Assembly (NCBI GenBank): GCA_030431455.1
Contig: JAUIJE010000011.1
Coordinates: forward strand, 186,001 to 250,000
Length of the DNA: 64,000 bases
Reading direction: 5' to 3'
Source: a bacterium
Lineage (GTDB): Bacteria > Myxococcota > UBA727 > JAUIJE01
Part shown: positions 1 to 64,000 of the stretch, piece after piece
Layout of the letters: the number at the start of each line of letters is the position of its first letter
Numbering within the stretch: position 1 is the first letter of the stretch
The notes under the pieces: generated by a model
Told to the model about the DNA's origin: nothing
Seen by the model: the letters and a program-made list of their open reading frames with translations, nothing else
Database searches by the model: none
Position numbers and translations under genes: made by a program

Positions 1-163
1 TCACTGTACCGAACAAGTCGGCCTTGGGGATGCGCAGCCGCTCGCTGATGGCGAGGATGGCGGCGTCCGACACGTGCCCGTCGCGCTCATGAAACGCGTG
101 CAAGATGGGCAGCAAGGGGGCCGGCTCGTCCTCGTAGCGGGCAAAGATGTCTTCGTCGTGCAT
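1..163 (-). CDS. NuoE/HoxE-type [2Fe-2S] subunit, N-terminal fragment
   Basis: The gene runs off the left edge; only the first 54 residues are visible, beginning MHDEDIFARYEDEP. The segment LLPILHAFHERDGHVSD followed by AILAISERL and RIPKADLFG matches the N-terminal helical part of the 24-kDa thioredoxin-like [2Fe-2S] subunits of complex I, NAD-reducing hydrogenases and NAD-dependent formate dehydrogenases. The cysteine ligands lie outside the window. Which of these complexes it serves cannot be decided here. Given the selenocysteine machinery further along, a formate dehydrogenase is one possibility, but that is speculation. Confidence 0.75.
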   Translation of the reverse strand, partial: MHDEDIFARYEDEPAPLLPILHAFHERDGHVSDAAILAISERLRIPKADLFGTV

Positions 164-284
164 CGACCCTCACGCTACCGCGTCGGTGTCCGGACACAAC
201 AATGGTGTGCGGCTGCTGCACCGCGTCAACGCCGCCCCTTGCACGATGGCGGGCGCGGTGGGACGACCACCACAAGGAGCGCCC

Positions 285-1712
285 ATGTCTTCCCCCTTTG
301 TTCGCGGGCCGGTTGGCCTGTTGGTTGTGGTGTGCGGGCTCGCCGCGGGGTGCCCCCCCGAGGTTCCGCCCCCCGCCGGCCCCCCGGTGTGGACCCCCGA
401 GGTCAGCTACCCGACCCCCGAGGCGGCCACGGTGCGGGGCCTGCTCGACCGGCGGGGCCTGATCCACGCCCACTCGGTGTTTTCCCACGACGCGTGCGAC
501 GACATGCCGATTCTCGACAACGGCGAGCGCGACCCGGTGTGCCTCGACGACTTTCGCCGGGGGTTTTGCCAGGCGGGGCACGACTTCGTCTTCTTGAGCG
601 ATCACCCGACCCACTTCGCGGACGGCGCGTTCCCCGACACCCTGCTGTACGACCCGGCCCGGGGCGACACCCTCGTGGACCGGGGCGCGGGCCCGGTGGC
701 CAACTGGGTCGGCGATTGTGACCGGCCGGGCCTGATCATCGCCGGGACCGAAGGCGAGACGTTGACCGTGGGGCTCGAGGGGCACGTGCCCGGGGACAGC
801 GCCGCGCGCCGCGCGTTGTACGGCTCGCGCGACCCCGCGGCCCTCGGGACCCTGCACGATCAAGGGGCATTGGTGTTGCTCATGCACACCGAGGACGAGA
901 CCCCAGAGACATTGGCGGACCCCGGCATCGATGGGTTCGAGATGTTCAACCTGCACGCCAATACCTTGCTCAACGTGGGCAACATCCTCGAGGTCCTGCT
1001 GCGCATCGGCGACGGGGACCCCGAGGTCGCGCACCCGGACCTGCTCGCGCTGCACCTGGTGAGCGAAGACGACCGCTACCTGTCCAAGTGGTCCAAGGTG
1101 CTCGCCGCGGGCCACAAAAAAGTCACCACCATGGGCACCGATTGTCACCGCAACGCGCTGCCCACCATCACCGCCGACGGCGAACGCATCGACAGCTACC
1201 GGCGCATGATGCGCATGTTCTCCAATCACCTGCTCGTCGAGCCGGCCGCCGACGGGACCTACGATGACACCCATCTCAAGGCCGCCCTCGCCGCGGGCCG
1301 GCTGTACGGGGCGTTCGAATACCTGGGCTACCCCGTGGGGTTCGACTACCGGGCCGAGACCGGCGGCACCGTGCACGAGATGGGCGAGACCGTGGCCCTC
1401 GACGAGGGCGCGGTCTTTCAGCTCACCCTGCCCACCATTCAGAACCTCGACCCCACCGCGCCCCAGCCGGTGTTCACCACCCGCATTCTGCGCGCCACCG
1501 ACGAGGGCTGGGCCGAGGTCGCGCGCGGCGACGGCGATCTGTCGTACACCCCGGACGCGCCGGGGGCCTACCGGGCCGAGGTGCGCATGATTCCCTATCA
1601 TCTCCACCAAGCCCTGCGCGCCGACGCCAAGCTGCTCTTGGTCTGGCGCTTCGACGACGAGGACGCCGCGGACTGGGTCTGGATTTACAGCAACGCGATC
1701 TACGTCGAATAG
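285..1712 (+). CDS. PHP-like metallohydrolase lipoprotein
   Basis: This is a 475-residue secreted lipoprotein. A signal peptide ends in the lipobox LAAGC (Cys23). The start at 285 was chosen because AAGGAG lies just upstream and the signal peptide begins there; a longer in-frame extension upstream is out of character. HAHS at residues 61-64 and GTDCH in the middle resemble the metal-binding His motifs of PHP-domain phosphoesterases, with another histidine in LLMHTEDE. The substrate is unknown. The C-terminal 110 residues look like a beta-sandwich. It converges on the next gene, with 13 bp of overlap at the 3' ends. Confidence 0.72.
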
Positions 1713-2704
1713 CCGGCGAACACGTCGGTCACATCCGCCGGGAGCGCGGCGCCGAGGTCGACCGCGTCGAGTTCGAGCCCGGGCGCGGTGTGCCAAAAAA
1801 GCACCGGGCCCTGCAATGTGACTGTACGGGCCGCGGCGATGAGCGCGGCCGCGGCCTTGGCGGTGTAAATCGGGTCAAGCCGCACCCCATCCTGCGCGAA
1901 CAGCGCGATGGCCGCGTCCCCTTCGGGCGATGGCCAGCCATAGCCACGCCCCACCGCGCCATCGTCGAACACCAAGGGGCAAGTCGGCCGCACGGGCCGG
2001 CCGAGCGCTTGGCACATTTGTGCGTAGAGGACCGCGTGGTTGATCGCGGCGGTGGGATAGACACGAACCCCGCGGACCCGGGCCGGGGGATATCCCTGGC
2101 CCGCGTGTTCACACGCCGCGGCCCAGATGCCGGCGCAGGTGCCGCCCGAGCCGAGCACACACACGTGCTCGGCGATGGGCTCGGCCTCGCCCGGCCGGGC
2201 GTCGATTTGGCCCAAGGCCTCGCGGCCCGCGTCGAGGTAGGCGCGGGCCGAGCGGCCGCGCAGGTCGGTGGCGCCGGGAGGCACCACCAACGGGCGGCGG
2301 TCGGTGGCGCGAAGCCTGGCCAAGGTGGCGACGGCGCGCGCGGTGGCGTGCGTCTCCGACGACGCGGGCACCACCTGGACGCCCCCGGCCAGGGCATAGC
2401 GGGTCAACGCTTCGCCGCGCGGGGTGTGCGGCGCGGGCACGAGCACCGCGTGCACCTCGAACCCCAATGGCACTGCCTCGTGGGCGAGAGCCGCGAGTTG
2501 GTGGGCGCCGACGGCGCAGACCGTGACCAGGTCCGTCGCGTTTCGCTGCTGGGCGGCACGGAGCAGCGGGGCGAGTTTGCGGGCTTTGTTGCCGCCAAAG
2601 CCGGGCGCGCACAGGTCCTCCCGCTTGACGAACACCTCGACGCCCAGGGTCGCGGAGACATGGCCCAGCCGGTGGAGAGGGGAGGGGGATGCGACCCGGG
2701 TCAC
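1700..2704 (-). CDS. D-cysteine desulfhydrase / ACC deaminase family PLP enzyme
   Basis: A 334-residue fold-type II PLP enzyme. [19 protein letters not shown] (residues 25-43) contains the PLP lysine (Lys40) in the GGNKARK motif typical of D-cysteine desulfhydrase and 1-aminocyclopropane-1-carboxylate deaminase. The phosphate-binding glycine loop is GSGGTCAG. Such enzymes deaminate or desulfhydrate small D-amino acids; the exact substrate cannot be read from sequence. The start is taken as GTG at 2704. The open frame continues upstream only as antisense of the neighbouring Gly-Asp tract (Pro-Ser repeats), which is not coding. It is divergent from the lipoprotein at 2781. Confidence 0.85.
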
Positions 2705-2780
2705 GTCGGGCAGTCTATGCGCTCGTGCCCCCTTGTCGACGAACGATGCGCGTCGGATCGTCCGGGTCAGAGGAGTCCAC

Positions 2781-4286
2781 ATGTTGCGCACGGTTTTGCA
2801 TCTTTCGATTGTCGTCGTTTTGGGTCTCGCCACCGGGGCGATCACCGCGTGTCCCATGGACACCGGGGATGGGGACGGCGACGGGGATGGGGACGGCGAC
2901 GGTGATGGGGACGGCGACGGTGACGGGGATGGTGATGGAGACGGCGACGGTGACGGGGACGGCGACGGGGACGGCGACGGGGATGGGGACGGGGACGGTG
3001 ACGGCGACGGTGACGGTGACGGGGATGGGGATGGAGACGGTGACGGTGATGGGGACGGCGACGGCGATGGGGACGGTGATGGAGATGGAGATGGCGACGG
3101 GGACGGTGATGGAGATGGAGATGGAGACGGGGACGGGGATGGGGATGGGGACGGCGACATCGACGAAGCGGGCGGGCTGAACGCCCCGCTCGCGGTGACG
3201 TTGCCGGTGGTGGACCTGCCGCTCGCGTTGTCCCCCGAAGGGGACGTGGACTGCTTTTCGTTCACCGTGGACGAACCGGGGACGCTGACGGTGAGTGCGG
3301 CGTGCGAGGACGAGGGGGCTTGTTTTTGGCTGACCCTCGGCTTGTTCAGCCCCGGGGCGAGCGACGTCGACGACGCCGAGATCGAGTTTGACGATGGGAC
3401 CACGCACTTTATCGACGGGGTGCAGGTGTTGGCCGCTGGCGATCACATTCTGTGCGCCTACGACACCTTCGACGGGGTGGTCGAGGGGATCACGGTGTCG
3501 GCGGCGTTTGCGCCGGGCGCGCCGCAGGGCGCGTGCGTGGGGGACTTCACCATCGACGAGGACGCGGACGTGGCCGCCTTGGCGGGCTGCACCAGCTTGG
3601 ACGGGTTTTTGACCATCACCGGGGACGTGACCTCGCTGGTTGGCCTGGAGGGTCTGCAGACGGTGGCGGGCGTGTTCGCCTACCTCGCGCCGGGCCTGAC
3701 CAGCTTCGCCGGGCTCGAGGGCCTCGAGGAGACCACCCTCGCCGGCATCTCGATCAACTTCATGAATGGCCTGGTCACCCTCGACGGTCTCCACAATGTC
3801 ACTGACGTAGGCTACGCGTTGACGGTGAGCAACAACGCGCTGCTCCAGGATCTCGATGGCCTGTCCGCGGTGACCAGCATCGGGGGATGGCTGGAGGTGG
3901 ACAACAACGACAGCTTGGAAGATGTGAGCGGTCTGTCCGGGCTCTCCCTGGCGCCCGACGACGTGAGCGTGGTCGGCAACCCCAACCTCCGCGAGCTCGG
4001 TGGGTGGTCGTTGGCCAGCATCGGGGGGCTCTACGAAGTCCGCGACAACGCCCTGTTGGAGTCGGCGGAGATCGACGGCTTGGTCTCGGTGACCGACGAC
4101 TTTGTGCTCGAAGACAATCCCGCGCTCACGGTGTTCGAGTTCGCCGACTTGGTGGTGGTGAGCGGTGATGTCAGCGTCAACGGCAACACCGCTCTGCCCC
4201 AATGCGTCATCGACCCGGTGGTGAGCGGCTGGACGGTGGGCGGCATCGTCAACAGCAGCGGCAACAGCGCCGCGCCCTGCGACTGA
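2781..4286 (+). CDS. Gly-Asp-repeat lipoprotein with L-domain-like leucine repeats
   Basis: A 501-residue lipoprotein. The signal peptide ends at the lipobox ITAC (Cys24). Residues 29-126 are an uninterrupted run of 49 Gly-Asp dipeptides, probably an extended, calcium-binding or spacer segment. A beta-rich domain follows ([17 protein letters not shown]) resembling bacterial pre-peptidase C-terminal domains. The C-terminal half has repeated LxxLxGLxxV units like receptor L-domain/leucine-rich repeats. The start has a GGAG ribosome site 8 nt upstream (AGAGGAGTCCAC). It is probably surface exposed; no enzymatic motif is seen. Confidence 0.82.
2865..3158 (+). repeat. GGN-GAY hexanucleotide tract (49 Gly-Asp units)
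   Basis: This is 294 nt of perfect in-frame hexamers GGN GAY with freely varying third bases. The amino acid pattern is strictly kept while synonymous positions drift, which implies selection on the Gly-Asp repeat. On the opposite strand it reads Pro-Ser repeats, which inflates an antisense open frame. Confidence 0.97.
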
Positions 4287-4289
4287 CCG

Positions 4290-6389
4290 TCAGGGCCGGA
4301 CAAGTTGGGCGGCCTTGCGGTAGGCCTCGGCCGCGTCCCCGTACGCGGGGGGCGTGGCGGTGCGGGCGGCATCGCCGGTGGCGAGATGCTCTTCGGCCTC
4401 GAGCACATCGGGATGGCCGGGTCCGACCACCAACGCCGCGTCGTCGACAAACCGGCGCGCGATGCGCCCCATGGTCTCGGTCCACGTCCCGGGTGCGGGG
4501 GCGATGTCGCCCGGGATGTCCTCGAGATGGTCGAAGCCGTGATCGAGCCGGTGCACCGCCTCCCAGAGGTCGAAACGCACCATGTGCGCGGCGGCCGTGG
4601 CGACCTCCGACAGGGCGGAGGCCTGGGCGCTCCCCGCGGGCAGGCCGTCGGTCATGGTGTGCAGGTCGGTCAGCGCACACACCAGCGCGGCGTACTCGGT
4701 CTCGGTGCCGTCGCAGAAGTCACCCTCGTAAACGACGTCGTTTTTGAGGTCTTGCGCACCGTCTTCCGCCAGCTCGATCGCCAACTCGTACGCGCCCGCC
4801 GCGACCCAGTCTTGCGCCGCGGACAACACCTGTCGGGCCTCGAGCAGGTCGGGGTTGTCCACGTTCATGATCAAGCCCGCGCGGTCGACCATGGCCGCGA
4901 ACAGGTCCACCGCGAACGCCGCGAACGCCGCGCGGAGCACGCTGGTGTCGAAGCCATCCTCTTCGGCTTCCTCGAGTTCTTCGAGGACCTCGTCGAAGCG
5001 GTCCAGCGCCTGCTGTGGTTTGCCGTCGCGGATTTTGTCGAGGGCCTTGGCGAGGTCATCGATGGCGTCCCAAAACTCCTCCGCCGCGTCCCCGGTGGCG
5101 GGGTCGGTCGCGAGCTGTTGGTACTGATCGATCAAGAACAGCACGGAGTCGACCGGCAACGCCCCCGACGGCAGGTGCGGCCCTTCATTGTTGACGAGGT
5201 CCACGTCGACCTTGGCCCACATCGCTTGCTGGCCGTTGTCGCCCAACACCCAGCCCGCGACCGCGACATGATCGGGGCAGGTCACCGAGGGGTTGCGGCG
5301 GGCCACGAATAGGGCGCGGTGGCCGCCGAGCAGGTCGGCGGTGTCTTCGGCGAAGGTCTGTCCGTCGACGGTGGCCAGCCGCCGCGTATAGAGCACATGG
5401 TGGCCGGCGCCAGCATCGGCGGTGCCGGCCACGTACACGTCCCCGCACGCGAGGAACCCACTGCGGACGTCGACCTTGCCGAGGTCGCTGGCCAAATCGG
5501 TGGACCAGATCACGCTCCCGTCGGTGGCGCGCCGCTTCTGGATGTAGCTGCGCGTGAGCCCGGCCTCGGGTTCGTGCTGGCCGACGAGGTAAATGCCACC
5601 GAGCGCGTCGGCGAACAGGTCCGAGCTGAAGTCCTTCCCGTTAACCCCAGGGACATTGTATTCAGTCTCCCAAACAAGATTGCCGGCGGCGTCGTAGTGG
5701 ACCAGCAGGGCGTTCTGCCCTTCGGTGGCGGTGTTGCGGTACCCCGCGAACGTGACCGCGCCGTGCGGTCCCGGGGCGACGAAGAACCCGGTCTCGTGTT
5801 CGAGCGTCTCGTGCACGTGCTGCCATTGGATGGCGCCGTCGGCGGAGAGCTTGGCCACCCAAAAGCCGTTGGAGTTGGCGCCTTCGGTGTTGCGGATCGC
5901 GCCGGTGGCGAACACCTCGCCGGCGGGGTTGGCCGCGACCCCGTAGCAGGTGTCGTTGGAAGGCGCGGTGCCCGCGAACCACGTCGTCCAGCGCACCGCA
6001 CCGCTGCGCGACATTTTGGTCACGTACATGTCCGTGTGCCACGCGTTGCGCAGGCCCCCGCACACCAGGATGTCCCCGTCGGGGTGCCAGGCCGCGCCCC
6101 GGCCCGCGTCCAATCCGCTGACCGTTCCCGAGAGCATCATGTCCAGCGACATGGTGCCATCGGCGCTGATGGTCTGCACATGGGCGTCGATGTCGCCCGG
6201 GGCCACGGTGGTGGCCCCATGCAACAACATGGTGTCATCGGGGGCGACGTCCATCCGGTAGTGAAACGACGACCCCACCCCCACCGACGTCTCCAGCAGC
6301 GCGGCGGTGCCGGCCTCGTCGGTGCAGGTCTCGGCGGTGCTGAGCAGGCCCAGACAGATGGCGGCGGCATGGATCGAACGTGTTCTCAT
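4290..6389 (-). CDS. Secreted beta-propeller-like protein with helical C-terminus
   Basis: A 699-residue exported protein with an N-terminal signal sequence (MRTRSIHAAAICLGLLSTAETC), possibly a lipoprotein via a late cysteine. Residues about 40-400 contain repeated units such as GEVFATGAIRN, AVTFAGYRN and GGIYLVGQH, which look like SBBP/delta-60-type propeller repeats. The last 280 residues are Glu/Asp-rich helices. Within them, residues about 430-480 (LAKALDKIRDGKPQQALDRFDEV) are coiled-coil-like and resemble FIMAH-type spacer helices. No catalytic motif is seen. It ends 3 nt from the convergent Gly-Asp lipoprotein. Confidence 0.72.
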   Translation of the reverse strand: MRTRSIHAAAICLGLLSTAETCTDEAGTAALLETSVGVGSSFHYRMDVAPDDTMLLHGATTVAPGDIDAHVQTISADGTMSLDMMLSGTVSGLDAGRGAAWHPDGDILVCGGLRNAWHTDMYVTKMSRSGAVRWTTWFAGTAPSNDTCYGVAANPAGEVFATGAIRNTEGANSNGFWVAKLSADGAIQWQHVHETLEHETGFFVAPGPHGAVTFAGYRNTATEGQNALLVHYDAAGNLVWETEYNVPGVNGKDFSSDLFADALGGIYLVGQHEPEAGLTRSYIQKRRATDGSVIWSTDLASDLGKVDVRSGFLACGDVYVAGTADAGAGHHVLYTRRLATVDGQTFAEDTADLLGGHRALFVARRNPSVTCPDHVAVAGWVLGDNGQQAMWAKVDVDLVNNEGPHLPSGALPVDSVLFLIDQYQQLATDPATGDAAEEFWDAIDDLAKALDKIRDGKPQQALDRFDEVLEELEEAEEDGFDTSVLRAAFAAFAVDLFAAMVDRAGLIMNVDNPDLLEARQVLSAAQDWVAAGAYELAIELAEDGAQDLKNDVVYEGDFCDGTETEYAALVCALTDLHTMTDGLPAGSAQASALSEVATAAAHMVRFDLWEAVHRLDHGFDHLEDIPGDIAPAPGTWTETMGRIARRFVDDAALVVGPGHPDVLEAEEHLATGDAARTATPPAYGDAAEAYRKAAQLVRP

Positions 6390-6479
6390 GCCCCCATTGC
6401 AGCGTCATTTCTCTGACGCAGCAAAAACGTGCGTGGATTCACAGGTTTGCGTCCCAAACCGAGCCAGATCGTGTGGGCC

Positions 6480-6499
6480 GGTGTCAGGGATCTGACGCC
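6480..6499. repeat. 8-bp inverted repeat between two minus-strand genes
   Basis: GGTGTCAG and CTGACGCC flank a 4-nt loop (one G-U pair). It lies 44 bp beyond the stop of ybaK and 90 bp before the next minus-strand start. It could be a terminator stem, but it has no T-run, or a protein-binding site. Confidence 0.4.
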
Positions 6500-6543
6500 G
6501 GCGCCGCCGCCATGTGCGGGCAACAACGACACCGCGGACCCGG

Positions 6544-7032
6544 TCAGGGCGCCTGGGCGGCATCGACCCAGGTGGGGGCGAGCAGCGCGTCGAGGACCGC
6601 GGCGCGCATCTGCACCAACACCCCGCGCGCTCCGCCGTTGATGATCAGCTCGTCGAGGTCGCGGATCGAGGTCTGGGCGTACAGTGGCATTTGTTTGCGA
6701 AGGCCAAACGGCGAGGTGCCGCCCACTTGGTAGCCGCTGTGGCGCTGGGCGACCGCGGGGGCGCATGGGGCGATGGACTTGTCGCCCCGGTGCCGCGCGA
6801 GCTGCTTGGTGGAGACCTCGCGATCGCCGTGCATGAGAATGCAGAGCGGGCGCTTTTGGTTGTTCTCCAAGATGAGGGTCTTGATCACCATGTGTTCGTC
6901 GACGCCCAGCGTGGCCGCGGTGTGCGCGGTGCCCCCCCGGTCGACGTACGGGATGACATGGAGCGTGTACGGGACCTTGGCCTGGTCCAAAAAGCGCAAC
7001 GCGGGGGTGCGGGGGGCGGATTTTCCGGCCAT
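6544..7032 (-). CDS. ybaK: YbaK/EbsC-type Cys-tRNA(Pro) deacylase
   Basis: 162 residues, the usual family length. The N-terminal TPALRFLDQAKVPYTLHVIPY and the core VIKTLILENNQKRPLCILMHGDREVS match YbaK proteins. The conserved lysine in the KTLI motif and the C-terminal YQVGGTSPFG with SIRDLDELIINGG also match. YbaK hydrolyses Cys-tRNA(Pro) mischarged by prolyl-tRNA synthetase and acts in the cytosol. The start is the first ATG of the conserved domain. The upstream GGTAAGAC lies 6 nt before the ATG, without a Shine-Dalgarno. It is divergent from the hydrolase at 7075. Confidence 0.93.
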   Translation of the reverse strand: MAGKSAPRTPALRFLDQAKVPYTLHVIPYVDRGGTAHTAATLGVDEHMVIKTLILENNQKRPLCILMHGDREVSTKQLARHRGDKSIAPCAPAVAQRHSGYQVGGTSPFGLRKQMPLYAQTSIRDLDELIINGGARGVLVQMRAAVLDALLAPTWVDAAQAP

Positions 7033-7062
7033 GTCTGGGTCTTACCGCGGTCATGGCCCCGG

Positions 7063-7068
7063 TATCAT
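7063..7068 (+). promoter_or_regulatory. Candidate -10 element of a leaderless transcript
   Basis: TATCAT ends 6 nt before the ATG at 7075. There is no Shine-Dalgarno in the intervening CCCCCC, so transcription would start at or next to the start codon. Confidence 0.5.
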
Positions 7069-7074
7069 CCCCCC

Positions 7075-7899
7075 ATGACGCGCAGGGGCAAGGCTTGGTG
7101 GGCGGCGGTGGTTGTGGTCTCCTCGGTTCCGATGTGGACCGGGCTGGCCGACAAGTTCGTTTTTTTCCCCGAGACGCTGGCCCCGGACGTGGTCCTGCGG
7201 TTCGAGGTGCCCACCGAGGAGGTGACGCTGTCCCGGCCGGACGGGGCCGCGATCCACGGCATGTGGTTCACCCCCGCGGGCGGGGTCCCCGACGACGCCC
7301 CGGTGGTGCTGTACTTCCACGGCAATGCAGGCTCATTGCGGAGCTGGGGGGAGGTGGGCGCGGACTTCGCGCGGCAGGGCCTGCGGGTGTTCATGATCGA
7401 CTACCGCGGTTTCGGCAAAAGCAGCGGCACGCGGAGTGAAGCCGCCCTGTTCGGCGATGGCCTCGCCGCGCGTGACCACATCCGGCGCCGATGCCCGGGG
7501 GCGCCGCTTTGGGTGTACGGCCGTTCGATCGGTTCGGGCATCGCGTCCTACGTCGGGGGACAGGGCGGGGCCGACCGCGTCATCCTCGAGACCCCGTTCG
7601 TCGACTTCGCGGACGTGGCCGAGGCCCACTTTCCCTGGCTGCCGGTGCGGGCGCTGTCGCCCTATCGGTTCGACAACGCCGCTCACCTGGCCGAGGTCAG
7701 CTGCCCGGTGTTCATTTTTCACGGCACCGCCGACGAGGTCGTGCCCTACCGGTCCGGCCAACGCTTGGCCGAGCGCCTCACCGCCGCGGGCCGCGCGGTC
7801 ACCTTCACCACCGTGCCCGGCGGGGGGCACAACAGCTTGGCCCAACACCGCGTGTTCCGCGCCGCCCAACGTGCGGCGTTGGGCTTGCCCCCGCTGTGA
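7075..7899 (+). CDS. Alpha/beta hydrolase (BEM46/YqkD-like)
   Basis: A 274-residue serine hydrolase with a short N-terminal membrane segment (AWWAAVVVVSSVPMW). The oxyanion motif is YFHGNAGS, the nucleophile elbow is YGRSIGSG (Ser of GxSxG), the acid is in FHGTADEVVP, and the catalytic His is in VPGGGHN. These place it with the membrane-anchored BEM46-like hydrolases; the substrate is unknown. Its stop overlaps the GTG start of the downstream ABC ATPase (GTGA), so it is the first gene of a three-gene operon with the FetA/FetB-type transporter. Confidence 0.88.
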   Translation: MTRRGKAWWAAVVVVSSVPMWTGLADKFVFFPETLAPDVVLRFEVPTEEVTLSRPDGAAIHGMWFTPAGGVPDDAPVVLYFHGNAGSLRSWGEVGADFARQGLRVFMIDYRGFGKSSGTRSEAALFGDGLAARDHIRRRCPGAPLWVYGRSIGSGIASYVGGQGGADRVILETPFVDFADVAEAHFPWLPVRALSPYRFDNAAHLAEVSCPVFIFHGTADEVVPYRSGQRLAERLTAAGRAVTFTTVPGGGHNSLAQHRVFRAAQRAALGLPPL

Positions 7900-8516
7900 C
7901 CCTGCGCGCCCGTGGCCTCAGCGTCGCGGTCCCGGGCCGCGTGCTCGTCGACGGTCTCGACCTCGCGGTGGCGCCGGGCACGGTGTTGTCCGTCGAGGGG
8001 CCCTCGGGATCGGGCAAGACCAGTCTGCTCCGGGTGTTCGCCCTGCTCGACCCGCCGGCCGCGGGCGCGGTCGAGACCGAGGCCGGTCCCGTCGACGACG
8101 TGCCGGCGTTTCGGCGACGGCACGTCTATGTCCCCCAGCGGCCGGTGGTGTGCCCCGGCTCGGTCGAGGACAACCTGCGCCGGGCGTTCGGATTTGGCCG
8201 CAGCCCAGACGCGTACGAGGCGGATCGGGCCCGAACGGAGTGGCGCGGGTTGGGCCTCGAGCACGACCTCGCGGTCGACGCCGAGCACCTGTCCCAGGGC
8301 GAGCGACAGCGTCTCGCCTTGGTGCGGGCGCTGTTGCTTCGCCCCGCGGCGCTGTTTCTCGACGAGCCCACGTCCGCGCTCGACGAGGACGCGGTGGTCC
8401 GGGTGGAGACGCGGCTTCGCGCGTTCGTCGACGCGGGGGGCGCGGTGGTGCTCGTGAGCCACGATCCCGGGCAGCGGGAGCGGCTGGCCACCGCGCGGCT
8501 GGAGGTCGGCGCGTGA
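7896..8516 (+). CDS. fetA: Iron-export-type ABC transporter ATPase (FetA/YbbL-like)
   Basis: 206 residues. Walker A is GPSGSGKTS, the Q-loop is in VYVPQRP, the signature is LSQGERQRLALVRAL, Walker B is LFLDEPTSALD, and the H-loop is VLVSHD. The short length and pairing with a YbbM-type permease match FetA, the ATPase of the E. coli FetAB iron exporter. The assignment to iron is inherited from family membership. The GTG start overlaps the upstream stop, and its own stop overlaps the next GTG: translational coupling. Confidence 0.85.
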   Translation: MTLRARGLSVAVPGRVLVDGLDLAVAPGTVLSVEGPSGSGKTSLLRVFALLDPPAAGAVETEAGPVDDVPAFRRRHVYVPQRPVVCPGSVEDNLRRAFGFGRSPDAYEADRARTEWRGLGLEHDLAVDAEHLSQGERQRLALVRALLLRPAALFLDEPTSALDEDAVVRVETRLRAFVDAGGAVVLVSHDPGQRERLATARLEVGA

Positions 8517-9307
8517 ACGGTGCCATTGCATTGACAAATCTCGACTTGGTCTGGGCCGCGGCCTTGATCGTGCTCGCGGGCGTGACCAGCCTCGCGCTGC
8601 GGCTCGACCTCGAGCGGCAGCTGCTGATCGCCAGCGTGCGCACGGTGGTGCAGTTGCTGCTGGTGGGTTTTGTGCTCGAGCAGGTGTTTGCCCTCGAGCG
8701 GGCCTGGGCGGTGGGCGCGGTGTGTGCGGTGATGGTGGCGCTGGCGGGCCGGGCCGCGGTGACCCGGTCCACGCGGACCTACCCGGGCGCGGCGTGGGCG
8801 GGCACCGTGACATTGGCATTGGCGGCGGGGGTCACGGTGGTGATCGGGGTGGCCGGCATCGTGGGGGCCGAGCCCTGGTGGCGGGCCCAGTATCTGATCC
8901 CCATGCTGGGCATGTTGTTGGGCAACAGCTTGACCGGGATTTCGTTGTGCTTGGACAGTTTTCTCGAGGTCGTGGCCGAACGCAGCGAGCGCATCGAGCT
9001 CGACCTGTCGCTGGGCGCGACGCGGTGGGAAGCAGCCCGGGAGCCCCTGCAGGACGCGGTGCGCCGGGGCATGATCCCGATTCTGAACACCATGACCGTG
9101 GTCGGTCTGGTGAGTCTGCCCGGGATGATGACCGGGCAGATCCTGGGGGGCGCGAGCCCGCTGTTGGCGGTGCGGTACCAGATCGTGATCATGTTCTTGA
9201 TCGCGGTGTCGACGACGCTGGGGGTGGTGGGGACGGCGCTGTTGGCGTACCGCGCGTTGTTCAACCCCGCCCACCAGTTGCTGCGGCGCCGGGTGCGCCG
9301 TCGATGA
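8513..9307 (+). CDS. fetB: Iron-export-type ABC transporter permease (FetB/YbbM-like)
   Basis: 264 residues with about seven hydrophobic helices, beginning LDLVWAAALIVLAGVTSLAL. The conserved YLIPMLGMLLGNSLTGISL and GATRWEAAREPLQDAVRRGMIP segments are diagnostic of the UPF0014/FetB family. The last helices contain SLPGMMTGQILGGASPL. It forms an inner-membrane exporter with the preceding ATPase. It starts at GTG 8513, overlapping the ATPase stop by 4 nt. It converges on the following minus-strand lipoprotein with a 9-bp gap. Confidence 0.88.
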   Translation: MNGAIALTNLDLVWAAALIVLAGVTSLALRLDLERQLLIASVRTVVQLLLVGFVLEQVFALERAWAVGAVCAVMVALAGRAAVTRSTRTYPGAAWAGTVTLALAAGVTVVIGVAGIVGAEPWWRAQYLIPMLGMLLGNSLTGISLCLDSFLEVVAERSERIELDLSLGATRWEAAREPLQDAVRRGMIPILNTMTVVGLVSLPGMMTGQILGGASPLLAVRYQIVIMFLIAVSTTLGVVGTALLAYRALFNPAHQLLRRRVRRR

Positions 9308-9316
9308 GGCGGTTGG

Positions 9317-11074
9317 TCAATGGCAGCGCACGACCGCCGGTTGCGGGGTCAGGGCACACATGTCCGGGCACGTGCCTTCGCAGGTGAAGGTCTCGCCGGG
9401 GGCGCCACACTCCGTTCCTGCGGGTTCGTCCACGAACGTGTCCTCCAGGCAGGCGCCGTCGGCGACGTCACAGAGGCACGCGGTCGAGCTGTGCAAAGGC
9501 TCGAGTTCCTCGTCGGTGCTGCAGTCGTAGTCGAAGCTGCCGTCCCCCCGGTCGGTGGTGAACCAGTCACTTTGGTTGGGCCGCACGCTGCTGTTGTTGT
9601 CCATGCAGTCGGCGCCGTAGGAATGGTCGCGCAACCCGGTGGGCACGCTCCCGCCCACACACAAGAACGATTGGCTGCCCACGGTGTAGCGGTCCCCGTC
9701 CGCGTCGGTGAAAAAGCCGCGGGTCGACCACTTGTTCTCGTCGTTGTCGTTGCAGTCGAAGTTGTCCGTTTCGTCGGTGAAGACCTCGATCCAGATCCAG
9801 TCCACCTCGGCCTGACCTGAATCGGACGATTGGTTGCAGGCTGAGATCGCCACCCCGAACTGGCCGTTCATGATGTCGGCCCGGGTGAGGCCCGCGCCCC
9901 ACAAATCGGCGGGGCCGCCGTAGACCACGTCGTCAAAAGCCACCGGCCATCCGTCCGGAGACGCGCGATCGTCGCCCACGGGGGTGCCGCCGACCACCAG
10001 GCGCACCGAGCCGTCGAACACCCCGGTGCCGCCCGCGAACGTGGCCCGCTTGATGATGTGCACCCGGACCCCCACGGGGTTGGCGGTCTGGGGCAAAAAC
10101 ACCTCGAAGTTCCGCATGAACAAATAGTCGCTGCAGTCGGGGTCTGCGGGGGTGGCCGCCTCCAAGCCCACGTCCGCGTCCGACCCGTCGAGGGACCTGA
10201 GCGCGTAGAAGTCGTCCCAGTTGTCCCCGCCCGGCAACGAGATCTGCTCGGCGTTCACCGACTCCAATGAAATGCGGGGCGGCGGAACCGGAACGAGGGT
10301 CGTGCCCGCCGGCACGTCCCCGATGCACTGGTCCGGGTTGGGGTTGCCGGAATAGCCGTCGGCGTCGTTGTCTGGGTAGAGCGTCTCCAGCCGCCAGAGG
10401 TTCTCGTCTTGGGGAGCGCAGTCGGTGTCCACGGCGGAAAAGCCCGGGGCCGCGGGCAGGGCTTGGCAGGTGGTCAGCTGCGGTCCCGCGCCGACGCCAT
10501 CTCCGTCCGCGTCGGCGTACAACAGTGCATAGCCGGTCGAACACGTCCCCAGCGGAACACACACACCGTCGCCCCCGTCATGCTCGTCCGGGGGACAGAC
10601 GTCGCCGTCCCCGTCCCCGTCCCCATCTCCGTCCCCATCCCCATCTCCATCCCCATCTCCGTCGCCATCTCCGTCCCCATCTCCGTCGCCGTCGCCATCT
10701 CCGTCCCCGTCGCCGTCGCCATCTCCGTCCCCATCCCCATCTCCGTCGCCATCTCCGTCACCGTCACCATCACCGTCTCCATCTCCATCCCCATCCCCAT
10801 CACCGTCTCCATCTCCGTCCCCGTCTCCATCTCCATCTCCATCTCCATCGCCGTCTCCATCTCCGTCCCCGTCTCCGTCACCGTCACCGTCACCGTCACC
10901 GTCGCCGTCTCCGTCGCCAAACACGGCGGTGGTGCAGAGTCCATCACGGCACTCGTTGCCCCGTCCGCAATCTGCATCGTCGTTGCACGGGGCGGCATCG
11001 GGATCGGCGACATCACGATCGCAACCCGCACCCCACAAAAGCCACACCCCGAACACCCCAGCCCACAAACGCAT
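9317..11074 (-). CDS. Gly-Asp-repeat lipoprotein with MopE-like metal-binding motifs
   Basis: 585 residues. The signal peptide ends at WGAGC (Cys18), followed by a Cys-rich stretch ([18 protein letters not shown]) common in myxobacterial surface proteins. Then come 53 Gly-Asp dipeptides. Further on are MopE-type motifs: [45 protein letters not shown] and [10 protein letters not shown]. These Asp-rich units are thought to bind calcium or other metals. The C-terminus is Cys-rich ([12 protein letters not shown]). It has the same architecture as the lipoprotein at 2781 but is not its copy outside the repeat. A TATACT hexamer 7 nt upstream of the ATG suggests a leaderless mRNA. Confidence 0.85.
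10601..10918 (-). repeat. GGN-GAY hexanucleotide tract (53 Gly-Asp units)
   Basis: 318 nt of GGN GAY hexamers on the minus strand, with synonymous variation at third positions. It is in inverse orientation to the tract at 2865-3158, about 7.4 kb away. Confidence 0.97.
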
Positions 11075-11081
11075 AGACGCG

Positions 11082-11087
11082 AGTATA
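11082..11087 (-). promoter_or_regulatory. Candidate -10 element (TATACT) of a leaderless transcript
   Basis: TATACT on the minus strand ends 7 nt before the ATG of the Gly-Asp/MopE-like lipoprotein. No Shine-Dalgarno fits between it and the start. Confidence 0.6.
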
Positions 11088-11124
11088 CCGGCATGCGGCC
11101 CCGCACCCGATGTCGGATGGTCGC

Positions 11125-11454
11125 CTACGCTGGCTCCAGCACGGGAGAGGCCCCAAATCGGGCCACAAACTGCTCGTACAACATCGCAAATTCAGCCGCG
11201 TCCCCGTCGACAGACCAACGCACAAGCAGGGGGCCATGGCCCAATGAGCCTGGGTGTTTCATTTCGGTCGGCAGGAGCTGGGACAGCGCGTGGGCCACCC
11301 CGCGGGCCGAGTACGCGTACAGCACCATCGCCGATCGCCCCCGCGGGTATGACACCAGTCCGTCGCGCCGCCGCACTTGGATCGCACACGGACCGGTCGG
11401 TGCTTTGGGGGACCAGGCGCCGTCAGCGATGTCGAACCACGAACCAAACTGCAT
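11125..11454 (-). CDS. Conserved-looking small protein of unknown function
   Basis: 109 residues from ATG 11454; an in-frame GTG at 11472 is the alternative start. I do not recognise it with certainty. The order of elements ([24 protein letters not shown], then a C-terminal [17 protein letters not shown]) loosely resembles a GIY-YIG fold: a beta-hairpin, an Arg-containing helix, and a late Glu. The canonical catalytic residues are not evident. There is no signal peptide or membrane segment. Third positions are G/C-rich, supporting coding. Confidence 0.55.
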
Positions 11455-11552
11455 CGCCCGGACTTGGCCCACGGGGTGACCAGGATCAATGGGGAGCAGG
11501 GGGCGTGGGGAATACTTCTGGTCGAGGGACGTCGCAGCGGGTGGGGTGCGAG

Positions 11553-13031
11553 ATGAAACGAACCTTTGCGATGGTGAGCGTGGCGGTGTTGGCCGCCGCC
11601 ACTTGGGGCTGTTCGACGACGAGCACCGGCGCGACCGGTCTCAGCTACGCGGCGTGGCGGCCGGTGATCCAAGCGGGTGGCTGGCGCGCGGTGACGGCGG
11701 GGGACGCCCAGCGACCGGCGGCGTTGGTCGACCTCTTTGCCGCGCGGGGCATTCAGCGGTTGGTGATGGTGTCGTCGACCGGGGTGGACCTCGAGGTGTG
11801 GACGGCAGCGGCCCCCGACGACCAGGACGGCTTGCGCATGGTGTCCCGCGACACTGCCCAGGCGTTGGTGCAGGCTGCGTGGGGCGTGCCCGGCAGCGAG
11901 CACGACGTGTTGACCGGCCGCGGCGAGACCCGCGACGCGATCACGGTGTTTTTCGAACTCGACGGCACGTTGCGCTACACCGCGCCCACGACGGTGACGA
12001 AGCTGTACCGGTATCCGGCGTTGAGCTCGCCGCTGATGCGGCGCCGGTTCGGCGTGGGCGAGATCAAGAACGTCAACCGCGCCTTCACCAAGGTGGAGTT
12101 GCAGACCCTGGGCGAGGCCTTGTCGGTGTTGTCCCCCACCGAGCGCTCGGTGTTGCTCGACGTGCCCATTCGCCACGAGCACGCGGCCCCGGCCGAGGTT
12201 CAGGCGCGCACGCCCAACTTGATCATCGGGGGCCTGTACACCTGGGACGGTCGGAACCGGTGGATCGAAATCTACGACCGGCTCGAGGGGTTCGACGATG
12301 GGCGCTTCATCGGGGAGCCCGATGACCCGCACCCGATGTCGACGATGGTGATCGTCCACGAGGTGGGGCACGCCATCGCCCGCCGCAACCTGCTTCTCAT
12401 CGGCCGGGAATACGACGCCCTCGTGGCCGAGCAGGACGACATCAACCGCACCGCGGCGATGCTCAACCGGGACCGCGCCGCGTTTGCGCCCCGGGAGTTC
12501 GCCCGCCGGGTGGCCGAGCACAACCACCGGTTGCGGCGGTTCGAAGCCCGGCGTCGTCGGCTCGAACACAACGCGCGCCGGGTGAAGGCCGCGCTGGAAG
12601 AGGGCTCGGACATCGCGCGAGCGTTCGCAGAGGTGGTGCCCGTCGACGACGCGATCACCGAGTACGGCCACTTCAGTGTGGAGGAGTCCTTCGCCGACGC
12701 GTTTGCTTTGTACAAACTCGACCCCGCCGCGTTGCGCCGTGCCTCGCCGGCGGCGCATCGGTTCTTTCGGGACGAGCGACACCTGGAAGGGCTCGACCCC
12801 CCGCCCCCCAAGGCGGCGACGGCCCAGGCGGGGCCGCCGCGGCCCACCGATCGTGCCGAGATGGTAATGTCGCTGGATGAGCACACCCTCGCCGGGCTCG
12901 ACCAGGTTGCTCGCGCTGTCCACGCCGGCGGCGTTTGTCGCGCGGGTCGAGCGCTTGTTCCGGTCGGAGCAAGCGCGGCACACGATGATGTTGGGTCATT
13001 GTCGTCGGTGGAAGTACGCCCGGGACGATGA
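11553..13031 (+). CDS. Zinc metallopeptidase-like lipoprotein
   Basis: 492 residues as annotated. A lipoprotein signal ends at ATWGC (Cys20). The HExxH zinc motif is HEVGHAIA (His269-Glu270-His273), and a downstream Glu/Asp segment, [12 protein letters not shown] (about residue 378), is placed like the third zinc ligand of gluzincin-like peptidases such as the anthrax lethal factor fold. A charged coiled coil lies between them. The last 51 codons overlap the next gene, and their third positions are unusually A/T-rich. The true C-terminus may therefore be near 12880, with a frameshift in either the gene or the sequence. Confidence 0.75.
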
Positions 13032-13746
13032 CGGCAGCTACGCGCGGTTGGTGCAGGAGCAGGGCGAAGACGTGGCCGCGGTGTTGTGGTTGCCCGGCGG
13101 CACGTTGATGGTCAGCGGGCTGTCCACGTCGGCCGAGGCCCTGGTGGTCGAGGACCTGCAACGCCGCGGGGCGTGGCCCAACCGGGTGTTCGGGCCGGGG
13201 CCCGACGGCGCGCGGTGGACGCAGCATCTCGCCGCGCACCACGCGAAGCCCGCGGGGGTGATCCGGCGCCACCGGGTGTTCGTGGCCGACGCGGTGCGCG
13301 CCCCGGATGGTCCTCCAGGGACATTGCGCCGCACCGCCGCCGGGGACGTGCCGGTGGTGACGGCGTGGTCGCGGGCGTTCGCGGCCGAGGCGATGGGGGG
13401 CGGCGAGGACGCGTTCGTGCGGTTCATGGCCGCGCGGCTCGAGGAGGGTGACGTCCACCTGTGGTGTGATGCGCAGGATCGGCCCGCGTGTTTGGTGGGG
13501 GTGGCGGCCCACTCGGAGCACGGCGCCCGGGTGGGCCCGGTCTACACCCCCCCGGGGCAGCGGGGCCAGGGACACGCGGCCCGCGCCACCGCGGCGTTGA
13601 CCCAGCGGCTGCTCGACGGGGGAAAACGTTTCGCCTGTTTGTTCACGGATTTGGCCAACCCGGTGTCCAACCGCTTGTACCCGCGCATCGGCTACCGCCC
13701 CGTCGACGACGTCGTCGAGGTGGGTGTGCTCCCCGGGTCGGCGTAG
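12877..13746 (+). CDS. GNAT-family N-acetyltransferase
   Basis: 289 residues. The N-terminal segment [16 protein letters not shown] is typical of two-domain GNATs. The acetyl-CoA site is [23 protein letters not shown] (Q/RxxGxG/A), followed by [23 protein letters not shown], the standard C-terminal GNAT motif. The N-terminal homology requires the start at 12877, so the 155-bp overlap with the preceding peptidase gene is real for this frame. Third positions in the overlap favour this frame. The substrate is unknown. Confidence 0.85.
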
Positions 13747-13783
13747 CCGGCCCCGAGCGCATCTCCTCATCAAAGACGCCGTG

Positions 13784-13806
13784 CCCTCGCCATGCCACGA
13801 CGAGGG
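13784..13806. terminator. Possible bidirectional terminator stem between convergent genes
   Basis: CCCTCG and CGAGGG are separated by 11 nt, extended by G-U pairs, in the 87-bp gap between the GNAT gene and the M15-like gene. No T-run follows, so it is a weak candidate. Confidence 0.3.
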
Positions 13807-13833
13807 TGCGATCGGGCGGCGCGTCGCTGCGAT

Positions 13834-14997
13834 CTAGGCGTCGGCGTCGTTCCAGTGTGGATAGTCGCGCAGGTTCTTTTGGAGGCGGAAGTGTTTTTCG
13901 ATCCACTCGACGAGGTCGGGGGTCAAGCTGAGGTCCCGGGACTGGGCGGGGGCGGAGAGATCGAACGTCCGCGTTTGGCCGTCGGGGGCCTTGAGGGTCA
14001 ATGCACGCGGCAGGGCGATGGCGGAGATGTCGATGGCCTCCCCGTCGTAGTGGTTGGAGTTCAGCGCGCCCCGGCGGGTCGCGTAGACCACGCGGTAGGC
14101 CTCGGCCATCTTGCGCGCGGCCTCTTGGGTGGCGCGCCACCCGTCGGGGTGTTGCCAGCGGATGTCCACCTTCAAACGGTGACGACGCTGCAGCCGGTCG
14201 AGGCTGCGGGCGCGCTGGCGCACCTGGCGGGCGCTGTTCGCTTCGCCGAGCCAGTAGGCGCCGTACATGAGATAGCCGCGCTCGCGGTAGCGAAAGCTGG
14301 CGTCGATGAACACCGTGGCCCCCTGCGCGCGGAGCTGCTCGACGAGGGAGCGGGCCCGGGCCGCGAAGTCGCTTCGGGGACGCGCCTTGGCCAGGGCGGT
14401 GAAGTGGCCGTCCTCGGTGGTGGGGTTTTTGTAGCGTTCGTACCAGCCCGGCCCGAGGGGGGCGCCGTCGGGGGCCGGCTCGAACGTGTCTTCCAAGGGC
14501 GGCTCGATGACCACCGTGGACTCGTCGCCGTATTGTCGCGGGACCGTGACCCGTCGACGGCGAACCCGCTTGGTCGGGTACACATCGTCGGGGTGCAGCA
14601 GGACACCGACGTTGCGCGCGGTGAACGGGGTGAGCACCACCCGGCCGGTGGCGTGTACGTTCTGGGCGATGACGTCGTCGAGGAAGAAGCACAGGTCCTC
14701 GACGTCGATGGGCACCCCCAGCTGTTCGCGCGCGGCCCGCACCAAGGGCTCCTCGACGGGGGTGTTGGCCAACCGGAACAGGGCGGCCATGTCGATGTCG
14801 GCGACCGAGATCTCGATCAGGCGGCCGGGGCCCAACAGCGCGCCGGCGGCGCGCAGGGTGAGCCGCGCGTCGCCATCGGGGGCGGGCGCGGGCAGCAACT
14901 CGAACGTGCGGTTGGCGGCCAGCGCGCGCACCGGGGGCGACGGTCCGTCGGTGGCGGCGGGCAGGGCAAGGGACAACAGCAGCAAGGCGGGGTACAC
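13834..14997 (-). CDS. Exported M15-like (LAS) peptidase
   Basis: 387 residues with an N-terminal signal peptide (ALLLLSLALPAATDG). SNHYDGEAID at residues 314-323 fits the SxHxxGxAxD zinc signature of the LAS metallopeptidases (M15/VanY). HWND near residue 381 supplies the second zinc histidine. Such enzymes cleave D-Ala-D-Ala or cross-links in peptidoglycan; a periplasmic wall-processing role is inferred. The first 200 residues are not recognised. The start is GTG, with TAGGCT 6 nt upstream and no Shine-Dalgarno. Confidence 0.72.
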   Translation of the reverse strand: MYPALLLLSLALPAATDGPSPPVRALAANRTFELLPAPAPDGDARLTLRAAGALLGPGRLIEISVADIDMAALFRLANTPVEEPLVRAAREQLGVPIDVEDLCFFLDDVIAQNVHATGRVVLTPFTARNVGVLLHPDDVYPTKRVRRRRVTVPRQYGDESTVVIEPPLEDTFEPAPDGAPLGPGWYERYKNPTTEDGHFTALAKARPRSDFAARARSLVEQLRAQGATVFIDASFRYRERGYLMYGAYWLGEANSARQVRQRARSLDRLQRRHRLKVDIRWQHPDGWRATQEAARKMAEAYRVVYATRRGALNSNHYDGEAIDISAIALPRALTLKAPDGQTRTFDLSAPAQSRDLSLTPDLVEWIEKHFRLQKNLRDYPHWNDADA

Positions 14998-15003
14998 GCG
15001 GCC

Positions 15004-15009
15004 AGCCTA
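15004..15009 (-). promoter_or_regulatory. Candidate -10 element (TAGGCT) of a leaderless transcript
   Basis: TAGGCT on the minus strand ends 6 nt before the GTG start of the M15-like peptidase. Confidence 0.4.
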
Positions 15010-15095
15010 ACGCGCGGCCCGCTCGACGAGCAAAGTCGTGCCTTGACCTTTGTCGGGTCCGCTTGCAGATTCGCGCGGTCTCGGAGGGGAAGCAC

Positions 15096-15617
15096 ATGTC
15101 CGATCGCATGGTTCGACTCTTGTTGTTGGTGCTGGGGGTGTCGGCGGCCCTGGGGTGTGGGGCCCGGCGCGTCACCGACTTCACCATCATCTCCACCAAA
15201 AACAGCATGTTGGTGTCGCACGCCGACAAGGGCCCCAACCGGATCACCGGCGAAGACTGCACCATCACCTTCGTGGGGGTGCCCAACATGAAGTCGGCGA
15301 TCGACGACGCGGTGGAAAAAGCCGGCCCCGGCTATGACGCCCTCGTCGACGGTGTGGTGTGGATGGACGACAAGCTCTTGTACCAATGTTACCGCGTCGA
15401 GGGCACGCCGCTGCGGGCCAAGAAGGTCTACACCGTGCCGCTCCCCGAGGGCGGGCCGCCGCAGGATCCGCCCGCGGATGGCGAGATTGAGACCGAGCAA
15501 GGCAACCGATTTGTGCCCCGGGACAAGCCCGCGGCGTTGCCTCCTCCCCCCGCGGCATCGGGCGACGCCCTCGACGACGACGACGAGCTCGACCACAGCG
15601 ACGATCCGATGCGGTGA
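15096..15617 (+). CDS. Lipoprotein of unknown function
   Basis: 173 residues, with a lipobox at SAALGC (Cys21). The start at 15096 is set by GGAGGGG upstream. The core RVTDFTIISTKN, then a GP/NR segment, GEDC, and finally YDALVDGVVWMDD and CYRVEGTPLRA resembles a conserved family of small bacterial lipoproteins of unknown function in which a 'TDFTIISTKN' start and a 'VEGTP' end are recurrent. The C-terminal 55 residues are Pro/Asp-rich. Its stop overlaps the GTG of the next gene. Confidence 0.72.
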   Translation: MSDRMVRLLLLVLGVSAALGCGARRVTDFTIISTKNSMLVSHADKGPNRITGEDCTITFVGVPNMKSAIDDAVEKAGPGYDALVDGVVWMDDKLLYQCYRVEGTPLRAKKVYTVPLPEGGPPQDPPADGEIETEQGNRFVPRDKPAALPPPPAASGDALDDDDELDHSDDPMR

Positions 15618-17143
15618 GCCCGACCGTGGTCGGCTTGCGTACACATTGTGGCTCGGGCTGGGCCGTCTGGGGGCTGCTGCTTGGGCTGTCGACGGTGGCC
15701 CGCGCGGGCACGCCGGTCTCGGTGGGCAACGTCGGGGCGGTGCAGCGCGCCAACTTGTCCGCGGCGGGCCCGGGGAGCGTCAACCCCGAGTTTGACCCGG
15801 TGCGGGAAGAGCCGGGCCGGTTCAAGCTGCAGTGGCTTTTTCCCTTTGTGTGCGCGTCGAGCGAGCTGCCCGCGCCATGGCTGTCGTTCTGCGCCGGCAA
15901 CCAGAGCATCGACGACGCGGACAGCATCGCCCCGGTCTATTTCACCCCCGACGGCGCCCCCGATCCGGGCGCGGCGAGCTACTGGGCGTGGTTGTGGCCG
16001 ATCCTTCCCCAGGTCGTGTTCGGCGGCGGCTTTCAGGACTCGTACGAAGTCCAGTTCGGCGTGATCGCCACCTCGATGGGCCACGGCACGCTGGTGCGCA
16101 ACTTCACCAACAGCCCGAACACCAGCTACCGGCGCCCCGGGGGTTACCTGTCGCTGCGCACCGGGACGCTCAAGATGGAGGCGATGATCGCCGACGTGCT
16201 CGCCCCCGCCACCTTGGTCGCGGGCCGGATCGAGTTGCGGCCCTTGACCTTGCTGTACGGTTCTCAGATTCGCGCCCAGCCGGTGGAGTTCGATCACGAC
16301 CGCATCGCCGAGCCCTACACGCGATGGAAGACTGCAGTGTCATTCGCGGGGGACATGGTCGCGCCCTATTCCATCACCGACAACAACTTCAAAGTCGCGC
16401 GGGGGCCCTTTGACGTGGCCGCCACCCCCGGGGACGAACTTCGCCCCATCGCGGCGGTGGGGTGGGACAACGAGTTCGTCGCCATCGAGCGCGGGACCAG
16501 TGAAATCATCGGGTACGTCGACGTCAACATGTTGTGGACCCCGTTTCACCCGGTGGGCCCCGGAAGCCGCCTCGGGTTGGGCGCCCACGCCGGGGCGCGC
16601 TTCAACGCCCAGGCCGGCCAACTCCGGTTCCGCTTCGAGGCCGAGGGCAATGTCGCTGGACCGGGCTACGTGCCCGGGTACTTCGACCAGATGTACGTGA
16701 TCGAACGCGACCGGCTCATCGGCAACAACGTATCCAAAGCCTACGCCGAGGCGCCGGCGAGCTTTGGTTACCTTTACCGCCTGTCGTTTTCGTACCTGCC
16801 GTACATCAACGTGTTCCTAGAGGGCATCGATCAGTTCCCCGCCGACGTCGTGGGCTGCAGCCAGACCAACCAGGTGTGCGGCAACAGCGGGCGACTGACC
16901 AGCGGCCTGAGCGTGAGCTGGTTGTTGTTCGGCGGGACGTTGTCGGTGAGCCAGTCCGGGGTGCAGAACTATTTCCAAGAAGCGTTTTTTGGGCCTGGCT
17001 TTACCCTGCTGGCCGAGGGGCGCATGACGCTGTTCTTCAGCTACCTGCAAATGCTCAGCCGCTTCTACGTCGTGTCCGACCCGGTCACCGGGGGGCCGGC
17101 GGTGGGGGGCTTTTTGGGGCTTGAGGTGAATTTGAGCCTGTAG
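15614..17143 (+). CDS. Exported outer-membrane-like beta protein
   Basis: 509 residues. An N-terminal signal (WAVWGLLLGLSTVARA) is followed by a long region of alternating hydrophobic/polar strands with many aromatic residues, for example GYLYRLSFSYLPYINVFLEG and LSVSWLLFGGTLSVSQSG, ending LGLEVNLSL. This is consistent with an outer-membrane beta-barrel. No family is recognised. The GTG start overlaps the stop of the upstream lipoprotein (GTGA), so the two are co-translated. The 3' end overlaps the convergent next gene by 59 bp. Confidence 0.68.
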   Translation: MSPTVVGLRTHCGSGWAVWGLLLGLSTVARAGTPVSVGNVGAVQRANLSAAGPGSVNPEFDPVREEPGRFKLQWLFPFVCASSELPAPWLSFCAGNQSIDDADSIAPVYFTPDGAPDPGAASYWAWLWPILPQVVFGGGFQDSYEVQFGVIATSMGHGTLVRNFTNSPNTSYRRPGGYLSLRTGTLKMEAMIADVLAPATLVAGRIELRPLTLLYGSQIRAQPVEFDHDRIAEPYTRWKTAVSFAGDMVAPYSITDNNFKVARGPFDVAATPGDELRPIAAVGWDNEFVAIERGTSEIIGYVDVNMLWTPFHPVGPGSRLGLGAHAGARFNAQAGQLRFRFEAEGNVAGPGYVPGYFDQMYVIERDRLIGNNVSKAYAEAPASFGYLYRLSFSYLPYINVFLEGIDQFPADVVGCSQTNQVCGNSGRLTSGLSVSWLLFGGTLSVSQSGVQNYFQEAFFGPGFTLLAEGRMTLFFSYLQMLSRFYVVSDPVTGGPAVGGFLGLEVNLSL

Positions 17144-18449
17144 CCGCCTCGCCCCCGTCATCGGGGAGCGACAGCTGATGCTGCTGCAGGACGGGTTCGA
17201 ACGCGATCCAGAACGCGCGGCCTTCGAGCTCCGCTTTCCACACTTTTTCGGTGTCGCGGTATTCCTTCTTGGCTTGGTTGTAGCGGTCCTTGGCCGCTTG
17301 CCGGCGCACCATGTAGGCGGCGTGAGCGACGTTGTAGGTCTTGATGTCCTCGTCGGTGGCGCGCATCTCGGGCCGCGCGTCGTACCAAAAGAAGAAATCC
17401 ACCAACGCCGCGAACAGGAAGATGGGGGTGGTGGCCGCGACCCCGGGCACCCCCCCGAGAAAGATGCCCACCGGAATGGCCACCGCCAGCGAGGGCGTGG
17501 CCGACACCGTCGGGGCCAGCAGCCAATAGGCGGCGGCGGCGGTGGTGGCGCCGAGGCCAAACCCGAACACCGGGGCCACCGCCCCGATGAGCACCGCCCA
17601 GGGGAACCAGCTCTCCCCCCCGATCGCCAATGTTCTTGGAGGGTAGGGCGGGGGATCGACGCGGTCGAGTTCGGGGAACTTGGCCAACACCGCGGGCTTT
17701 TCTTTGTACCGCGGCCGGGGGGGGTGGCGCTCCAGCAGGAGCTGCCACTGCAAGGCCTGGCGCTCGTCGAGGGGGACCGCGGTGTAGGTCTCCGACAGCC
17801 GCAGCACCGCGTCCTGCTCGGGGAGGTGGAGGGGCACCGCGAGCTCGATGGTGCGGGTCTGGCCCCCGAGGAGGATTTCGTCACACAGGTTGGCCGCGCC
17901 TTGCAGCAACACTGTCTCGTCGAGGGCGGCCCCCGCGGGCGCGACCTGGGGGGCGAGGGCGAGGCCTTGGGCCACCTCGGAGACAAAGTCGGGGGCGGCC
18001 CGGCGGGCCACCCCGTCGACGACGAAGGCCACTTCGCCCCAGTCGACGCGCACCGGCACCGGCTGGGCCGGCACCCGGACGCGGGCGGCGATTTGACAGT
18101 GGTCAGCGGCTTCGGGCGGGGCCAGCATCGGGGCCGAGAGCGCGGGCAGCGGGGTCTTCTTTTTGCCCTTGCTGCGGCGGTATTCAAAATCGATGAGCGC
18201 CCCGCTGAGGCCGGAGGAGAGCGTGGCCCGCTTGGTCTTGAGGAAGGCCTTGTCGGCGTCAAACTTCGGTTGCTGGCTCGCGGGGTCGAGGGTCCAGGGG
18301 TTGCCCAGGGGGGCGACGTTGAACAGCTGGCTGTCGTCGTGGGTGGTCTCGGCCAACAACGCGGCGAGGGCAGAGGTGCTCGGTGCGCCCGCGCGGGCGG
18401 GGCTGGTCACGACGAGGAAGACAAGGACGATTCCGAGCCACGCGCGCAT
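17085..18449 (-). CDS. Exported membrane protein of unknown function
   Basis: 454 residues with a signal peptide ending at TSPARAG. The first 270 residues are a soluble region with a Lys-rich KGKKKTPLP segment. Two hydrophobic hairpins follow at about residues 285-360 (AVLIGAVAPVFGFGLGATTA; VAATTPIFLFAALVDFFFWY). The C-terminus is a charged coiled coil (AAKDRYNQAKKEYRDTEKVW). I do not recognise the family. The start at 18449 follows GGAGG by 4 nt, and TATAGT lies 18 nt upstream as a probable -10. Confidence 0.65.
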   Translation of the reverse strand: MRAWLGIVLVFLVVTSPARAGAPSTSALAALLAETTHDDSQLFNVAPLGNPWTLDPASQQPKFDADKAFLKTKRATLSSGLSGALIDFEYRRSKGKKKTPLPALSAPMLAPPEAADHCQIAARVRVPAQPVPVRVDWGEVAFVVDGVARRAAPDFVSEVAQGLALAPQVAPAGAALDETVLLQGAANLCDEILLGGQTRTIELAVPLHLPEQDAVLRLSETYTAVPLDERQALQWQLLLERHPPRPRYKEKPAVLAKFPELDRVDPPPYPPRTLAIGGESWFPWAVLIGAVAPVFGFGLGATTAAAAYWLLAPTVSATPSLAVAIPVGIFLGGVPGVAATTPIFLFAALVDFFFWYDARPEMRATDEDIKTYNVAHAAYMVRRQAAKDRYNQAKKEYRDTEKVWKAELEGRAFWIAFEPVLQQHQLSLPDDGGEAATGSNSPQAPKSPPPPAPR

Positions 18450-18467
18450 GGGGCCTCCAGGGGCCGG

Positions 18468-18473
18468 ACTATA
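18468..18473 (-). promoter_or_regulatory. Candidate -10 element (TATAGT)
   Basis: TATAGT on the minus strand lies 18 nt upstream of the start at 18449. Unlike the leaderless candidates, it leaves room for a short leader carrying GGAGG. Confidence 0.5.
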
Positions 18474-18494
18474 CACGGCCGTCGGCGCGCGCGG

Positions 18495-19100
18495 TCAGGG
18501 GCGAAAATGGCCGCGGCCGTAGTGAACGGGCGAGAGGCTCCACGCGGGGCCGCGGCGGTGCTCGTCGTCGAGCACGAGGCCCGCGTCGCGCAGGTGTTGG
18601 CCGGCGTCGCGGTCGAGGTGACAGCCGCCCGCGCACCGACGCCACAGCGGGGTCAGCCGGTGTTGCCAGCGGGCCGCGCCGGGGTGGGCGGAGAGCACGT
18701 GCTCGGCGAACAGCACGGTGGCACCGGGCCGCAACACGCGGCGCAGCTCGGCGAGGGCCTCCGCGGGGGCGCGCACGGTGCAGAGCACGAAGGTGAGCAC
18801 CGCGGTGTCGAACTGTTGGTCGTCGAAGGGGAGCGCTTCGGCGGTGGCGTCGACGAGGGTGACGGGCACGGGGCACGGGCGGTCTTGGGCGCGGCGGCGC
18901 ATCGCGGGGTCGGGTTCGACCGCGGTGACCGACGTGACGAGGCCGGGGGCGTAGAGCGGGAAGTTGAGCCCGGTCCCCGCGCCCACCTCGAGCACGGCGC
19001 CGCGGGCCCCGGGCACCACCCGGGGGCGGAACTTCTGCAGAGGCCGCATCGACGCGTCGATGAGGCGCGCGAGCACGGGGTGGTGGATGCCGTCGGCCAT
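18495..19100 (-). CDS. Class I SAM-dependent methyltransferase (METTL7/UbiE-like)
   Basis: 201 residues. Motif I is VLEVGAGTGLNFPLY, the acidic residue after strand 2 is in AVEPDP, motif II is in LPFDDQQFDTAVLTFVLCTV, and motif III is LRRVLRPGATVLFAEHV. The latter part, with an HLDRD segment, resembles METTL7-like small-molecule methyltransferases; the substrate is not predictable. The start at 19100 begins the conserved domain, and TACCCT lies 6 nt upstream. Confidence 0.85.
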   Translation of the reverse strand: MADGIHHPVLARLIDASMRPLQKFRPRVVPGARGAVLEVGAGTGLNFPLYAPGLVTSVTAVEPDPAMRRRAQDRPCPVPVTLVDATAEALPFDDQQFDTAVLTFVLCTVRAPAEALAELRRVLRPGATVLFAEHVLSAHPGAARWQHRLTPLWRRCAGGCHLDRDAGQHLRDAGLVLDDEHRRGPAWSLSPVHYGRGHFRP

Positions 19101-19106
19101 GTCTGG

Positions 19107-19112
19107 AGGGTA
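19107..19112 (-). promoter_or_regulatory. Candidate -10 element (TACCCT) of a leaderless transcript
   Basis: TACCCT on the minus strand ends 6 nt before the methyltransferase ATG. Confidence 0.4.
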
Positions 19113-19213
19113 GCGGATCGGGCGCGCCACCAGACCGGCCGCCGGTGGGGTGTCGCCCGGCCCCCTGGTTGTCTGGCGCGCGTCGTGGCACCAAGCCCGC
19201 ACAAGGGGGTCCG

Positions 19214-21229
19214 ATGAACAACGCCGTCCGCACACTCATCGCCGCGCTGCTCAGCATTCCGGTGACGGTCGCGGTGACCGTCGCGGTGATCGGCGGCGGC
19301 CTCTCAGGCCTGAACGAGGCCTTTCGCAGCGGGGGGTTCTACATGCTGGTCGTGACCGCCGCGTTGCTCGTCCAGGGCGCGCTGGTGGTGATCGCGAACG
19401 TCGTCGACAAGGACGACCCCGCCCCCCTCGCCCTCTATTTGTTCGGCCCCCTGATCGTCGTGGGCTCCGGCGCGATGGGCTACTGGTCGGGCCACACCAA
19501 GATCCACGCCGCGCTGTTCGGCTTTGGTGGGGCAGACCGGTTCGTGCTCTTTTTCGCCGGGGCCAGCGAGGCGGCCCAAACGCTCATCTACGGGCTCGCC
19601 GGGGGTGGGCTCGGCCTGCTCTCGGTCGCCGCCCTCGGGGCGCTGAACCTCCTCGGCGGCTCGTCGCGCGGGGACGCGCACAAGGCATCGGGCGCCCTGT
19701 TGTTCCTCGTCGGGGGCACCCTCGGGGCCTGGGCGTTCGGCCGGGCCCTCGTCGAGCTCGCCCGGGCCGAGGTGTACCAAGGCTACGCCGCGCTCGAGGC
19801 GCGCGAGGCCAAGGTGGCGTGGGTCCAAGACGCGCTCGACCAAGCGGCCGCGCGCCAGCTCGGCATGCACCTCGCGACCGGTCTGGTGTTCTTGCTGGGG
19901 CTCACGCTGCTCGTGGCCCAGCGCAAACACATGGGTGCGCTGCTGGCCGTGCGCCGGCTCGGGACCCTGGGCGGCGCGGTCGTCGCCGCCGCCGGGGTTT
20001 TATTCACCGGGTTTGCCCTGGGCGCCGACGAGCGCAGCTACGCCGAGCTCGTCGAGGTCGACGACTTGACGCGCCAGGACCTCACCCGGGGGGCGCCCGG
20101 TCCACTCCCGCGCGCGCCGGGCCTGCCGCAACAGAGCGCCGACGGCGTCCGGGTCGTTCCCGTCACCGCCGGGGCCGCGCCCGACCTGCCCACCACCCTC
20201 GACGCCGAAGAACGCGTCGTGCTCGCCGCCGGCCCCGACACCCCCGCCCGCGACGTGGTGGCTTGGCTGCAGCGCATCGAGGCGGCCCGGCCCGCGGATG
20301 CGCCGCCCGGTGCGTCCGCCGGCCGCGTCGGTGTGCTGCTCGAGCCAGACGATCTCGGCCTCGACCCTGACCGGCTCGCCGCCGCGGGGGTCTTCCCCTA
20401 CCGCGCGGGCACCCGTTGGCTGGTGATGCCCGTGACCCCTTCCCCCGGCGACGTCGGCGTGCTCGTCGACGAGCGCAGCGGTTCGTTGCAGCAGCTGATC
20501 GTCAACTGGCCGGCGCGCGGCCGGCGCGGCGAAATGTTCCTGACCACGGACCCGGCCCTCGCGGGAACGGCGTTTCAACAAGGCGCCGCGCTCGACGCCG
20601 ACGAGCGGGTGCTCGACGATCGGGCCAAGCGCGAACGCGACCGCAAGATCGCGTTTGACGCTCTCAAAGCCCTCGGCCTGACGCCGGACGAGGGCCGGGC
20701 GAATGGTCTTGGCCCCGGCATCAACAACGCGCTGGGGGGCCTCGGCGGTGCCCACCTGGGCGATGTCGGCGGGGGACAGCTGGGCCTGGGCGCGCCGCGT
20801 GGGTCGATGGGCTCGCGGGGGGGTGACCTCGGGATCGGGGGACGCGGGCGGGGCACGGGGGGACAAAATGCCAATGCACAGAAACGCGCGGCCCGGGTCA
20901 GGGCGGGCAAGGTGACGTTCAAGGGGGCGCTCCGCCGCGAAGAGATCGAACGCGCGGTCCGCCGCGTGAACGCACAGCTGCGGTTTTGTTACGAGAAAGA
21001 GTTGGCCAAGACCCCCGCGTTGGCGGGCAAGATCGCGCTGGAGTTCGTCATCGGTGGCACCGGCAACGTCTCGTCGGCGAAGGCCGCACAGAACACCCTG
21101 CCGGTTGGCGCCGGCCAAAAGGTGGAGAGCTGCAGCCTGCGCATCATCCGGCGGCTGCGCTTTCCGAAGCCCCGCGGCGGGGGGCAGGTGTTCGTGACCT
21201 ATCCTTTTGTGTACAGCCGGGCCGACTGA
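19214..21229 (+). CDS. Membrane protein with AgmX/PglI-type C-terminal domain
   Basis: 671 residues. About five membrane helices occupy the first 280 residues, beginning LIAALLSIPVTVAVTVAVIGG. A periplasmic region of about 270 residues follows, then a Gly-rich linker (about residues 510-560). The C-terminal 100 residues (FKGALRREEIERAVRRVNAQLRFCYEKEL and later SLRIIRRLRFPKPRGGG) are the AgmX/PglI domain found in Myxococcota gliding-motility and envelope proteins, which resembles a TonB C-terminus. The start has AAGGGGG nearby. The role is probably energy or signal transfer across the periplasm. Confidence 0.8.
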   Translation: MNNAVRTLIAALLSIPVTVAVTVAVIGGGLSGLNEAFRSGGFYMLVVTAALLVQGALVVIANVVDKDDPAPLALYLFGPLIVVGSGAMGYWSGHTKIHAALFGFGGADRFVLFFAGASEAAQTLIYGLAGGGLGLLSVAALGALNLLGGSSRGDAHKASGALLFLVGGTLGAWAFGRALVELARAEVYQGYAALEAREAKVAWVQDALDQAAARQLGMHLATGLVFLLGLTLLVAQRKHMGALLAVRRLGTLGGAVVAAAGVLFTGFALGADERSYAELVEVDDLTRQDLTRGAPGPLPRAPGLPQQSADGVRVVPVTAGAAPDLPTTLDAEERVVLAAGPDTPARDVVAWLQRIEAARPADAPPGASAGRVGVLLEPDDLGLDPDRLAAAGVFPYRAGTRWLVMPVTPSPGDVGVLVDERSGSLQQLIVNWPARGRRGEMFLTTDPALAGTAFQQGAALDADERVLDDRAKRERDRKIAFDALKALGLTPDEGRANGLGPGINNALGGLGGAHLGDVGGGQLGLGAPRGSMGSRGGDLGIGGRGRGTGGQNANAQKRAARVRAGKVTFKGALRREEIERAVRRVNAQLRFCYEKELAKTPALAGKIALEFVIGGTGNVSSAKAAQNTLPVGAGQKVESCSLRIIRRLRFPKPRGGGQVFVTYPFVYSRAD

Positions 21230-21346
21230 GTCCGCGTGTCGTTCCACCCGGGGGCGGTCGACGAGACCCCTCACGTTCGCGTTCGGCGCGTGATCAGGGT
21301 GGTGGATGCTGGTCGGCCCTGGGGGCACGGCGCGCTCTTCACCCGG

Positions 21347-21391
21347 GCGCTTCCGCCAAAAACCCGCACGACAGGTTTCCGGCGGAAGCGC
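21347..21391. repeat. Inverted repeat pairing the tRNA-Sec 3' acceptor strand with its trailer
   Basis: GCGCTTCCGCC (21347-21357) and GGCGGAAGCGC (21381-21391) are perfect 11-bp complements 23 nt apart. The right arm is the 3' acceptor strand of tRNA-Sec plus two C of its tail. The left arm is therefore a second copy of the 5' acceptor sequence in the trailer. On the minus strand, the spacer also holds AAACC...GGGTTTTT, a weak terminator-like stem with a T-run. Confidence 0.8.
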
Positions 21392-21477
21392 ACGAGATTC
21401 GAACTCGCCTAGGTGGTTTCTCACCCCCTACATTGGTTTTGAAGACCAAGCCGGGCACCAGCACCGGACGCGCTTCC
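21383..21477 (-). tRNA. selC: Selenocysteine tRNA, anticodon UCA
   Basis: 95 nt. An 8-bp acceptor stem, GGAAGCGC/GCGCTTCC, begins GGAAG as in E. coli tRNA-Sec, with discriminator G. The anticodon arm TTGGT-CTTCAAA-ACCAA carries TCA at 21442-21440. A long variable arm of about 7 pairs (TAGGGGG...CCACCTA) has one mismatch. The T arm is CGAG-TTCGAAT-CTCG. The 8+5 acceptor/T geometry and long variable arm identify tRNA-Sec, which is charged with Ser and converted by SelA. The genome encodes CCG, not CCA, after the discriminator, so CCA must be added enzymatically. Confidence 0.95.
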
Positions 21478-21587
21478 GCGGCCACCGTCGACGATCACAC
21501 CACCGGGGTCAACGGCTTGGTTTTCAGCACGAGAGGGGGCCGCGTCCGGCGAGGGCCGGGCCGGACGTCTGCAGGCATCGCCGCTGG

Positions 21588-22301
21588 TCAGTAAGACATC
21601 TGCCGCTCGCGCGCGCTGCGCACCGGGGGGGCCGGGAACGCAGCGTCCAAGGCATCAAACAGAGCGTCCCGCTGAGCCAACGCGCGCCACCAGGGTTGCA
21701 GCAGCGTCGTCGCCGCAGAGACCGGGCCGAGCATGGTCCACCACCCGAACGCCGCATGCGGATGGCCCCAGAACAAGACCGGAACGGCCGGGCAGGCCGC
21801 GCACACCATACACGCCAGGAGCGACCGCGCGCTGTCTTCGCACGCGTACCTGATCGTCCAGAACGGATTGGGGTCGCGCGACCACGACGACGGATCGCGT
21901 CGCAGCTCCCACGCGTACCGGAGGAGAACGACCGGAATCGTGACCGGCGGACACGCCGCGACGAGCAACGCGCCCGTGCACGTCGCGGCGACGGGCCACG
22001 CGCGCCGCCAATCGAGCGGCTCGACCCGCCAACGCCCACCCGGCAAGCGGAGGTACACCCCCTGGGTGTCATGCGGCGCGGCAGGCGGCGGCGAGAGCCG
22101 AATCGACAACCCGTCCAACCGCGGGAGACGCTCGGGGTGGCGGCGCAGCCAGTCGGCCAAGGCATGTTCGATGACATCGGCGTGGGCGAGCTCGATGGAC
22201 ACCCCAGGCGCGACCTGGGAGTCAACCATCCCGTCTGGTGCAGGCGCCGCTGCCGCCGCGCTGCCACACATCAGGAACGCCCATGCGGCCACACCTCTCA
22301 T
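21588..22301 (-). CDS. Membrane protein of unknown function
   Basis: 237 residues from ATG 22301. There is a signal-like N-terminus (VAAWAFLMCGSAAAAA). A soluble part contains ELAHADVIEHALADWLRR and SIRLSPPPAAPHDTQG. Two hydrophobic segments follow (VAATCTGALLVAACPPVTIPVVLL; LLACMVCAACPAVPVLFW), with a basic/aromatic tail. No family is recognised. TACAGT lies 6 nt before the ATG. Confidence 0.6.
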   Translation of the reverse strand: MRGVAAWAFLMCGSAAAAAPAPDGMVDSQVAPGVSIELAHADVIEHALADWLRRHPERLPRLDGLSIRLSPPPAAPHDTQGVYLRLPGGRWRVEPLDWRRAWPVAATCTGALLVAACPPVTIPVVLLRYAWELRRDPSSWSRDPNPFWTIRYACEDSARSLLACMVCAACPAVPVLFWGHPHAAFGWWTMLGPVSAATTLLQPWWRALAQRDALFDALDAAFPAPPVRSARERQMSY

Positions 22302-22307
22302 GTGCCC

Positions 22308-22313
22308 ACTGTA
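22308..22313 (-). promoter_or_regulatory. Candidate -10 element (TACAGT) of a leaderless transcript
   Basis: TACAGT on the minus strand ends 6 nt before the ATG at 22301. Confidence 0.45.
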
Positions 22314-22355
22314 GCAGTGGGGAACCAATGCCACATGAAAGGCGAACGTCCCTTC

Positions 22356-22466
22356 CTACCCCGCGCGCACGTTCGACACTGTGTCCGCCTGCGCCCAGGC
22401 GGTGGCCGGCGCGTCACCACACCCCACCATCGCCCCCAGCCAGATGCCCAACAGCAGCCAACGCAT
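22356..22466 (-). CDS. Very small lipoprotein or truncated lipoprotein gene
   Basis: 36 residues, too short for standard gene calling. It begins MRWLLLGIWLGAMVGCGD, a clear lipoprotein signal with lipobox (Cys16), followed by only 20 residues ending VSNVRAG. GGGGGG lies 5 nt upstream of the ATG. It follows the TetR gene at 22509-23108 on the same strand, with 42 bp between them, so co-transcription is plausible. It could be a genuine mini-lipoprotein or the remnant of a longer one. Confidence 0.5.
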   Translation of the reverse strand: MRWLLLGIWLGAMVGCGDAPATAWAQADTVSNVRAG

Positions 22467-22508
22467 GTGTCCCCCCCACAACCGGTCGACGTCGTCGACC
22501 GCCGAACT

Positions 22509-23108
22509 TCAGGGCCGCAAGCCCCGCAAAAAATCGATCAACATCCATTTGTCGACGAGGTCAAAATCCGCCTCGAAGGTCTGAAGATAGGTGGCCTGGA
22601 GCATCGCCATGCCGTGCGCGGCCGCCCACAACCCGTAGGTGACGCCTTCGAGGGGCATGCCGTCGCGAATGCGCAGGTCGCCCTCGGCCTCCGCGTCTTT
22701 CACCGCCGCCATCAACACCTGAAACGGCTGGTGGGGACTGTCCTGCAGCGATTGGGCCTTCGACCCCAGACGCGAAAAGAGGACCAAGAACTCCTCACGA
22801 TTCTCTTTGGCGTACGCCAGGTACCGCAGCAAGACCGCGGTGACGCGCCGCCGCCCGGGGGGCTCGCTCTCCGCCGCCTCGCGCAGGGCCGTGGACAGCT
22901 CGACGTCGACCAAGTCCTGCACCGCATCCACGATGGCGGCCTTGTTGTCGAAGTACTCGTACAGCGCGGCGGGCGAAAACCCCGCCGCTTTGGCCAACGC
23001 GCGGAGCGAAAACGACTCCAGCCCGTGATCACGCAGCATCTGGCGCGCCACCTGGACCACTTCCCAGCGGCCCTGTGCCTTCGTTCCCGCGCGCGGTCTG
23101 CGTCCCAT
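22509..23108 (-). CDS. TetR-family transcriptional regulator
   Basis: 199 residues. The helix-turn-helix is SLRALAKAAGFSPAALYEYFDNK (about residues 35-57) in the usual position. The ligand-binding C-terminal half belongs to the TetR_C_33/WHG-like type (LRIRDGMPLEGVTYGLWAAAHGMAML). It lies divergent from a second TetR gene across a 145-bp region. The palindrome GAACAGTGTTC at 23121, 12 bp upstream of the start, is probably its own operator, giving autoregulation. Confidence 0.88.
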   Translation of the reverse strand: MGRRPRAGTKAQGRWEVVQVARQMLRDHGLESFSLRALAKAAGFSPAALYEYFDNKAAIVDAVQDLVDVELSTALREAAESEPPGRRRVTAVLLRYLAYAKENREEFLVLFSRLGSKAQSLQDSPHQPFQVLMAAVKDAEAEGDLRIRDGMPLEGVTYGLWAAAHGMAMLQATYLQTFEADFDLVDKWMLIDFLRGLRP

Positions 23109-23120
23109 GCCGATTTTATT

Positions 23121-23131
23121 GAACAGTGTTC
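23121..23131. promoter_or_regulatory. Palindromic operator GAACAGTGTTC
   Basis: A perfect 11-bp palindrome 12 bp upstream of the minus-strand TetR start. It matches the GAACAnTGTTC-like sites used by many TetR regulators. TAAAAT beside it (23111-23120 region, minus strand) is a probable -10. Confidence 0.6.
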
Positions 23132-23215
23132 GGGAAAAGTCAAGCCCGGCGCGAAGCCATTCTTTCGGGTCTGGGCCGCCCGCCCCCCGCGCGCGGCGGG
23201 CGCGGCACCGCCCAG

Positions 23216-23253
23216 TTGACCAGGTGGTCAAAACAGTTGACCATGTGGTCAAC
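23216..23253. promoter_or_regulatory. Double palindromic operator abutting a TetR start codon
   Basis: TTGACCA-GG-TGGTCAA (23216-23231) and GTTGACCA-TG-TGGTCAAC (23236-23253) are perfect palindromes with centres 21 bp apart, two helical turns. The second ends at the base before the ATG at 23254. Two dimers could bind cooperatively on one DNA face. Autorepression of the tetR-hydrolase pair is inferred. Confidence 0.75.
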
Positions 23254-23904
23254 ATGGCCCAGCCCCGCGACCCCGACAAAGCCCGCGCGGACATCCTCGA
23301 AGCCGCGCTCAGCGAGTTCGCCGAACGCGGGTTCGCGGACGCGTCCACCAACCACATCGCCCAGCGGGCGGGGGTGGCCAAGGGTTTGGTGTTTCACCAT
23401 TTCGGCAGCAAGGCGGGGCTGTTTGAGGCGGTGCTGGACAAGGTCTACGACGACATCGAGCGGGCGTTCGACGAGACGATGCGGAGCGCGCCGTGGGACC
23501 CGCTGTCGCGGGCCGTGCACTGGACCCGGGCCAAGGCGTGGATGATGCGCGACGACGCGCGGCCGTTCTGGGTGATTCTCGAGTCCACCACCCGGGCCCC
23601 GCCGGAGGTGGCGGCCGCCGCGCACCGACGGGGCCGGGAGCGAATGCGCGGCCTGCACCAACGGCTGATGCGCGAAGCCGACCTCAGCCGGTTGCGGCCG
23701 GGGGTGGATGCAGAGACATTTGGAGAGGCGGTGTGGGCGGTGGCGGCGGGGCTCGAGAGCACGCTGTTGCCGCTCTTGGGGCGGTCGTCCCGCCGGGTGG
23801 CGCGGACCCTCGTCGAGCAGGCGCTCCGCCGCGCCGACGGGGTGTTTCGCATGTTGCGGTTCGGGGCCTACCCCGCGGAGGACAAGCGCGATGAGATGGA
23901 TTGA
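23254..23904 (+). CDS. TetR-family transcriptional regulator
   Basis: 216 residues. The N-terminal DILEAALSEFAERGF and helix-turn-helix TNHIAQRAGVAKGLVFHHFGSK are typical TetR. The C-terminal sensing half has no assignable ligand. The start ATG directly abuts the second palindrome and has no Shine-Dalgarno, so the message is either leaderless or starts within the operator. The downstream hydrolase lipoprotein overlaps its end by 14 bp and is the likely target. Confidence 0.88.
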   Translation: MAQPRDPDKARADILEAALSEFAERGFADASTNHIAQRAGVAKGLVFHHFGSKAGLFEAVLDKVYDDIERAFDETMRSAPWDPLSRAVHWTRAKAWMMRDDARPFWVILESTTRAPPEVAAAAHRRGRERMRGLHQRLMREADLSRLRPGVDAETFGEAVWAVAAGLESTLLPLLGRSSRRVARTLVEQALRRADGVFRMLRFGAYPAEDKRDEMD

Positions 23905-24901
23905 TGGGATCCCCGGGGTCACCTTGGTCGCGGCGCTGGCCGCGGGGTGCGCGTCCATGCCCCAGCCCGCCGCGCCCGCGGGCGTGCCCGTCACCTACCC
24001 GTCGGGGGTGGTGCGCGAGGACCTGCGGTTTGCCTGCGGCCACACCCGCTGTGCGGGTTGGCTTTTTCGCCCCGGGTCCGGTGGACCAGCGCCGGTGGTG
24101 GTGATGGCCCACGGCATGGCCGGGACCCGAGACCTGGTCATCGACGAGGTGGGCCGGGCCTTCGCCGAGGCTGGCTATGCATCATTTGTGTTCGACTATC
24201 GCTTTTTTGGGGACAGCGGTGGCAGCCCCCGGCAGTTGGTGGACCCGTGGTGGCAGCTCGACGACTGGCGGGCGGCGATCGACTTTGTGAAGAGCCAGCC
24301 GGGCATCGATCCCGCGCGGCTCGGGTTGTGGGCCAGCAGCCAAGGGGCGGGGCACGTGCTGCTGTTGGCCCAGGAGCGGACGGACGTGGTCGGGGTGGTG
24401 GGCCAGGTGCCGTTGGTGGACACGAGCCAAGATGGGGAGGCGGTCGACGTGGGGGTGGGCTGGGCGCTGCGCATGGTGTTCACCGCGTGGGGCGACCTGT
24501 TGTGGTCGATGGGTCACGACGACGCGGTGATGGTGCCGGCGATCGGGCCGAGCGGGAGCTTCGCGTACATCCCCGACGACGGGGCGCTGAAGGCGGCCCA
24601 GCGTCTACAGGGCCAGAGCGCCACGTACAGAAATGAGATCGCGGCGCGTTCGATCCTGACCTACGACGAGTACAACCCCGCCGCGGCGGTGGAGCAGTTG
24701 CATTGCCCAGTGCTTTTGATCGCGTCGCGGGACGACCGCTTCGTGCCCTACGCCGCGGTCCAGGGGGTGGCCGCGCGGTCCCCCCGCGTCGAGGTGGTGG
24801 ACATCCCCGGCGACCATTTCGACGTGTACCTCTCGCCGGTCAAAGCGCAGGCCACCGCCGCGGCGTTGGGGTTTTGGCGCCGCGTGTTCGCGCCGGGTTG
24901 A
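23891..24901 (+). CDS. Alpha/beta hydrolase lipoprotein
   Basis: 336 residues. The lipobox is AALAAGC (Cys20). The oxyanion region is VVMAHGMAGTRD, and strand and loop are FVFDYRFFGDSGG. The nucleophile elbow is LWASSQGAG, where Ala replaces the usual first Gly of GxSxG. The acid is in ASRDDRFVP and the His in PGDHFDVY. The fold resembles DLH/acetyl-xylan-esterase-like hydrolases. It overlaps the upstream tetR gene by 14 bp, so it is translationally coupled and probably controlled by that regulator. Confidence 0.85.
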   Translation: MRWIDGIPGVTLVAALAAGCASMPQPAAPAGVPVTYPSGVVREDLRFACGHTRCAGWLFRPGSGGPAPVVVMAHGMAGTRDLVIDEVGRAFAEAGYASFVFDYRFFGDSGGSPRQLVDPWWQLDDWRAAIDFVKSQPGIDPARLGLWASSQGAGHVLLLAQERTDVVGVVGQVPLVDTSQDGEAVDVGVGWALRMVFTAWGDLLWSMGHDDAVMVPAIGPSGSFAYIPDDGALKAAQRLQGQSATYRNEIAARSILTYDEYNPAAAVEQLHCPVLLIASRDDRFVPYAAVQGVAARSPRVEVVDIPGDHFDVYLSPVKAQATAAALGFWRRVFAPG

Positions 24902-25112
24902 GCGCCACCGGCGTCTCGCCCGGTCAGACCTCGTCGAGAAAACCCACGAAGGTGGCGAACGAGGCGTCGATGGCGTAGGGGGCACAACCGCCGCCGGTCC
25001 CCAGCATGGCGACCGCCCCAAGGCAAACGTGACAAGCGAAACGCGGCGCCCCCCCATCCCCGGCTGCTCGCCGCTTGCCGCCTCAGCGTCCACCAGGCAC
25101 GCCGCGCGCGCC

Positions 25113-26039
25113 CTACAGCCGCAGGGTCTCGCCGATGGCGGGCACCAACCGGCGGTCGTCGGGCAGGTCGGCCTGCGCCCAGGCCTCGCGCAGCAGGCGC
25201 GGGGGTTCGTCCAGGGGCTCGTCGGTGAGCTTGAACGTCGCCCAGTGCATGGCCACAAAACGCTCGGCCCCCAGGGCAGAGAAGGCTTGGACCGCGTCTT
25301 CGGGGTTCATGTGCTGGGTCTTCATGAACCAACGCGGCGCGTAGGCCCCGATGGGCAACAGCGCCGCCTCGATGGGACCGCAGCGTGTGCCAATGTCACG
25401 GAATCCATCGAACCAGGCGGTGTCCCCGGAGTGGTAGACCGCGAGCCCGTCGTGGGCGAGCACGTAGCCCCCCCACAACGTCTTGTTCTGGTCGTTGAGG
25501 CCCCGCCGGCTCCAGTGCTGGGCGGGCACAAAGGTGATGGTCATGGCCCCCACTTGTTCGGTGTCCCACCAGCCGAGCTCGACCACCCGGGCAAAGCCGG
25601 CCCGGCGGAAAGACGCCCCCAGCCCGAGCGGCACCACACACACCGCCCCCGGCGCGACCGCCTTGAGGGTGGGCATGTCCATGTGGTCCCGGTGGTTGTG
25701 GGTGACGACGACGACGTCGGGGCGGGGGAGGGTGGCGTAGGTCAACCCGGGGGCGACGTTGCGCTTGACCACCCCGGACAGCGTCGGGGACAGCACCGGG
25801 TCGATGAGCGCGCTGGTGCCGCCGAGCTGGACCAGAAAACTCGCGTGTCCGATCCAAGTGACATTGTCGATCAAGGCCTTCCGGAGGTCACGCCCGTCGT
25901 TGTCCACCGCGGGGACGGCCACCCCGGTGGCCGGGCTCTTGGGGCGCGTTTCGTCGTGAAGGTTGAGCTTCCACTTGAGCAGCGTCGAGATGCCGTGCGG
26001 GTTGGTGGAGCCATCAAGATTTGTGAAGGGGCCGGCCAT
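25113..26039 (-). CDS. UlaG/NAPE-PLD-like metallo-beta-lactamase-fold hydrolase
   Basis: 308 residues. WIGHASFLVQLGGTSALIDPVLS precedes the metal motif THNHRDHMD (HxHxDH). HSGDTAWFDGF holds the bridging Asp, and a late His lies in FVAMHWATFKLTDEPLDEPP. This last motif is typical of the NAPE-PLD/RomA branch, whose known members hydrolyse N-acyl phosphatidylethanolamine. The substrate here is not established. TAGGGT lies 5 nt before the ATG. Confidence 0.88.
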   Translation of the reverse strand: MAGPFTNLDGSTNPHGISTLLKWKLNLHDETRPKSPATGVAVPAVDNDGRDLRKALIDNVTWIGHASFLVQLGGTSALIDPVLSPTLSGVVKRNVAPGLTYATLPRPDVVVVTHNHRDHMDMPTLKAVAPGAVCVVPLGLGASFRRAGFARVVELGWWDTEQVGAMTITFVPAQHWSRRGLNDQNKTLWGGYVLAHDGLAVYHSGDTAWFDGFRDIGTRCGPIEAALLPIGAYAPRWFMKTQHMNPEDAVQAFSALGAERFVAMHWATFKLTDEPLDEPPRLLREAWAQADLPDDRRLVPAIGETLRL

Positions 26040-26310
26040 GCGCCACCCTAACAACTCCGGCGAACGGCTCAGTGGGCGCCCCGAGGTGTGCACAAGAGGG
26101 GGGCGTGGCCCATGAGGCCACCGGCCCCTCGGCATCGGTGTGGCCGCCATCGACCGACGGAGACGCCCAGGGCCCCACGGGGGGGGCGGTGATCAGCCGT
26201 CGATGGTGAACTTGGGTGTGGGCTGGTCGATGGACGAGCCAGCGTGCGCCGCCAATGGTGACAAGGCGGGGGCACCTTGGGGCAGAGGGTTCGGCCGTCC
26301 AGGGGGAGCG
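26040..26310. other. 271-bp intergenic region
   Basis: This lies between two minus-strand genes. Near its left end is TAGGGT (26045-26050, minus), the probable -10 of the UlaG-like gene. The rest contains a short minus-strand frame ending PTPKFTIDG that has no convincing start. I see no RNA gene or clear terminator. Confidence 0.5.
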
Positions 26311-29235
26311 TCAGCCAGGGCGGGCGTCGGCGGCGAACTGCCCGATGCCGACCGCCACCGCGTGAATCTCGTCGTCGACGTCGAGAAACGAAGCCGCGGT
26401 GGGGGGCGCGACCGGCAGCCCGGCGAAAAAGACGTCACAGGATCCCACCGCGTCGTGCTTGAGCAGCGCGCCGGAGTAGGGCGAGGGCTTCATGCGGAAG
26501 GGCAACGGTTCGCCCCCGCTGGCCGCGATGCCCATCTTGTCGACGTCGAAGTAGGCGTCGGCGGTGAGGTCTTCGAGGCTGAGGGTCTGGCCATCGAGCG
26601 GGTACACGTGTTGGTAAAACGCATCGGCGGCGAGCACTTCGTCCCGGAGCGCGCCGTGCTCATCGAACTCGACCAACACATTGAACGTGTGGTTCTCGAT
26701 GGCGTGCATCGTGCCCGTTTCGTCGACGAGGGGGCGCCCCTCTGGGTCGGTTTTCATGTCGTACAGAGCGTTCATCTGGATCGGCGCTTCGATGCCCACG
26801 GTGATGACCCGCAGCTGTTGGCGCATCAAGGTCTGGGCCTCGTCGACGAGCGCGTCCTGCCCGGCGCTGTCGCCCCCCCGACCCTTGTCCAGGGCCTCGC
26901 TCATCAACGTCTTGACCCGGTCGTGCTGCCAGACATCGAACATCAACTGTTTGGCGAATGCGGTGGGCCGGCAGTCCCCGATGCCCAACGACATCAACGC
27001 CACCAGGTCGGTGCGGGAGTCGCCGCCGTCCCGGCCGACGTCGGCAAGCTCGAAGCGGCCCTTGTCGAAGCGATCGAGCACCTTGTGTTCTTTGCTCTTG
27101 AGGTCCTCGAGGGGGCGGCGGCCATCCGGGGTCTGCAGGTGGAGCACGTCGTTGAGCTTGGCGTTCACCATACGGTTGAACGTCGCGAAGTCCGGGGCCC
27201 GGTCGATGCCCCATTCGCCCATCATTTTGCGCAACACGCGGACGGTGTGCCGCGTGACCGACATGTCCGGGATTTGCCCGCCGTAGGCCACGTTGCCGCC
27301 GATGACCACGCCGTCGGCCTGGGCTTGGGCCATGGCGCGGAGGTCGGCGGTCTGCGCCATGAACGTTCTGCCCCGGGCCCGCCGTGCGCGAAACGCGGGG
27401 TCCCGGGCCACCTCGGCGGAGGGGGTGAACGACACCGCGAGGACCCTGGCGTCCTCGGCCAACCGGGTCAGCGCCGCCGCATCCTTCTCCTCGATGCGGG
27501 CCCGGTCGGTGGGACCCGGCGCGCGGGCCATCGCCGCCGCCTTGTCTTTCAGCTGCCCCAAGCGTGTGCGCATGGCGGTCAGCATTTCGTTCACCAGGAC
27601 CTCTTGGTCGGTGCCGCGGTGCAACGACACGAGGTTTTCGAGTCCGCTCAGGCTGACCTCGAGCTTCCAAGCCACATTGCATTGCTGCAGCATCTGGGGG
27701 AACGCGCGGATGAGGTTCTCGACGTCACCCGTCACCGTCGCGACCTCGACCTGGGTGGCCAGGGTCCAGTAGTCCCGGCTCTCGCCCGCGCCTTGGCGGT
27801 CGAGGGCGACCTGCACCAGCTTGGCCATCGCCCGGGCGCCCTCGACGTCGCCCGCGGCGATCTGCATCTGCATCGCCACCGTGCCGGGGTAGGGGTCGAA
27901 GTTGAGGGCAAAGCCGGCTTCATAATACTTGCCCGCCGCCGCCAGCGCGTGCTGGGCCAGGGTCTGGTTGTCGACGACCGCCCCCGGGGACAGCCCGGCC
28001 TCGACGAGAATGGTCTCCCGCACCCCGGGGGTGAGCACGTGGGGGTCGTCGGATCGCTGGAGCCGCTGCGCGAGGTTGCGGTACTGCTTCCCGGTGGTGG
28101 CGAGCAGCTCGGCGGTGAGGCGGTCGCTGTTCGCCAGCGTGTCCTTGTCCAAATATGCGCGCCCGCCCTCCACCCCGGCGCGTTGCCGAACGGTGCGCAG
28201 ACATTCCTTCAGGCACACCCCGGGGTCGGGGTTGCATTTGCCCAGGGCGACCAATGCCATTTCCCGTCCGACTTCGTCCGACCCATAAGCGTCGTGGGCG
28301 GCGGCCATGATTTGGTAGGCCTCGTGCGCGGCGGCGAAGTTGGCGTTGTCCTTCGTGGGGGTGTCCATGAGCTTTTTGACGAGCTCGTTTTTGCACTGCG
28401 CGGTGAGGGGCCGGTGGGCGTAGCGCTTGGCCAGCGCCACCAGCCCATCGATGTCCGCGGTCTCGGCCAGCCCGGCGCGAAACGCGTCGATGGCCTGCAT
28501 CTCGGCTTTCATCGCGGCGGTGCGGGAGCCCAATGCTTGTGCATCCTTGAGGTAGAGCAGGTCGCCCATCGGGCCGAACGCTTCGACCATCGCGCGTTGC
28601 GCCACCGCCTCGTGGAGCTGGGCCTCGAGGGCCGCCGCCGCCGGTCCCCGGACGTTGGTGTGGAGCAGGGCCTGCACGTCGAGCCCGGCGGCTTGGCGCC
28701 ACCGGACGACACTGGGGATGCGGCCGAGCTTTTTCAGGAGCGCGGCCTGGGATTCGATGCCGTCGAGGGTCTTGAGCGCGGCGATGAAGTCGCCCGCGGC
28801 GCGTTTTTGGTACAGCGCCGACCGGCCGGGCAGCGCGGGGGTGGTGGGGCCGGGAGACGACGGCGCCTCCATGTGGTCGAGGCGCATCGTCGCCGCGCCC
28901 CCGACGGACAGGGCCGCGGGCACCGCCGCGCCGAGGTCTTCGAGGGTGGCGGCCAGCAGGGTCTTGACCGCGGGGGTGAGCGGGAACCGCTCGGCGACGT
29001 AGACGAGGGTGTTGATTTCGGCGGCGGTGGCCCGGCCCGCGTCGGTCAACGCGGGGAGCGCGCGCTCCAGAAATGTCTCGGGGTGGAGGCGGCCGGTGGA
29101 CGGGTCGACCGCGGCCTGCAGGCTCGCGAGGAGTTTGCGGTCGAGCGTGCGCCCGTCTCGCTGCACGGTGGGCGAGAGCTTCTGGTTCCGCGCGCGGGGG
29201 CGGCCGGCTGGCGTTGTGGCGCGTCGAATGCCCAT
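26311..29235 (-). CDS. Large helical protein with possible Cys-His-Asp catalytic triad
   Basis: 974 residues with no signal peptide and only one weakly hydrophobic segment. The first 650 residues are mainly amphipathic helices, with several Cys in CNPDPGVCLKECL. The C-terminal third has GIGDCRPTAFAKQLMFD, then AIENHTFNVLVEFDEHG, then EVLAADAFYQHVYPLD. This Cys...His...Asp order and the HTFNVLVEF strand resemble transglutaminase/papain-fold enzymes. This is a pattern guess, not a family match. TACAAT ends 5 nt before the start codon. A cytosolic or secreted effector-like role is possible but unproven. Confidence 0.68.
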   Translation of the reverse strand: MGIRRATTPAGRPRARNQKLSPTVQRDGRTLDRKLLASLQAAVDPSTGRLHPETFLERALPALTDAGRATAAEINTLVYVAERFPLTPAVKTLLAATLEDLGAAVPAALSVGGAATMRLDHMEAPSSPGPTTPALPGRSALYQKRAAGDFIAALKTLDGIESQAALLKKLGRIPSVVRWRQAAGLDVQALLHTNVRGPAAAALEAQLHEAVAQRAMVEAFGPMGDLLYLKDAQALGSRTAAMKAEMQAIDAFRAGLAETADIDGLVALAKRYAHRPLTAQCKNELVKKLMDTPTKDNANFAAAHEAYQIMAAAHDAYGSDEVGREMALVALGKCNPDPGVCLKECLRTVRQRAGVEGGRAYLDKDTLANSDRLTAELLATTGKQYRNLAQRLQRSDDPHVLTPGVRETILVEAGLSPGAVVDNQTLAQHALAAAGKYYEAGFALNFDPYPGTVAMQMQIAAGDVEGARAMAKLVQVALDRQGAGESRDYWTLATQVEVATVTGDVENLIRAFPQMLQQCNVAWKLEVSLSGLENLVSLHRGTDQEVLVNEMLTAMRTRLGQLKDKAAAMARAPGPTDRARIEEKDAAALTRLAEDARVLAVSFTPSAEVARDPAFRARRARGRTFMAQTADLRAMAQAQADGVVIGGNVAYGGQIPDMSVTRHTVRVLRKMMGEWGIDRAPDFATFNRMVNAKLNDVLHLQTPDGRRPLEDLKSKEHKVLDRFDKGRFELADVGRDGGDSRTDLVALMSLGIGDCRPTAFAKQLMFDVWQHDRVKTLMSEALDKGRGGDSAGQDALVDEAQTLMRQQLRVITVGIEAPIQMNALYDMKTDPEGRPLVDETGTMHAIENHTFNVLVEFDEHGALRDEVLAADAFYQHVYPLDGQTLSLEDLTADAYFDVDKMGIAASGGEPLPFRMKPSPYSGALLKHDAVGSCDVFFAGLPVAPPTAASFLDVDDEIHAVAVGIGQFAADARPG

Positions 29236-29240
29236 GCCCG

Positions 29241-29246
29241 ATTGTA
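29241..29246 (-). promoter_or_regulatory. Candidate -10 element (TACAAT) of a leaderless transcript
   Basis: TACAAT on the minus strand ends 5 nt before the ATG at 29235. Confidence 0.5.
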
Positions 29247-29284
29247 TGCCGTGGGCCGGAAAGTTGTCGGCCGGTGCCGTGGTC

Positions 29285-29659
29285 TCAGTCGCCCACGCGG
29301 ATCGAAAGCCAGTTCTTGGTCTCGGTAAACCGCTTGAACACGCGCTCGATCAGCGTGCCATTTCCTCGACCGGAGAGGGGCGGATCAGCGGCCTGGCCGG
29401 CGAACGCGGCCTCCCACGCGCCGGCCGAACCGCGCAGGACATTGTCGGCGGGGGCCGGGCCGCCCTCGACGAAGCGCAGTGCGGTGGGGCCGGTCTTGTA
29501 GACCTCGACGAGCAACCAAAGCGGCGGCTCGCCGTCCACCCCGAGGCACAGCGCCCCGTCGAACCCCGCGGGGCTTCCGTCCTCGACGATGCGGGCGGCC
29601 AGCAGGCCCAGCAGGCGCCGGCCGGGGGCGGCAGGGTCGGGGTAGCCCATCTCGTCCAT
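29285..29659 (-). CDS. Small protein, possibly SCP2-like
   Basis: 124 residues. The strand pattern ALCLGVDGEPPLWLLVEV, TALRFVEGGPAPADNVLRG, then WEAAFAG recalls SCP2/sterol-carrier domains, in which two strands are followed by a 'vxxx g' and a short helix. A C-terminal helix contains IERVFKRFTE. Only weak resemblance supports this. It has no signal peptide. The long frame continuing upstream is antisense to the next plus-strand gene and is not coding. Confidence 0.6.
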   Translation of the reverse strand: MDEMGYPDPAAPGRRLLGLLAARIVEDGSPAGFDGALCLGVDGEPPLWLLVEVYKTGPTALRFVEGGPAPADNVLRGSAGAWEAAFAGQAADPPLSGRGNGTLIERVFKRFTETKNWLSIRVGD

Positions 29660-29785
29660 GGCGACAGGGTGAACGCTGGCCGAGGCGTTGGCAACCGAGG
29701 TGGTCGCTCCCGGCCGCGGTCTGGGCGAGGGCCAAACCCGACCAGACCGGCGGTGCCACCCACGGGGGCCGGCGGTGCTGGCTGC

Positions 29786-29791
29786 TACCCT
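29786..29791 (+). promoter_or_regulatory. Candidate -10 element (TACCCT) of a leaderless transcript
   Basis: TACCCT ends 6 nt before the ATG at 29798, with no Shine-Dalgarno between. Confidence 0.4.
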
Positions 29792-29797
29792 CCGTCC

Positions 29798-31951
29798 ATG
29801 ATCGGTCGTGTGTTGATGTTCTGTGTGCCCGTTGTCGCGTGCGTGCCGGGTTGTCCCACCGGGGCCGACGCGCCCGAGCCCGACCCCCCCCTGGTCAGCT
29901 GCGCAGACCCCGTGGTCCCGGCGGCGACGTTCTCGTCGTTGGCGCTGGTGGTGCCCGCCGCGCTCAGCCTCCCGCCGGGTTTTTTGGACCGCCTGCGGGG
30001 GTTGGTCGCCACCGTGACCGCCGATGACGCCGCGTTCGCGACGGTGAGCGCGGTGGGGGACGACCCGGACACGCTTTACCTGGTCCTGTCCGAGCAGGCC
30101 GACGCGGTGCCCGCCCACGGCTTTGTCCACGCCCAAACCGCGGACAACGTCGTCGAGATCCGCGCGGTACGGCCCTTTGACCTCATGTACGGTGCCTATG
30201 CATTTTTGGAGAAGCTGGGCCTGCGCTACTTTCACCCGCTCGAGGTGCAGTTCGTGCATGCCACCGATCGCTCGGTGCTGCACATCCCGGATGACGTCGA
30301 CGAGACCCGCGAGAGCCCCTTCGCCGAGCGCGGCCTGCACCTGCACCTGCTGCACCCCACCGAGTACTACACCGCGTGGTTCGAGCCGTCGCCGCAGAAC
30401 CTCGAGGTCGCCCACCGGGTGATCGACTGGGCGGTGATGACCGGGACCAATCTCATCCAACATTACCATTTGGCGTTGGCGGACTGGTCGACCCTGCGGC
30501 CCCATCTCGACGCGATCATCGACTATGCCCACGCCCACGGGGTGCGCATGGGCTTCGTCGGTCAGCTCTACGACGACGGGCAAGGCCTGCAGCAGCAGTA
30601 CGCGTTTGTGCGCGACGCCGACGAGTGGGAGGCCGAGCTCACTGCCAGCCTCGACGAGGTCACCGCCAGTGACTTTGACGTGGTCGAGTTCGCCTTCGGC
30701 GAGTTCTTTGCGGTGGACGTGTACCGGCTGCGCGAGATGCTCAACTTCGCGGTGGACCGCCTCGACCCGCTCGGGGTGCAGGTGGGGGCCCAGAACCACA
30801 TCGGCAACTACGAGGACCTGTACACCGAGATCGACGGCGAGCCCATCTACTTCTACCACGTGCCCGGCACCGCCGACGAGCGCCTCGTACAAACTGTGCA
30901 TACCGTGTACTTCTACGACCTCTACCGCGACTGGGCGATGTACGAGCACGAGTCCTTCGCGATGCAGCGGGACTACATCCTCCAAGAACTCCCCGAACGG
31001 CCGGTGAAGTATTTCCCCGAGAGCGCCTACTGGGTGAGCGCGGACATCGATGTGCCGATCTTCTTCTCCGAGTTCATTCGGTCCCGCCACAACGACATTT
31101 CAGGCCTGTACCGCGACATCACCGCCGCGGGCCTGCCCGTCCTCGACGGGCACGTGCTGTACTCCAGCGGCCACGAGTGGAACTACTGGATGATCGACTA
31201 CCTCACCGCCCGCATGCTCTTTTTCCCCGAGGCCCAGCTCTCCACCTTTGTCGACCACATCGCCACCTCCTACCCCGGGTGCGAGGACGAATACGCGGAG
31301 CTGTTCACCGAATACATGGACCTGTCCACCGACTACCTCTTCGATCAACGCTTGACCGGGTATGTGCTCGGCGAAGACGCCCACGACGACATCGGGTACG
31401 TGGCCGGCTACGAGACCCACCCTCACCCGGTGCCCTTCGGCGTGCTGCGCAACGACTACGATCAAGCCGCCCGCGACGCGTACCGCACCGACGTGGTCGA
31501 CGCCCTGGCCCACGCCGTCGACGACTTCACCCCCTTGCGCCAGCGGGTCCGCGCCCTCTGCGAAGCCGCCCCCCCGTCATCGCAGACCGCGTGCCTCGAG
31601 TTCCGCGACGCGGTGGACGTGCTCACCTTGCGCCTGCGCTTCGCGGCCTTGCTCTACGGGGGCGTGCTCGACGTCATCGAAGGCCAGGACTCCGGGGACG
31701 CCAAGATTCTCGAGGCCGAGGCGTTGCTCGACGAGGTCCAGGACGTGGTGCTGGCCCGGAGCGAACACTACCGCTTCCCCCTCGACGAGCTGGTCGAGCC
31801 GCGGGCGAACTTGACCCGCTACCCCTTCGGCCTGTTGCGCCAAGCCCACAACCTGTGCCTGTGGTGGCGCCCCCTGGAAAAGGCCCGCATCTTTCTCGAC
31901 AAGGGCGACGACCCCTCACCGTTCGAGGTCACCCTCACCTGTCAGGACTGA
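29798..31951 (+). CDS. Glycoside-hydrolase-like lipoprotein (GH67/GH20-type N-domain)
   Basis: 717 residues. The lipobox is around CVPGC (Cys19). Residues about 115-145 (RPFDLMYGAYAFLEKLGLRYFHP) match the 'ATxYAxYxFLExxLGxRWxxP' motif of the alpha-glucuronidase/GH20-like N-terminal domain and DUF4838 proteins. A TIM-barrel-like region follows with HLHLLHPTEYY and DVVEFAFGEFF; the acid pair there could be catalytic. The C-terminal 200 residues are helical. A role in polysaccharide breakdown at the cell surface is inferred. TACCCT lies 6 nt upstream of the ATG. Confidence 0.7.
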   Translation: MIGRVLMFCVPVVACVPGCPTGADAPEPDPPLVSCADPVVPAATFSSLALVVPAALSLPPGFLDRLRGLVATVTADDAAFATVSAVGDDPDTLYLVLSEQADAVPAHGFVHAQTADNVVEIRAVRPFDLMYGAYAFLEKLGLRYFHPLEVQFVHATDRSVLHIPDDVDETRESPFAERGLHLHLLHPTEYYTAWFEPSPQNLEVAHRVIDWAVMTGTNLIQHYHLALADWSTLRPHLDAIIDYAHAHGVRMGFVGQLYDDGQGLQQQYAFVRDADEWEAELTASLDEVTASDFDVVEFAFGEFFAVDVYRLREMLNFAVDRLDPLGVQVGAQNHIGNYEDLYTEIDGEPIYFYHVPGTADERLVQTVHTVYFYDLYRDWAMYEHESFAMQRDYILQELPERPVKYFPESAYWVSADIDVPIFFSEFIRSRHNDISGLYRDITAAGLPVLDGHVLYSSGHEWNYWMIDYLTARMLFFPEAQLSTFVDHIATSYPGCEDEYAELFTEYMDLSTDYLFDQRLTGYVLGEDAHDDIGYVAGYETHPHPVPFGVLRNDYDQAARDAYRTDVVDALAHAVDDFTPLRQRVRALCEAAPPSSQTACLEFRDAVDVLTLRLRFAALLYGGVLDVIEGQDSGDAKILEAEALLDEVQDVVLARSEHYRFPLDELVEPRANLTRYPFGLLRQAHNLCLWWRPLEKARIFLDKGDDPSPFEVTLTCQD

Positions 31952-32940
31952 GCCCGCGCCGTCATCCACGCGGGGCGGCGTGCCTTCACCGTCATGGTGG
32001 CGGGGGCGACGTCGCGCACGAGCTGGGACAAGCCGGGGATGTCCCTCTCGGGCACCAGCTGCACCACCGCGTCCGGGGGCAACTGTGACAAGGTGTGATC
32101 GAGCCAGCCGCGCAACGCGTCCCCCGACAGCCCCGGAGGCACCGGCCGGCTGACCAAGGGCCGGGTGGGCAGCGGCAAGAACCGCTCGTCGACCAGCCGC
32201 CCCCCGGCTCGGTCGGGCACGAAGGTGAGCACCAAAAAGCCCTTCTCTTCGCCGAGCTCGGCCGTCGACGTGCGCTCCACCGACCCCGGGTACAGCACCG
32301 GGCCGGTGTGGGGCATGTCCAGCCGCTGTCGTCGGTGGATGTGCCCGGACAAAAACGCCGCGAACCCCACCGGCAAATCGTGCGCGTTGATCGTGTCTTC
32401 GCGATCACGAAACACGAAGTGGTGCGGCCCCACCGTCGCGCCCTCCACCGCGTGGTGAAACACCATCAAGCGCACCGACGGGCCCGCCCGCGGCGGCGCG
32501 AAACACGCGCCCAAGGAGGGAAAGACCTCGGCGATGTTCTTGTGGTAGCCGAAGCCGCACACGTCGAGCTTCACCCCCGCTGATTGCATGAACAGCGTGC
32601 GCGGGTGGTCGAGGACGAACAGCCGTTGGTGGTGAAACAGCAACGACGGCGGGAGCCGGCCGCGCTCGTGATTGCCCGCCACCACCACGGTGGGGATGCC
32701 CGCGCGGGCGGGCCGCAACAACAGCTCATAGGCCCGGTCGACGACCGCGGGGGGCGGGCAGCTCCGGTGAAAGACGTCGCCCCCGTGCACCACGAGGTCG
32801 ACGCCTTGGGCGATGGCGACGTCGAGGGCCCGGCTGGTGTTCTCAAAAAAGTCCACCCCCCGTCGACGGTCGTCGGTGCGGGGGCGGACGGGCAGATCGA
32901 ACCCGAGGTGGGTGTCGGACAAAAACAACACGCGCAGCAT
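31942..32940 (-). CDS. SbcD/YhaO-like calcineurin-type metallophosphoesterase
   Basis: 332 residues. The phosphoesterase motifs are in order: FLSDTHLGFD, VVHGGDVFHRS, VVVAGNHERG, MVFHHAVEG and LSGHIHRRQ. GPVLYPGSVERTSTAELGEEKGF is typical of SbcD/Mre11-like DNA exonuclease subunits. No SbcC-like ATPase is adjacent, so it may work alone. It converges on and overlaps the GH-like gene by 10 bp. The extended frame upstream of the ATG is not conserved-looking. Confidence 0.88.
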   Translation of the reverse strand: MLRVLFLSDTHLGFDLPVRPRTDDRRRGVDFFENTSRALDVAIAQGVDLVVHGGDVFHRSCPPPAVVDRAYELLLRPARAGIPTVVVAGNHERGRLPPSLLFHHQRLFVLDHPRTLFMQSAGVKLDVCGFGYHKNIAEVFPSLGACFAPPRAGPSVRLMVFHHAVEGATVGPHHFVFRDREDTINAHDLPVGFAAFLSGHIHRRQRLDMPHTGPVLYPGSVERTSTAELGEEKGFLVLTFVPDRAGGRLVDERFLPLPTRPLVSRPVPPGLSGDALRGWLDHTLSQLPPDAVVQLVPERDIPGLSQLVRDVAPATMTVKARRPAWMTARAQS

Positions 32941-33047
32941 GTAGAAGATCCGTTCGCGGGCGGCCGCAGTTGCGGCCGCGCGATCGAGCCCGCGCCCGGG
33001 GCCGATCACGATGGATCTGGCGCGGTACGCTTCTTGGGGAGGCGCAC

Positions 33048-33446
33048 ATGGACCGAGCGACGGGGCGGGCGGTGGTGTTGGGGTTGACCGGCGCGGTGTT
33101 CGTGGTGGTCGCGGTGATGACGTTGCTCGACCCCGACCAGACGGCGGCGGGGTTGGGGCAGGCGCTTCACGGGGCGGATGGCCACAGCGAGTTCCACGCG
33201 GTCTATGTCGGGTTGTGGCTCGCCCAGGCCGCGCTTTGTGCCTGGGCGGTCTGGCGCCGGCGCGAGCCGCTCCTCGGCGACGTGGTGATGTTGCTGGTGG
33301 CGGGGCAGGTGGTGGGCCGCGTCGTGGCCACGTTTCGCAGCGGCTGGCCCGATCAGCTGATCGTGCCGTTTGTGCTCGAGGGCATCGGGCTGGTCCTGCT
33401 GGCGGTGCTTCGCCCGTCCCGCCCCGCCCGCGGCGCACTGCGTTAG
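33048..33446 (+). CDS. DUF4345-like small membrane protein
   Basis: 132 residues with four predicted helices: AVVLGLTGAVFVVVAVMTLL, VYVGLWLAQAALCAWAVW, VVMLLVAGQVVGRVVATF and VPFVLEGIGLVLLAVL. The order and the FHAVYVGLW motif fit DUF4345 proteins of unknown function. A GGGGAGG site precedes the ATG, and TACGCT lies 16 nt upstream. Its stop codon TAG forms part of TAGACT, the probable -10 of the alkane-monooxygenase gene that follows 9 nt later. Confidence 0.78.
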   Translation: MDRATGRAVVLGLTGAVFVVVAVMTLLDPDQTAAGLGQALHGADGHSEFHAVYVGLWLAQAALCAWAVWRRREPLLGDVVMLLVAGQVVGRVVATFRSGWPDQLIVPFVLEGIGLVLLAVLRPSRPARGALR

Positions 33447-33449
33447 ACT
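33444..33449 (+). promoter_or_regulatory. Candidate -10 element (TAGACT) overlapping a stop codon
   Basis: TAGACT ends 6 nt before the ATG at 33456. Its first three bases are the stop of the upstream gene. Confidence 0.4.
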
Positions 33450-33455
33450 CTTCGC

Positions 33456-34562
33456 ATGAGATGGCGGGCCAAAGACTTCGGGTACCTGTTGCCCTTCGGG
33501 CTGACCGCGGTGCTGTTCGTGCTCACCAACATGGGCGGGGTGTTTCGCGGCGCGGGCATGCTTGTCGCGTTCGCCATCGTCCCGGTGCTCGACAAGCTCA
33601 TCGGCCTCGACACCGAGAACGTGCCCGCCGAAGAGGAGCCCGCGCGGGAGGCGAGCTGGTACTTCCGCTCGCTGCTGCTCTTGTGGGTGCCGGTGCAGCT
33701 CGGGATCATGACCTACGCGATGTGGCGCATCGACCGCGAGGCGGCGCCGTTGTGGTTCGCCGCGCTCCTCGGGGTACCCCTCGGCCTGATGAACGGCGGG
33801 GTGGGCATCAACGTCGCCCACGAGCTCGGCCACCGCAACACCTGGCCCGAGAAGTGGGGGGCGCGGCTTTTGTTGTGCAGCGTGAGCTACGGTCATTTCA
33901 CCGTCGAGCACAACCTCGGGCACCACATCCGGGTCGCGACCCCGGTGGACCCCGCCACCGCCCGCTTGGGCGAGGGGTTTTGGCGGTTCTTGTTCCGCAC
34001 CATCCCCGGGCAGTTTGTGCATGCCTGGCGCATCGAAAACGCGCGGGTGCGCCGGGCGCGCGGCCGTGCATTGTCATTGCACAACCGCATGATCTGGCTG
34101 GTGGCCGCCCCGTTCGCGATCATGGCCGTGCTCTTCGCGTACGGCGGCGCGTCAGGCGGCCCGCGGCTGCTGGTGTACTTCTTGTCGCAAAGCCTGTTCG
34201 CGATCTTGCTCCTCGAAGCGGTCAACTACGTGGAGCACTACGGCTTGCTCCGCGCCGAGACCGCCCCCGGGGTGTACGAGAAGGTGCAACCTCGCCATTC
34301 GTGGAATGCGTCGTTCATGGTCACCAACTGGATTCTGTTCGGTTTGCAGAGACATTCCGATCACCACGCCTACGCCGGCCGGCGCTACCAAATCCTGCGG
34401 CACACCGACGGCGCCCCCCAGCTCCCCGCGGGCTACCCGGTGATGATCATGCTCGCCCTGGTGCCCCCGCTGTGGCGCCGGACCATGGACTGGCGGGTGC
34501 TAAATGCCCGAAAAATAACAGGAAACCCTTTTGCTGACGATCCCATGACAGAAGCCCGCTAG
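33456..34562 (+). CDS. alkB: Alkane 1-monooxygenase (AlkB family)
   Basis: 368 residues, close to the usual 380-400. Four or more membrane helices precede the di-iron histidine boxes HELGHR (from residue 122), EHNLGHH (about 150) and LQRHSDHH (about 300), plus NYVEHYGL, the AlkB signature. These integral membrane enzymes hydroxylate the terminal carbon of alkanes or fatty acyl chains, receiving electrons from rubredoxin. No rubredoxin gene lies in the window. It is followed by a PlsC-type acyltransferase 11 nt downstream, which suggests a lipid-related operon. Confidence 0.93.
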   Translation: MRWRAKDFGYLLPFGLTAVLFVLTNMGGVFRGAGMLVAFAIVPVLDKLIGLDTENVPAEEEPAREASWYFRSLLLLWVPVQLGIMTYAMWRIDREAAPLWFAALLGVPLGLMNGGVGINVAHELGHRNTWPEKWGARLLLCSVSYGHFTVEHNLGHHIRVATPVDPATARLGEGFWRFLFRTIPGQFVHAWRIENARVRRARGRALSLHNRMIWLVAAPFAIMAVLFAYGGASGGPRLLVYFLSQSLFAILLLEAVNYVEHYGLLRAETAPGVYEKVQPRHSWNASFMVTNWILFGLQRHSDHHAYAGRRYQILRHTDGAPQLPAGYPVMIMLALVPPLWRRTMDWRVLNARKITGNPFADDPMTEAR

Positions 34563-34573
34563 CGTTCGGACCC

Positions 34574-35347
34574 ATGGACGGCGCGGCACTGGTTTCTCAT
34601 CCCGTGGAAGTTTTTCCTTACGACCCTCAGGCACCCGAGAAGGTGAGCAAAATGCCGTGCTATCGCGCGGTGTACTACACGCTCAGCATCAGCTCGCGGT
34701 TTCTGTGGTCCAGTCTCTTTGGCAACGGCACCATCGAGCGGTGTGACGAGCTGATGGACTGGTGGGCGCGCAAGATTTTTGCGTCCGGCAACGCCGAGCT
34801 CACCACCGTGGGCAATCACTTGCTCGATCCCACGCGGCCCTACCTGTTCATGTCCAACCATTCGTCGATCCTCGACATCCCCGCGGCCTACGCCTCGTCG
34901 AGCCACAGCATCCGGATGGTGATGAAAAAGGAGCTCAAGAAGTTCCCGGTGTGGGGACAAGCGCTCGTGGCCTCTGGCTTTGTGCCCGTGTCCCGCGCGG
35001 GCAATCGCGCCGAAGCGATCAAACAAATGGACGAGGCCAAAAAGCAGCTCGACCGCGGGGTGTCGATTTGGGTCTACCCCGAAGGCACGCGGTCCCGCAG
35101 CGGGGAGCTCGCCCCCTTCAAAAAGGGCGGCTTCCACGTCGCCCGCGACCTCGGCATGGAGATCGTGCCCGCGTGGATCACCGGCACCCGGGACGCGGTG
35201 CCCGCGGACACCTTCAACGTCACCTACAACCGCAAATGCCGGGTGGCGTTCGGGTCGCCGGTGTCGACCCAGGACCGCGACATCGACGAGCTCATGACCG
35301 AGGTGCGCGACAGCATGGTCGAGCTGTCGCAGCTGCCGCTCCCGTGA
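34574..35347 (+). CDS. plsC: 1-acyl-sn-glycerol-3-phosphate acyltransferase (PlsC family)
   Basis: 257 residues. The acyltransferase motifs are [12 protein letters not shown] (HX4D, His about 96), [24 protein letters not shown] (about 167-180) and [10 protein letters not shown]. It transfers acyl groups to lysophosphatidic acid at the inner membrane. The family also includes ornithine-lipid and other acyltransferases. Its stop overlaps the GTG start of the VOC-family gene, so the two are coupled. Confidence 0.92.
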
Positions 35348-35763
35348 GCCGCCCCCGCTTCCACCTCGCGTTCGAGGTCACCGACCTCGACGCCGCCCAC
35401 CGCTTCTACACCGAGGTGCTCGGGGCCGCGGTGGGGCGCACCGACGCGCGCTGGATCGACTTTGATTTCTGGGGGCATCAGATCACCGCCCACCTGGTGG
35501 ACGAGGCCGACGCCGCCGCCCACAACGACGTCGACGGGGACGAGGTGCCCGCCCGCCACTTCGGGTTGATTCTGCCCTGGGACGACTGGCACGCCCTGCG
35601 CGATCGCCTGCAAGCCGCGGGGGTGGCGTTCTTGCTTGCGCCCAAAATTCGCTTCGCGGGAAAAGCCGGCGAGCAGGCCACCATGTTCCTGCGCGACCCC
35701 TCGGGCAATGCTCTTGAGTTCAAGAGCTTCCAGGACGAACGCTCGATTTTTGACGCGGGCTGA
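35344..35763 (+). CDS. VOC/glyoxalase-superfamily protein
   Basis: 139 residues. The first beta-alpha-beta-beta-beta unit starts [23 protein letters not shown], and the second ends [17 protein letters not shown] metal-ligand set is suggested by His8 (FHLAF), the mid-chain HFGLIL, and the Glu in ALEFKSF. It resembles VOC proteins annotated as dioxygenase or glyoxalase-like enzymes; the substrate is unknown. The GTG start overlaps the plsC stop (GTGA). Confidence 0.9.
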
Positions 35764-35769
35764 GGCGCG

Positions 35770-36237
35770 TTACGACGCGTTGGGACGGGTCGCGGCCTTG
35801 GCCAGGGCGAGCAGGGCTTTGAGGTGCTCGGGGGTGAGCTCGAGGAGCGCGGCCGCGTCCTCCTCGGTGTGCACCACGGTGGCGTGGCCGGCCCCGCTCT
35901 CCCGGGCGTGCCGGCGCAACTGCAGCGCGCCGGTGGGCGACTGGCTCAACAGCACGACCTTTTCCGCGGTGAGGAACAGCCGCGAGCGCGGCTCTTTGAT
36001 CGCCTGCTCGAACGCGGGGTCGTTGCGGCCGGCCACGTCCCGGACGTCGAGCAGCACCCGCCCGTGCCCGTCGAGGGCTTTGTCGGTGAGGCGGTCGAAT
36101 GAGGGCGCGATGTGCTCCAGTGCCGCATAGGGCACGCTCGAGCGCCAAGCGATCAACACCCGGGGGGCGAGAGCGCAACCAAAGTACGCGTCTTCCGCGG
36201 GGAGGGCTCGGCTTTCAGGGGTGCCACCAGCGGGCAT
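35770..36237 (-). CDS. STAS/SpoIIAA-like protein, tandem paralogue A
   Basis: 155 residues. The layout of a strand (RVLIAWRSSVPYAALEHIAPSF), then LLDVRDVAGRNDPAFEQAI, then KVVLLSQSPTGALQLRRHAR resembles STAS-fold (SpoIIAA-like) proteins. It shares DVAGRNDPxFEQA and GALQLxRHAR with the gene immediately upstream at 36279-36722, so the two are tandem duplicates. The function is unknown; STAS-like modules usually act in signalling. Confidence 0.65.
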   Translation of the reverse strand: MPAGGTPESRALPAEDAYFGCALAPRVLIAWRSSVPYAALEHIAPSFDRLTDKALDGHGRVLLDVRDVAGRNDPAFEQAIKEPRSRLFLTAEKVVLLSQSPTGALQLRRHARESGAGHATVVHTEEDAAALLELTPEHLKALLALAKAATRPNAS

Positions 36238-36278
36238 GCGCACAACTCCGAATCGACGTCGACCAAACGACGTCCACG

Positions 36279-36722
36279 CTAGCGCGAATCGGCGGCATTT
36301 CCGAGGGGCGTGCGGATGGCGTCGAACGCGGACTGCAGGGCCTGGGGCGCCATCTGTACCGCCCCCGCCGCGGCCGGCACCGAGGCCACCACGAGCACAT
36401 TGTGGACCCCGTCTTCGCGGGCGTGCCGCTGCAGTTGCAGCGCACCGATGGGCGAGCTGACCAGCACCACCGCCAGCTCGTAGGCGGCGTACAGCGCGGC
36501 GCGGGGGCCGCTCACCGCCTGCTCGAAGCGGGGATCGTTGCGCCCGGCCACGTCCCGCAGGTCCATGACGAACTTCTGTACCCCTTGGCGGCGGGGAAGC
36601 TCGATCAACGCGGCGAACGCCGGCGCGACGTCCTCGAGCCGCGCGTACGGCGTCGGGGTGCGCCAGATCGCGGCGACCGGGCCGTCGACCGCGACGCGAA
36701 AGTACCGAGACGTTGTTCCCAC
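36279..36722 (-). CDS. STAS/SpoIIAA-like protein, tandem paralogue B
   Basis: 147 residues from a GTG start. AAIWRTPTPYARLEDVAPAF, FVMDLRDVAGRNDPRFEQAV and VVLVSSPIGALQLQRHARED parallel paralogue A closely. The 41 bp between the genes contains little else. The shared glycine-rich 'DVAGRNDP' lies where the STAS fold would have its phosphorylation loop, but no obvious Ser/Thr occupies it, so classical phosphorylation is not supported. Confidence 0.65.
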   Translation of the reverse strand: MGTTSRYFRVAVDGPVAAIWRTPTPYARLEDVAPAFAALIELPRRQGVQKFVMDLRDVAGRNDPRFEQAVSGPRAALYAAYELAVVLVSSPIGALQLQRHAREDGVHNVLVVASVPAAAGAVQMAPQALQSAFDAIRTPLGNAADSR

Positions 36723-36759
36723 CGAGCACCCATCGACCCAACCAATGGAGAAGACAAGT

Positions 36760-37704
36760 CTAGGACGGGATCGACGGCGGCTGCTCGCGTGGCTCAGGAC
36801 GAGCCAAGGTCTCGAGCAGCACTTGGTCGACGTGCAGGTCGACTTGGGGGAAGGCGATGGTGATGCCGTGTTCCCGCAAAGCCTTGAATATCTCGCGACG
36901 CAGGCTCGAGAGGGTCATGGGCGACGACCAGGGGTCGTTGGTCCAGATGGACACGTCGAAGTTGACGTTGCTGTCGCCAAAGCCAGTGCACAACACCCGC
37001 GGGTCGCGCTCCTTGGTGCGCGCGGGGAACTGGCGGGCGGTCTGGTACAGCACCTCGTCGACGAGCTCGAGGTCGGAGGTGTAGGACACGCCGACCTGGG
37101 CCCGCAGCCGGTAGAGGCTGTCGGTGAGGGTGAAGTTGCGCACCACGTCCTTGGCCAAGGTGGCGTTGGGGATGATGATGCTCTCGTCGTCGAGGGTGCG
37201 GCCCACGGTGGCGCGCAGGCGGAGCTCGTCGACGCGCACCAGGGTGCCCTCGACGAGGAGGATGTCGCCGGGCTTGATGGTTTGCTCGAAGATGAGCAGC
37301 AGGCCGGCCACGATGTTTTGGGCGACGTTCTGAAACGCGAGCCCCGCGCCCACCGCGAACACCGCACCCGCGGCGAACAGCGCGCCGAGGTCGATGCCGA
37401 GGGTGCCGACGGCGATGGAGAAGCCGAGAAACCAGACCAGGCCTTTGACCAGCCGTTCGGTCATGAGCCGCGCGCTCGGGGCCTGGAGCTTCTTGAGCAG
37501 CTCGCTTTTGAGCACCGCGTTGCCGAGGAACTTGGCCAGCAGGTTGGTGAGCACGAGCACCAGCACCGCGATGAGCAGGGTGGGCCCGTCGATGGGGGTT
37601 CCGGAAATGGTGAACAGCGGTCCGGTGACCAGCTTTTTTCCCAGGTCGACGACGCCTTCGTTCACCGCAAAAAACCCTCCAACGAAGAAGGGTCCCGCCG
37701 CCAA
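36760..37704 (-). CDS. MscS-type small-conductance mechanosensitive channel
   Basis: 314 residues with three transmembrane helices. The pore helix is GALFAAGAVFAVGAGLAFQNVAQNIVAG, rich in Gly/Ala and matching the MscS TM3 pattern. The soluble beta-domain follows (KPGDILLVEGTLVRVDELRLRATVGRTLDDESIIIPNATL), with the C-terminal alpha/beta domain last. It opens under hypo-osmotic membrane tension. The length is similar to the 286-residue E. coli MscS. Confidence 0.9.
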   Translation of the reverse strand: MAAGPFFVGGFFAVNEGVVDLGKKLVTGPLFTISGTPIDGPTLLIAVLVLVLTNLLAKFLGNAVLKSELLKKLQAPSARLMTERLVKGLVWFLGFSIAVGTLGIDLGALFAAGAVFAVGAGLAFQNVAQNIVAGLLLIFEQTIKPGDILLVEGTLVRVDELRLRATVGRTLDDESIIIPNATLAKDVVRNFTLTDSLYRLRAQVGVSYTSDLELVDEVLYQTARQFPARTKERDPRVLCTGFGDSNVNFDVSIWTNDPWSSPMTLSSLRREIFKALREHGITIAFPQVDLHVDQVLLETLARPEPREQPPSIPS

Positions 37705-37734
37705 CCGGGCCGCGCAAATTTTCCGCCGGGCCGG

Positions 37735-38799
37735 CTAGATCTTGTCGTGGGCGATGGCCCCCTGGGCCAGTCCGCTCAAAAGCTGGGTGGCCTGGAGCAT
37801 CATCGCGAAGCGCGGATCCTTCGTGAGCCCCCGCTTGAACCGCGCGTAGATCTGCTGGGTCACCACCGCGGTCTTGAACAGGCCGAACACGTAATAGAAC
37901 AAGATCTCGTCGACGTTGCGCCCGGTCTTTTCCGCGTACCGGTCCACCAGCTCGCGCCGGGTCATCGCCCCCGGGAGGTGGGTGGGCCCAAACCGCGCCT
38001 CGTGCAGCGGGGCCGGGTCATCGGCCTGGACCCAGTAGCTGAGCATGGTGCCGACATCCATCAACGGATCGCCCCGGGTGCTCATCTCCCAGTCGAACAC
38101 CGCCACCACCTTCGACAATGAATCTGCATCCAGCATCACGTTGTCGAACTTGTAGTCGTTGTGCAAAAGCACCGGCGCCGCGGAGGCGGGAAGCTTGTCC
38201 GCGAGCCAGGCCATGGTCGCGTTCATCGCGTCGATGTCGTCGGTCTGGGCCTTTTGGTACCGGCCCGTCCAGCCCTCGACCTGTCGCTGAACATACCCGT
38301 CGGGGTGGCCCCAGGTGATGCCCGCGGCGTCGCAATCGATGGCGTGCAGTTCGCACAGGGTATCCACCAACAGCTCGCACCAGGCCCGGGCTTGGTCGGG
38401 ATCGCCCGCGACCCCGTCGGGGAGCTTCTTGCGCAGCACCGCGCCCTGGCACCGCTCGGTGAGATAAAAATCGCAGCCGAGCACGTCGTGGTCGTCACAG
38501 AAGAACACCGGGCGCGGGACCTTGCCCCACACCGGGTGCAGCTTGTCGAGCACCCGCCACTCGCGGGACATGTCGTGGGCCCCTTGGCCGGACACGCCGA
38601 AGGGCGGACGCCGGAGCACAAACTCCTGGCCGTCCTCGTAGGCGAGCAGGTACGTGAGGTTGGAGTGCCCCCGGCGAAACTGTGACAAGCGAGCGGGGCC
38701 GGTGAGCCCCACTTCGCGCTCCAGCACCGGGAGCAGCTGGTCGAGGTCGAGCTGTTCGCCGTCGCGGACGTCGCCCGCCTGGTCCCGCACGTCGGTCAT
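37735..38799 (-). CDS. APH-family phosphotransferase (ACAD10/11 N-domain-like, LvaA-like)
   Basis: 354 residues. There is an ATP-binding N-lobe, FRRGHSNLTYLL and EFVLRRPPFG. The catalytic loop is LLHNDYKFDNVMLD (HNDYKxxN), and the metal Asp is in VFDWEMSTRGDPLMDVG. This branch is the one fused to acyl-CoA dehydrogenase in eukaryotic ACAD10/11. It corresponds to LvaA of Pseudomonas putida, which phosphorylates 4-hydroxyacyl-CoA. The start overlaps the stop of the upstream acyl-CoA dehydrogenase by 4 nt, strong support for a shared pathway. Confidence 0.88.
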   Translation of the reverse strand: MTDVRDQAGDVRDGEQLDLDQLLPVLEREVGLTGPARLSQFRRGHSNLTYLLAYEDGQEFVLRRPPFGVSGQGAHDMSREWRVLDKLHPVWGKVPRPVFFCDDHDVLGCDFYLTERCQGAVLRKKLPDGVAGDPDQARAWCELLVDTLCELHAIDCDAAGITWGHPDGYVQRQVEGWTGRYQKAQTDDIDAMNATMAWLADKLPASAAPVLLHNDYKFDNVMLDADSLSKVVAVFDWEMSTRGDPLMDVGTMLSYWVQADDPAPLHEARFGPTHLPGAMTRRELVDRYAEKTGRNVDEILFYYVFGLFKTAVVTQQIYARFKRGLTKDPRFAMMLQATQLLSGLAQGAIAHDKI

Positions 38800-39986
38800 G
38801 CCCGGGCTCCCTTCAGCAGGCTCTTGGCCACCACGAGTTTGTGCACCTCGTCGGGCCCGTCGTAGATGCGCGCCCCCCGCTCGTGGGCGTAGAAGAACGC
38901 GAGCACGGTGTCGTCGGTGAGCCCCCGCGCGCCCTGGACCTGGACCGCGCGGTCGACGACCCCGAGCATGATGTTGGCCACCAGGTATTTGATCGCGGAG
39001 ATCTCCACCCGGGCCGCGCGGAACCCCTCGCGCTCGACCTTGTCCGCGGCCGCGAGCACCGACCAGGTGGCGGCGTCGATCTCGGCCTTGCTCTCCGCGA
39101 TCCACATCTGCACCTGCTGCTTGTCCGCGAGCACCCCGTCGCCGAGCGAACGGGTGGCCGCGCGTTCGATCATCAAGTCGAGCGCGCGCTCGGCGATGCC
39201 GAGCCACCGCATACAGTGGTGAATGCGGCCCGGGCCGAGCCGTTGCTGGGCGATCAGAAAGCCCGCCCCCCGCGGTCCGAGCAGCGCGTCCTTCGGCACC
39301 TTCACGTCGTGAAACTTCACCTCGCTGTGCGAGAAGAAGCCTTCGCCCCCGTGGCCGAACAGCGGGATGTTGCGCACGTGCTCGAAGCCGTCCGCGTCGG
39401 TGGGCACAATGAACATGGAGGCCCGGCCGTGGCGCGGTCCCTCGGGCTCGGTCACCGCCATCACGATGGCGAAGCGCGACCCGTCGTGGGCGGTGGAGAA
39501 CCATTTGTGGCCGTTGAGCACCCAGCCGTCGTCGGTCTCGTCCGCGGTCGTCGACAACACCGTGGGATTGGAGCCCGCGTTGTCCGGCTCGGTCATACAA
39601 AAGCAGCTGCGGATGTCGCCGCGCACCAGGGGGGCCAAGTACTGCTCTTTTTGCGCGTCGGTCCCGTGCTCGTGCAGCACCTCGATGTTGCCCGCGTCGG
39701 GGGCCTGGCACCCGAACACATAGTGGCCGAGGGGCGAGCGGCCCATGACCTTCGAAAGCAGGCCGAGCTCCTTGAGGGACAGGCCCGCGCCCCCGAGCTC
39801 GGGGGGGAACACCGGGCCGTACAGGCCCGCGACCCGGACCGCGTCCCGGGCTTTGTCGAGGGCGGGCTGGAGCTTGAAGTAGCCCTCCGAGAACAGCCGC
39901 GGCTCGAGGGGGAGCACGTGTTCGTCGAGGAGGGTGCGGCAGGAGGCGAGCTTTTGCTGGAAGGGGCCGGGAATCGAAAAATCCAT
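38796..39986 (-). CDS. Acyl-CoA dehydrogenase (ACAD10/11, LvaC-like)
   Basis: 396 residues, typical acyl-CoA dehydrogenase length. FGCQAPDAGNIEVLHEHGTDAQKEQ and CFCMTEPDNAGSNP are the ACAD10/11-type flavin/substrate motifs. GHKWFSTAHDG holds a conserved loop, and LGPGRIHHCMRWLGIAERALDLM and QVQGARGLTDDT are C-terminal signatures. It probably converts phosphorylated 4-hydroxyacyl-CoA to the enoyl-CoA when paired with the neighbouring kinase; this is inferred from the lva and ACAD11 systems. FAD dependence is known for the family. Confidence 0.93.
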   Translation of the reverse strand: MDFSIPGPFQQKLASCRTLLDEHVLPLEPRLFSEGYFKLQPALDKARDAVRVAGLYGPVFPPELGGAGLSLKELGLLSKVMGRSPLGHYVFGCQAPDAGNIEVLHEHGTDAQKEQYLAPLVRGDIRSCFCMTEPDNAGSNPTVLSTTADETDDGWVLNGHKWFSTAHDGSRFAIVMAVTEPEGPRHGRASMFIVPTDADGFEHVRNIPLFGHGGEGFFSHSEVKFHDVKVPKDALLGPRGAGFLIAQQRLGPGRIHHCMRWLGIAERALDLMIERAATRSLGDGVLADKQQVQMWIAESKAEIDAATWSVLAAADKVEREGFRAARVEISAIKYLVANIMLGVVDRAVQVQGARGLTDDTVLAFFYAHERGARIYDGPDEVHKLVVAKSLLKGARA

Positions 39987-40050
39987 GGCCCCGCCTACCG
40001 CGCAGGAGCGCCCGGCGCATCCGGGTTCGGGCCGGCGGGGGGCGCCCGGG

Positions 40051-40731
40051 TCACACGAAGGTGATGAGACCGTCCTCGTCGTCGAGGTGGTCGTGCGCGT
40101 TGAAGCGAAACAGCATCGGGTGGCCGCCGCGGTAGACAAACTCGGTCACGCTGGCGTTGACCACCGACCAGGCGAGGTGCATGGCCCGCCCGGGCGGAAT
40201 CTCCAGACACGCGCGCACCGCCACGCCCACCGGGCCCCCCGAGGTCACCACCGCCACGCGCTGGCCCTTCATCGCGTGCACGCGGTCGAGCCCCTCGCGC
40301 ACCCGCTCCTCGAACCGGGCGAAACTCTCCAGCTCTTCGGTGTCGAACGCCCCCTCGGCCCACAGCTCGATCACCCGGAACACCGCCCGCTTGAACGCGT
40401 CGCTGTGCCCGCCTTCGGCAAAGCCGGCCGCGATCACCGGGTCGGTCGAGGCGAGGGCAGGCCCGAAGCGCCGCACGAGGGAAAACGCCGGAAACTCCGC
40501 AAACGCCTCGTCAAACACCAGCTCCGGCAGCGCCCCGGCCGCCCCTTCGCGCATCGCGTCCGCGGTCTGGCGGTGGCGTTTCATGGGCCCGGCGATCAGC
40601 ACCTCGATGGGGCGGCGCCAGCGGGCGAGGGCGGCCCCCAGCTTCTTGGACTGTTGGCCCCCGAGCGGGCTGAGCTGGTCGTAATCGGCGGCGCCAAAGC
40701 TGGCCTGGCCGTGTCGGATGAGCGCGATCAT
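40051..40731 (-). CDS. Histidine phosphatase (phosphoglycerate-mutase-like)
   Basis: 226 residues. The catalytic LIRHGQASF (RHG) lies at residues 4-12. The second arginine is in AGPMKRHRQTADAM, a Glu in VFDEAFAEF is the probable proton donor, and VVTSGGPVGVAVRACL replaces the usual second catalytic His ('SHG') with SGG. Activity may therefore be altered. It lies 64 bp downstream of the acyl-CoA dehydrogenase, with the same orientation and likely the same operon. Confidence 0.87.
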   Translation of the reverse strand: MIALIRHGQASFGAADYDQLSPLGGQQSKKLGAALARWRRPIEVLIAGPMKRHRQTADAMREGAAGALPELVFDEAFAEFPAFSLVRRFGPALASTDPVIAAGFAEGGHSDAFKRAVFRVIELWAEGAFDTEELESFARFEERVREGLDRVHAMKGQRVAVVTSGGPVGVAVRACLEIPPGRAMHLAWSVVNASVTEFVYRGGHPMLFRFNAHDHLDDEDGLITFV

Positions 40732-40952
40732 GCCCGGGCATCATCATCAAACTCGACCACAAAACGAAAGAGCCGAGTGAATTCCGGGACATACACACAC
40801 AAAGCGAGGGTTCTCCCCCCGCAATACTTTATATTTTTTCGCGTCACGGTGAGCTGCTATTGTATCCGAAATCGGCCCAGCAGCGGTCAACATGATCGCC
40901 AACCGAGAATCCACCGGGTTCACAGGATCGAACGAAGCCTAGGTTTGCCAGC
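40732..40952. other. 221-bp region, locally AT-rich, divergent promoters
   Basis: It separates the histidine phosphatase (minus) from the small AbrB-like gene (plus). The stretch around 40823-40865 (ACTTTATATTTTTTCG, then GCTATTGTATCC) is far more A/T-rich than the surroundings. TAGGTT at 40940-40945 ends 7 nt before the ATG at 40953. I see no gene. Confidence 0.5.
40940..40945 (+). promoter_or_regulatory. Candidate -10 element (TAGGTT) of a leaderless transcript
   Basis: TAGGTT ends 7 nt before the ATG at 40953. Confidence 0.35.
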
Positions 40953-41327
40953 ATGAAAAATGGAAAACGAACCCTGGTCTCCTACAAAGACGTGCAATTG
41001 GCCTATCTCCTCGAGGGCGTGTCCGCCGTCGAGCGCCAGTGGCAGACCGGGAACGTGAGCAAAGCGACCATCCGGCGGGCGGTGAAGCGCCTGCAGGAGT
41101 CCGACGAGGACGTGGCGGAGTTCGAGCGCTGGGTGGCGGCCAACATCGGGCCCATCGGCCGGGGCCGGTCATCCCCCCAGCCGGGGGAGACCCGATCCTA
41201 CAAAGTGCAACAGTTGCAGAACGGGGGCGGGCCTTTCTTGCGTTTGCCCATCGACTCTCTGGGCGTAAAGAAGGAAGATATTGTGCGCGTCCAGTTCGAC
41301 AAGGACCAGATCGTGGTGACGCGCTGA
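40953..41327 (+). CDS. Small regulator-like protein with AbrB-like C-terminus
   Basis: 124 residues. The helical N-terminal part (YKDVQLAYLLEGVSAVERQWQ, then IRRAVKRLQESDEDVAEFERWV) is followed by RSYKVQQLQNGGGPFLRLPIDSLGVKKEDIVRVQFDKDQIVV. The latter has the beta-hairpin, 'RLPxxxLGVxxGD' and final strand pattern of AbrB/SpoVT DNA-binding domains, here near the C-terminus. DNA binding is inferred. The low-GC start region lacks a Shine-Dalgarno. Confidence 0.65.
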   Translation: MKNGKRTLVSYKDVQLAYLLEGVSAVERQWQTGNVSKATIRRAVKRLQESDEDVAEFERWVAANIGPIGRGRSSPQPGETRSYKVQQLQNGGGPFLRLPIDSLGVKKEDIVRVQFDKDQIVVTR

Positions 41328-41390
41328 TTCGATTGGTGTGGGGGCACCGCATGAACAACACGCAAACGCGAATGACACTGGGGGGTGATC

Positions 41391-42017
41391 ATGCCGCCGC
41401 CGTTGACTGAAGACGCGCTCGACGAAAAGCGCGTTTCGATTTTAGAAGCCGCACGCGCGGTCTGCCGTGAGACGGGTCTTGATGGCATCAAGATGGCCGA
41501 CATCGCGGCCCGGGCGCGGGTGTCGAAAGGCACCCTGTACCGGTTCTTCGACAGCAAAGAAGACCTGCTCACCGACATGGTGATCGTCGAGCAAGAGCGT
41601 TGCCTGCGCGAGCTCCAGCAGATCGAACGCAACGGGGCGGGGGTCGTCGACCAACTCGCCGCGGTGATTCGAACGTGCACGCAAGGGCGCACCGCGGAGA
41701 ACGTCTCGCTCAACATCCAGGCCTTGGGCGTGGCGCAACGCAGTCCGCGCACCGCCGAGAAGGTCGGGAGCAAGTTGAAGGACCTGTACAACCAACAGCA
41801 AGCGGTGATCGAACGCGTCATCGCCACCGGCACCCACAGCGGCGAACTCCGCCGCGGCATGGATGCGGAAGCGGCCGCGGCCGCGCTGATGGGTTTTTGT
41901 GACGGGTATTCGTACCGGGCGAGCTTCGATCCGCGCTTCGCGGAAGCCGCGCTCACCGCCCGGCTGTTCGAGCACGTGGTTGCCATCGGTCGACCCGAGC
42001 GGCAACAGGTGGCGTGA
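41391..42017 (+). CDS. TetR-family transcriptional regulator
   Basis: 208 residues. SILEAARAVCRETGLDGIKMADIAARARVSKGTLYRFFDSKEDLL is a standard TetR N-domain. The ATG at 41391 is preferred to GTG at 41385 because GGGGGGT is better spaced. Its stop overlaps the GTG start of the ketopantoate-reductase-like gene, so the pair forms an operon and the regulator probably controls it. The effector is unknown. Confidence 0.88.
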   Translation: MPPPLTEDALDEKRVSILEAARAVCRETGLDGIKMADIAARARVSKGTLYRFFDSKEDLLTDMVIVEQERCLRELQQIERNGAGVVDQLAAVIRTCTQGRTAENVSLNIQALGVAQRSPRTAEKVGSKLKDLYNQQQAVIERVIATGTHSGELRRGMDAEAAAAALMGFCDGYSYRASFDPRFAEAALTARLFEHVVAIGRPERQQVA

Positions 42018-42775
42018 CCGAGCTGATCGTCGTCGGGCCCGGTGAGCTGGGCCGATTTTTTGCCGGTGGGGCGCTCAAGCGGGGCACGGTGGTGCACCCG
42101 GTGCCCCGCGGTGCGTCCATCCAAGATGTAACTGCATCCGAGCACGCCCCGGTGCTGGTGGCGGTGCCGGAAAAGGCCCTCCCCGAGGTGGCCCGGGGGT
42201 TGCCCCCGGCGCGCCGGGCCCACGCCATCGTGGTGCAAAACGAGCTGTTCCCCCCGGGGTTGCAGCAGCTCGGCTTGGCCGAGGCCACCGTCGCGGTGGT
42301 GTGGCTGGCGAAAAAGGCGGGCCAGCCGGTGCGCGTCGCGCGCGCGTCGGAGGCCCACGGCCCCCACGCCGCGGACTTCGTGCAGTGGTGCGCCGCGCTG
42401 GACGTGCCCGCGCGGGAGCTGCCCGATGCAACGGCATTGGCGGCGGCGCTGATCGAGAAGTACGCGTTTATTCTCGCCATCAACACGCTGGGGCTGCGCG
42501 ATCCGATCACCATCGGGGCCTGGCTTGACCGGGACGAAGCCCAAGTCGACGCCGTGATCGACGACGCCGCGCGTTTGGGGGCGGCGCTGTGCGGCCCGGG
42601 CGCCCCCGCGGGCCACGACGCCAAAGGTCCGGTCAAAGAAGCGATGCGCGCGTTGTCCGACTACCCGGCCAAAGGCCGCACCGCGGCGGATCGATTGCAC
42701 AAGGCGTGGGCCGAGGCGGAGGCCCGTGGCCTCGACGTGCCCGCCTTGCGATCGGTCAAAAACTCGCTGGGCTGA
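42014..42775 (+). CDS. Rossmann-fold protein, ketopantoate-reductase-like
   Basis: 253 residues. The dinucleotide-binding start ELIVVGPGELGRFFAGGAL has the GxGxxG spacing. VVQNELFPPGLQQL and a helical second half (DEAQVDAVIDDAARLGAAL; GPVKEAMRALSDYPAKGRTAADRLHKAW) recall the ApbA/PanE two-domain plan. Some catalytic residues of ketopantoate reductase, such as the conserved lysine, are not convincingly placed, so the true substrate is open. The GTG start overlaps the tetR stop. Confidence 0.6.
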   Translation: MTELIVVGPGELGRFFAGGALKRGTVVHPVPRGASIQDVTASEHAPVLVAVPEKALPEVARGLPPARRAHAIVVQNELFPPGLQQLGLAEATVAVVWLAKKAGQPVRVARASEAHGPHAADFVQWCAALDVPARELPDATALAAALIEKYAFILAINTLGLRDPITIGAWLDRDEAQVDAVIDDAARLGAALCGPGAPAGHDAKGPVKEAMRALSDYPAKGRTAADRLHKAWAEAEARGLDVPALRSVKNSLG

Positions 42776-42797
42776 GGCCAGCGCGGTACCTCATGAC

Positions 42798-42932
42798 ATG
42801 GACCAAACCCCCGACGAGAGTTGGGCGGACCGCTTGCGACGCGCCAAAAAACGCGGATTGCTGGTGCCCGCCGCCCCCGACGACGACGCCCCCGCGCGCG
42901 GGGGCCTGACCCGACCGCACCGCGTGGGATAG
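42798..42932 (+). CDS. Small basic/acidic protein, unknown
   Basis: 44 residues (MDQTPDESWADRLRRAKKRG then LLVPAAPDDDAP). G/C-rich third positions and location between two plus-strand genes suggest it could be real, but there is no family match and no good ribosome site. It is a low-certainty call. Confidence 0.35.
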   Translation: MDQTPDESWADRLRRAKKRGLLVPAAPDDDAPARGGLTRPHRVG

Positions 42933-42957
42933 GCCTTTTGCCCGCGATTGCGTGCGC

Positions 42958-42963
42958 TATAGA
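42958..42963 (+). promoter_or_regulatory. Candidate -10 element (TATAGA) of a leaderless transcript
   Basis: TATAGA ends 6 nt before the ATG at 42970. No Shine-Dalgarno lies between. Confidence 0.5.
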
Positions 42964-42969
42964 CAGGGC

Positions 42970-43224
42970 ATGCGAGACACCTCGGACATTCGCATCGGCG
43001 TGGTCGTCGATGTCGCGGTGATGCGGCGCCTGGGCGACATGGCCCGGGAGCGCGGCGTGTCCGTCCCAGAGGTGATCTCGTCGATCCTGGCCGACGCCGC
43101 CCAGGCCTCGGACGCCCCCCGGCTCGAGGGCCCGGCCTTCGTCGAGGACAACACCCCCACCGATGTGGTCACCCACGCCGGCCACAAGTGGCGCCGGGTC
43201 AAAGACCCCACCACCGAAGAGTAG
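42970..43224 (+). CDS. Small protein, ribbon-helix-helix-like N-terminus
   Basis: 84 residues. IRIGVVVDVAVMRRLGDMARERGVSVPEVISSIL has the short strand, helix, turn and helix ('GVSVPEVI') arrangement of ribbon-helix-helix proteins. The C-terminal part (THAGHKWRRVKDPTTEE) is basic then acidic. DNA binding is inferred only from this pattern. The start is set by the TATAGA element 6 nt upstream. Confidence 0.55.
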   Translation: MRDTSDIRIGVVVDVAVMRRLGDMARERGVSVPEVISSILADAAQASDAPRLEGPAFVEDNTPTDVVTHAGHKWRRVKDPTTEE

Positions 43225-43330
43225 CCCGCGCGCGGACACCAGCGCGCACCGGCGTCTCCGCGTGACCCGAATGGCACTGTTTCTCGAAGGGGGTGAGGCG
43301 GCCCTGCACGCCGAACGAGCAGACCCACGG

Positions 43331-43345
43331 CGGAGCCGGGCTCCG
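43331..43345. terminator. Possible terminator stem between convergent genes
   Basis: CGGAGCC-G-GGCTCCG is a perfect 7-bp inverted repeat with a 1-nt centre, in the 166-bp gap between two convergent genes. A second weak stem (CGGCT...AGCCG, then ATTTT) follows about 20 nt further on. Confidence 0.35.
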
Positions 43346-43390
43346 CGAACAGGGCCCGGCTCGAAAGCGGCGCAGCCGATTTTGAGACGC

Positions 43391-46300
43391 CTAGTAGCAG
43401 GCCGGCCGGCTGATGCGCCACCCGTCGAGCGACTTCATGGCATTGGATTGCAGCACGGGGGTGCCCAGCTCGCCGATGAGGTCTTCGACGTAGGCGTGCT
43501 GGTTCCACATCGGGCGCGAGTGGGGCCAGCTGATGGTGGTGTTCTGCCACATGTCGAGGCCATCGGCGGTGCCGAGCATGGGCTCGTTGGAGCCGACCAC
43601 CACGTTGGCGTGCCCGTCGAGGTTGGCGTCGCCGATGGAGGCGGTCTCCATCATGGTCACGCTCACCCGGTTGGCGTCGTAAATGGGCTGACCGAGTTCG
43701 TCGAAGACCCACACGGTGCCTTCGTCGGAGTAGAGCACGTTGACCATGCCATCGTTCTCGAAGTCGAACCCGATGGGCCCCGACGCGCCGGTCTGGTCGC
43801 TGATCGGCTTGCGCCAAATCTCGTTCAGGTTGCGGTCGTAGGCGAGGATGATGTTCTGGTTGGCGAACGCGATGTCCAGCTGTCCGTCCCCGTCGACGTC
43901 CATGATCGCGGGGTTGGTGGGAATGGGATTGCAGTCTTCATCGCTCTCCGGGTCCGCGGGGGGTTCGCACTCGTCCCCGTCGCTCATGCGGATGGGCGGG
44001 GTGATGGGCCCGGCGATGGTGGCGCCGGTCTGGCCGTTGAGCACTTGGAGCTGGCCGTTGTTGAGGACAATTTCATTGTAGCCGTCCTGGTCGAGGTCCC
44101 CCACCGCGAACACCCCGTCCATGGGCCGGGTGCCGACGATGATGTCGGTGCTTTCCCGGGCGAACAGGGCGCTGCCGTCGTGGTTGTACACCGAGCCCGC
44201 GCACACCAGCTCGAGCTCGGGGTCGTCGTCCATGTTGGCGAAGCCCGAGATGGGGCCGTGGCCGGCGGACCCGGTGCCGGTGCCCCCTTTGAACTTCAGG
44301 TTGCCGTTGTGGTCGAACACGTGGTCGCCCACCGCGATCTCGGCGAGGCCGTCCCCGTCCATGTCCGCCACCGCGAGACCGCCGGTGTCCTCAATCTCCT
44401 CGCTGTTGCGGGTCCACTGTTCGCTCTCCCACAGCAGCTGGCCGTCGTGGGTGAAGGCCACGAGGTTGCCGCGGCTGAACTTGCCTTTGATCTTCGGGCC
44501 GTTCTCGAAGTCTGAGTAGCCCTCGAGCAACACGTGTTTCTGGGCGATGATCTCGACGTAGCCGTCGGCGTTGATGTCCGCCGCCACCGGCGTCACCGAG
44601 CTGTTGAGGGTGACCTCGGTGTTGGTCCACACTTCGGTGCCGTTGGCGCCGTCCACCGCGCGCAGGACCCCGGGCACCGGATCGTTGACGCTGTCGATGT
44701 CCCCGCTGAGGATCAACGACGAGTCGGCGGAGTCGAAGGAGATGAACACCACCCGCGGCATGTCTTCGCGGGTCACCAGGTCGTCCCCGGTGGTGTCCTC
44801 GAGGCGGGTGATGAGCGGGGTGACCCACACCTGTTTGGAATTGGGCAAAGCCCCGTCGCCTTCCCAGTGCCACACCACCTCCGGCTGGAACACGGTGGGG
44901 GACGGGCAGGCGGGGAGGATGCCGTCTTGCCCTTGGCCGGCCAGCGAGATGGCAATGGGATTGCCTTCGCAGTCGTTGGCCCCGGGGTAGAAGTTGCCGG
45001 TCTGGACGCCCAAGCTCGAGGGCTCATACCGCAGCACGAACACCGCCGAGGTGAAGGGCGCGACGGTGGAGGGCCCGGACACGATCTCGAAGGGGGCATC
45101 GATGGTGGCCGCGGTGTTGATGGTGGCGCTGCCGGGGTTGAAGCAGCTCACCGACCGGAGCAGCTCAAGCCCGAAGTCCACTGGACCGAAGTTGACGTCG
45201 AGGGGGGTGCAGGACAGGCCCGCGGCGCAGACCCCGGCGTTGGCGGTGAGGTTGACCTTGGCCGCGGGGTTGTTCTCGTCGGCGCTGAGCACGTCGACCG
45301 CGCCGTACATGGCCAGGCCCGCGAGGCTCACCCCTTGGTTGGTGGGGGCGGCCTGCACCGCCACCGGTTGGGCGTCCCCGGGAGCGAGGGTGAAGGGCAC
45401 CGCAGGGGCATTGGGGAAGATGTAGTTGGGGTGGGTGCCGGGGGTGAAGGTCAAGCCCCGAATCTCGAGGTCCACCGGGCCACAGTTCTGAATGGAGAAC
45501 GACTGCTCCGAGACGTTGCCCACCGAGACGGAGCCGAAGTCGAGGGCGTCGGGCACCACACAGATGTTGGGCGACAGGCCCTCCCCGTTGACCGGGACCT
45601 GCAGGGTCTGGTCGGGATTGCCGAACCCAAACTCTTTGTATTCCACGTCGATCATGCCCGGGGCGAGCCCGGAGGTCTGCGGGGTGAAGAACACGTTGGC
45701 GGTGAGGGTGTCGCCGGGACCCACCGGGGCGCCGAGGATGGGGAAGATGGGGGCCTCGACGGTGTAGCTGTCGGCGCCGTTGGACAACACAATGTCTTTG
45801 ACCAAGCACTGCTCGGTGCCGACGTTGGTGAGCACGAGCTGTTGTTGGTAGGTGCCGCCCAGGGCTTGTAGCCCGAAGTTGACCGCGGTGGGCACGGCGG
45901 TGAGCGCGCAGGGCTGCAGGTCGATGGAGCTCGCTTCGATGGGCACCTCGATCACAGGGTTGATGAGGTCGTCGGAGTGCACTTCGATGATGCCGTTCTC
46001 GGCGCCGTTGGCGGCGGTGGGGGCGAACACCACGTCGACGGTGAGTTGGTCGTTGGGGGCGAGCACGGCGGGGGCGGAGGGGGCGAAGTTCTGCAGGGAG
46101 AAGTTGCCCGCGGGCGCGACGATGCTGACATCGGTGATGTTGCAGTCGAGGTCGCCGATGTTGCGCACGATGAGGGGCTGGGTGGACGTCTGGGTCTCGA
46201 TCACATTGCCGAACTGGATGAGCGAGGGGTTGACCGAGACGTTGCAGCTCGGCGGCCGAACCCCAATGCCACTGAGGCTCAAGGTGTAGACCAGCTCATC

Positions 46301-47086
46301 GCTGATCACGAGGATGCTGCCCGCCCGGGCCGCGGCGTGGGTGTAGGCGAGGGCTTGCTCGGGGGAGAACGACACCGGCAGGTCGAGGCTTTCGCCGGGT
46401 TGCAGGGTCAGGGGGAAGGCGGGCAGGGCCGCCTCGAAGGGGGGGAACCACTCGTTGAGGGTCATGTCCACCAAGGTGATGGGCCGGGTGCCGCAGCTCT
46501 CGAGGTGGAAGGTGTCGGTGGCGGTGTCGCCGATCAACACCTCGCCGAAGTCGACGTCGAGCACGGTGGCGCAGAGTTGGGCCGCGTTGCCTTGGCCGGT
46601 GAACAGCGCGACGCGCACCGGGTAGTCCTCGTCGTTGCTGTGCACCTCCACCGCGGCACACGCGGGCAGGCCGTCGGTGGGGTTGAACGAGACGGTGACC
46701 GTCTCCTCCTTGGGGGTGTCGGTCTCGCTGGTCCGGCCGGGCACCACCACCGAGCGCATGGCGGAGTCGGTGAGGGCGGGGGCGTCGACGCGGAACGCGC
46801 TCGACGGGGAGGGACAGTCGGGGTGGCTGGCGATGCGCACGTCGCCGACCTCGAGGTCCTTGCCCCCCTCGTTTTGGATCACGAAGTCGCGCCGGGCGGT
46901 GGTGCCGATTTCGGTGGCGCCGAAGGCGATGTCGAGGCGCTCGAGGTCGGGGCTCTTTTGGTCCTCGTAGGCGATGACGATGTGGGCCTCGGCGAGGCGG
47001 CCGAGGTCTTCGTTGCCGCAGTTGCAGCCGTTGACGAGGATGCCCCCGAGGACGAAGGACGTGAGCAACAAAGAGCGATGAGTCAT
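43391..47086 (-). CDS. Large choice-of-anchor-D / FG-GAP surface lipoprotein
   Basis: 1231 residues. The lipobox is GILVNGC (Cys21). Residues about 45-750 contain at least five ASH/choice-of-anchor-D beta-domains, marked by the recurrent 'LDFGSVSVG... xFxIxNxG' pattern (VDFGEVLIGDTATDTFHLESCG; NFGLQALGGTYQQQLVLTNVG; LDFGSVSVGNVSEQSFSIQNCG). The C-terminal 450 residues have FG-GAP/VCBS repeats (DINADGYVEIIAQ; DMDGDGLAEIAVG; DLDQDGYNEIVLN; DVDGDGQLDIAFA) with calcium-binding DxDxDG loops. It is a probable outer-surface structural or adhesive protein. The start is set by GGAGGGG, 5 nt upstream. Confidence 0.88.
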   Translation of the reverse strand: MTHRSLLLTSFVLGGILVNGCNCGNEDLGRLAEAHIVIAYEDQKSPDLERLDIAFGATEIGTTARRDFVIQNEGGKDLEVGDVRIASHPDCPSPSSAFRVDAPALTDSAMRSVVVPGRTSETDTPKEETVTVSFNPTDGLPACAAVEVHSNDEDYPVRVALFTGQGNAAQLCATVLDVDFGEVLIGDTATDTFHLESCGTRPITLVDMTLNEWFPPFEAALPAFPLTLQPGESLDLPVSFSPEQALAYTHAAARAGSILVISDELVYTLSLSGIGVRPPSCNVSVNPSLIQFGNVIETQTSTQPLIVRNIGDLDCNITDVSIVAPAGNFSLQNFAPSAPAVLAPNDQLTVDVVFAPTAANGAENGIIEVHSDDLINPVIEVPIEASSIDLQPCALTAVPTAVNFGLQALGGTYQQQLVLTNVGTEQCLVKDIVLSNGADSYTVEAPIFPILGAPVGPGDTLTANVFFTPQTSGLAPGMIDVEYKEFGFGNPDQTLQVPVNGEGLSPNICVVPDALDFGSVSVGNVSEQSFSIQNCGPVDLEIRGLTFTPGTHPNYIFPNAPAVPFTLAPGDAQPVAVQAAPTNQGVSLAGLAMYGAVDVLSADENNPAAKVNLTANAGVCAAGLSCTPLDVNFGPVDFGLELLRSVSCFNPGSATINTAATIDAPFEIVSGPSTVAPFTSAVFVLRYEPSSLGVQTGNFYPGANDCEGNPIAISLAGQGQDGILPACPSPTVFQPEVVWHWEGDGALPNSKQVWVTPLITRLEDTTGDDLVTREDMPRVVFISFDSADSSLILSGDIDSVNDPVPGVLRAVDGANGTEVWTNTEVTLNSSVTPVAADINADGYVEIIAQKHVLLEGYSDFENGPKIKGKFSRGNLVAFTHDGQLLWESEQWTRNSEEIEDTGGLAVADMDGDGLAEIAVGDHVFDHNGNLKFKGGTGTGSAGHGPISGFANMDDDPELELVCAGSVYNHDGSALFARESTDIIVGTRPMDGVFAVGDLDQDGYNEIVLNNGQLQVLNGQTGATIAGPITPPIRMSDGDECEPPADPESDEDCNPIPTNPAIMDVDGDGQLDIAFANQNIILAYDRNLNEIWRKPISDQTGASGPIGFDFENDGMVNVLYSDEGTVWVFDELGQPIYDANRVSVTMMETASIGDANLDGHANVVVGSNEPMLGTADGLDMWQNTTISWPHSRPMWNQHAYVEDLIGELGTPVLQSNAMKSLDGWRISRPACY

Positions 47087-47234
47087 GAGATCCCCTCCGA
47101 CCGACAGCGGTAGCAGGGGCAAACCCGACCGAAACGCGGGGATGCGGGCCTTTCAGCGTTGTTTCAGCGACGAGAAATCCTATCCCACCTTAGCCTACAG
47201 TACCCGAGCCGCGTGCGCAGGCCGGGCGGGCCCG

Positions 47235-48479
47235 TCACTCGGTGGTCAGCTCGTCACGCACCGCGTCGATCCAGGCATCGGGTACCGGGCCGTACGCCAG
47301 GCTGACGAGGGCGGGGCCGACCACGCGCCGGGCCTCGCGCACCAATGTCAACGACACCGCCGCCGACGACGCGAACAGGCCGGCGGTGCCGAGGGCGGCG
47401 ACCAGCCGGCCCACCCCCCCGGTGCCGAGGGCGGCTGGCCCGTAGGTGAGCACCAGCGACGTGCCGAGCAAGAAGATGCCCGCGCTCGCGATGAGGGCCA
47501 CGTCGGTGAGCACGCCAAAGCCGCAGTCGAGTCCGAACACCGCGAAGATCGCCGCGTCCATGGGCAAGAACACCTCGCGGTCGTCGCGGAAGGTGTCCTT
47601 CGAGACCCGGCGCAGACGGTGGCGCAACAGGTCGGCCCGGTCGTAGGCGAGCACGAACCGGCCGACCACGGGCACGATGTGCCAGAGCGAAAAATCGGGC
47701 TGTACGCCTTCGGTGAGCGCGGCGAGCAAGAACGCCCGCTCGAACGGGTTGAGGGACTTGTCGAGGTAGGCGTCCTCGAGGTGCGAGTTGTCTTTGGGGG
47801 GGAGCTTGTCGGTGAGCAGGTCGTAGCTGAGGGTGTAGATGCGCCAGGCGATGAAGTCGCGGACCACGTTGAGGAACGCGGTGAGGGCGGTGGTGCCGGT
47901 GATGTAGCCGGTGATCGCGAGAGGGCGGTAGGCCTCGGGCACGTCGGCGGGGAGGAAGTCGAGGCCCCCGGTGACGTAGGTCGCGGCCGCGACGAGCCCA
48001 GCGCTGATGGTGGTGGTGGTGAAGCTCACCACCCAGGGGAGCTCGGTGAGATCAGAGAACGCCTTGGACGCGGCCAGGGCCAGGCCCGCCTGCCAAAACG
48101 CGGCGTCGCGTCCGCCGTGGTGAATCGCGATGTAGTCGACGGTCACCGCCGCGGGAATGATGCAGAACCATTGGGTAACGAGGGCGGCCCCCGGTCCCAC
48201 CACCGGCAGCAGGTTGAGGGGGATGGTGGCGGTCTCGCACAATGACACTGTGCCGGCGCCCGCGCTGTAGGCCACGGCATCGGCGTCGGCCCAGCGCGCG
48301 GCCCGCTTCGGTCCTGGCGCCGGCGGTGGGGCGGGCGGGGGGCGCTCCGGCAGCTCGTCCGGGATCAGCGGGCGCAGCCGGCCGGAGGCGCCTTGGTGGT
48401 CGCTGCGGTCCGACGCGGGGGTGGCCGCCGCGGGGAGGACGACGACCAGCAGCACCGCGGGAAGCCAGGGGAGGCGCAC
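47235..48479 (-). CDS. Exported multi-helix membrane protein, unknown
   Basis: 414 residues. A signal peptide (LPAVLLVVVLPAAATPA) is followed by a Pro-rich linker and about six hydrophobic segments, for example ATIPLNLLPVVGPGAALVTQ, DVALIASAGIFLLGTSLVL and LVAALGTAGLFASSAAVSLT. No family is recognised. GTG starts 1 nt after the stop of the spermidine-synthase-like gene upstream, so it belongs to the same operon as the DUF350 and DUF4178 genes. Its stop is followed by a 148-bp gap holding the promoter region of the large lipoprotein. Confidence 0.62.
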   Translation of the reverse strand: MRLPWLPAVLLVVVLPAAATPASDRSDHQGASGRLRPLIPDELPERPPPAPPPAPGPKRAARWADADAVAYSAGAGTVSLCETATIPLNLLPVVGPGAALVTQWFCIIPAAVTVDYIAIHHGGRDAAFWQAGLALAASKAFSDLTELPWVVSFTTTTISAGLVAAATYVTGGLDFLPADVPEAYRPLAITGYITGTTALTAFLNVVRDFIAWRIYTLSYDLLTDKLPPKDNSHLEDAYLDKSLNPFERAFLLAALTEGVQPDFSLWHIVPVVGRFVLAYDRADLLRHRLRRVSKDTFRDDREVFLPMDAAIFAVFGLDCGFGVLTDVALIASAGIFLLGTSLVLTYGPAALGTGGVGRLVAALGTAGLFASSAAVSLTLVREARRVVGPALVSLAYGPVPDAWIDAVRDELTTE

Positions 48480-48480
48480 G

Positions 48481-50037
48481 TCAGTTGAAGTAGAGGTTGT
48501 AGTCGTCGCGGTAGAGGCGGCTGAGCACCGGGTCGCTCAGACGGTTGACCGGGCTGCCTTGGGGGCGGGACATGTCTGGGGGGAACACCAGGGTGGTGGG
48601 CCACACCGCGTCGGTGAGAAAGCGGGTCGCGAGCCCGTCGAACGCCACCGGGTCCGCGCGCCGCGGCCTCGCCACCACGAACCCCCACTGACCAAACGAG
48701 GGAATCGGCACATGGTAGGGCGTGACCTCGACGCCGGGCCGCTCGGCAAAGGCGTGCTCGACGGTGGACACGATGCACCAAAACGCGGACCTTGCCCGGT
48801 AGGGCGAGGTGGCGTGGGTGGCGAAGGTCCCGCCCGGCCGCAGGCGTTTTTGAATCAGCCGGAACATCGCGTCGGAGTAGAGCTTGGACAGCGACAGCTC
48901 CGAGGGGTCGGGCAGGTCCATCAGCACGACGTCGTAGGCACCGCGGTCGTCTTCGACGAAGGAGAGGGCGTCTTGGTGCACGACCCGCACCCGAGGGTCG
49001 GAGAAGCTGCGGCGGTTCAGCTCGCGCAGGAGGGGCTGGTCGCGGAACAGTTCGGTCATGCGCTCGTCGAGGTCGACGAGGGTGACGGATTGGACCCCCG
49101 GGTGTTGGAGCACTTCGCGGGCGGTCATGCCGTCTCCGCCGCCGAGGATGAGCACGTCCCGGGGAGCGGGGTGGCTGCGCATCGCGGGGTGCACGAGCAG
49201 CTCATGGTAGCGGTACTCGTCGACGGTGGAGAACTGCAGCTGCCCGTTGAGATACAGCCGGGTGTCGTCCCGCCAGCGGGTGATCACGATGCGCTGGGTG
49301 CGGGTGTTCTCCGCGTACAGGATCTCGTCCTGGTAGAGGGCCTCTTCGAGGGAGGTGGTCAGGCGCTCGGCGGCGAGGAACAGGCTGGCGAGGAGCACGA
49401 GCCCGCTGGTGGCGCTGAACAAAAGCGTGCGGCGGTGGCGGCCAAACCCTTGGGGCGCCACCGCCACGAGCAGGACCAATGCCACGGCAAGGTTGGACAC
49501 CCCGGCGAGGAGGGCGGCGCGGGCGAGTCCGAAGAAGGGGAGCAGCACGAACGGAAACGCGATCGACGCGGCGAGGGCGCCGATGTAGTCGGCGGCGAGC
49601 ACATTGGAGACCGATTCGCGCAGCGACGAGCGGTTCTTGACCAGGCGCACCACGAGGGGGATCTCCGCGCCGACCATCGCCCCCACCGCGAACAGCCACA
49701 GCAGCAGCAGGGTCTCGTGCGACTCCGTGAACGCGAAGGTGACAAAACCCACCAGGCCGGTGGTGCCCCCCACGAGCCCGATGGCGATCTCGAGCCCCAC
49801 AAACCAAGTGAGCAAATGGTCCTGCACGAACCGGGAGGCCCAGGCCCCGGCCCCCATCGCGGACAAGAACAGCCCGATCACGATGGAGTATTGGGTGACG
49901 CTGTCGCCGAGTAGATAGCTGGCGAGGGTGCCCCCCACGAGTTCGTAGACCAGGCCGCAGGTCGCGACCACGAACACGCTTGCCACCAAAGGGGCGGCGA
50001 GGTCGGGCCGGTCCTCAGGCGCGGGGGTGGGCTCCAC
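48481..50037 (-). CDS. Membrane-anchored spermidine-synthase-like aminopropyltransferase
   Basis: 518 residues. The N-terminal 220 residues hold about seven helices (FVVATCGLVYELVGGTLASYLLG; IVIGLFLSAMGAGAWASRF). The C-terminal domain has the spermidine-synthase motifs QLQFSTVDEYRYHELLVHPAM, VLILGGGDGMTAREVLQHP and LVDLDE, then VLMDLPDPSE. Such fusions probably make or modify polyamines or related products at the membrane. GTG start. It is the middle gene of a five-gene minus-strand cluster, DUF4178 to the unknown membrane protein. Confidence 0.85.
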   Translation of the reverse strand: MEPTPAPEDRPDLAAPLVASVFVVATCGLVYELVGGTLASYLLGDSVTQYSIVIGLFLSAMGAGAWASRFVQDHLLTWFVGLEIAIGLVGGTTGLVGFVTFAFTESHETLLLLWLFAVGAMVGAEIPLVVRLVKNRSSLRESVSNVLAADYIGALAASIAFPFVLLPFFGLARAALLAGVSNLAVALVLLVAVAPQGFGRHRRTLLFSATSGLVLLASLFLAAERLTTSLEEALYQDEILYAENTRTQRIVITRWRDDTRLYLNGQLQFSTVDEYRYHELLVHPAMRSHPAPRDVLILGGGDGMTAREVLQHPGVQSVTLVDLDERMTELFRDQPLLRELNRRSFSDPRVRVVHQDALSFVEDDRGAYDVVLMDLPDPSELSLSKLYSDAMFRLIQKRLRPGGTFATHATSPYRARSAFWCIVSTVEHAFAERPGVEVTPYHVPIPSFGQWGFVVARPRRADPVAFDGLATRFLTDAVWPTTLVFPPDMSRPQGSPVNRLSDPVLSRLYRDDYNLYFN

Positions 50038-50043
50038 CGGGCG

Positions 50044-50268
50044 TCAGCCTCGAATCGCGGCGGACAGAATGATCGCCAAACCGATGAACGCGCAGCCGAT
50101 GACGATGCCCAGCGACGTGTTCTGGTCGTCTTCGATCTCCTTTCGAATCGAAAACGGGGTGAGCCATTCCATCACGATCACGCTCACCCCGAACAGGGCC
50201 GCGCCGACGATGAAGTAGATGACGGTGGGCACCAAGGCCCAAAGCTCCTTCACGATTTGTTCTGGCAT
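50044..50268 (-). CDS. DUF350 membrane protein
   Basis: 74 residues with two hydrophobic helices (LVPTVIYFIVGAALFGVSVIVM; SLGIVIGCAFIGLAIILSAAIRG) joined by a charged loop (FSIRKEIEDDQNTS), matching the DUF350 repeat unit. The function is unknown. GGAGAAGC precedes the start. It ends 6 nt from the next gene of the operon. Confidence 0.88.
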   Translation of the reverse strand: MPEQIVKELWALVPTVIYFIVGAALFGVSVIVMEWLTPFSIRKEIEDDQNTSLGIVIGCAFIGLAIILSAAIRG

Positions 50269-50286
50269 CGCTTCTCCTCGGCGGCG

Positions 50287-50493
50287 CTACTTGCCGCCTC
50301 GATATCCACCACCCCCCACCGTGCGGCGGGAGACAAAGAAAAATGTGCCCGCCCGGCCCCGGCGGCGTGAGCCTTCGCGCACGTCGATCTTCTCCGCGTA
50401 CGAGGAGGCCACCCCGATCCCGGCGATGCTCGCGCCGAGCGCAGACGCGGTGAGCACCGAGAACAGGCCGAACACCAGCGCGAACCGGATCAT
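50287..50493 (-). CDS. Small membrane protein of the DUF4178/DUF350 cluster
   Basis: 68 residues. The N-terminal helix (FALVFGLFSVLTASALGASIAGIGVAS) is followed by a basic region and a C-terminal GGGGYRGGK. No family is recognised. It lies between DUF4178 and DUF350 genes on the same strand with short gaps (24 and 18 bp) and a GGAGG site upstream, so it is likely part of that operon. Confidence 0.6.
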   Translation of the reverse strand: MIRFALVFGLFSVLTASALGASIAGIGVASSYAEKIDVREGSRRRGRAGTFFFVSRRTVGGGGYRGGK

Positions 50494-50517
50494 CAGAGGC
50501 CTCCTCGACGTGAACCG

Positions 50518-52545
50518 TCAGTCGTCGTCGTCATCGTCCCCCCACCGCTTCTTCTCGAACGCGGGCCCGCGCCCGATCCCGAACAACCCCAACAGACCAA
50601 ACACCACCGCCAGGATCGCGAAGTAGCGCGACATCACCGCGCCCTCGACGACCTTGATCGTGACTTGGTTCTGGTGGCTGGCCTCGCCCTTGACCAACAG
50701 CTGGTATGTTCCTGCACGCGGGAGCTTGATCAGGGCCGAGCTGCTCTTGGACCCTTCGGTCCAGTGCTCGCCCCCTTCGTACCCCGAGTAGTACTCCCAC
50801 TCGGTGAAGAAGTCGGCCACCGCCTGGCCTTGGTCGTCGACGAACGCCCCGTCCACCGCCATCCAGCCGTTGCTCAGGTTGGCGTACAGCTGGACCTCGA
50901 GCAGCCCCGCTTTGCTGACCGCAAACGGCTCGGTGAAGTATTCTTCTTTGTAGTCGTCGGCCTCGACCGACAACGTCGCCGCCGGCTTGCCCACCAGGTA
51001 CGACGACCACAGCACCAGCCCGAGGTTGAGCACCGCGAACAGCATCCCCGCCACGCCCACCGCCCGCCACAGGGGCGACACCGGCGAGGGTTGGTTGGGG
51101 GCGATCCCGATGGGGCGCGGCATCTCCTCGTCGGGGATGCGGAACGCCTCCTGGACCTCGTCGGGGGGGATGTACTCGCCGAGGAAGTACTCCTGCTCGT
51201 CGTCGGTGCGCTCGCCGCTCAGCACGTAGGGGGGCGCGATCCAGTCGTCGTACCAATGGCTGTCCCCGACCTTGGCGATGTAGGGCAGCTGGCCGTTGAC
51301 CCAGATCGCGGTCTCCTCCGCGCCCTCGAAGTACTTGTACGTGCGGCCCCCCGGGCCCTTCGACGCGGCCTTGCGATAGGTCTTCATCGGCGGGGGGGGC
51401 TCTTTGAGCTCGTCGGTGAGGTTCCAGTGGCCGTTCTCGAGGGTGAGCCAGCGGTAGCCTTCGTCCTCGGCAAAGAGCATGAACTCGTCGTTGAGGTAGC
51501 GACCCCACGCGTCCTGGCTCATGAACCGAATGTGGCCGGTGACCACGTACCGCGTGCCCCGGAGCTGGCCGACCTTGCCGAGGCGCAGGGGCACGGTGGG
51601 GCCGCCGCCGAGCGCCGCGCCCCCCTTTTCCCCGAGGAGCGACGGCTCGGCCCCGGAGGTGTCGATCTGTTCGTGGCAGCTCGGGCAGACCACCGCGTGG
51701 ACCGCGCGCCCGGCCACCAGGGGCACGTGGGTGGCGCAGGCGGGGCAGGTCAGCCGGTCGCTGGTGAGATCGTTGACCGTGCCGCAGTATTCACAGTTGA
51801 CCCGCCCGTCGACGGCTTGGCTGGTGTCGAGGGCGCCCCCGCAGGCAAAGCAGTTGAGCGACGCGGTGTCGTCGCCGGTGACCTGATGTCGGGCGCGTCC
51901 CCCCGCCGCGGACGCGGGGGCGAAGCTGCGGTCGCGGTAGGCCTGTTCGAAGTCGACCTCAATGTCATTGCGGCCGATGTGGACCCCGACGAACAGGCGG
52001 GCGATCTCGTCGTCAAACTCGACGGTGACGAAGCGGTTGGCCCCGGCCACCAAATCCAAAAACGGGGTCTGTTCGCCCGGGAGCACCAAAAACGGGAGCT
52101 GGCCTTCTCCCCCTTCGCAGGTCGCGGTGCCGCGCTCCTGGACCATCATCATGTCGGCCCCGATGGGGATGCGGGTGCCGGGATCGGCCCGCTCGAAGGT
52201 GCCCGCGGGGAGCTTCTTGTTGGCCTGGCGGCTGAGGGTGAAGTTGTCCTCGTCTTGCGAAATCCAGAACGTCTTGCCGTCGGGCTCGACGAGGTACCAC
52301 TCGTCCCAGAACCCTTTTTTGTACCCGTAGCGCACCCGGCCCACGACCTTGAAGCGGCGGTCCCGCAGGCGCCCGGTGGCCCCGAGGTGCAGCGGGCCCG
52401 ACGGCTCGGCGAGGGCGGCCATCTCGCCGGCGATGCGGACCGCGCCTTGGTCGATCACCACCGCGCTCTTGCAGGTGCCGCACACCGTGACCTGGGCAAA
52501 GCGCTGTTCCCATTCGAGCCCGGCGCCGCACGAGGGACAATTCAT
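50518..52545 (-). CDS. DUF4178 protein with zinc ribbons and a C-terminal membrane anchor
   Basis: 675 residues. An N-terminal zinc ribbon (CPSC...CGTC, residues 4-26) leads into a DUF4178 domain (RRFKVVGRVRYGYKKGFWDEWYLVEPDG). Two or more ribbons sit in the middle (CFACGG...CEYC; CPAC...CPSC). A second DUF4178-like domain follows (RYVVTGHIRFMSQDAWGRYLNDEFMLFAEDEGYRWL). A transmembrane helix, a beta domain, and a last helix (YFAILAVVFGLLGLFGIG) with an acidic tail complete it. The function is unknown. This gene combination recurs in several bacterial phyla. Confidence 0.85.
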   Translation of the reverse strand: MNCPSCGAGLEWEQRFAQVTVCGTCKSAVVIDQGAVRIAGEMAALAEPSGPLHLGATGRLRDRRFKVVGRVRYGYKKGFWDEWYLVEPDGKTFWISQDEDNFTLSRQANKKLPAGTFERADPGTRIPIGADMMMVQERGTATCEGGEGQLPFLVLPGEQTPFLDLVAGANRFVTVEFDDEIARLFVGVHIGRNDIEVDFEQAYRDRSFAPASAAGGRARHQVTGDDTASLNCFACGGALDTSQAVDGRVNCEYCGTVNDLTSDRLTCPACATHVPLVAGRAVHAVVCPSCHEQIDTSGAEPSLLGEKGGAALGGGPTVPLRLGKVGQLRGTRYVVTGHIRFMSQDAWGRYLNDEFMLFAEDEGYRWLTLENGHWNLTDELKEPPPPMKTYRKAASKGPGGRTYKYFEGAEETAIWVNGQLPYIAKVGDSHWYDDWIAPPYVLSGERTDDEQEYFLGEYIPPDEVQEAFRIPDEEMPRPIGIAPNQPSPVSPLWRAVGVAGMLFAVLNLGLVLWSSYLVGKPAATLSVEADDYKEEYFTEPFAVSKAGLLEVQLYANLSNGWMAVDGAFVDDQGQAVADFFTEWEYYSGYEGGEHWTEGSKSSSALIKLPRAGTYQLLVKGEASHQNQVTIKVVEGAVMSRYFAILAVVFGLLGLFGIGRGPAFEKKRWGDDDDDD

Positions 52546-52576
52546 GACGCCGCTTTAGCGCGACCAGGGCAAAATG

Positions 52577-53614
52577 TCACCGCACCACGAGGCGGCCGCG
52601 GCCCGCGCGCACACCGCCGACGACGACGGCGGGGATGCCGTCCTCCTGCATGGCCTGGCACGCGCCCTGCGCCTCGTCGGCGGGCATGGCGATGAACAGG
52701 CCCCCCGAGGTCTGCGGATCACACAGAAGGCGCACCGCCGGCCGCTCCGCGTCGTCGACATCGACCACCGCGGCGACGTCCTCCCAGTTGCGCTTCAGCC
52801 CCCCGGGCAACACGCCCTCGGTCGCGAACTGCAGCGCCCCGTCGAGCCAGGGCATGTCGTCGAGCGAAAACACAAAATCGATGTCCCCGGCCGCGAGCAT
52901 CTGGCGTGCGTGGCCGAGCAACCCGAAGCCGGTGATGTCGGTGCAGGCGTGCACCTCCGATTCGAACACCGCGTCTTTGGCCCCGCGGTTGAGGGTGGTC
53001 ATCGAGGCGACCATCGTGTCGATCTGCGCGTCGCTGGCGAGACCCTTCTTCAGGGCTTGGGCCACCGCCCCGGTGCCGAGGGGCTTGGTGAGGATCAGGG
53101 CGTCACCGGGGCGGGCCCCCGTCTTTTGCCAGATGCGTTCGGGGTGCACGCGGCCATTGACGCTCAAGCCGTACTTGAACTCTTCGTCGCGCACGCTGTG
53201 GCCGCCGACGAGGGCCACGCCCGCCTCGTCGAGGATCGATTGACCGCCGGCCAACGTCTGCTTCAGCACGTCGACGCCGAGGGTGGCGAGGGGAAAACAC
53301 ACGATGTTCAGCGCGCTGAAGGGCTCGCCCCCCATCGCGTACACGTCGGACAACGCGTTGGCCGCGGCGATCTGGCCAAACGCGAAGGGGTCATCGACGA
53401 TGGGGGTGAAAAAATCCACCGTCATCACCAGGCCGGTCCCGTCCTCGAGAAGGTAGACCCCGGCGTCGTCGGCCACGTCGGTGCCAACCAGGACGCGCGG
53501 ATCGCGCGACACCGTCAGGTCATCGAGGGCGTGAGCCAGGTCCCCTGGCCCGATCTTCGCCGCTCAACCACCGCCGCTGACGGTCGCGGTCAACTTGACC
53601 TCGCTCTTCGCCAT
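52577..53614 (-). CDS. selD: Selenide, water dikinase, a selenoprotein (in-frame UGA = Sec17)
   Basis: 345 residues when the UGA at 53566-53564 is read as selenocysteine. Codons 1-34 lie upstream of the GTG that ordinary prediction would use. They encode MAKSEVKLTATVSGGG-U-AAKIGPGDL, and Sec17 and Lys20 align with the catalytic Cys17 and Lys20 of E. coli SelD (346-347 residues). Downstream, the family motifs are VLVGTDVADDAGVY, IAAANALSDVYAMGG, GGHSVRDEEFKYGL, TDITGFGLLGHA and LLCDPQTSGGL. The enzyme makes selenophosphate from selenide and ATP. GAGGAGCAC precedes the ATG at 53614. It is divergent from selA. Confidence 0.95.
53533..53551 (-). promoter_or_regulatory. bSECIS hairpin in selD
   Basis: On the minus strand, GGGCCAG / CTGGCTC pairs over 7 bp (one G-U) around the loop GGGAC. 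It starts 12 nt after the UGA, and the apical loop starts 20 nt after it. The G-starting apical loop in the 16-37 nt window is what SelB needs. Confidence 0.75.
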
Positions 53615-53675
53615 GTGCTCCTCATGTCCCGACGAGGGACCCAAACAGTTCGTGTTCTGATACTACACCCGGGCG

Positions 53676-55064
53676 ATGACCCCCGAGCAGAAAGAAGCCC
53701 TGCGCGGCCTGCCCCAGTTGGGGGCGTTGCTCGACCGCGACGACGTGAGCGCCTTGTGCGCGGCCCACGGCCGGAGCCGGGTCAAGCGTGCCCTGCAGAC
53801 CCTGCTCGCCTCCGCCCGCGCCCACATCCTCGCCGGGGGCCGGCGGTTGGATGCCCGCGACCTCGTCGAGCGGGCCGTCTTCGCCCTCGCCGCCGCCGAA
53901 GGCACATTGCGTCCGGTGATCAACGCCACCGGGGTCATCGTGCACACCAATCTCGGCCGCGCCCCGTTGGCGATCCCCGCGATGGCCGCGGCCACCGCGG
54001 TGGCCGCCGGGTACAGCGCGCTGGAGTATGACCTCGACGCGGGCGCGCGGGGGAGCCGGCACGGCCACGCGGTGCAGTTGCTTTGTGGGCTCACCGGGGC
54101 CGAGGCCGCGGTGGTGGTCAACAACTGCGCGGCCGCGGTCCACGTGGGTCTGGCCGCGCTGGCCGCGGGCCGCGAGGTGGTGGTCAGCCGCGGCGAGCTG
54201 GTCGAGATCGGCGGGGGCTTTCGGGTGCCCGATGTGATGGCCCAGTCCGGGGCGGTGTTGCGCGAGGTGGGCACCACCAACCGCACCCACGCGCGCGACT
54301 ACGCCGACGCCGCGGGGGACGACACCGCGCTGTTGCTCAAGGTGCACCGGTCCAACTTCGACGTGGTCGGCTTTGTGGCCGAGGTGGACGTGCCCGGCCT
54401 GGTGGCGGTGGGCCGGGACCGGGGGGTGCCGGTGATGGTCGACGCCGGTGCAGGGGCATTGGAGAGGCTGCCCGGGTGCCCGGACGAGCGGCCGATCAAA
54501 GAGCTCATCGCCGCGGGGGCGGACCTGGTCTGTTTCTCCGGGGACAAGCTGCTCGGCGGCCCCCAGGCCGGCATCCTGGTGGGGCGCGCCGACCTCATCG
54601 AGCGGGTGCGGCGCCACCCCATGATGCGGGCCATGCGGCCCGACAAGCTGTGCCTCGCCGCGTTGGTCGAGACGCTGCGCCTCTGGCGCGATCACCCGGC
54701 GCAAATTCCGCTCTACGCGATGTTGCACGCGGACGAGGCTTGGCTGCAAAAACGCGCTGAAGCGATCCAGCAACATGTGACCGCGGCGGGGGGACCGCGG
54801 CTCGGCCTCCGCGCGTCGCGGGCCCGGGTGGGGGGCGGCAGCACCCCCACCACCACGTTGCCCTCGGTGGCGTTGGGGTTGCAGCCGGCCGACGTGGGCA
54901 TGGCGGCGGACGCGGTCACCGCGCGCCTCCGGGCCCGGGGGGTGCCGGTGGTGGCCCGGGTGCACGACGGCGAGGTGTGGCTGGACCTGCGCACGGTGTT
55001 CGCCACCGAAGACGAGGACCTGGCCGCGGCGGTGGTGGACCTCGGTCGACCGGAGGCGGCGTGA
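53676..55064 (+). CDS. selA: L-seryl-tRNA(Sec) selenium transferase
   Basis: 462 residues, the usual bacterial length. INATGVIVHTNLGRAPL and LTGAEAAVVVNNCAAAV are SelA signatures. FSGDKLLGGPQAG contains the PLP lysine (about residue 290). GGGSTPTTTLPSVAL and DLRTV follow near the C-terminus. It converts Ser-tRNA-Sec to Sec-tRNA-Sec with selenophosphate as a large ring oligomer. It starts 61 bp from the divergent selD. GATACT at 53658-53663 is a possible -10. The ATG lacks a Shine-Dalgarno, and the stop overlaps the selB GTG. Confidence 0.97.
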   Translation: MTPEQKEALRGLPQLGALLDRDDVSALCAAHGRSRVKRALQTLLASARAHILAGGRRLDARDLVERAVFALAAAEGTLRPVINATGVIVHTNLGRAPLAIPAMAAATAVAAGYSALEYDLDAGARGSRHGHAVQLLCGLTGAEAAVVVNNCAAAVHVGLAALAAGREVVVSRGELVEIGGGFRVPDVMAQSGAVLREVGTTNRTHARDYADAAGDDTALLLKVHRSNFDVVGFVAEVDVPGLVAVGRDRGVPVMVDAGAGALERLPGCPDERPIKELIAAGADLVCFSGDKLLGGPQAGILVGRADLIERVRRHPMMRAMRPDKLCLAALVETLRLWRDHPAQIPLYAMLHADEAWLQKRAEAIQQHVTAAGGPRLGLRASRARVGGGSTPTTTLPSVALGLQPADVGMAADAVTARLRARGVPVVARVHDGEVWLDLRTVFATEDEDLAAAVVDLGRPEAA

Positions 55065-56965
55065 CCGGTCACGCCCACCTCGTGCTCGGCACCGCCGGCC
55101 ACATCGACCACGGCAAGACCAGCCTGGTGCAGGCCCTGACCGGCGTCGACACCGACCGCTTGCCGGAGGAGAAGGCCCGCGGCATCACCATCGAGCTTGG
55201 CTTCGCCGCCCTCGACGTGGGCGGCACGCGCATCAGCATTGTGGACGTGCCCGGGCACGAGAAGTTTGTGCGCACCATGGCCGCGGGGGCGGCGGGCCTG
55301 GACGCGGTGATGCTCCTGGTCGCGGCCGATGACGGCATGATGCCGCAGAGCCGCGAGCACCTCGCCATCTGCGAGCTGCTCGGGGTGCGGCGCGGGCTGT
55401 TGGTCATCACCAAGGCCGACCTCGTCGACGAGGAGATGCTCGAGCTGTGCACCGCCGAACTCCGGGACGCGGTGGCCGGCACGTTCCTCGACGGGGCGGA
55501 CGTGATCGTGACCTCCGCCACCACCGGGCGCGGCATCGACGCGTTGCGCGCGGCCATCGCCGACCTCACCGCCGACCTGCCCGCCCGGTCCGCGACCGGG
55601 GGCGCGGTGCTCCCGGTGGACCGGGTCTTTTCCAAGGCCGGCTTTGGCGCGGTGGTCACCGGGACCCTGGTCCAGGGCGCGCTCGCGGTGGGCGACGACG
55701 CCTGGCTCGTGCCCGGGGCCGCGGGCGCGGTGAGCGTGCGCGGCTTGCAGGTCCACGGCGAAGCCGCGGACCAGGTCGAAGCCGGCGTGCGCTTGGCCGT
55801 CAACCTCCGCGGGGTCTCACACCACGACGTGCACCGAGGCGCGGTGCTGTGCACACAAGGCGCGGTCACCGCGTCGGCCGCGCTGCACGCGGCGGTGACG
55901 GTTCTCGACGGGGAGGACCTCCCCGCCGAGAACGCCGAGGTCTCGCTCAGCCTCGCCACCAACGACGTGCTCGCCCGGGTCGTGCCTTTACAAACCGAGG
56001 ACGCGGCCGGCGGTCGGCTGGTGCGCTTTGTTTTGCAGGAACATTGCGCGGTGTGGCCCGGGCAGCGGTTTGTCATGCGCCGGCCGGGCGCCCACGGCGC
56101 CGCCACCTTCGGTGGCGGCCGCGTCCTCGACCCCGCGCCCCCCTCGTTCAAGGGCGCGTTCAAGGTCTGGCAACAGACCGCCCGGGCCCTGGCCGGGGAC
56201 GACGCCACCGAGCAGGTCTTGGCCTTGGTGGCCGAGGCCCGGGCCGACGGTCTCGACGAGAAAAGCCTGGCCGCGCGCCTGCCCAGCGGGTTGGACCTGG
56301 CCGCGACCCTGGCCGCGCTGGTGGACGCGGGGCGCCTCGCGCGGGGGGCGAACGACCGATTCGTCGATTGCGCAATCATCGAACCAGTGGCCCTACAGCT
56401 CGCCGAGGACGTGGCGCGGTTTCATCAGGAGCGGCCGGTGCTGCGCGGCCCGGCCCCGGGGGACCTGGCCGCGGCCTTGCCCGCCACCACGCGCGATTTG
56501 TGCGGCCCCGCCCTCGACCGGCTGGTGGCGCAGGGGGCGCTCGGGGTCGAGGACGGCCGGGTGTTCGACCCCGCCCGGGCCGCGGACCCCCGGCGGGACA
56601 AGGCGCTCGGGGCGGCGGGCGCGGTCCTGACCCGCGCGGGCCTGACCCCGCCGCTCATCGACGAGTGGCGCGGCGAGACCGGGCTCGACGACGTGACCTT
56701 CGCGGACGCGTTGAGCGAGCTGAAGCGCACCGGGGCCGCGGTGCAGCTCGCGTCCAACCTCTGTTTTTCGGACCGGGCCCTGGCCGGGCTCGCCGACCGC
56801 GTCCGCGCCCACTTCACCGCCCACGACGTGCTCGACACCGCGCAGTTCAAGGCGCTGGGGGGCGGCCTGTCGCGCAAACACGCGATCCCGCTGTTCGAGT
56901 GGTTGGACAAGACCGGCGTGACCCGCCGCGACGGGGACGTTCGGCGCAAAGGCCGGGACAGCTAG
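55061..56965 (+). CDS. selB: Selenocysteine-specific elongation factor
   Basis: 634 residues. It starts at GTG 55061, overlapping the selA stop (GTGA). G1 AGHIDHGKTSL, switch ARGITIELGFA, G3 DVPGHEKFV and G4 ITKAD form the GTPase. DRVFSKAGFGAVVTGTLVQG begins domain 2. The C-terminal 270 residues are four winged-helix domains that bind the SECIS hairpin (ending LFEWLDKTGVTRRDGDVRRK). It delivers Sec-tRNA-Sec to the ribosome at recoded UGA codons. Its stop is only 21 bp from the convergent candidate selenoprotein. Confidence 0.97.
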   Translation: MTGHAHLVLGTAGHIDHGKTSLVQALTGVDTDRLPEEKARGITIELGFAALDVGGTRISIVDVPGHEKFVRTMAAGAAGLDAVMLLVAADDGMMPQSREHLAICELLGVRRGLLVITKADLVDEEMLELCTAELRDAVAGTFLDGADVIVTSATTGRGIDALRAAIADLTADLPARSATGGAVLPVDRVFSKAGFGAVVTGTLVQGALAVGDDAWLVPGAAGAVSVRGLQVHGEAADQVEAGVRLAVNLRGVSHHDVHRGAVLCTQGAVTASAALHAAVTVLDGEDLPAENAEVSLSLATNDVLARVVPLQTEDAAGGRLVRFVLQEHCAVWPGQRFVMRRPGAHGAATFGGGRVLDPAPPSFKGAFKVWQQTARALAGDDATEQVLALVAEARADGLDEKSLAARLPSGLDLAATLAALVDAGRLARGANDRFVDCAIIEPVALQLAEDVARFHQERPVLRGPAPGDLAAALPATTRDLCGPALDRLVAQGALGVEDGRVFDPARAADPRRDKALGAAGAVLTRAGLTPPLIDEWRGETGLDDVTFADALSELKRTGAAVQLASNLCFSDRALAGLADRVRAHFTAHDVLDTAQFKALGGGLSRKHAIPLFEWLDKTGVTRRDGDVRRKGRDS

Positions 56966-56986
56966 GGCGCGGCCAGCCGACGAACG

Positions 56987-57298
56987 TCAGCCCACGAACA
57001 GGCCGCAGTCGGGGCACTCGCGCGGGCCGGGGGCGAAGCGGTGTTGGCACGCGGGGCACACGATCTCCGCCGCGTTGTGGTCGACGACGCGGATGCCGTC
57101 GTCAGGGTGCAGCACCGCGTGGGCGCGCGGGACGTCGGGGCCCGCGACCGCGAGCCGGTACTTGGTGCCTCAACGGTTGAGGCAACCGTCCGACGGGGCG
57201 AGCACGCGGGTCTCGATGTCGGCCGCGGCCAGAGACCGCGCGAGCTCTTTCAGGCGGGCCAAGCTGCCCTCGGCCACGATGGCGGCGACGTTGTGCAT
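56987..57298 (-). CDS. Candidate new selenoprotein: CxxxU domain plus zinc ribbon
   Basis: 103 residues with selenocysteine at position 43 (UGA at 57172-57170). The N-terminal part (MHNVAAIVAEGSLARLKELA, then AAADIETRVLAPSDGC) and YRLAVAGPDVPRAHAVL after the UGA form a beta-alpha-beta unit like DUF2007/'putative signal transducing protein' domains. C39xxxU43 sits in the turn. The C-terminus is a CPAC...CPDC zinc ribbon (81-98). GGAGGA is 6 nt before the ATG, and codon use is coding-like on both sides of the UGA. A SECIS-like hairpin follows. It is downstream of the SUMF1-type gene on the same strand, with a 55-bp gap, and convergent with selB. Read as an ordinary stop, the UGA would leave 42 residues. 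The function is unknown; a redox or metal role is inferred. Confidence 0.85.
57139..57156 (-). promoter_or_regulatory. bSECIS hairpin in the candidate selenoprotein
   Basis: GGCTCGC / GCGGGCC pairs over 7 bp (one U-G) around the tetraloop GGTC. The loop begins 21 nt after the UGA, almost the same distance as in selD. The GGTC loop is the same as the start of the E. coli fdhF SECIS loop. Confidence 0.75.
57166..57184. repeat. 9-bp perfect inverted repeat spanning the recoded UGA
   Basis: TGCCTCAAC-G-GTTGAGGCA. The UGA lies within one arm (57170-57172), so the mRNA can fold at the recoding site itself. Confidence 0.85.
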
Positions 57299-57353
57299 CG
57301 GTTCCTCCAGGCCCCATCGTACGGGCCGGCGCCGGTTTGCGCCACCAGCGCGC

Positions 57354-58007
57354 TCAGCCTCGTCGCACAAGCCGGAAGCCGAGGTCGTCGATGCGAAACG
57401 TGGGGTGGCTCTTGCGGCGGCAGGACGCGCGGCATCCGCGTTCTTTGTCGACGAAGCCCCCGCCGCGGAACACGCGGCACCAGCCGTAGACGTCGCGGTC
57501 GTAGACGTCCCAGCACCATTCCCAGACGTTGCCGATGGTGTCGTGGAGGCCCCACGCGTTGGGGGCCTTTTGGGCCACCGGGTGCAGCCGGTCGTCGCTG
57601 TTGCCGCGCCACCAGGCGATGTCGTCCAGGGGGCCGTAGCGCGGTTCGACATCCCCCGCGCGGCAGGCGTACTCCCATTCCGCTTCGGTGGGCAGGCGGT
57701 ACCCGTCGGCAGAGAAATCACACCTGACGTGCGCGGACTCGCGTTCGATGGGCCCGGCGTAACAGGGCGAAAGGCCGTCCAACTGTGACAAGCGGTTGCA
57801 GAACGCCACCGCGTCGTTCCAGGACACGTCGGTCTGGGGCAAGTCCCCGTCGACGGCGGGCGGGGGCTGGCCGAGGCCCCGGGCGTAGTCGGCCCGGGTC
57901 ACCGGGGTGCGCCCGACGGACAAGGGCCCGACCTCCACGGTCCAGGACCGGTGTTTGGCTTCGTCGCGCACAAGGCTCGAACCGGGGGGCAGGGCGACGA
58001 AGTCCAT
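57354..58007 (-). CDS. SUMF1/FGE-domain (PvdO-like) protein
   Basis: 217 residues, a single formylglycine-generating-enzyme-type domain. The family motifs are VGRTPVTRADYARGL, VSWNDAVAFCNRL, YRLPTEAEWEYACRAG, NAWGLHDTIGNVWEWC, RVFRGGGF and FRIDDLGFRLVRRG. True FGEs oxidise a sulfatase Cys; many relatives instead act as C-type-lectin-like or sulfoxide-synthase domains. No sulfatase is nearby, so the substrate is open. It starts 3 nt after the pyruvate carboxylase stop, on the same strand, and leads into the selenoprotein. Confidence 0.9.
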   Translation of the reverse strand: MDFVALPPGSSLVRDEAKHRSWTVEVGPLSVGRTPVTRADYARGLGQPPPAVDGDLPQTDVSWNDAVAFCNRLSQLDGLSPCYAGPIERESAHVRCDFSADGYRLPTEAEWEYACRAGDVEPRYGPLDDIAWWRGNSDDRLHPVAQKAPNAWGLHDTIGNVWEWCWDVYDRDVYGWCRVFRGGGFVDKERGCRASCRRKSHPTFRIDDLGFRLVRRG

Positions 58008-58010
58008 GGG

Positions 58011-61000
58011 CTATTCCAACACCACCAGCAGGTCTTTGGCCTCGACCTTGTCGCCGGCCTTGACCGTGAGCCGGCCGATCTTGCCCGCCCGCGGCGCGCG
58101 CACCGTGGTCTCGAGCTTCATCGCCTCGAGCACCATCAGCGCGTCGCCCTCCTCGACGGAGCCGCCGGCTTGCACCGCCACCGACAGCACGTTGCCGGGC
58201 ATGGGCGCGCCCACCTGGTCGGGGCTGGTGGGGTCGGCCTTTTCGCGGGTCTCGACCTCGACCCCCGCGTGTTTGTCGACGACCACCACCGACCGGGGCT
58301 GCCCGTTGAGCATGAAGTGTACCTCCCGGCTGCCGTCTTCGCGCAGCGCGCCCACCGCCCGGTGTTCGATGACCAGACTCTTGCCCGGCTCGATGCTCAC
58401 GGTGATCTCGCGGTCGGGGGTCAGCCCGTAAAAGAACGTCTCGGTGTCGAGCGGGGCGGTGTCGCCGAACTCGTTGCGGTACCGCAGGAAGTTCTCGATC
58501 ACGTTGGGGTAGAGGGCGTGGCTGACCTCGAGCTCGGGGCTGACCTCGCTGTCCGACAGCGCCTCGAGCTTCTTGCGGCCCGCCTCAAAATCGTACGGCT
58601 CCATCGACAGCGCGGCCGGCTCAGTGGGAGCGGGCGCGGCCTGGGGCCCGAGCACGCGTTGGCGGACCTCGTCGGGGAACCCGCCCTCGGGGATGCCGAT
58701 GGCGCCTTCAAAAAAGCCGATCACCGACTGCGGCACGTCGAAGGTCTCGCTCGATTGCATGAACTCATCGAAGGTCATCTCCTGGCGCACGAGCCAGAGG
58801 GCAAAGTCCCCCACCACCTTCGACGAGGGCGTGACCTTGATGAGATCGCCGAACCCGAAGTTCACCTCGCGGTAACGCTCCCGCACGTCGTTCCACTTTT
58901 CCGAAAGGCCCACCGCCAGGGCTTGGGGCTTCAGGTTGGAATACTGCCCGCCGGGGATTTCGTGGCGGTACACATCGGCGGTGGAGGCGCGCAGGCCCGA
59001 CTCGAACGGTTCGTACCAGGTGCGCACCGCCTCCCAGTAGTCGGAGAGAGCCTGCATGTTCTCGGCGTCGAAGCCCGGGTCGCGGGGCGTGCCCGCCAGC
59101 GACGCACACAGGGCATCGAGGCTCGGCTGGCTGGTCAGGCCCGACATCGAGGCCAGGGCCCCGTCGACGACATCCGCGCCCGCGCCCGCGGCCGCGAGCA
59201 ACATCGCCACCCCATTGCCCGAGGTGTCGTGGGTGTGAATGTGCAACGGCACGTCGACCTCTTTTTTGAGCGCGTCGACGAGCACCTCCGCCGCCCCGGG
59301 CTTGAGCAGCCCGGCCATGTCCTTGATCGCCACCATGTGGGCGCCGGCTTCACAGACCTCCGCGGCTTTGCGCCGGTAGTAGTCGAGGTTGTAGAGCGGG
59401 CGGCTCTCGTCGCGGAGGTCCGAGGTGTAACAGATCGACACTTCTGCAACCTTGTTCGCCTGGCGCACCTCGTCGATGGCGATGCGCATCGCGGGCAGTT
59501 GGTTGAAGCAGTCGAAGATGCGGAACACGTCGATGCCGTCCTCGGCCGCGAGCTGGACGAAGCGCCGGACCACGTTCTCGGGGTAGTTGGTGTAGCCCAC
59601 CGCGTTGCTCCCGCGCAGCAACATTTGCAGGAGCGTGTTCGGCATGCGGCGGCGCAAGGCCCGCAGACGGCTCCAGGGGTTTTCGCGCAGGAAGCGGAAC
59701 GCCACGTCGAAGGTCGCGCCCCCCCAGCACTCGAGGGAGAACAGCCCCGGGAGGCGCGCCTCGGTGGCGCGGGCGATGCGCACCATGTCGTCGGTGCGCA
59801 TCCGGGTCGCGAGCAGCGACTGGTGGGCGTCGCGGAAGGTGGTGTCGGTGATGAGCAGGCGGTCTGTGCCCTTGACCCGGTCGGCGAGGGCGGCGGGTCC
59901 TTTGTCGTCGAGGATGCGCTTGAACGAGTCCTCCCCGCCCACCGCGGGCAACCGCGGGGGGCGCTGGGGCTGGATGGTGACCCGCGGCCGGGTGGGCTTG
60001 CCCTCGACCCCCGGGGGGCCGTTGACGATGGTCTCGGCCAGGGCCCGCAGCATGCGGGTGGCGCGGTTCTTTCGGCGGGGGAAGTTGAACAGCTCCTGGG
60101 TGCGGGCCACGAACCCGGTGTCGGCTTTGCCCTGTTGGAAGGTGGGGTGGGCGATGATGTTGTCGAGGAAGGGCAGGTTGGTGGCCACCCCCCGAATGCG
60201 GAACTCCTGCAGCGACCGGGCGAGCTTTTTGCGCGCGATCTCGTGGGTGAGGCCAAACGCGGTCACTTTGACAAGCAATGAATCGTAGTAGGGAGTGACC
60301 ACCGAGCCCGCGCCCCCCACGCCCACGTCGAGGCGAATGCCGAAGCCCGCGGCCGAGCGGTAGGCGGTGAGCCGCCCGGTGTCGGGGGCGAAGTTGTTGC
60401 GGGGGTCCTCGGTGGTGACCCGGGCTTGGATCGCGGCCCCGCGCTTTTCGATGCTGTCCTGGCCGGTGATGCCGATGTCGGGGTGGGACAGGGCCTTGCC
60501 GCTGGCGATGTGGATCTGGGCGTGCACGATGTCCACCCCGGTGATGAGCTCGGTGATGGTGTGCTCGACCTGGACCCGGGGGTTGACCTCGATGAAGTAG
60601 TAGCGCCCATCGGGCTCGACGAGAAACTCGACGGTGGCGGCGTTTTTGAGCCCTGCGGCCCGGGCCACCTTCAACGCGTCCCGGTACAACGCCGCGGCGG
60701 TCTCGGCCTGCAGGTCCACCGCGGGCGCGACCTCGACCACCTTCTGGTTGCGCCGCTGGATCGAACAATCCCGCTCAAACAGGTGCACCACCTGGCCTTC
60801 GCCGTCGCCCAGGACCTGGATCTCGATGTGCCGGGGCCGCTCGATGAACTTCTCGAGGAAGATGTCCCCCCGGCCGAACGCCGCCGCGGCCTCGCGGGTC
60901 GCGGCCTCGAACGCCTCTTTGAGCTCCTTGTCCGAGTCGCACCGGCGCATGCCGCGACCGCCGCCCCCGAACGCGGCCTTGAGCATCACCGGGTAGCCGA

Positions 61001-61454
61001 CCTTGCCGGCCCAGGTCTGGGCGGTGGCGGCGTCGGGCAAGGCCTCGTCGGTGCCGGGAATGACCGGGACCTCGGCGGCGATGGCGAGGTTGCGCGCGCT
61101 CACCTTGTCCCCGAGGGTGTCCAGCGCCGACGGGGGCGGGCCGATGAAGGTGATGCCCGCGGCCTCGCAGGCCCGGGCGAAATCGGGGTTCTCCGACAAG
61201 AACCCGTACCCCGGATGGATCGCGTCCACCCCGCGCTCTTGGGCGAGGGCCACGATGGCGTCGATGTCGAGGTAGGCCTCGCGCGGTTTGCCCGGGGTGC
61301 CCACCCGCCACGCCTCGTCGGCTTTGTAGCGGTGGATCGAGAGCCGGTCTTCGTGTGAGTAGATCGCCACCGTCGAGATCCCCAGCTCGGTGCACGCGCG
61401 GAACACCCGAATCGCAATCTCACCGCGGTTGGCCACCAGAATCTTCTTGAACAT
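58011..61454 (-). CDS. pyc: Pyruvate carboxylase
   Basis: 1147 residues, the single-chain form. The biotin carboxylase domain occupies about 1-450 (ILVANRGEIAIRVFRA; FGGGGRGMRR; EVNPRVQVEHTITE). The carboxyltransferase domain occupies about 530-800 (ITDTTFRDAHQSLLATRMR; metal/lysine motif MVAIKDMAGLLKP; HIHTHDTSGNG). An allosteric/linker region and a biotinyl domain follow, with the target lysine in EAMKLET (about residue 1113; the usual EAMKM has Leu here). It makes oxaloacetate from pyruvate and bicarbonate. The ATG 61454 has GGAGGTG upstream; an in-frame extension above it is not used. Confidence 0.97.
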   Translation of the reverse strand: MFKKILVANRGEIAIRVFRACTELGISTVAIYSHEDRLSIHRYKADEAWRVGTPGKPREAYLDIDAIVALAQERGVDAIHPGYGFLSENPDFARACEAAGITFIGPPPSALDTLGDKVSARNLAIAAEVPVIPGTDEALPDAATAQTWAGKVGYPVMLKAAFGGGGRGMRRCDSDKELKEAFEAATREAAAAFGRGDIFLEKFIERPRHIEIQVLGDGEGQVVHLFERDCSIQRRNQKVVEVAPAVDLQAETAAALYRDALKVARAAGLKNAATVEFLVEPDGRYYFIEVNPRVQVEHTITELITGVDIVHAQIHIASGKALSHPDIGITGQDSIEKRGAAIQARVTTEDPRNNFAPDTGRLTAYRSAAGFGIRLDVGVGGAGSVVTPYYDSLLVKVTAFGLTHEIARKKLARSLQEFRIRGVATNLPFLDNIIAHPTFQQGKADTGFVARTQELFNFPRRKNRATRMLRALAETIVNGPPGVEGKPTRPRVTIQPQRPPRLPAVGGEDSFKRILDDKGPAALADRVKGTDRLLITDTTFRDAHQSLLATRMRTDDMVRIARATEARLPGLFSLECWGGATFDVAFRFLRENPWSRLRALRRRMPNTLLQMLLRGSNAVGYTNYPENVVRRFVQLAAEDGIDVFRIFDCFNQLPAMRIAIDEVRQANKVAEVSICYTSDLRDESRPLYNLDYYRRKAAEVCEAGAHMVAIKDMAGLLKPGAAEVLVDALKKEVDVPLHIHTHDTSGNGVAMLLAAAGAGADVVDGALASMSGLTSQPSLDALCASLAGTPRDPGFDAENMQALSDYWEAVRTWYEPFESGLRASTADVYRHEIPGGQYSNLKPQALAVGLSEKWNDVRERYREVNFGFGDLIKVTPSSKVVGDFALWLVRQEMTFDEFMQSSETFDVPQSVIGFFEGAIGIPEGGFPDEVRQRVLGPQAAPAPTEPAALSMEPYDFEAGRKKLEALSDSEVSPELEVSHALYPNVIENFLRYRNEFGDTAPLDTETFFYGLTPDREITVSIEPGKSLVIEHRAVGALREDGSREVHFMLNGQPRSVVVVDKHAGVEVETREKADPTSPDQVGAPMPGNVLSVAVQAGGSVEEGDALMVLEAMKLETTVRAPRAGKIGRLTVKAGDKVEAKDLLVVLE

Positions 61455-61519
61455 CACCACCTCCGTCGCACGACGCCCGTCATGGCATAGTCGGGCGGCA
61501 ATTTCGAGCGGAGGCAGCG

Positions 61520-62257
61520 ATGGCACAACTCGACCGTTGGCGCGGAAAATCAGCCCTGGTCACCGGCGCATCCAGTGGCATTGGGATGGCGGTGAGCCGC
61601 GCCTTGGTCGCGGCCGGGGTCCGGGTCTTCGGCCTCGCCCGGCGGGAGGAGCGGCTCGTCGCCCTCGCGGACGAGCTCGGCCTCGCCTTCACCCCCGTGG
61701 TCGGGGACATGCGCGACGAGGCCAGCATCCGCCGCGCGGTGCACGCCGCCGGCCCCGACATTCTCGTCAACAACGCCGGGCTCGGTCACAAAAGCCCGCT
61801 CATGTCCGGCCAAGCCGCGCTGTGGCGGGAGATGCTCGAGGTCAACGTGCTCGGCCTGTGCATCGCCACCCAGTGCGCCATCGAAGCGATGCTCGACCGG
61901 GGCGCCGAGGAGGGCCACGTCGTGCACATCTCGTCGATGGCCGCGCACCGCGTGCCCCCCGGCAGCGGCGTGTACTCGGCCACCAAATACGCGGTGCGTT
62001 CGTTGACCGAGTCGCTGCGCCAAGAGCTGCACGCCGCCGACGCCCCCATCCGCGTGACCAGCATCAGCCCGGCGTTCGTCGAGACCGAGTTCGCGGCCAA
62101 GTACCACCGAAGCGAGGCCGCGGCCGAGGACACCTACGGGCAATACCGGGTGCTCAGCGCCGCCGACGTGGCCGAGGCGGTGTTGTACGCGGTGGGCCAA
62201 CACCCCGACGTGCAGGTGCACGATCTTTTGCTGCGGCCGCGCCGCCAGGCGAGCTGA
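61520..62257 (+). CDS. Short-chain dehydrogenase/reductase (DHRS11-like)
   Basis: 245 residues. The Rossmann motif is TGASSGIGMAV (TGxxxGxG), with NNAG in ILVNNAGLG, catalytic Ser in HISSMAAH, and the YxxxK triad in YSATKYAV. PAFVETEFAAKYH follows. The order and VHDLLLRPRRQ end match DHRS11-like reductases. The coenzyme is probably NADPH (Arg after strand 2, ARREERL); the substrate is unknown. GGAGGCAG precedes the ATG. The stop overlaps the next ATG (TGATG). Confidence 0.92.
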   Translation: MAQLDRWRGKSALVTGASSGIGMAVSRALVAAGVRVFGLARREERLVALADELGLAFTPVVGDMRDEASIRRAVHAAGPDILVNNAGLGHKSPLMSGQAALWREMLEVNVLGLCIATQCAIEAMLDRGAEEGHVVHISSMAAHRVPPGSGVYSATKYAVRSLTESLRQELHAADAPIRVTSISPAFVETEFAAKYHRSEAAAEDTYGQYRVLSAADVAEAVLYAVGQHPDVQVHDLLLRPRRQAS

Positions 62258-63213
62258 TGGGGGTCGAGGTCGTCCCCCTGCAAGACCAAGCCGCGGGGCT
62301 CGACGCCGTGTTGGTGTTCGACGACGGGGGACAGCCGGTGTGCGCGGGCGGGACGCGCACCCATGCGTACGCGCACGCCGCGGCCGCGCTCGACGACGCG
62401 CGGGCGCTGGCCCGGGCCATGCGGCTCAAAAACGCCCTCGCCGGGCTCCCCGTGGGCGGGGCCAAAATCGTGGTGCGGACCCCGGCCCCGTCGACGCGGG
62501 CGGCGGCGTTCGGGGCCCTGGGCCAAAAGCTGGCCCCCTTCGCCGGGCGCCTGCACACCGCGGGCGACCTGGGCACCACCCCCGCCGACCTGCGCGCCAT
62601 GCAACAACATTTCGAAGCGGTGCATGTCGACGACGACGGGTCGCTGGCCCGCGCGGTGGGCGAGACGGTGTGGCGCTGTGCGGTGGCCGCGCTCGACGGC
62701 CACGCGCCCGGTTCGGTGGCGGTGCAGGGGGCGGGCGACATCGGCGGCGCGGTGTTGGCGCGGTTCGTCCGCGCGGGGGCCGCGGGGCACGTCTGTGACC
62801 TCGACGAGAGCCGGGCGCGCGAGGTGGCCCGGGCGGCGGGGGGCCACGCCCTGGACGGCGCCGGTTTCTACCCCGCCCCCGTCGACGTGCTCAGCCCGTG
62901 CGCGCGCGGGGGCTTGCTCGACGACGCGCGGGCGCGGGTGGTGCGGGCCCGGGCGGTGGTGGGCGGGGCCAACAACATGCTGTCCCACCCCGCGGTGGCC
63001 CGGGCCCTGGTCGACCGGGGGGTGCGGGTGGTGCCCGACCCGCTGTCCTCGTCGGGGGCGGTGATCGTGGGCGCTTGCCGGCACGTGCTCGACGGGGTCG
63101 ACCCCGCGCCCCATTTTGCGCGGGTCGCCGACCTCGCGGCCCAGGCGGTGTCCGGGCTGCAAAGGGGACGCACCCTCGACGAGGTCCTCGCCGCGTTGCT
63201 CGCCGGCGCCTGA
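62257..63213 (+). CDS. Leucine-dehydrogenase-like Glu/Leu/Phe/Val dehydrogenase
   Basis: 318 residues, shorter than typical leucine dehydrogenases (about 360). RLKNALAGLPVGGAKIVV contains both conserved lysines (the substrate-binding Lys and the catalytic Lys of the GGxK motif). The Rossmann part is AVQGAGDIGGAVLARFVRAG with an acidic DLDESRA. NNMLSHPAVARALVDRGVRVVPD and ADLAAQAVSGL end it. Family members oxidatively deaminate branched-chain amino acids with NAD. The start overlaps the SDR stop by 1 nt (TGATG), so the pair is co-translated. Confidence 0.88.
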   Translation: MGVEVVPLQDQAAGLDAVLVFDDGGQPVCAGGTRTHAYAHAAAALDDARALARAMRLKNALAGLPVGGAKIVVRTPAPSTRAAAFGALGQKLAPFAGRLHTAGDLGTTPADLRAMQQHFEAVHVDDDGSLARAVGETVWRCAVAALDGHAPGSVAVQGAGDIGGAVLARFVRAGAAGHVCDLDESRAREVARAAGGHALDGAGFYPAPVDVLSPCARGGLLDDARARVVRARAVVGGANNMLSHPAVARALVDRGVRVVPDPLSSSGAVIVGACRHVLDGVDPAPHFARVADLAAQAVSGLQRGRTLDEVLAALLAGA

Positions 63214-63220
63214 CCGGGCG

Positions 63221-64000
63221 CTACCAGGTCAGGCAGATTTTGCCGAAGTGCCCGCCGCGTTTCATCAGCCCGAGGGCGTCCTGGACCTCGTCGACGGGAT
63301 GGTGCGCGCTGACCTGGGGCACGATCTGGTGCGCCTCGATCAGTTGGCACATTTGGGCAAAGCCACGGCGGTGCCCGACGAACACCCCCTGCACGCACAC
63401 TTGTTTCATCAACGCCTGGGTGAGGTTGGGCTGGCTGTCGCCCCCCGCGAGCACCCCGATGAGCGAGACCCGCCCCGATGGGCGCACCGCGGAGAGGGAC
63501 AGGTTGATGGTCCCGGCCCCGCCCACCTCGACGACGTGGTCGACGCCCACCCCGTCGGTCATGTCCCGGGCGATCTTGTCCCACCGCGCCTCGGCCTTGT
63601 AGTTGATGGTCTCATCGGCGCCGAGGGCGCGGGCCCGTTCGAGTTTTTCGTCCGCGCTGGAGGTGACGATCACCCGTGCGCCCAATGCTTTGGCAAAGGC
63701 GAGGGCGAACATCGACACCCCGCCGGTGCCGAGACACAGCACGGTCTGGCCCGGCCCGACGTCCCCGAGCACCGCGAGCGCGGAGTAGGCGGTCAACGCC
63801 GCGCAGGGCAAGGTCGCGGCCTGGGCGTCGTCGAGGTGCGCGGGCGGCACAAACACCCCGTGCTGGTCGAGCACCGCCTCCTCTTGCAGCATGCCCGGGA
63901 GCGGGCCCCCCAACGTGTGGCGTTGGTGATCTTTGTTGAAGTCGCCGTCGAGCCACCCCTGGGCAAAGAGCCCCACCACCCGATCGCCCACCTGTCGTTC
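63221..64000 (-). CDS. Zinc-type alcohol dehydrogenase/quinone oxidoreductase, C-terminal part
   Basis: The gene's 5' end lies beyond the window; about 260 residues are visible. The interdomain segment ends LPCAALTAYSALAVLGDVGPGQ, and the Rossmann fold is VLCLGTGGVSMFALAFAKALGARVIVTSS. INYKAEARWDKIARDM, VDHVVEVGG and GVLAGGDSQPNL are typical of MDR-family dehydrogenases. The zinc-binding N-domain is largely missing from view, so the metal requirement cannot be checked. It converges on the leucine-dehydrogenase-like gene with a 7-bp gap. Confidence 0.9.
   Translation of the reverse strand, partial: ERQVGDRVVGLFAQGWLDGDFNKDHQRHTLGGPLPGMLQEEAVLDQHGVFVPPAHLDDAQAATLPCAALTAYSALAVLGDVGPGQTVLCLGTGGVSMFALAFAKALGARVIVTSSADEKLERARALGADETINYKAEARWDKIARDMTDGVGVDHVVEVGGAGTINLSLSAVRPSGRVSLIGVLAGGDSQPNLTQALMKQVCVQGVFVGHRRGFAQMCQLIEAHQIVPQVSAHHPVDEVQDALGLMKRGGHFGKICLTW

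Follow-up and report, generated by a model that had tools for sequence, protein, structure and literature searches.

A short DG-like zinc-ribbon protein encoded beside selB in a Myxococcota genome is a probable selenoprotein with a candidate redox loop

In the 64,000-nucleotide stretch of DNA analysed here (the window), the gene located at 56987..57298 on the minus strand very probably encodes a selenoprotein of about 11 kDa with selenocysteine (Sec) at position 43; by sequence comparison, its product is assigned to the protein DG superfamily as a divergent short variant. The best overall explanation, to which we give a probability of about 0.6, is that of a selenoprotein of the short DG form in which the loop bearing Sec43 and Cys39 would act as a redox switch. 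A preliminary description of this DNA had already proposed a selenoprotein, and this reading is now supported by aligned homologues with UGA or Cys, by a hairpin at a fixed place after the UGA, by the presence of tRNA-Sec and/or SelB in every genome with a UGA form, and by selection on the region downstream of the UGA.

Translation from 57298 to 56987 with TGA read as U gives a product of 103 residues with one internal UGA, found at 57170..57172 (minus strand); the terminal stop is a TGA as well. The product starts with MHNVAA, contains the motif C39LNRU43GT, and ends with a zinc ribbon, C81PAC84...C95PDC98 (57005..57058, minus strand), followed by GLFVG. The Cys39 codon (57182..57184, minus strand) would provide the likely resolving partner of Sec43 in a CxxxU arrangement, and a GGAGG ribosome-binding site is present at 57304..57308 (minus strand). 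The single in-frame UGA, the C39xxxU43 motif, the C-terminal CPAC...CPDC ribbon and the strong ribosome site had all been pointed out in the preliminary description, and each of them was confirmed in the sequence.

The first relatives with a UGA, obtained from relatives and public genome contigs, belonged to a Myxococcales genome, an Eisenbacteria genome and two genomes labelled Myxococcota or Deltaproteobacteria; one UGA form, L107, was recovered in the initial search for the family. A profile of the first UGA relatives revealed more of them, from the same phyla as the Eisenbacteria and Myxococcota genomes. A search of plasmids gave no match, and the region obtained for L170 (G197), which proved to be on a wrong contig, was left out. 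In the resulting collection, which is a sample and not a census, the UGA occupies the matching codon in 14 of 14 short-form genes (the window gene and 13 further loci), and many relatives carry a Cys at the position aligned with Sec43. Both kinds of homologue that the preliminary description had proposed to look for, those with Cys at position 43 and those with UGA at the same site, were thus found, and they span the UGA. The 13 other short-form loci with UGA at the matching codon, together with a GC content at codon position 3 of 0.90 before the UGA and 0.97 after it in the window gene, indicate that the UGA is there by more than chance. The short Sec proteins fall into two types according to the residues shortly after Sec: these include LAVA in the window protein, L038-L041, L128, L131 and L132, and LLV at that place in L107, L139, L141, L142, L143 and L146.

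Folding and comparison of 14 Sec genes and 10 Cys genes revealed a SECIS-like hairpin at 57139..57156 (minus strand), GGCUCGC-GGUC-GCGGGCC, which has a 7-bp stem and a GGUC loop and begins some 14 nt downstream of the UGA, as had been described before. All 14 Sec genes have a stem of 6-8 bp at an identical distance from the UGA, always with GU in the loop; in contrast, a comparable hairpin was observed in only one of the 10 Cys genes, the other nine forming at most four pairs. Over the whole set, four of the six stem pairs show two-sided changes, for example from G-C to C-G between branches, and the two short Sec types differ in the amino acids encoded at the hairpin site. Resampling of synonymous codons yielded such a hairpin in 3-25% of the trials per gene (p 0.03-0.25), and the combined p of 0.0012 presumes independent genes, which these are not. 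SelB and tRNA-Sec, together with this hairpin just past UGA43, would place selenocysteine at position 43. L086, from genome G376, has Cys but falls within a Sec branch, and a hairpin of 6 bp is still present where its SECIS would lie; this perhaps reflects a recent loss of Sec, although chance can also explain it.

The preliminary description had stated that all the Sec genes are present, and this proved correct within the window itself: tRNA-Sec was found at 21381..21477 on the minus strand (ARAGORN, Rfam RF01852), selA at 53676..55064 on the plus strand (Pfam SelA, E 8.6e-128), selB at 55061..56965 on the plus strand (Pfam, with TIGR00475 over its cut-off in this genome), and selD at 52577..53614 on the minus strand (translation, Pfam). 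Among the 14 genomes with a UGA form, tRNA-Sec scored above the Rfam cut-off in 13, the exception being G743, and SelB above its own cut-off in 13, the exception being G195; each genome has at least one of the two, and most have both. Gaps in the draft genomes could account for the missing matches to tRNA-Sec in G743 and to SelB in G195. Several genomes in which only Cys forms were found have no match to tRNA-Sec or SelB above the cut-off. The selD gene is itself a selenoprotein gene with an in-frame UGA (SGGGU34AAKIGP), and a simple ORF caller places its start too far downstream, at 53512. Adjoining it, a cluster on the minus strand (48481-52545) encodes a spermidine-synthase-like protein, a DUF350 protein and a DUF4178 protein with zinc ribbons.

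The region downstream of the UGA is under purifying selection, a point that the preliminary description had raised as a check. For the closest pair, L040/L041, dN/dS is about 0.23 before the UGA and 0.30 after it, and other, more diverged pairs mostly agree with this on the 3′ part, with dS saturated or unreliable in the pairs that include the window gene. These data bear on the alternative that the UGA really ends translation or results from an error of assembly, leaving a peptide of 42 residues and a dead 3′ part. A second, perfect 7-bp hairpin, GCCTCAACCGTTGAGGC, overlaps the UGA (57167-57183, minus strand) and could hinder decoding; on inspection by eye, none of the other Sec genes has it. 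Nevertheless, the UGA is conserved in 14 genomes, all of them equipped with Sec genes, selection persists after it, and the four cysteines of the C-terminal ribbon are invariant across 48 relatives, making a stop or an error highly improbable.

The relation of the window protein to a named family was established with the curated model NF049953, 'zinc ribbon-containing (seleno)protein DG', which it matches with an E value of 1.9e-16 over model positions 61-170 of 172, with 60.4 bits against a curated cut-off of 130 and hence below it. In a Pfam search, the same protein gave ribbon matches only, all below the cut-off. Since NF049953 is matched by all 48 family members tested, the earlier suggestion of an undescribed family is not supported in the form in which it was made. 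A 'hypothetical protein DG' was predicted in 2025 by deep-Sep in two Desulfosediminicola strains, and UGA and Cys homologues were mentioned along with it (PMC12013277); Table 1 of a 2026 review lists protein DG with the motif GUxG (PMC13188914). In one order rich in DG, NF049953 scored over its cut-off in 208 of 258 genomes, and the DG proper sequences read there comprise the Sec forms CAKGUGGP (L177) and CSKGUGGP (L178), as well as forms with Cys, for example CGKGCCG. The window protein shares with DG the domain, the C-terminal CPxC...CPxC ribbon, and Sec or Cys in a matching CxxxU/CxxxC loop (CLNRU in the window protein, CAKGU in L177), and in both genes a SECIS-like hairpin follows the UGA, at 14 nt in the window gene and at about 10 nt in DG. 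However, it has RUGT instead of GUxG, with one residue less after Sec, the N-terminal ribbon (model positions 1-60) is missing from it, its frame starting at the DUF2007-like domain, and its gene lacks the hslU neighbour of DG. A loop motif that matches up to one residue, and the extra N-terminal ribbon of DG proper, led us to consider the window gene a short DG variant. The named DG, for which UGA homologues elsewhere had been mentioned only in general, is thereby widened by two branches of short proteins; given that the curated model misses the short forms, their genes have probably been labelled truncated in annotations. A full-length member, L023 (G000:C4:316585-317079), which has both ribbons but lacks a UGA, is present in the same genome as the window.

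On a tree of 48 members, four changes are required to explain the distribution of Sec, and well supported branches force at least three of them; the Cys genes L086 and L088 are nested within a Sec branch. According to this tree, Sec and Cys have replaced one another repeatedly in the family. The repeated exchange, in a small fold that is not of the thioredoxin type, makes this family a good test case for the use of Sec in bacteria.

An AlphaFold2 model of the window protein (mean pLDDT 85, pTM 0.57) showed a beta-alpha-beta-beta-alpha domain, resembling DUF2007 or half of a ferredoxin-like fold (57101..57298, minus strand), followed by the ribbon, with Sec43 in the loop that joins strands 2 and 3. 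Foldseek with this model gave no match below E 0.001. The DUF2007 structure 2hfv was among its top rows, with a probability of 0.98, an E value of 0.23 and a TM-score of about 0.45; the model resembles the small fold of DUF2007 (PF09413), a putative signal transducing protein, with the ribbon and the Sec loop as additions in the window protein. A weak profile match to PF09413 was obtained in 4 of the 48 relatives (best E 0.0014) and none in the window protein itself. The DUF2007-like fold proposed in the preliminary description thus has weak support, from these four relatives and from a 2hfv match of high probability but insignificant E value. A profile search of solved structures revealed one weak match, 9sfa (E 0.0003), the rest being mostly ribbon-only, and our literature search found no paper linking DUF2007 with selenocysteine or with zinc ribbons.

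A Cys is located 1-7 residues before Sec in 13 of the 14 Sec proteins, the exception being L139, and the spacing ranges from CU to CxxxxxxU among the short Sec proteins. The proximity of this Cys and the position of Sec in the loop suggest a redox pair in a flexible loop, which would work as a switch and not as a fixed thioredoxin-type site; moreover, the variable spacing and the lack of such a Cys in L139 argue against a fixed CxxU active site. We therefore propose, tentatively and at somewhat less than even odds, that Sec43 and Cys39, both in the loop after strand 2, would form a reversible selenenylsulfide, that this loop would be the redox switch altering the binding of partners by the protein, and that the ribbon would serve as a binding or structural module. 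Sec43, Cys39 and the ribbon cysteines could instead bind a metal or metalloid, or transfer it, with no redox switching. The Cys-rich loops (CCxGGCxC) of the Cys relatives L034, L035 and L108, the four invariant ribbon cysteines and the variable spacing are compatible with this possibility, but the Cys partner is absent in L139, and no metal-handling genes were recognised among the neighbours, most of them unannotated, in the Sec loci looked at; we consider a role in metal handling rather unlikely.

The functional loop of PII proteins is also located between strands 2 and 3, and the PII-like PstA (4d3h) was among the top Foldseek matches to the window model (E 0.03, TM-score about 0.4), but no sequence link between PstA and the window protein was found. 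That the short proteins represent a distinct, widespread subfamily, with Sec in a PII-like loop, that uses selenium to sense redox state, or senses selenium status, and signals to a partner through the zinc ribbon would be a speculative extension, which we hold to be improbable.

Regarding the genomic context, the short Sec forms have no conserved neighbours; shared genes were observed only in the close pair L040/L041, generic short-chain dehydrogenases aside. In contrast, DG proper, whether in the Sec or the Cys form, is mostly located downstream of xerC-hslV-hslU: hslU directly precedes DG in 11 of the 16 larger DG-proper loci (L203-L218), and it is within 1.5 kb in all seven of the loci L077-L083. 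This arrangement raises the possibility that the protein acts on a protease complex, as its regulator or adaptor, and that the family tunes HslUV or its substrates by redox state. However, hslU was found neither beside the window gene nor in the Myxococcota family loci examined, two Sec DG copies (L209 and L210) follow an NtrC-type response regulator instead, and neighbourhood alone does not show function, so this role seems doubtful for the window protein. We take the hslU link as a lead, towards proteolysis, for the DG family only and not for the window gene; for DG proper it is the first testable functional lead found in this analysis. Judged by their titles, the literature matches for selenoprotein and HslU look unrelated.

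The adjacency of selB was also considered as a functional clue and was rejected, because in other genomes where both genes could be placed they are on different contigs, which indicates that their closeness here is a local accident. The distance of 21 bp between the window gene and the selB stop given in the preliminary description is correct; the strand had not been given there, and the two genes, being on opposite strands, are a convergent pair. Upstream of the window gene, on the same strand and at a short distance, lies an FGE/SUMF1-like gene (Pfam), and another same-strand upstream neighbour, also at a short distance, has a sequence that to us resembles pyruvate carboxylase. Given these short distances, it is possible that the window gene forms an operon with the genes upstream of it.
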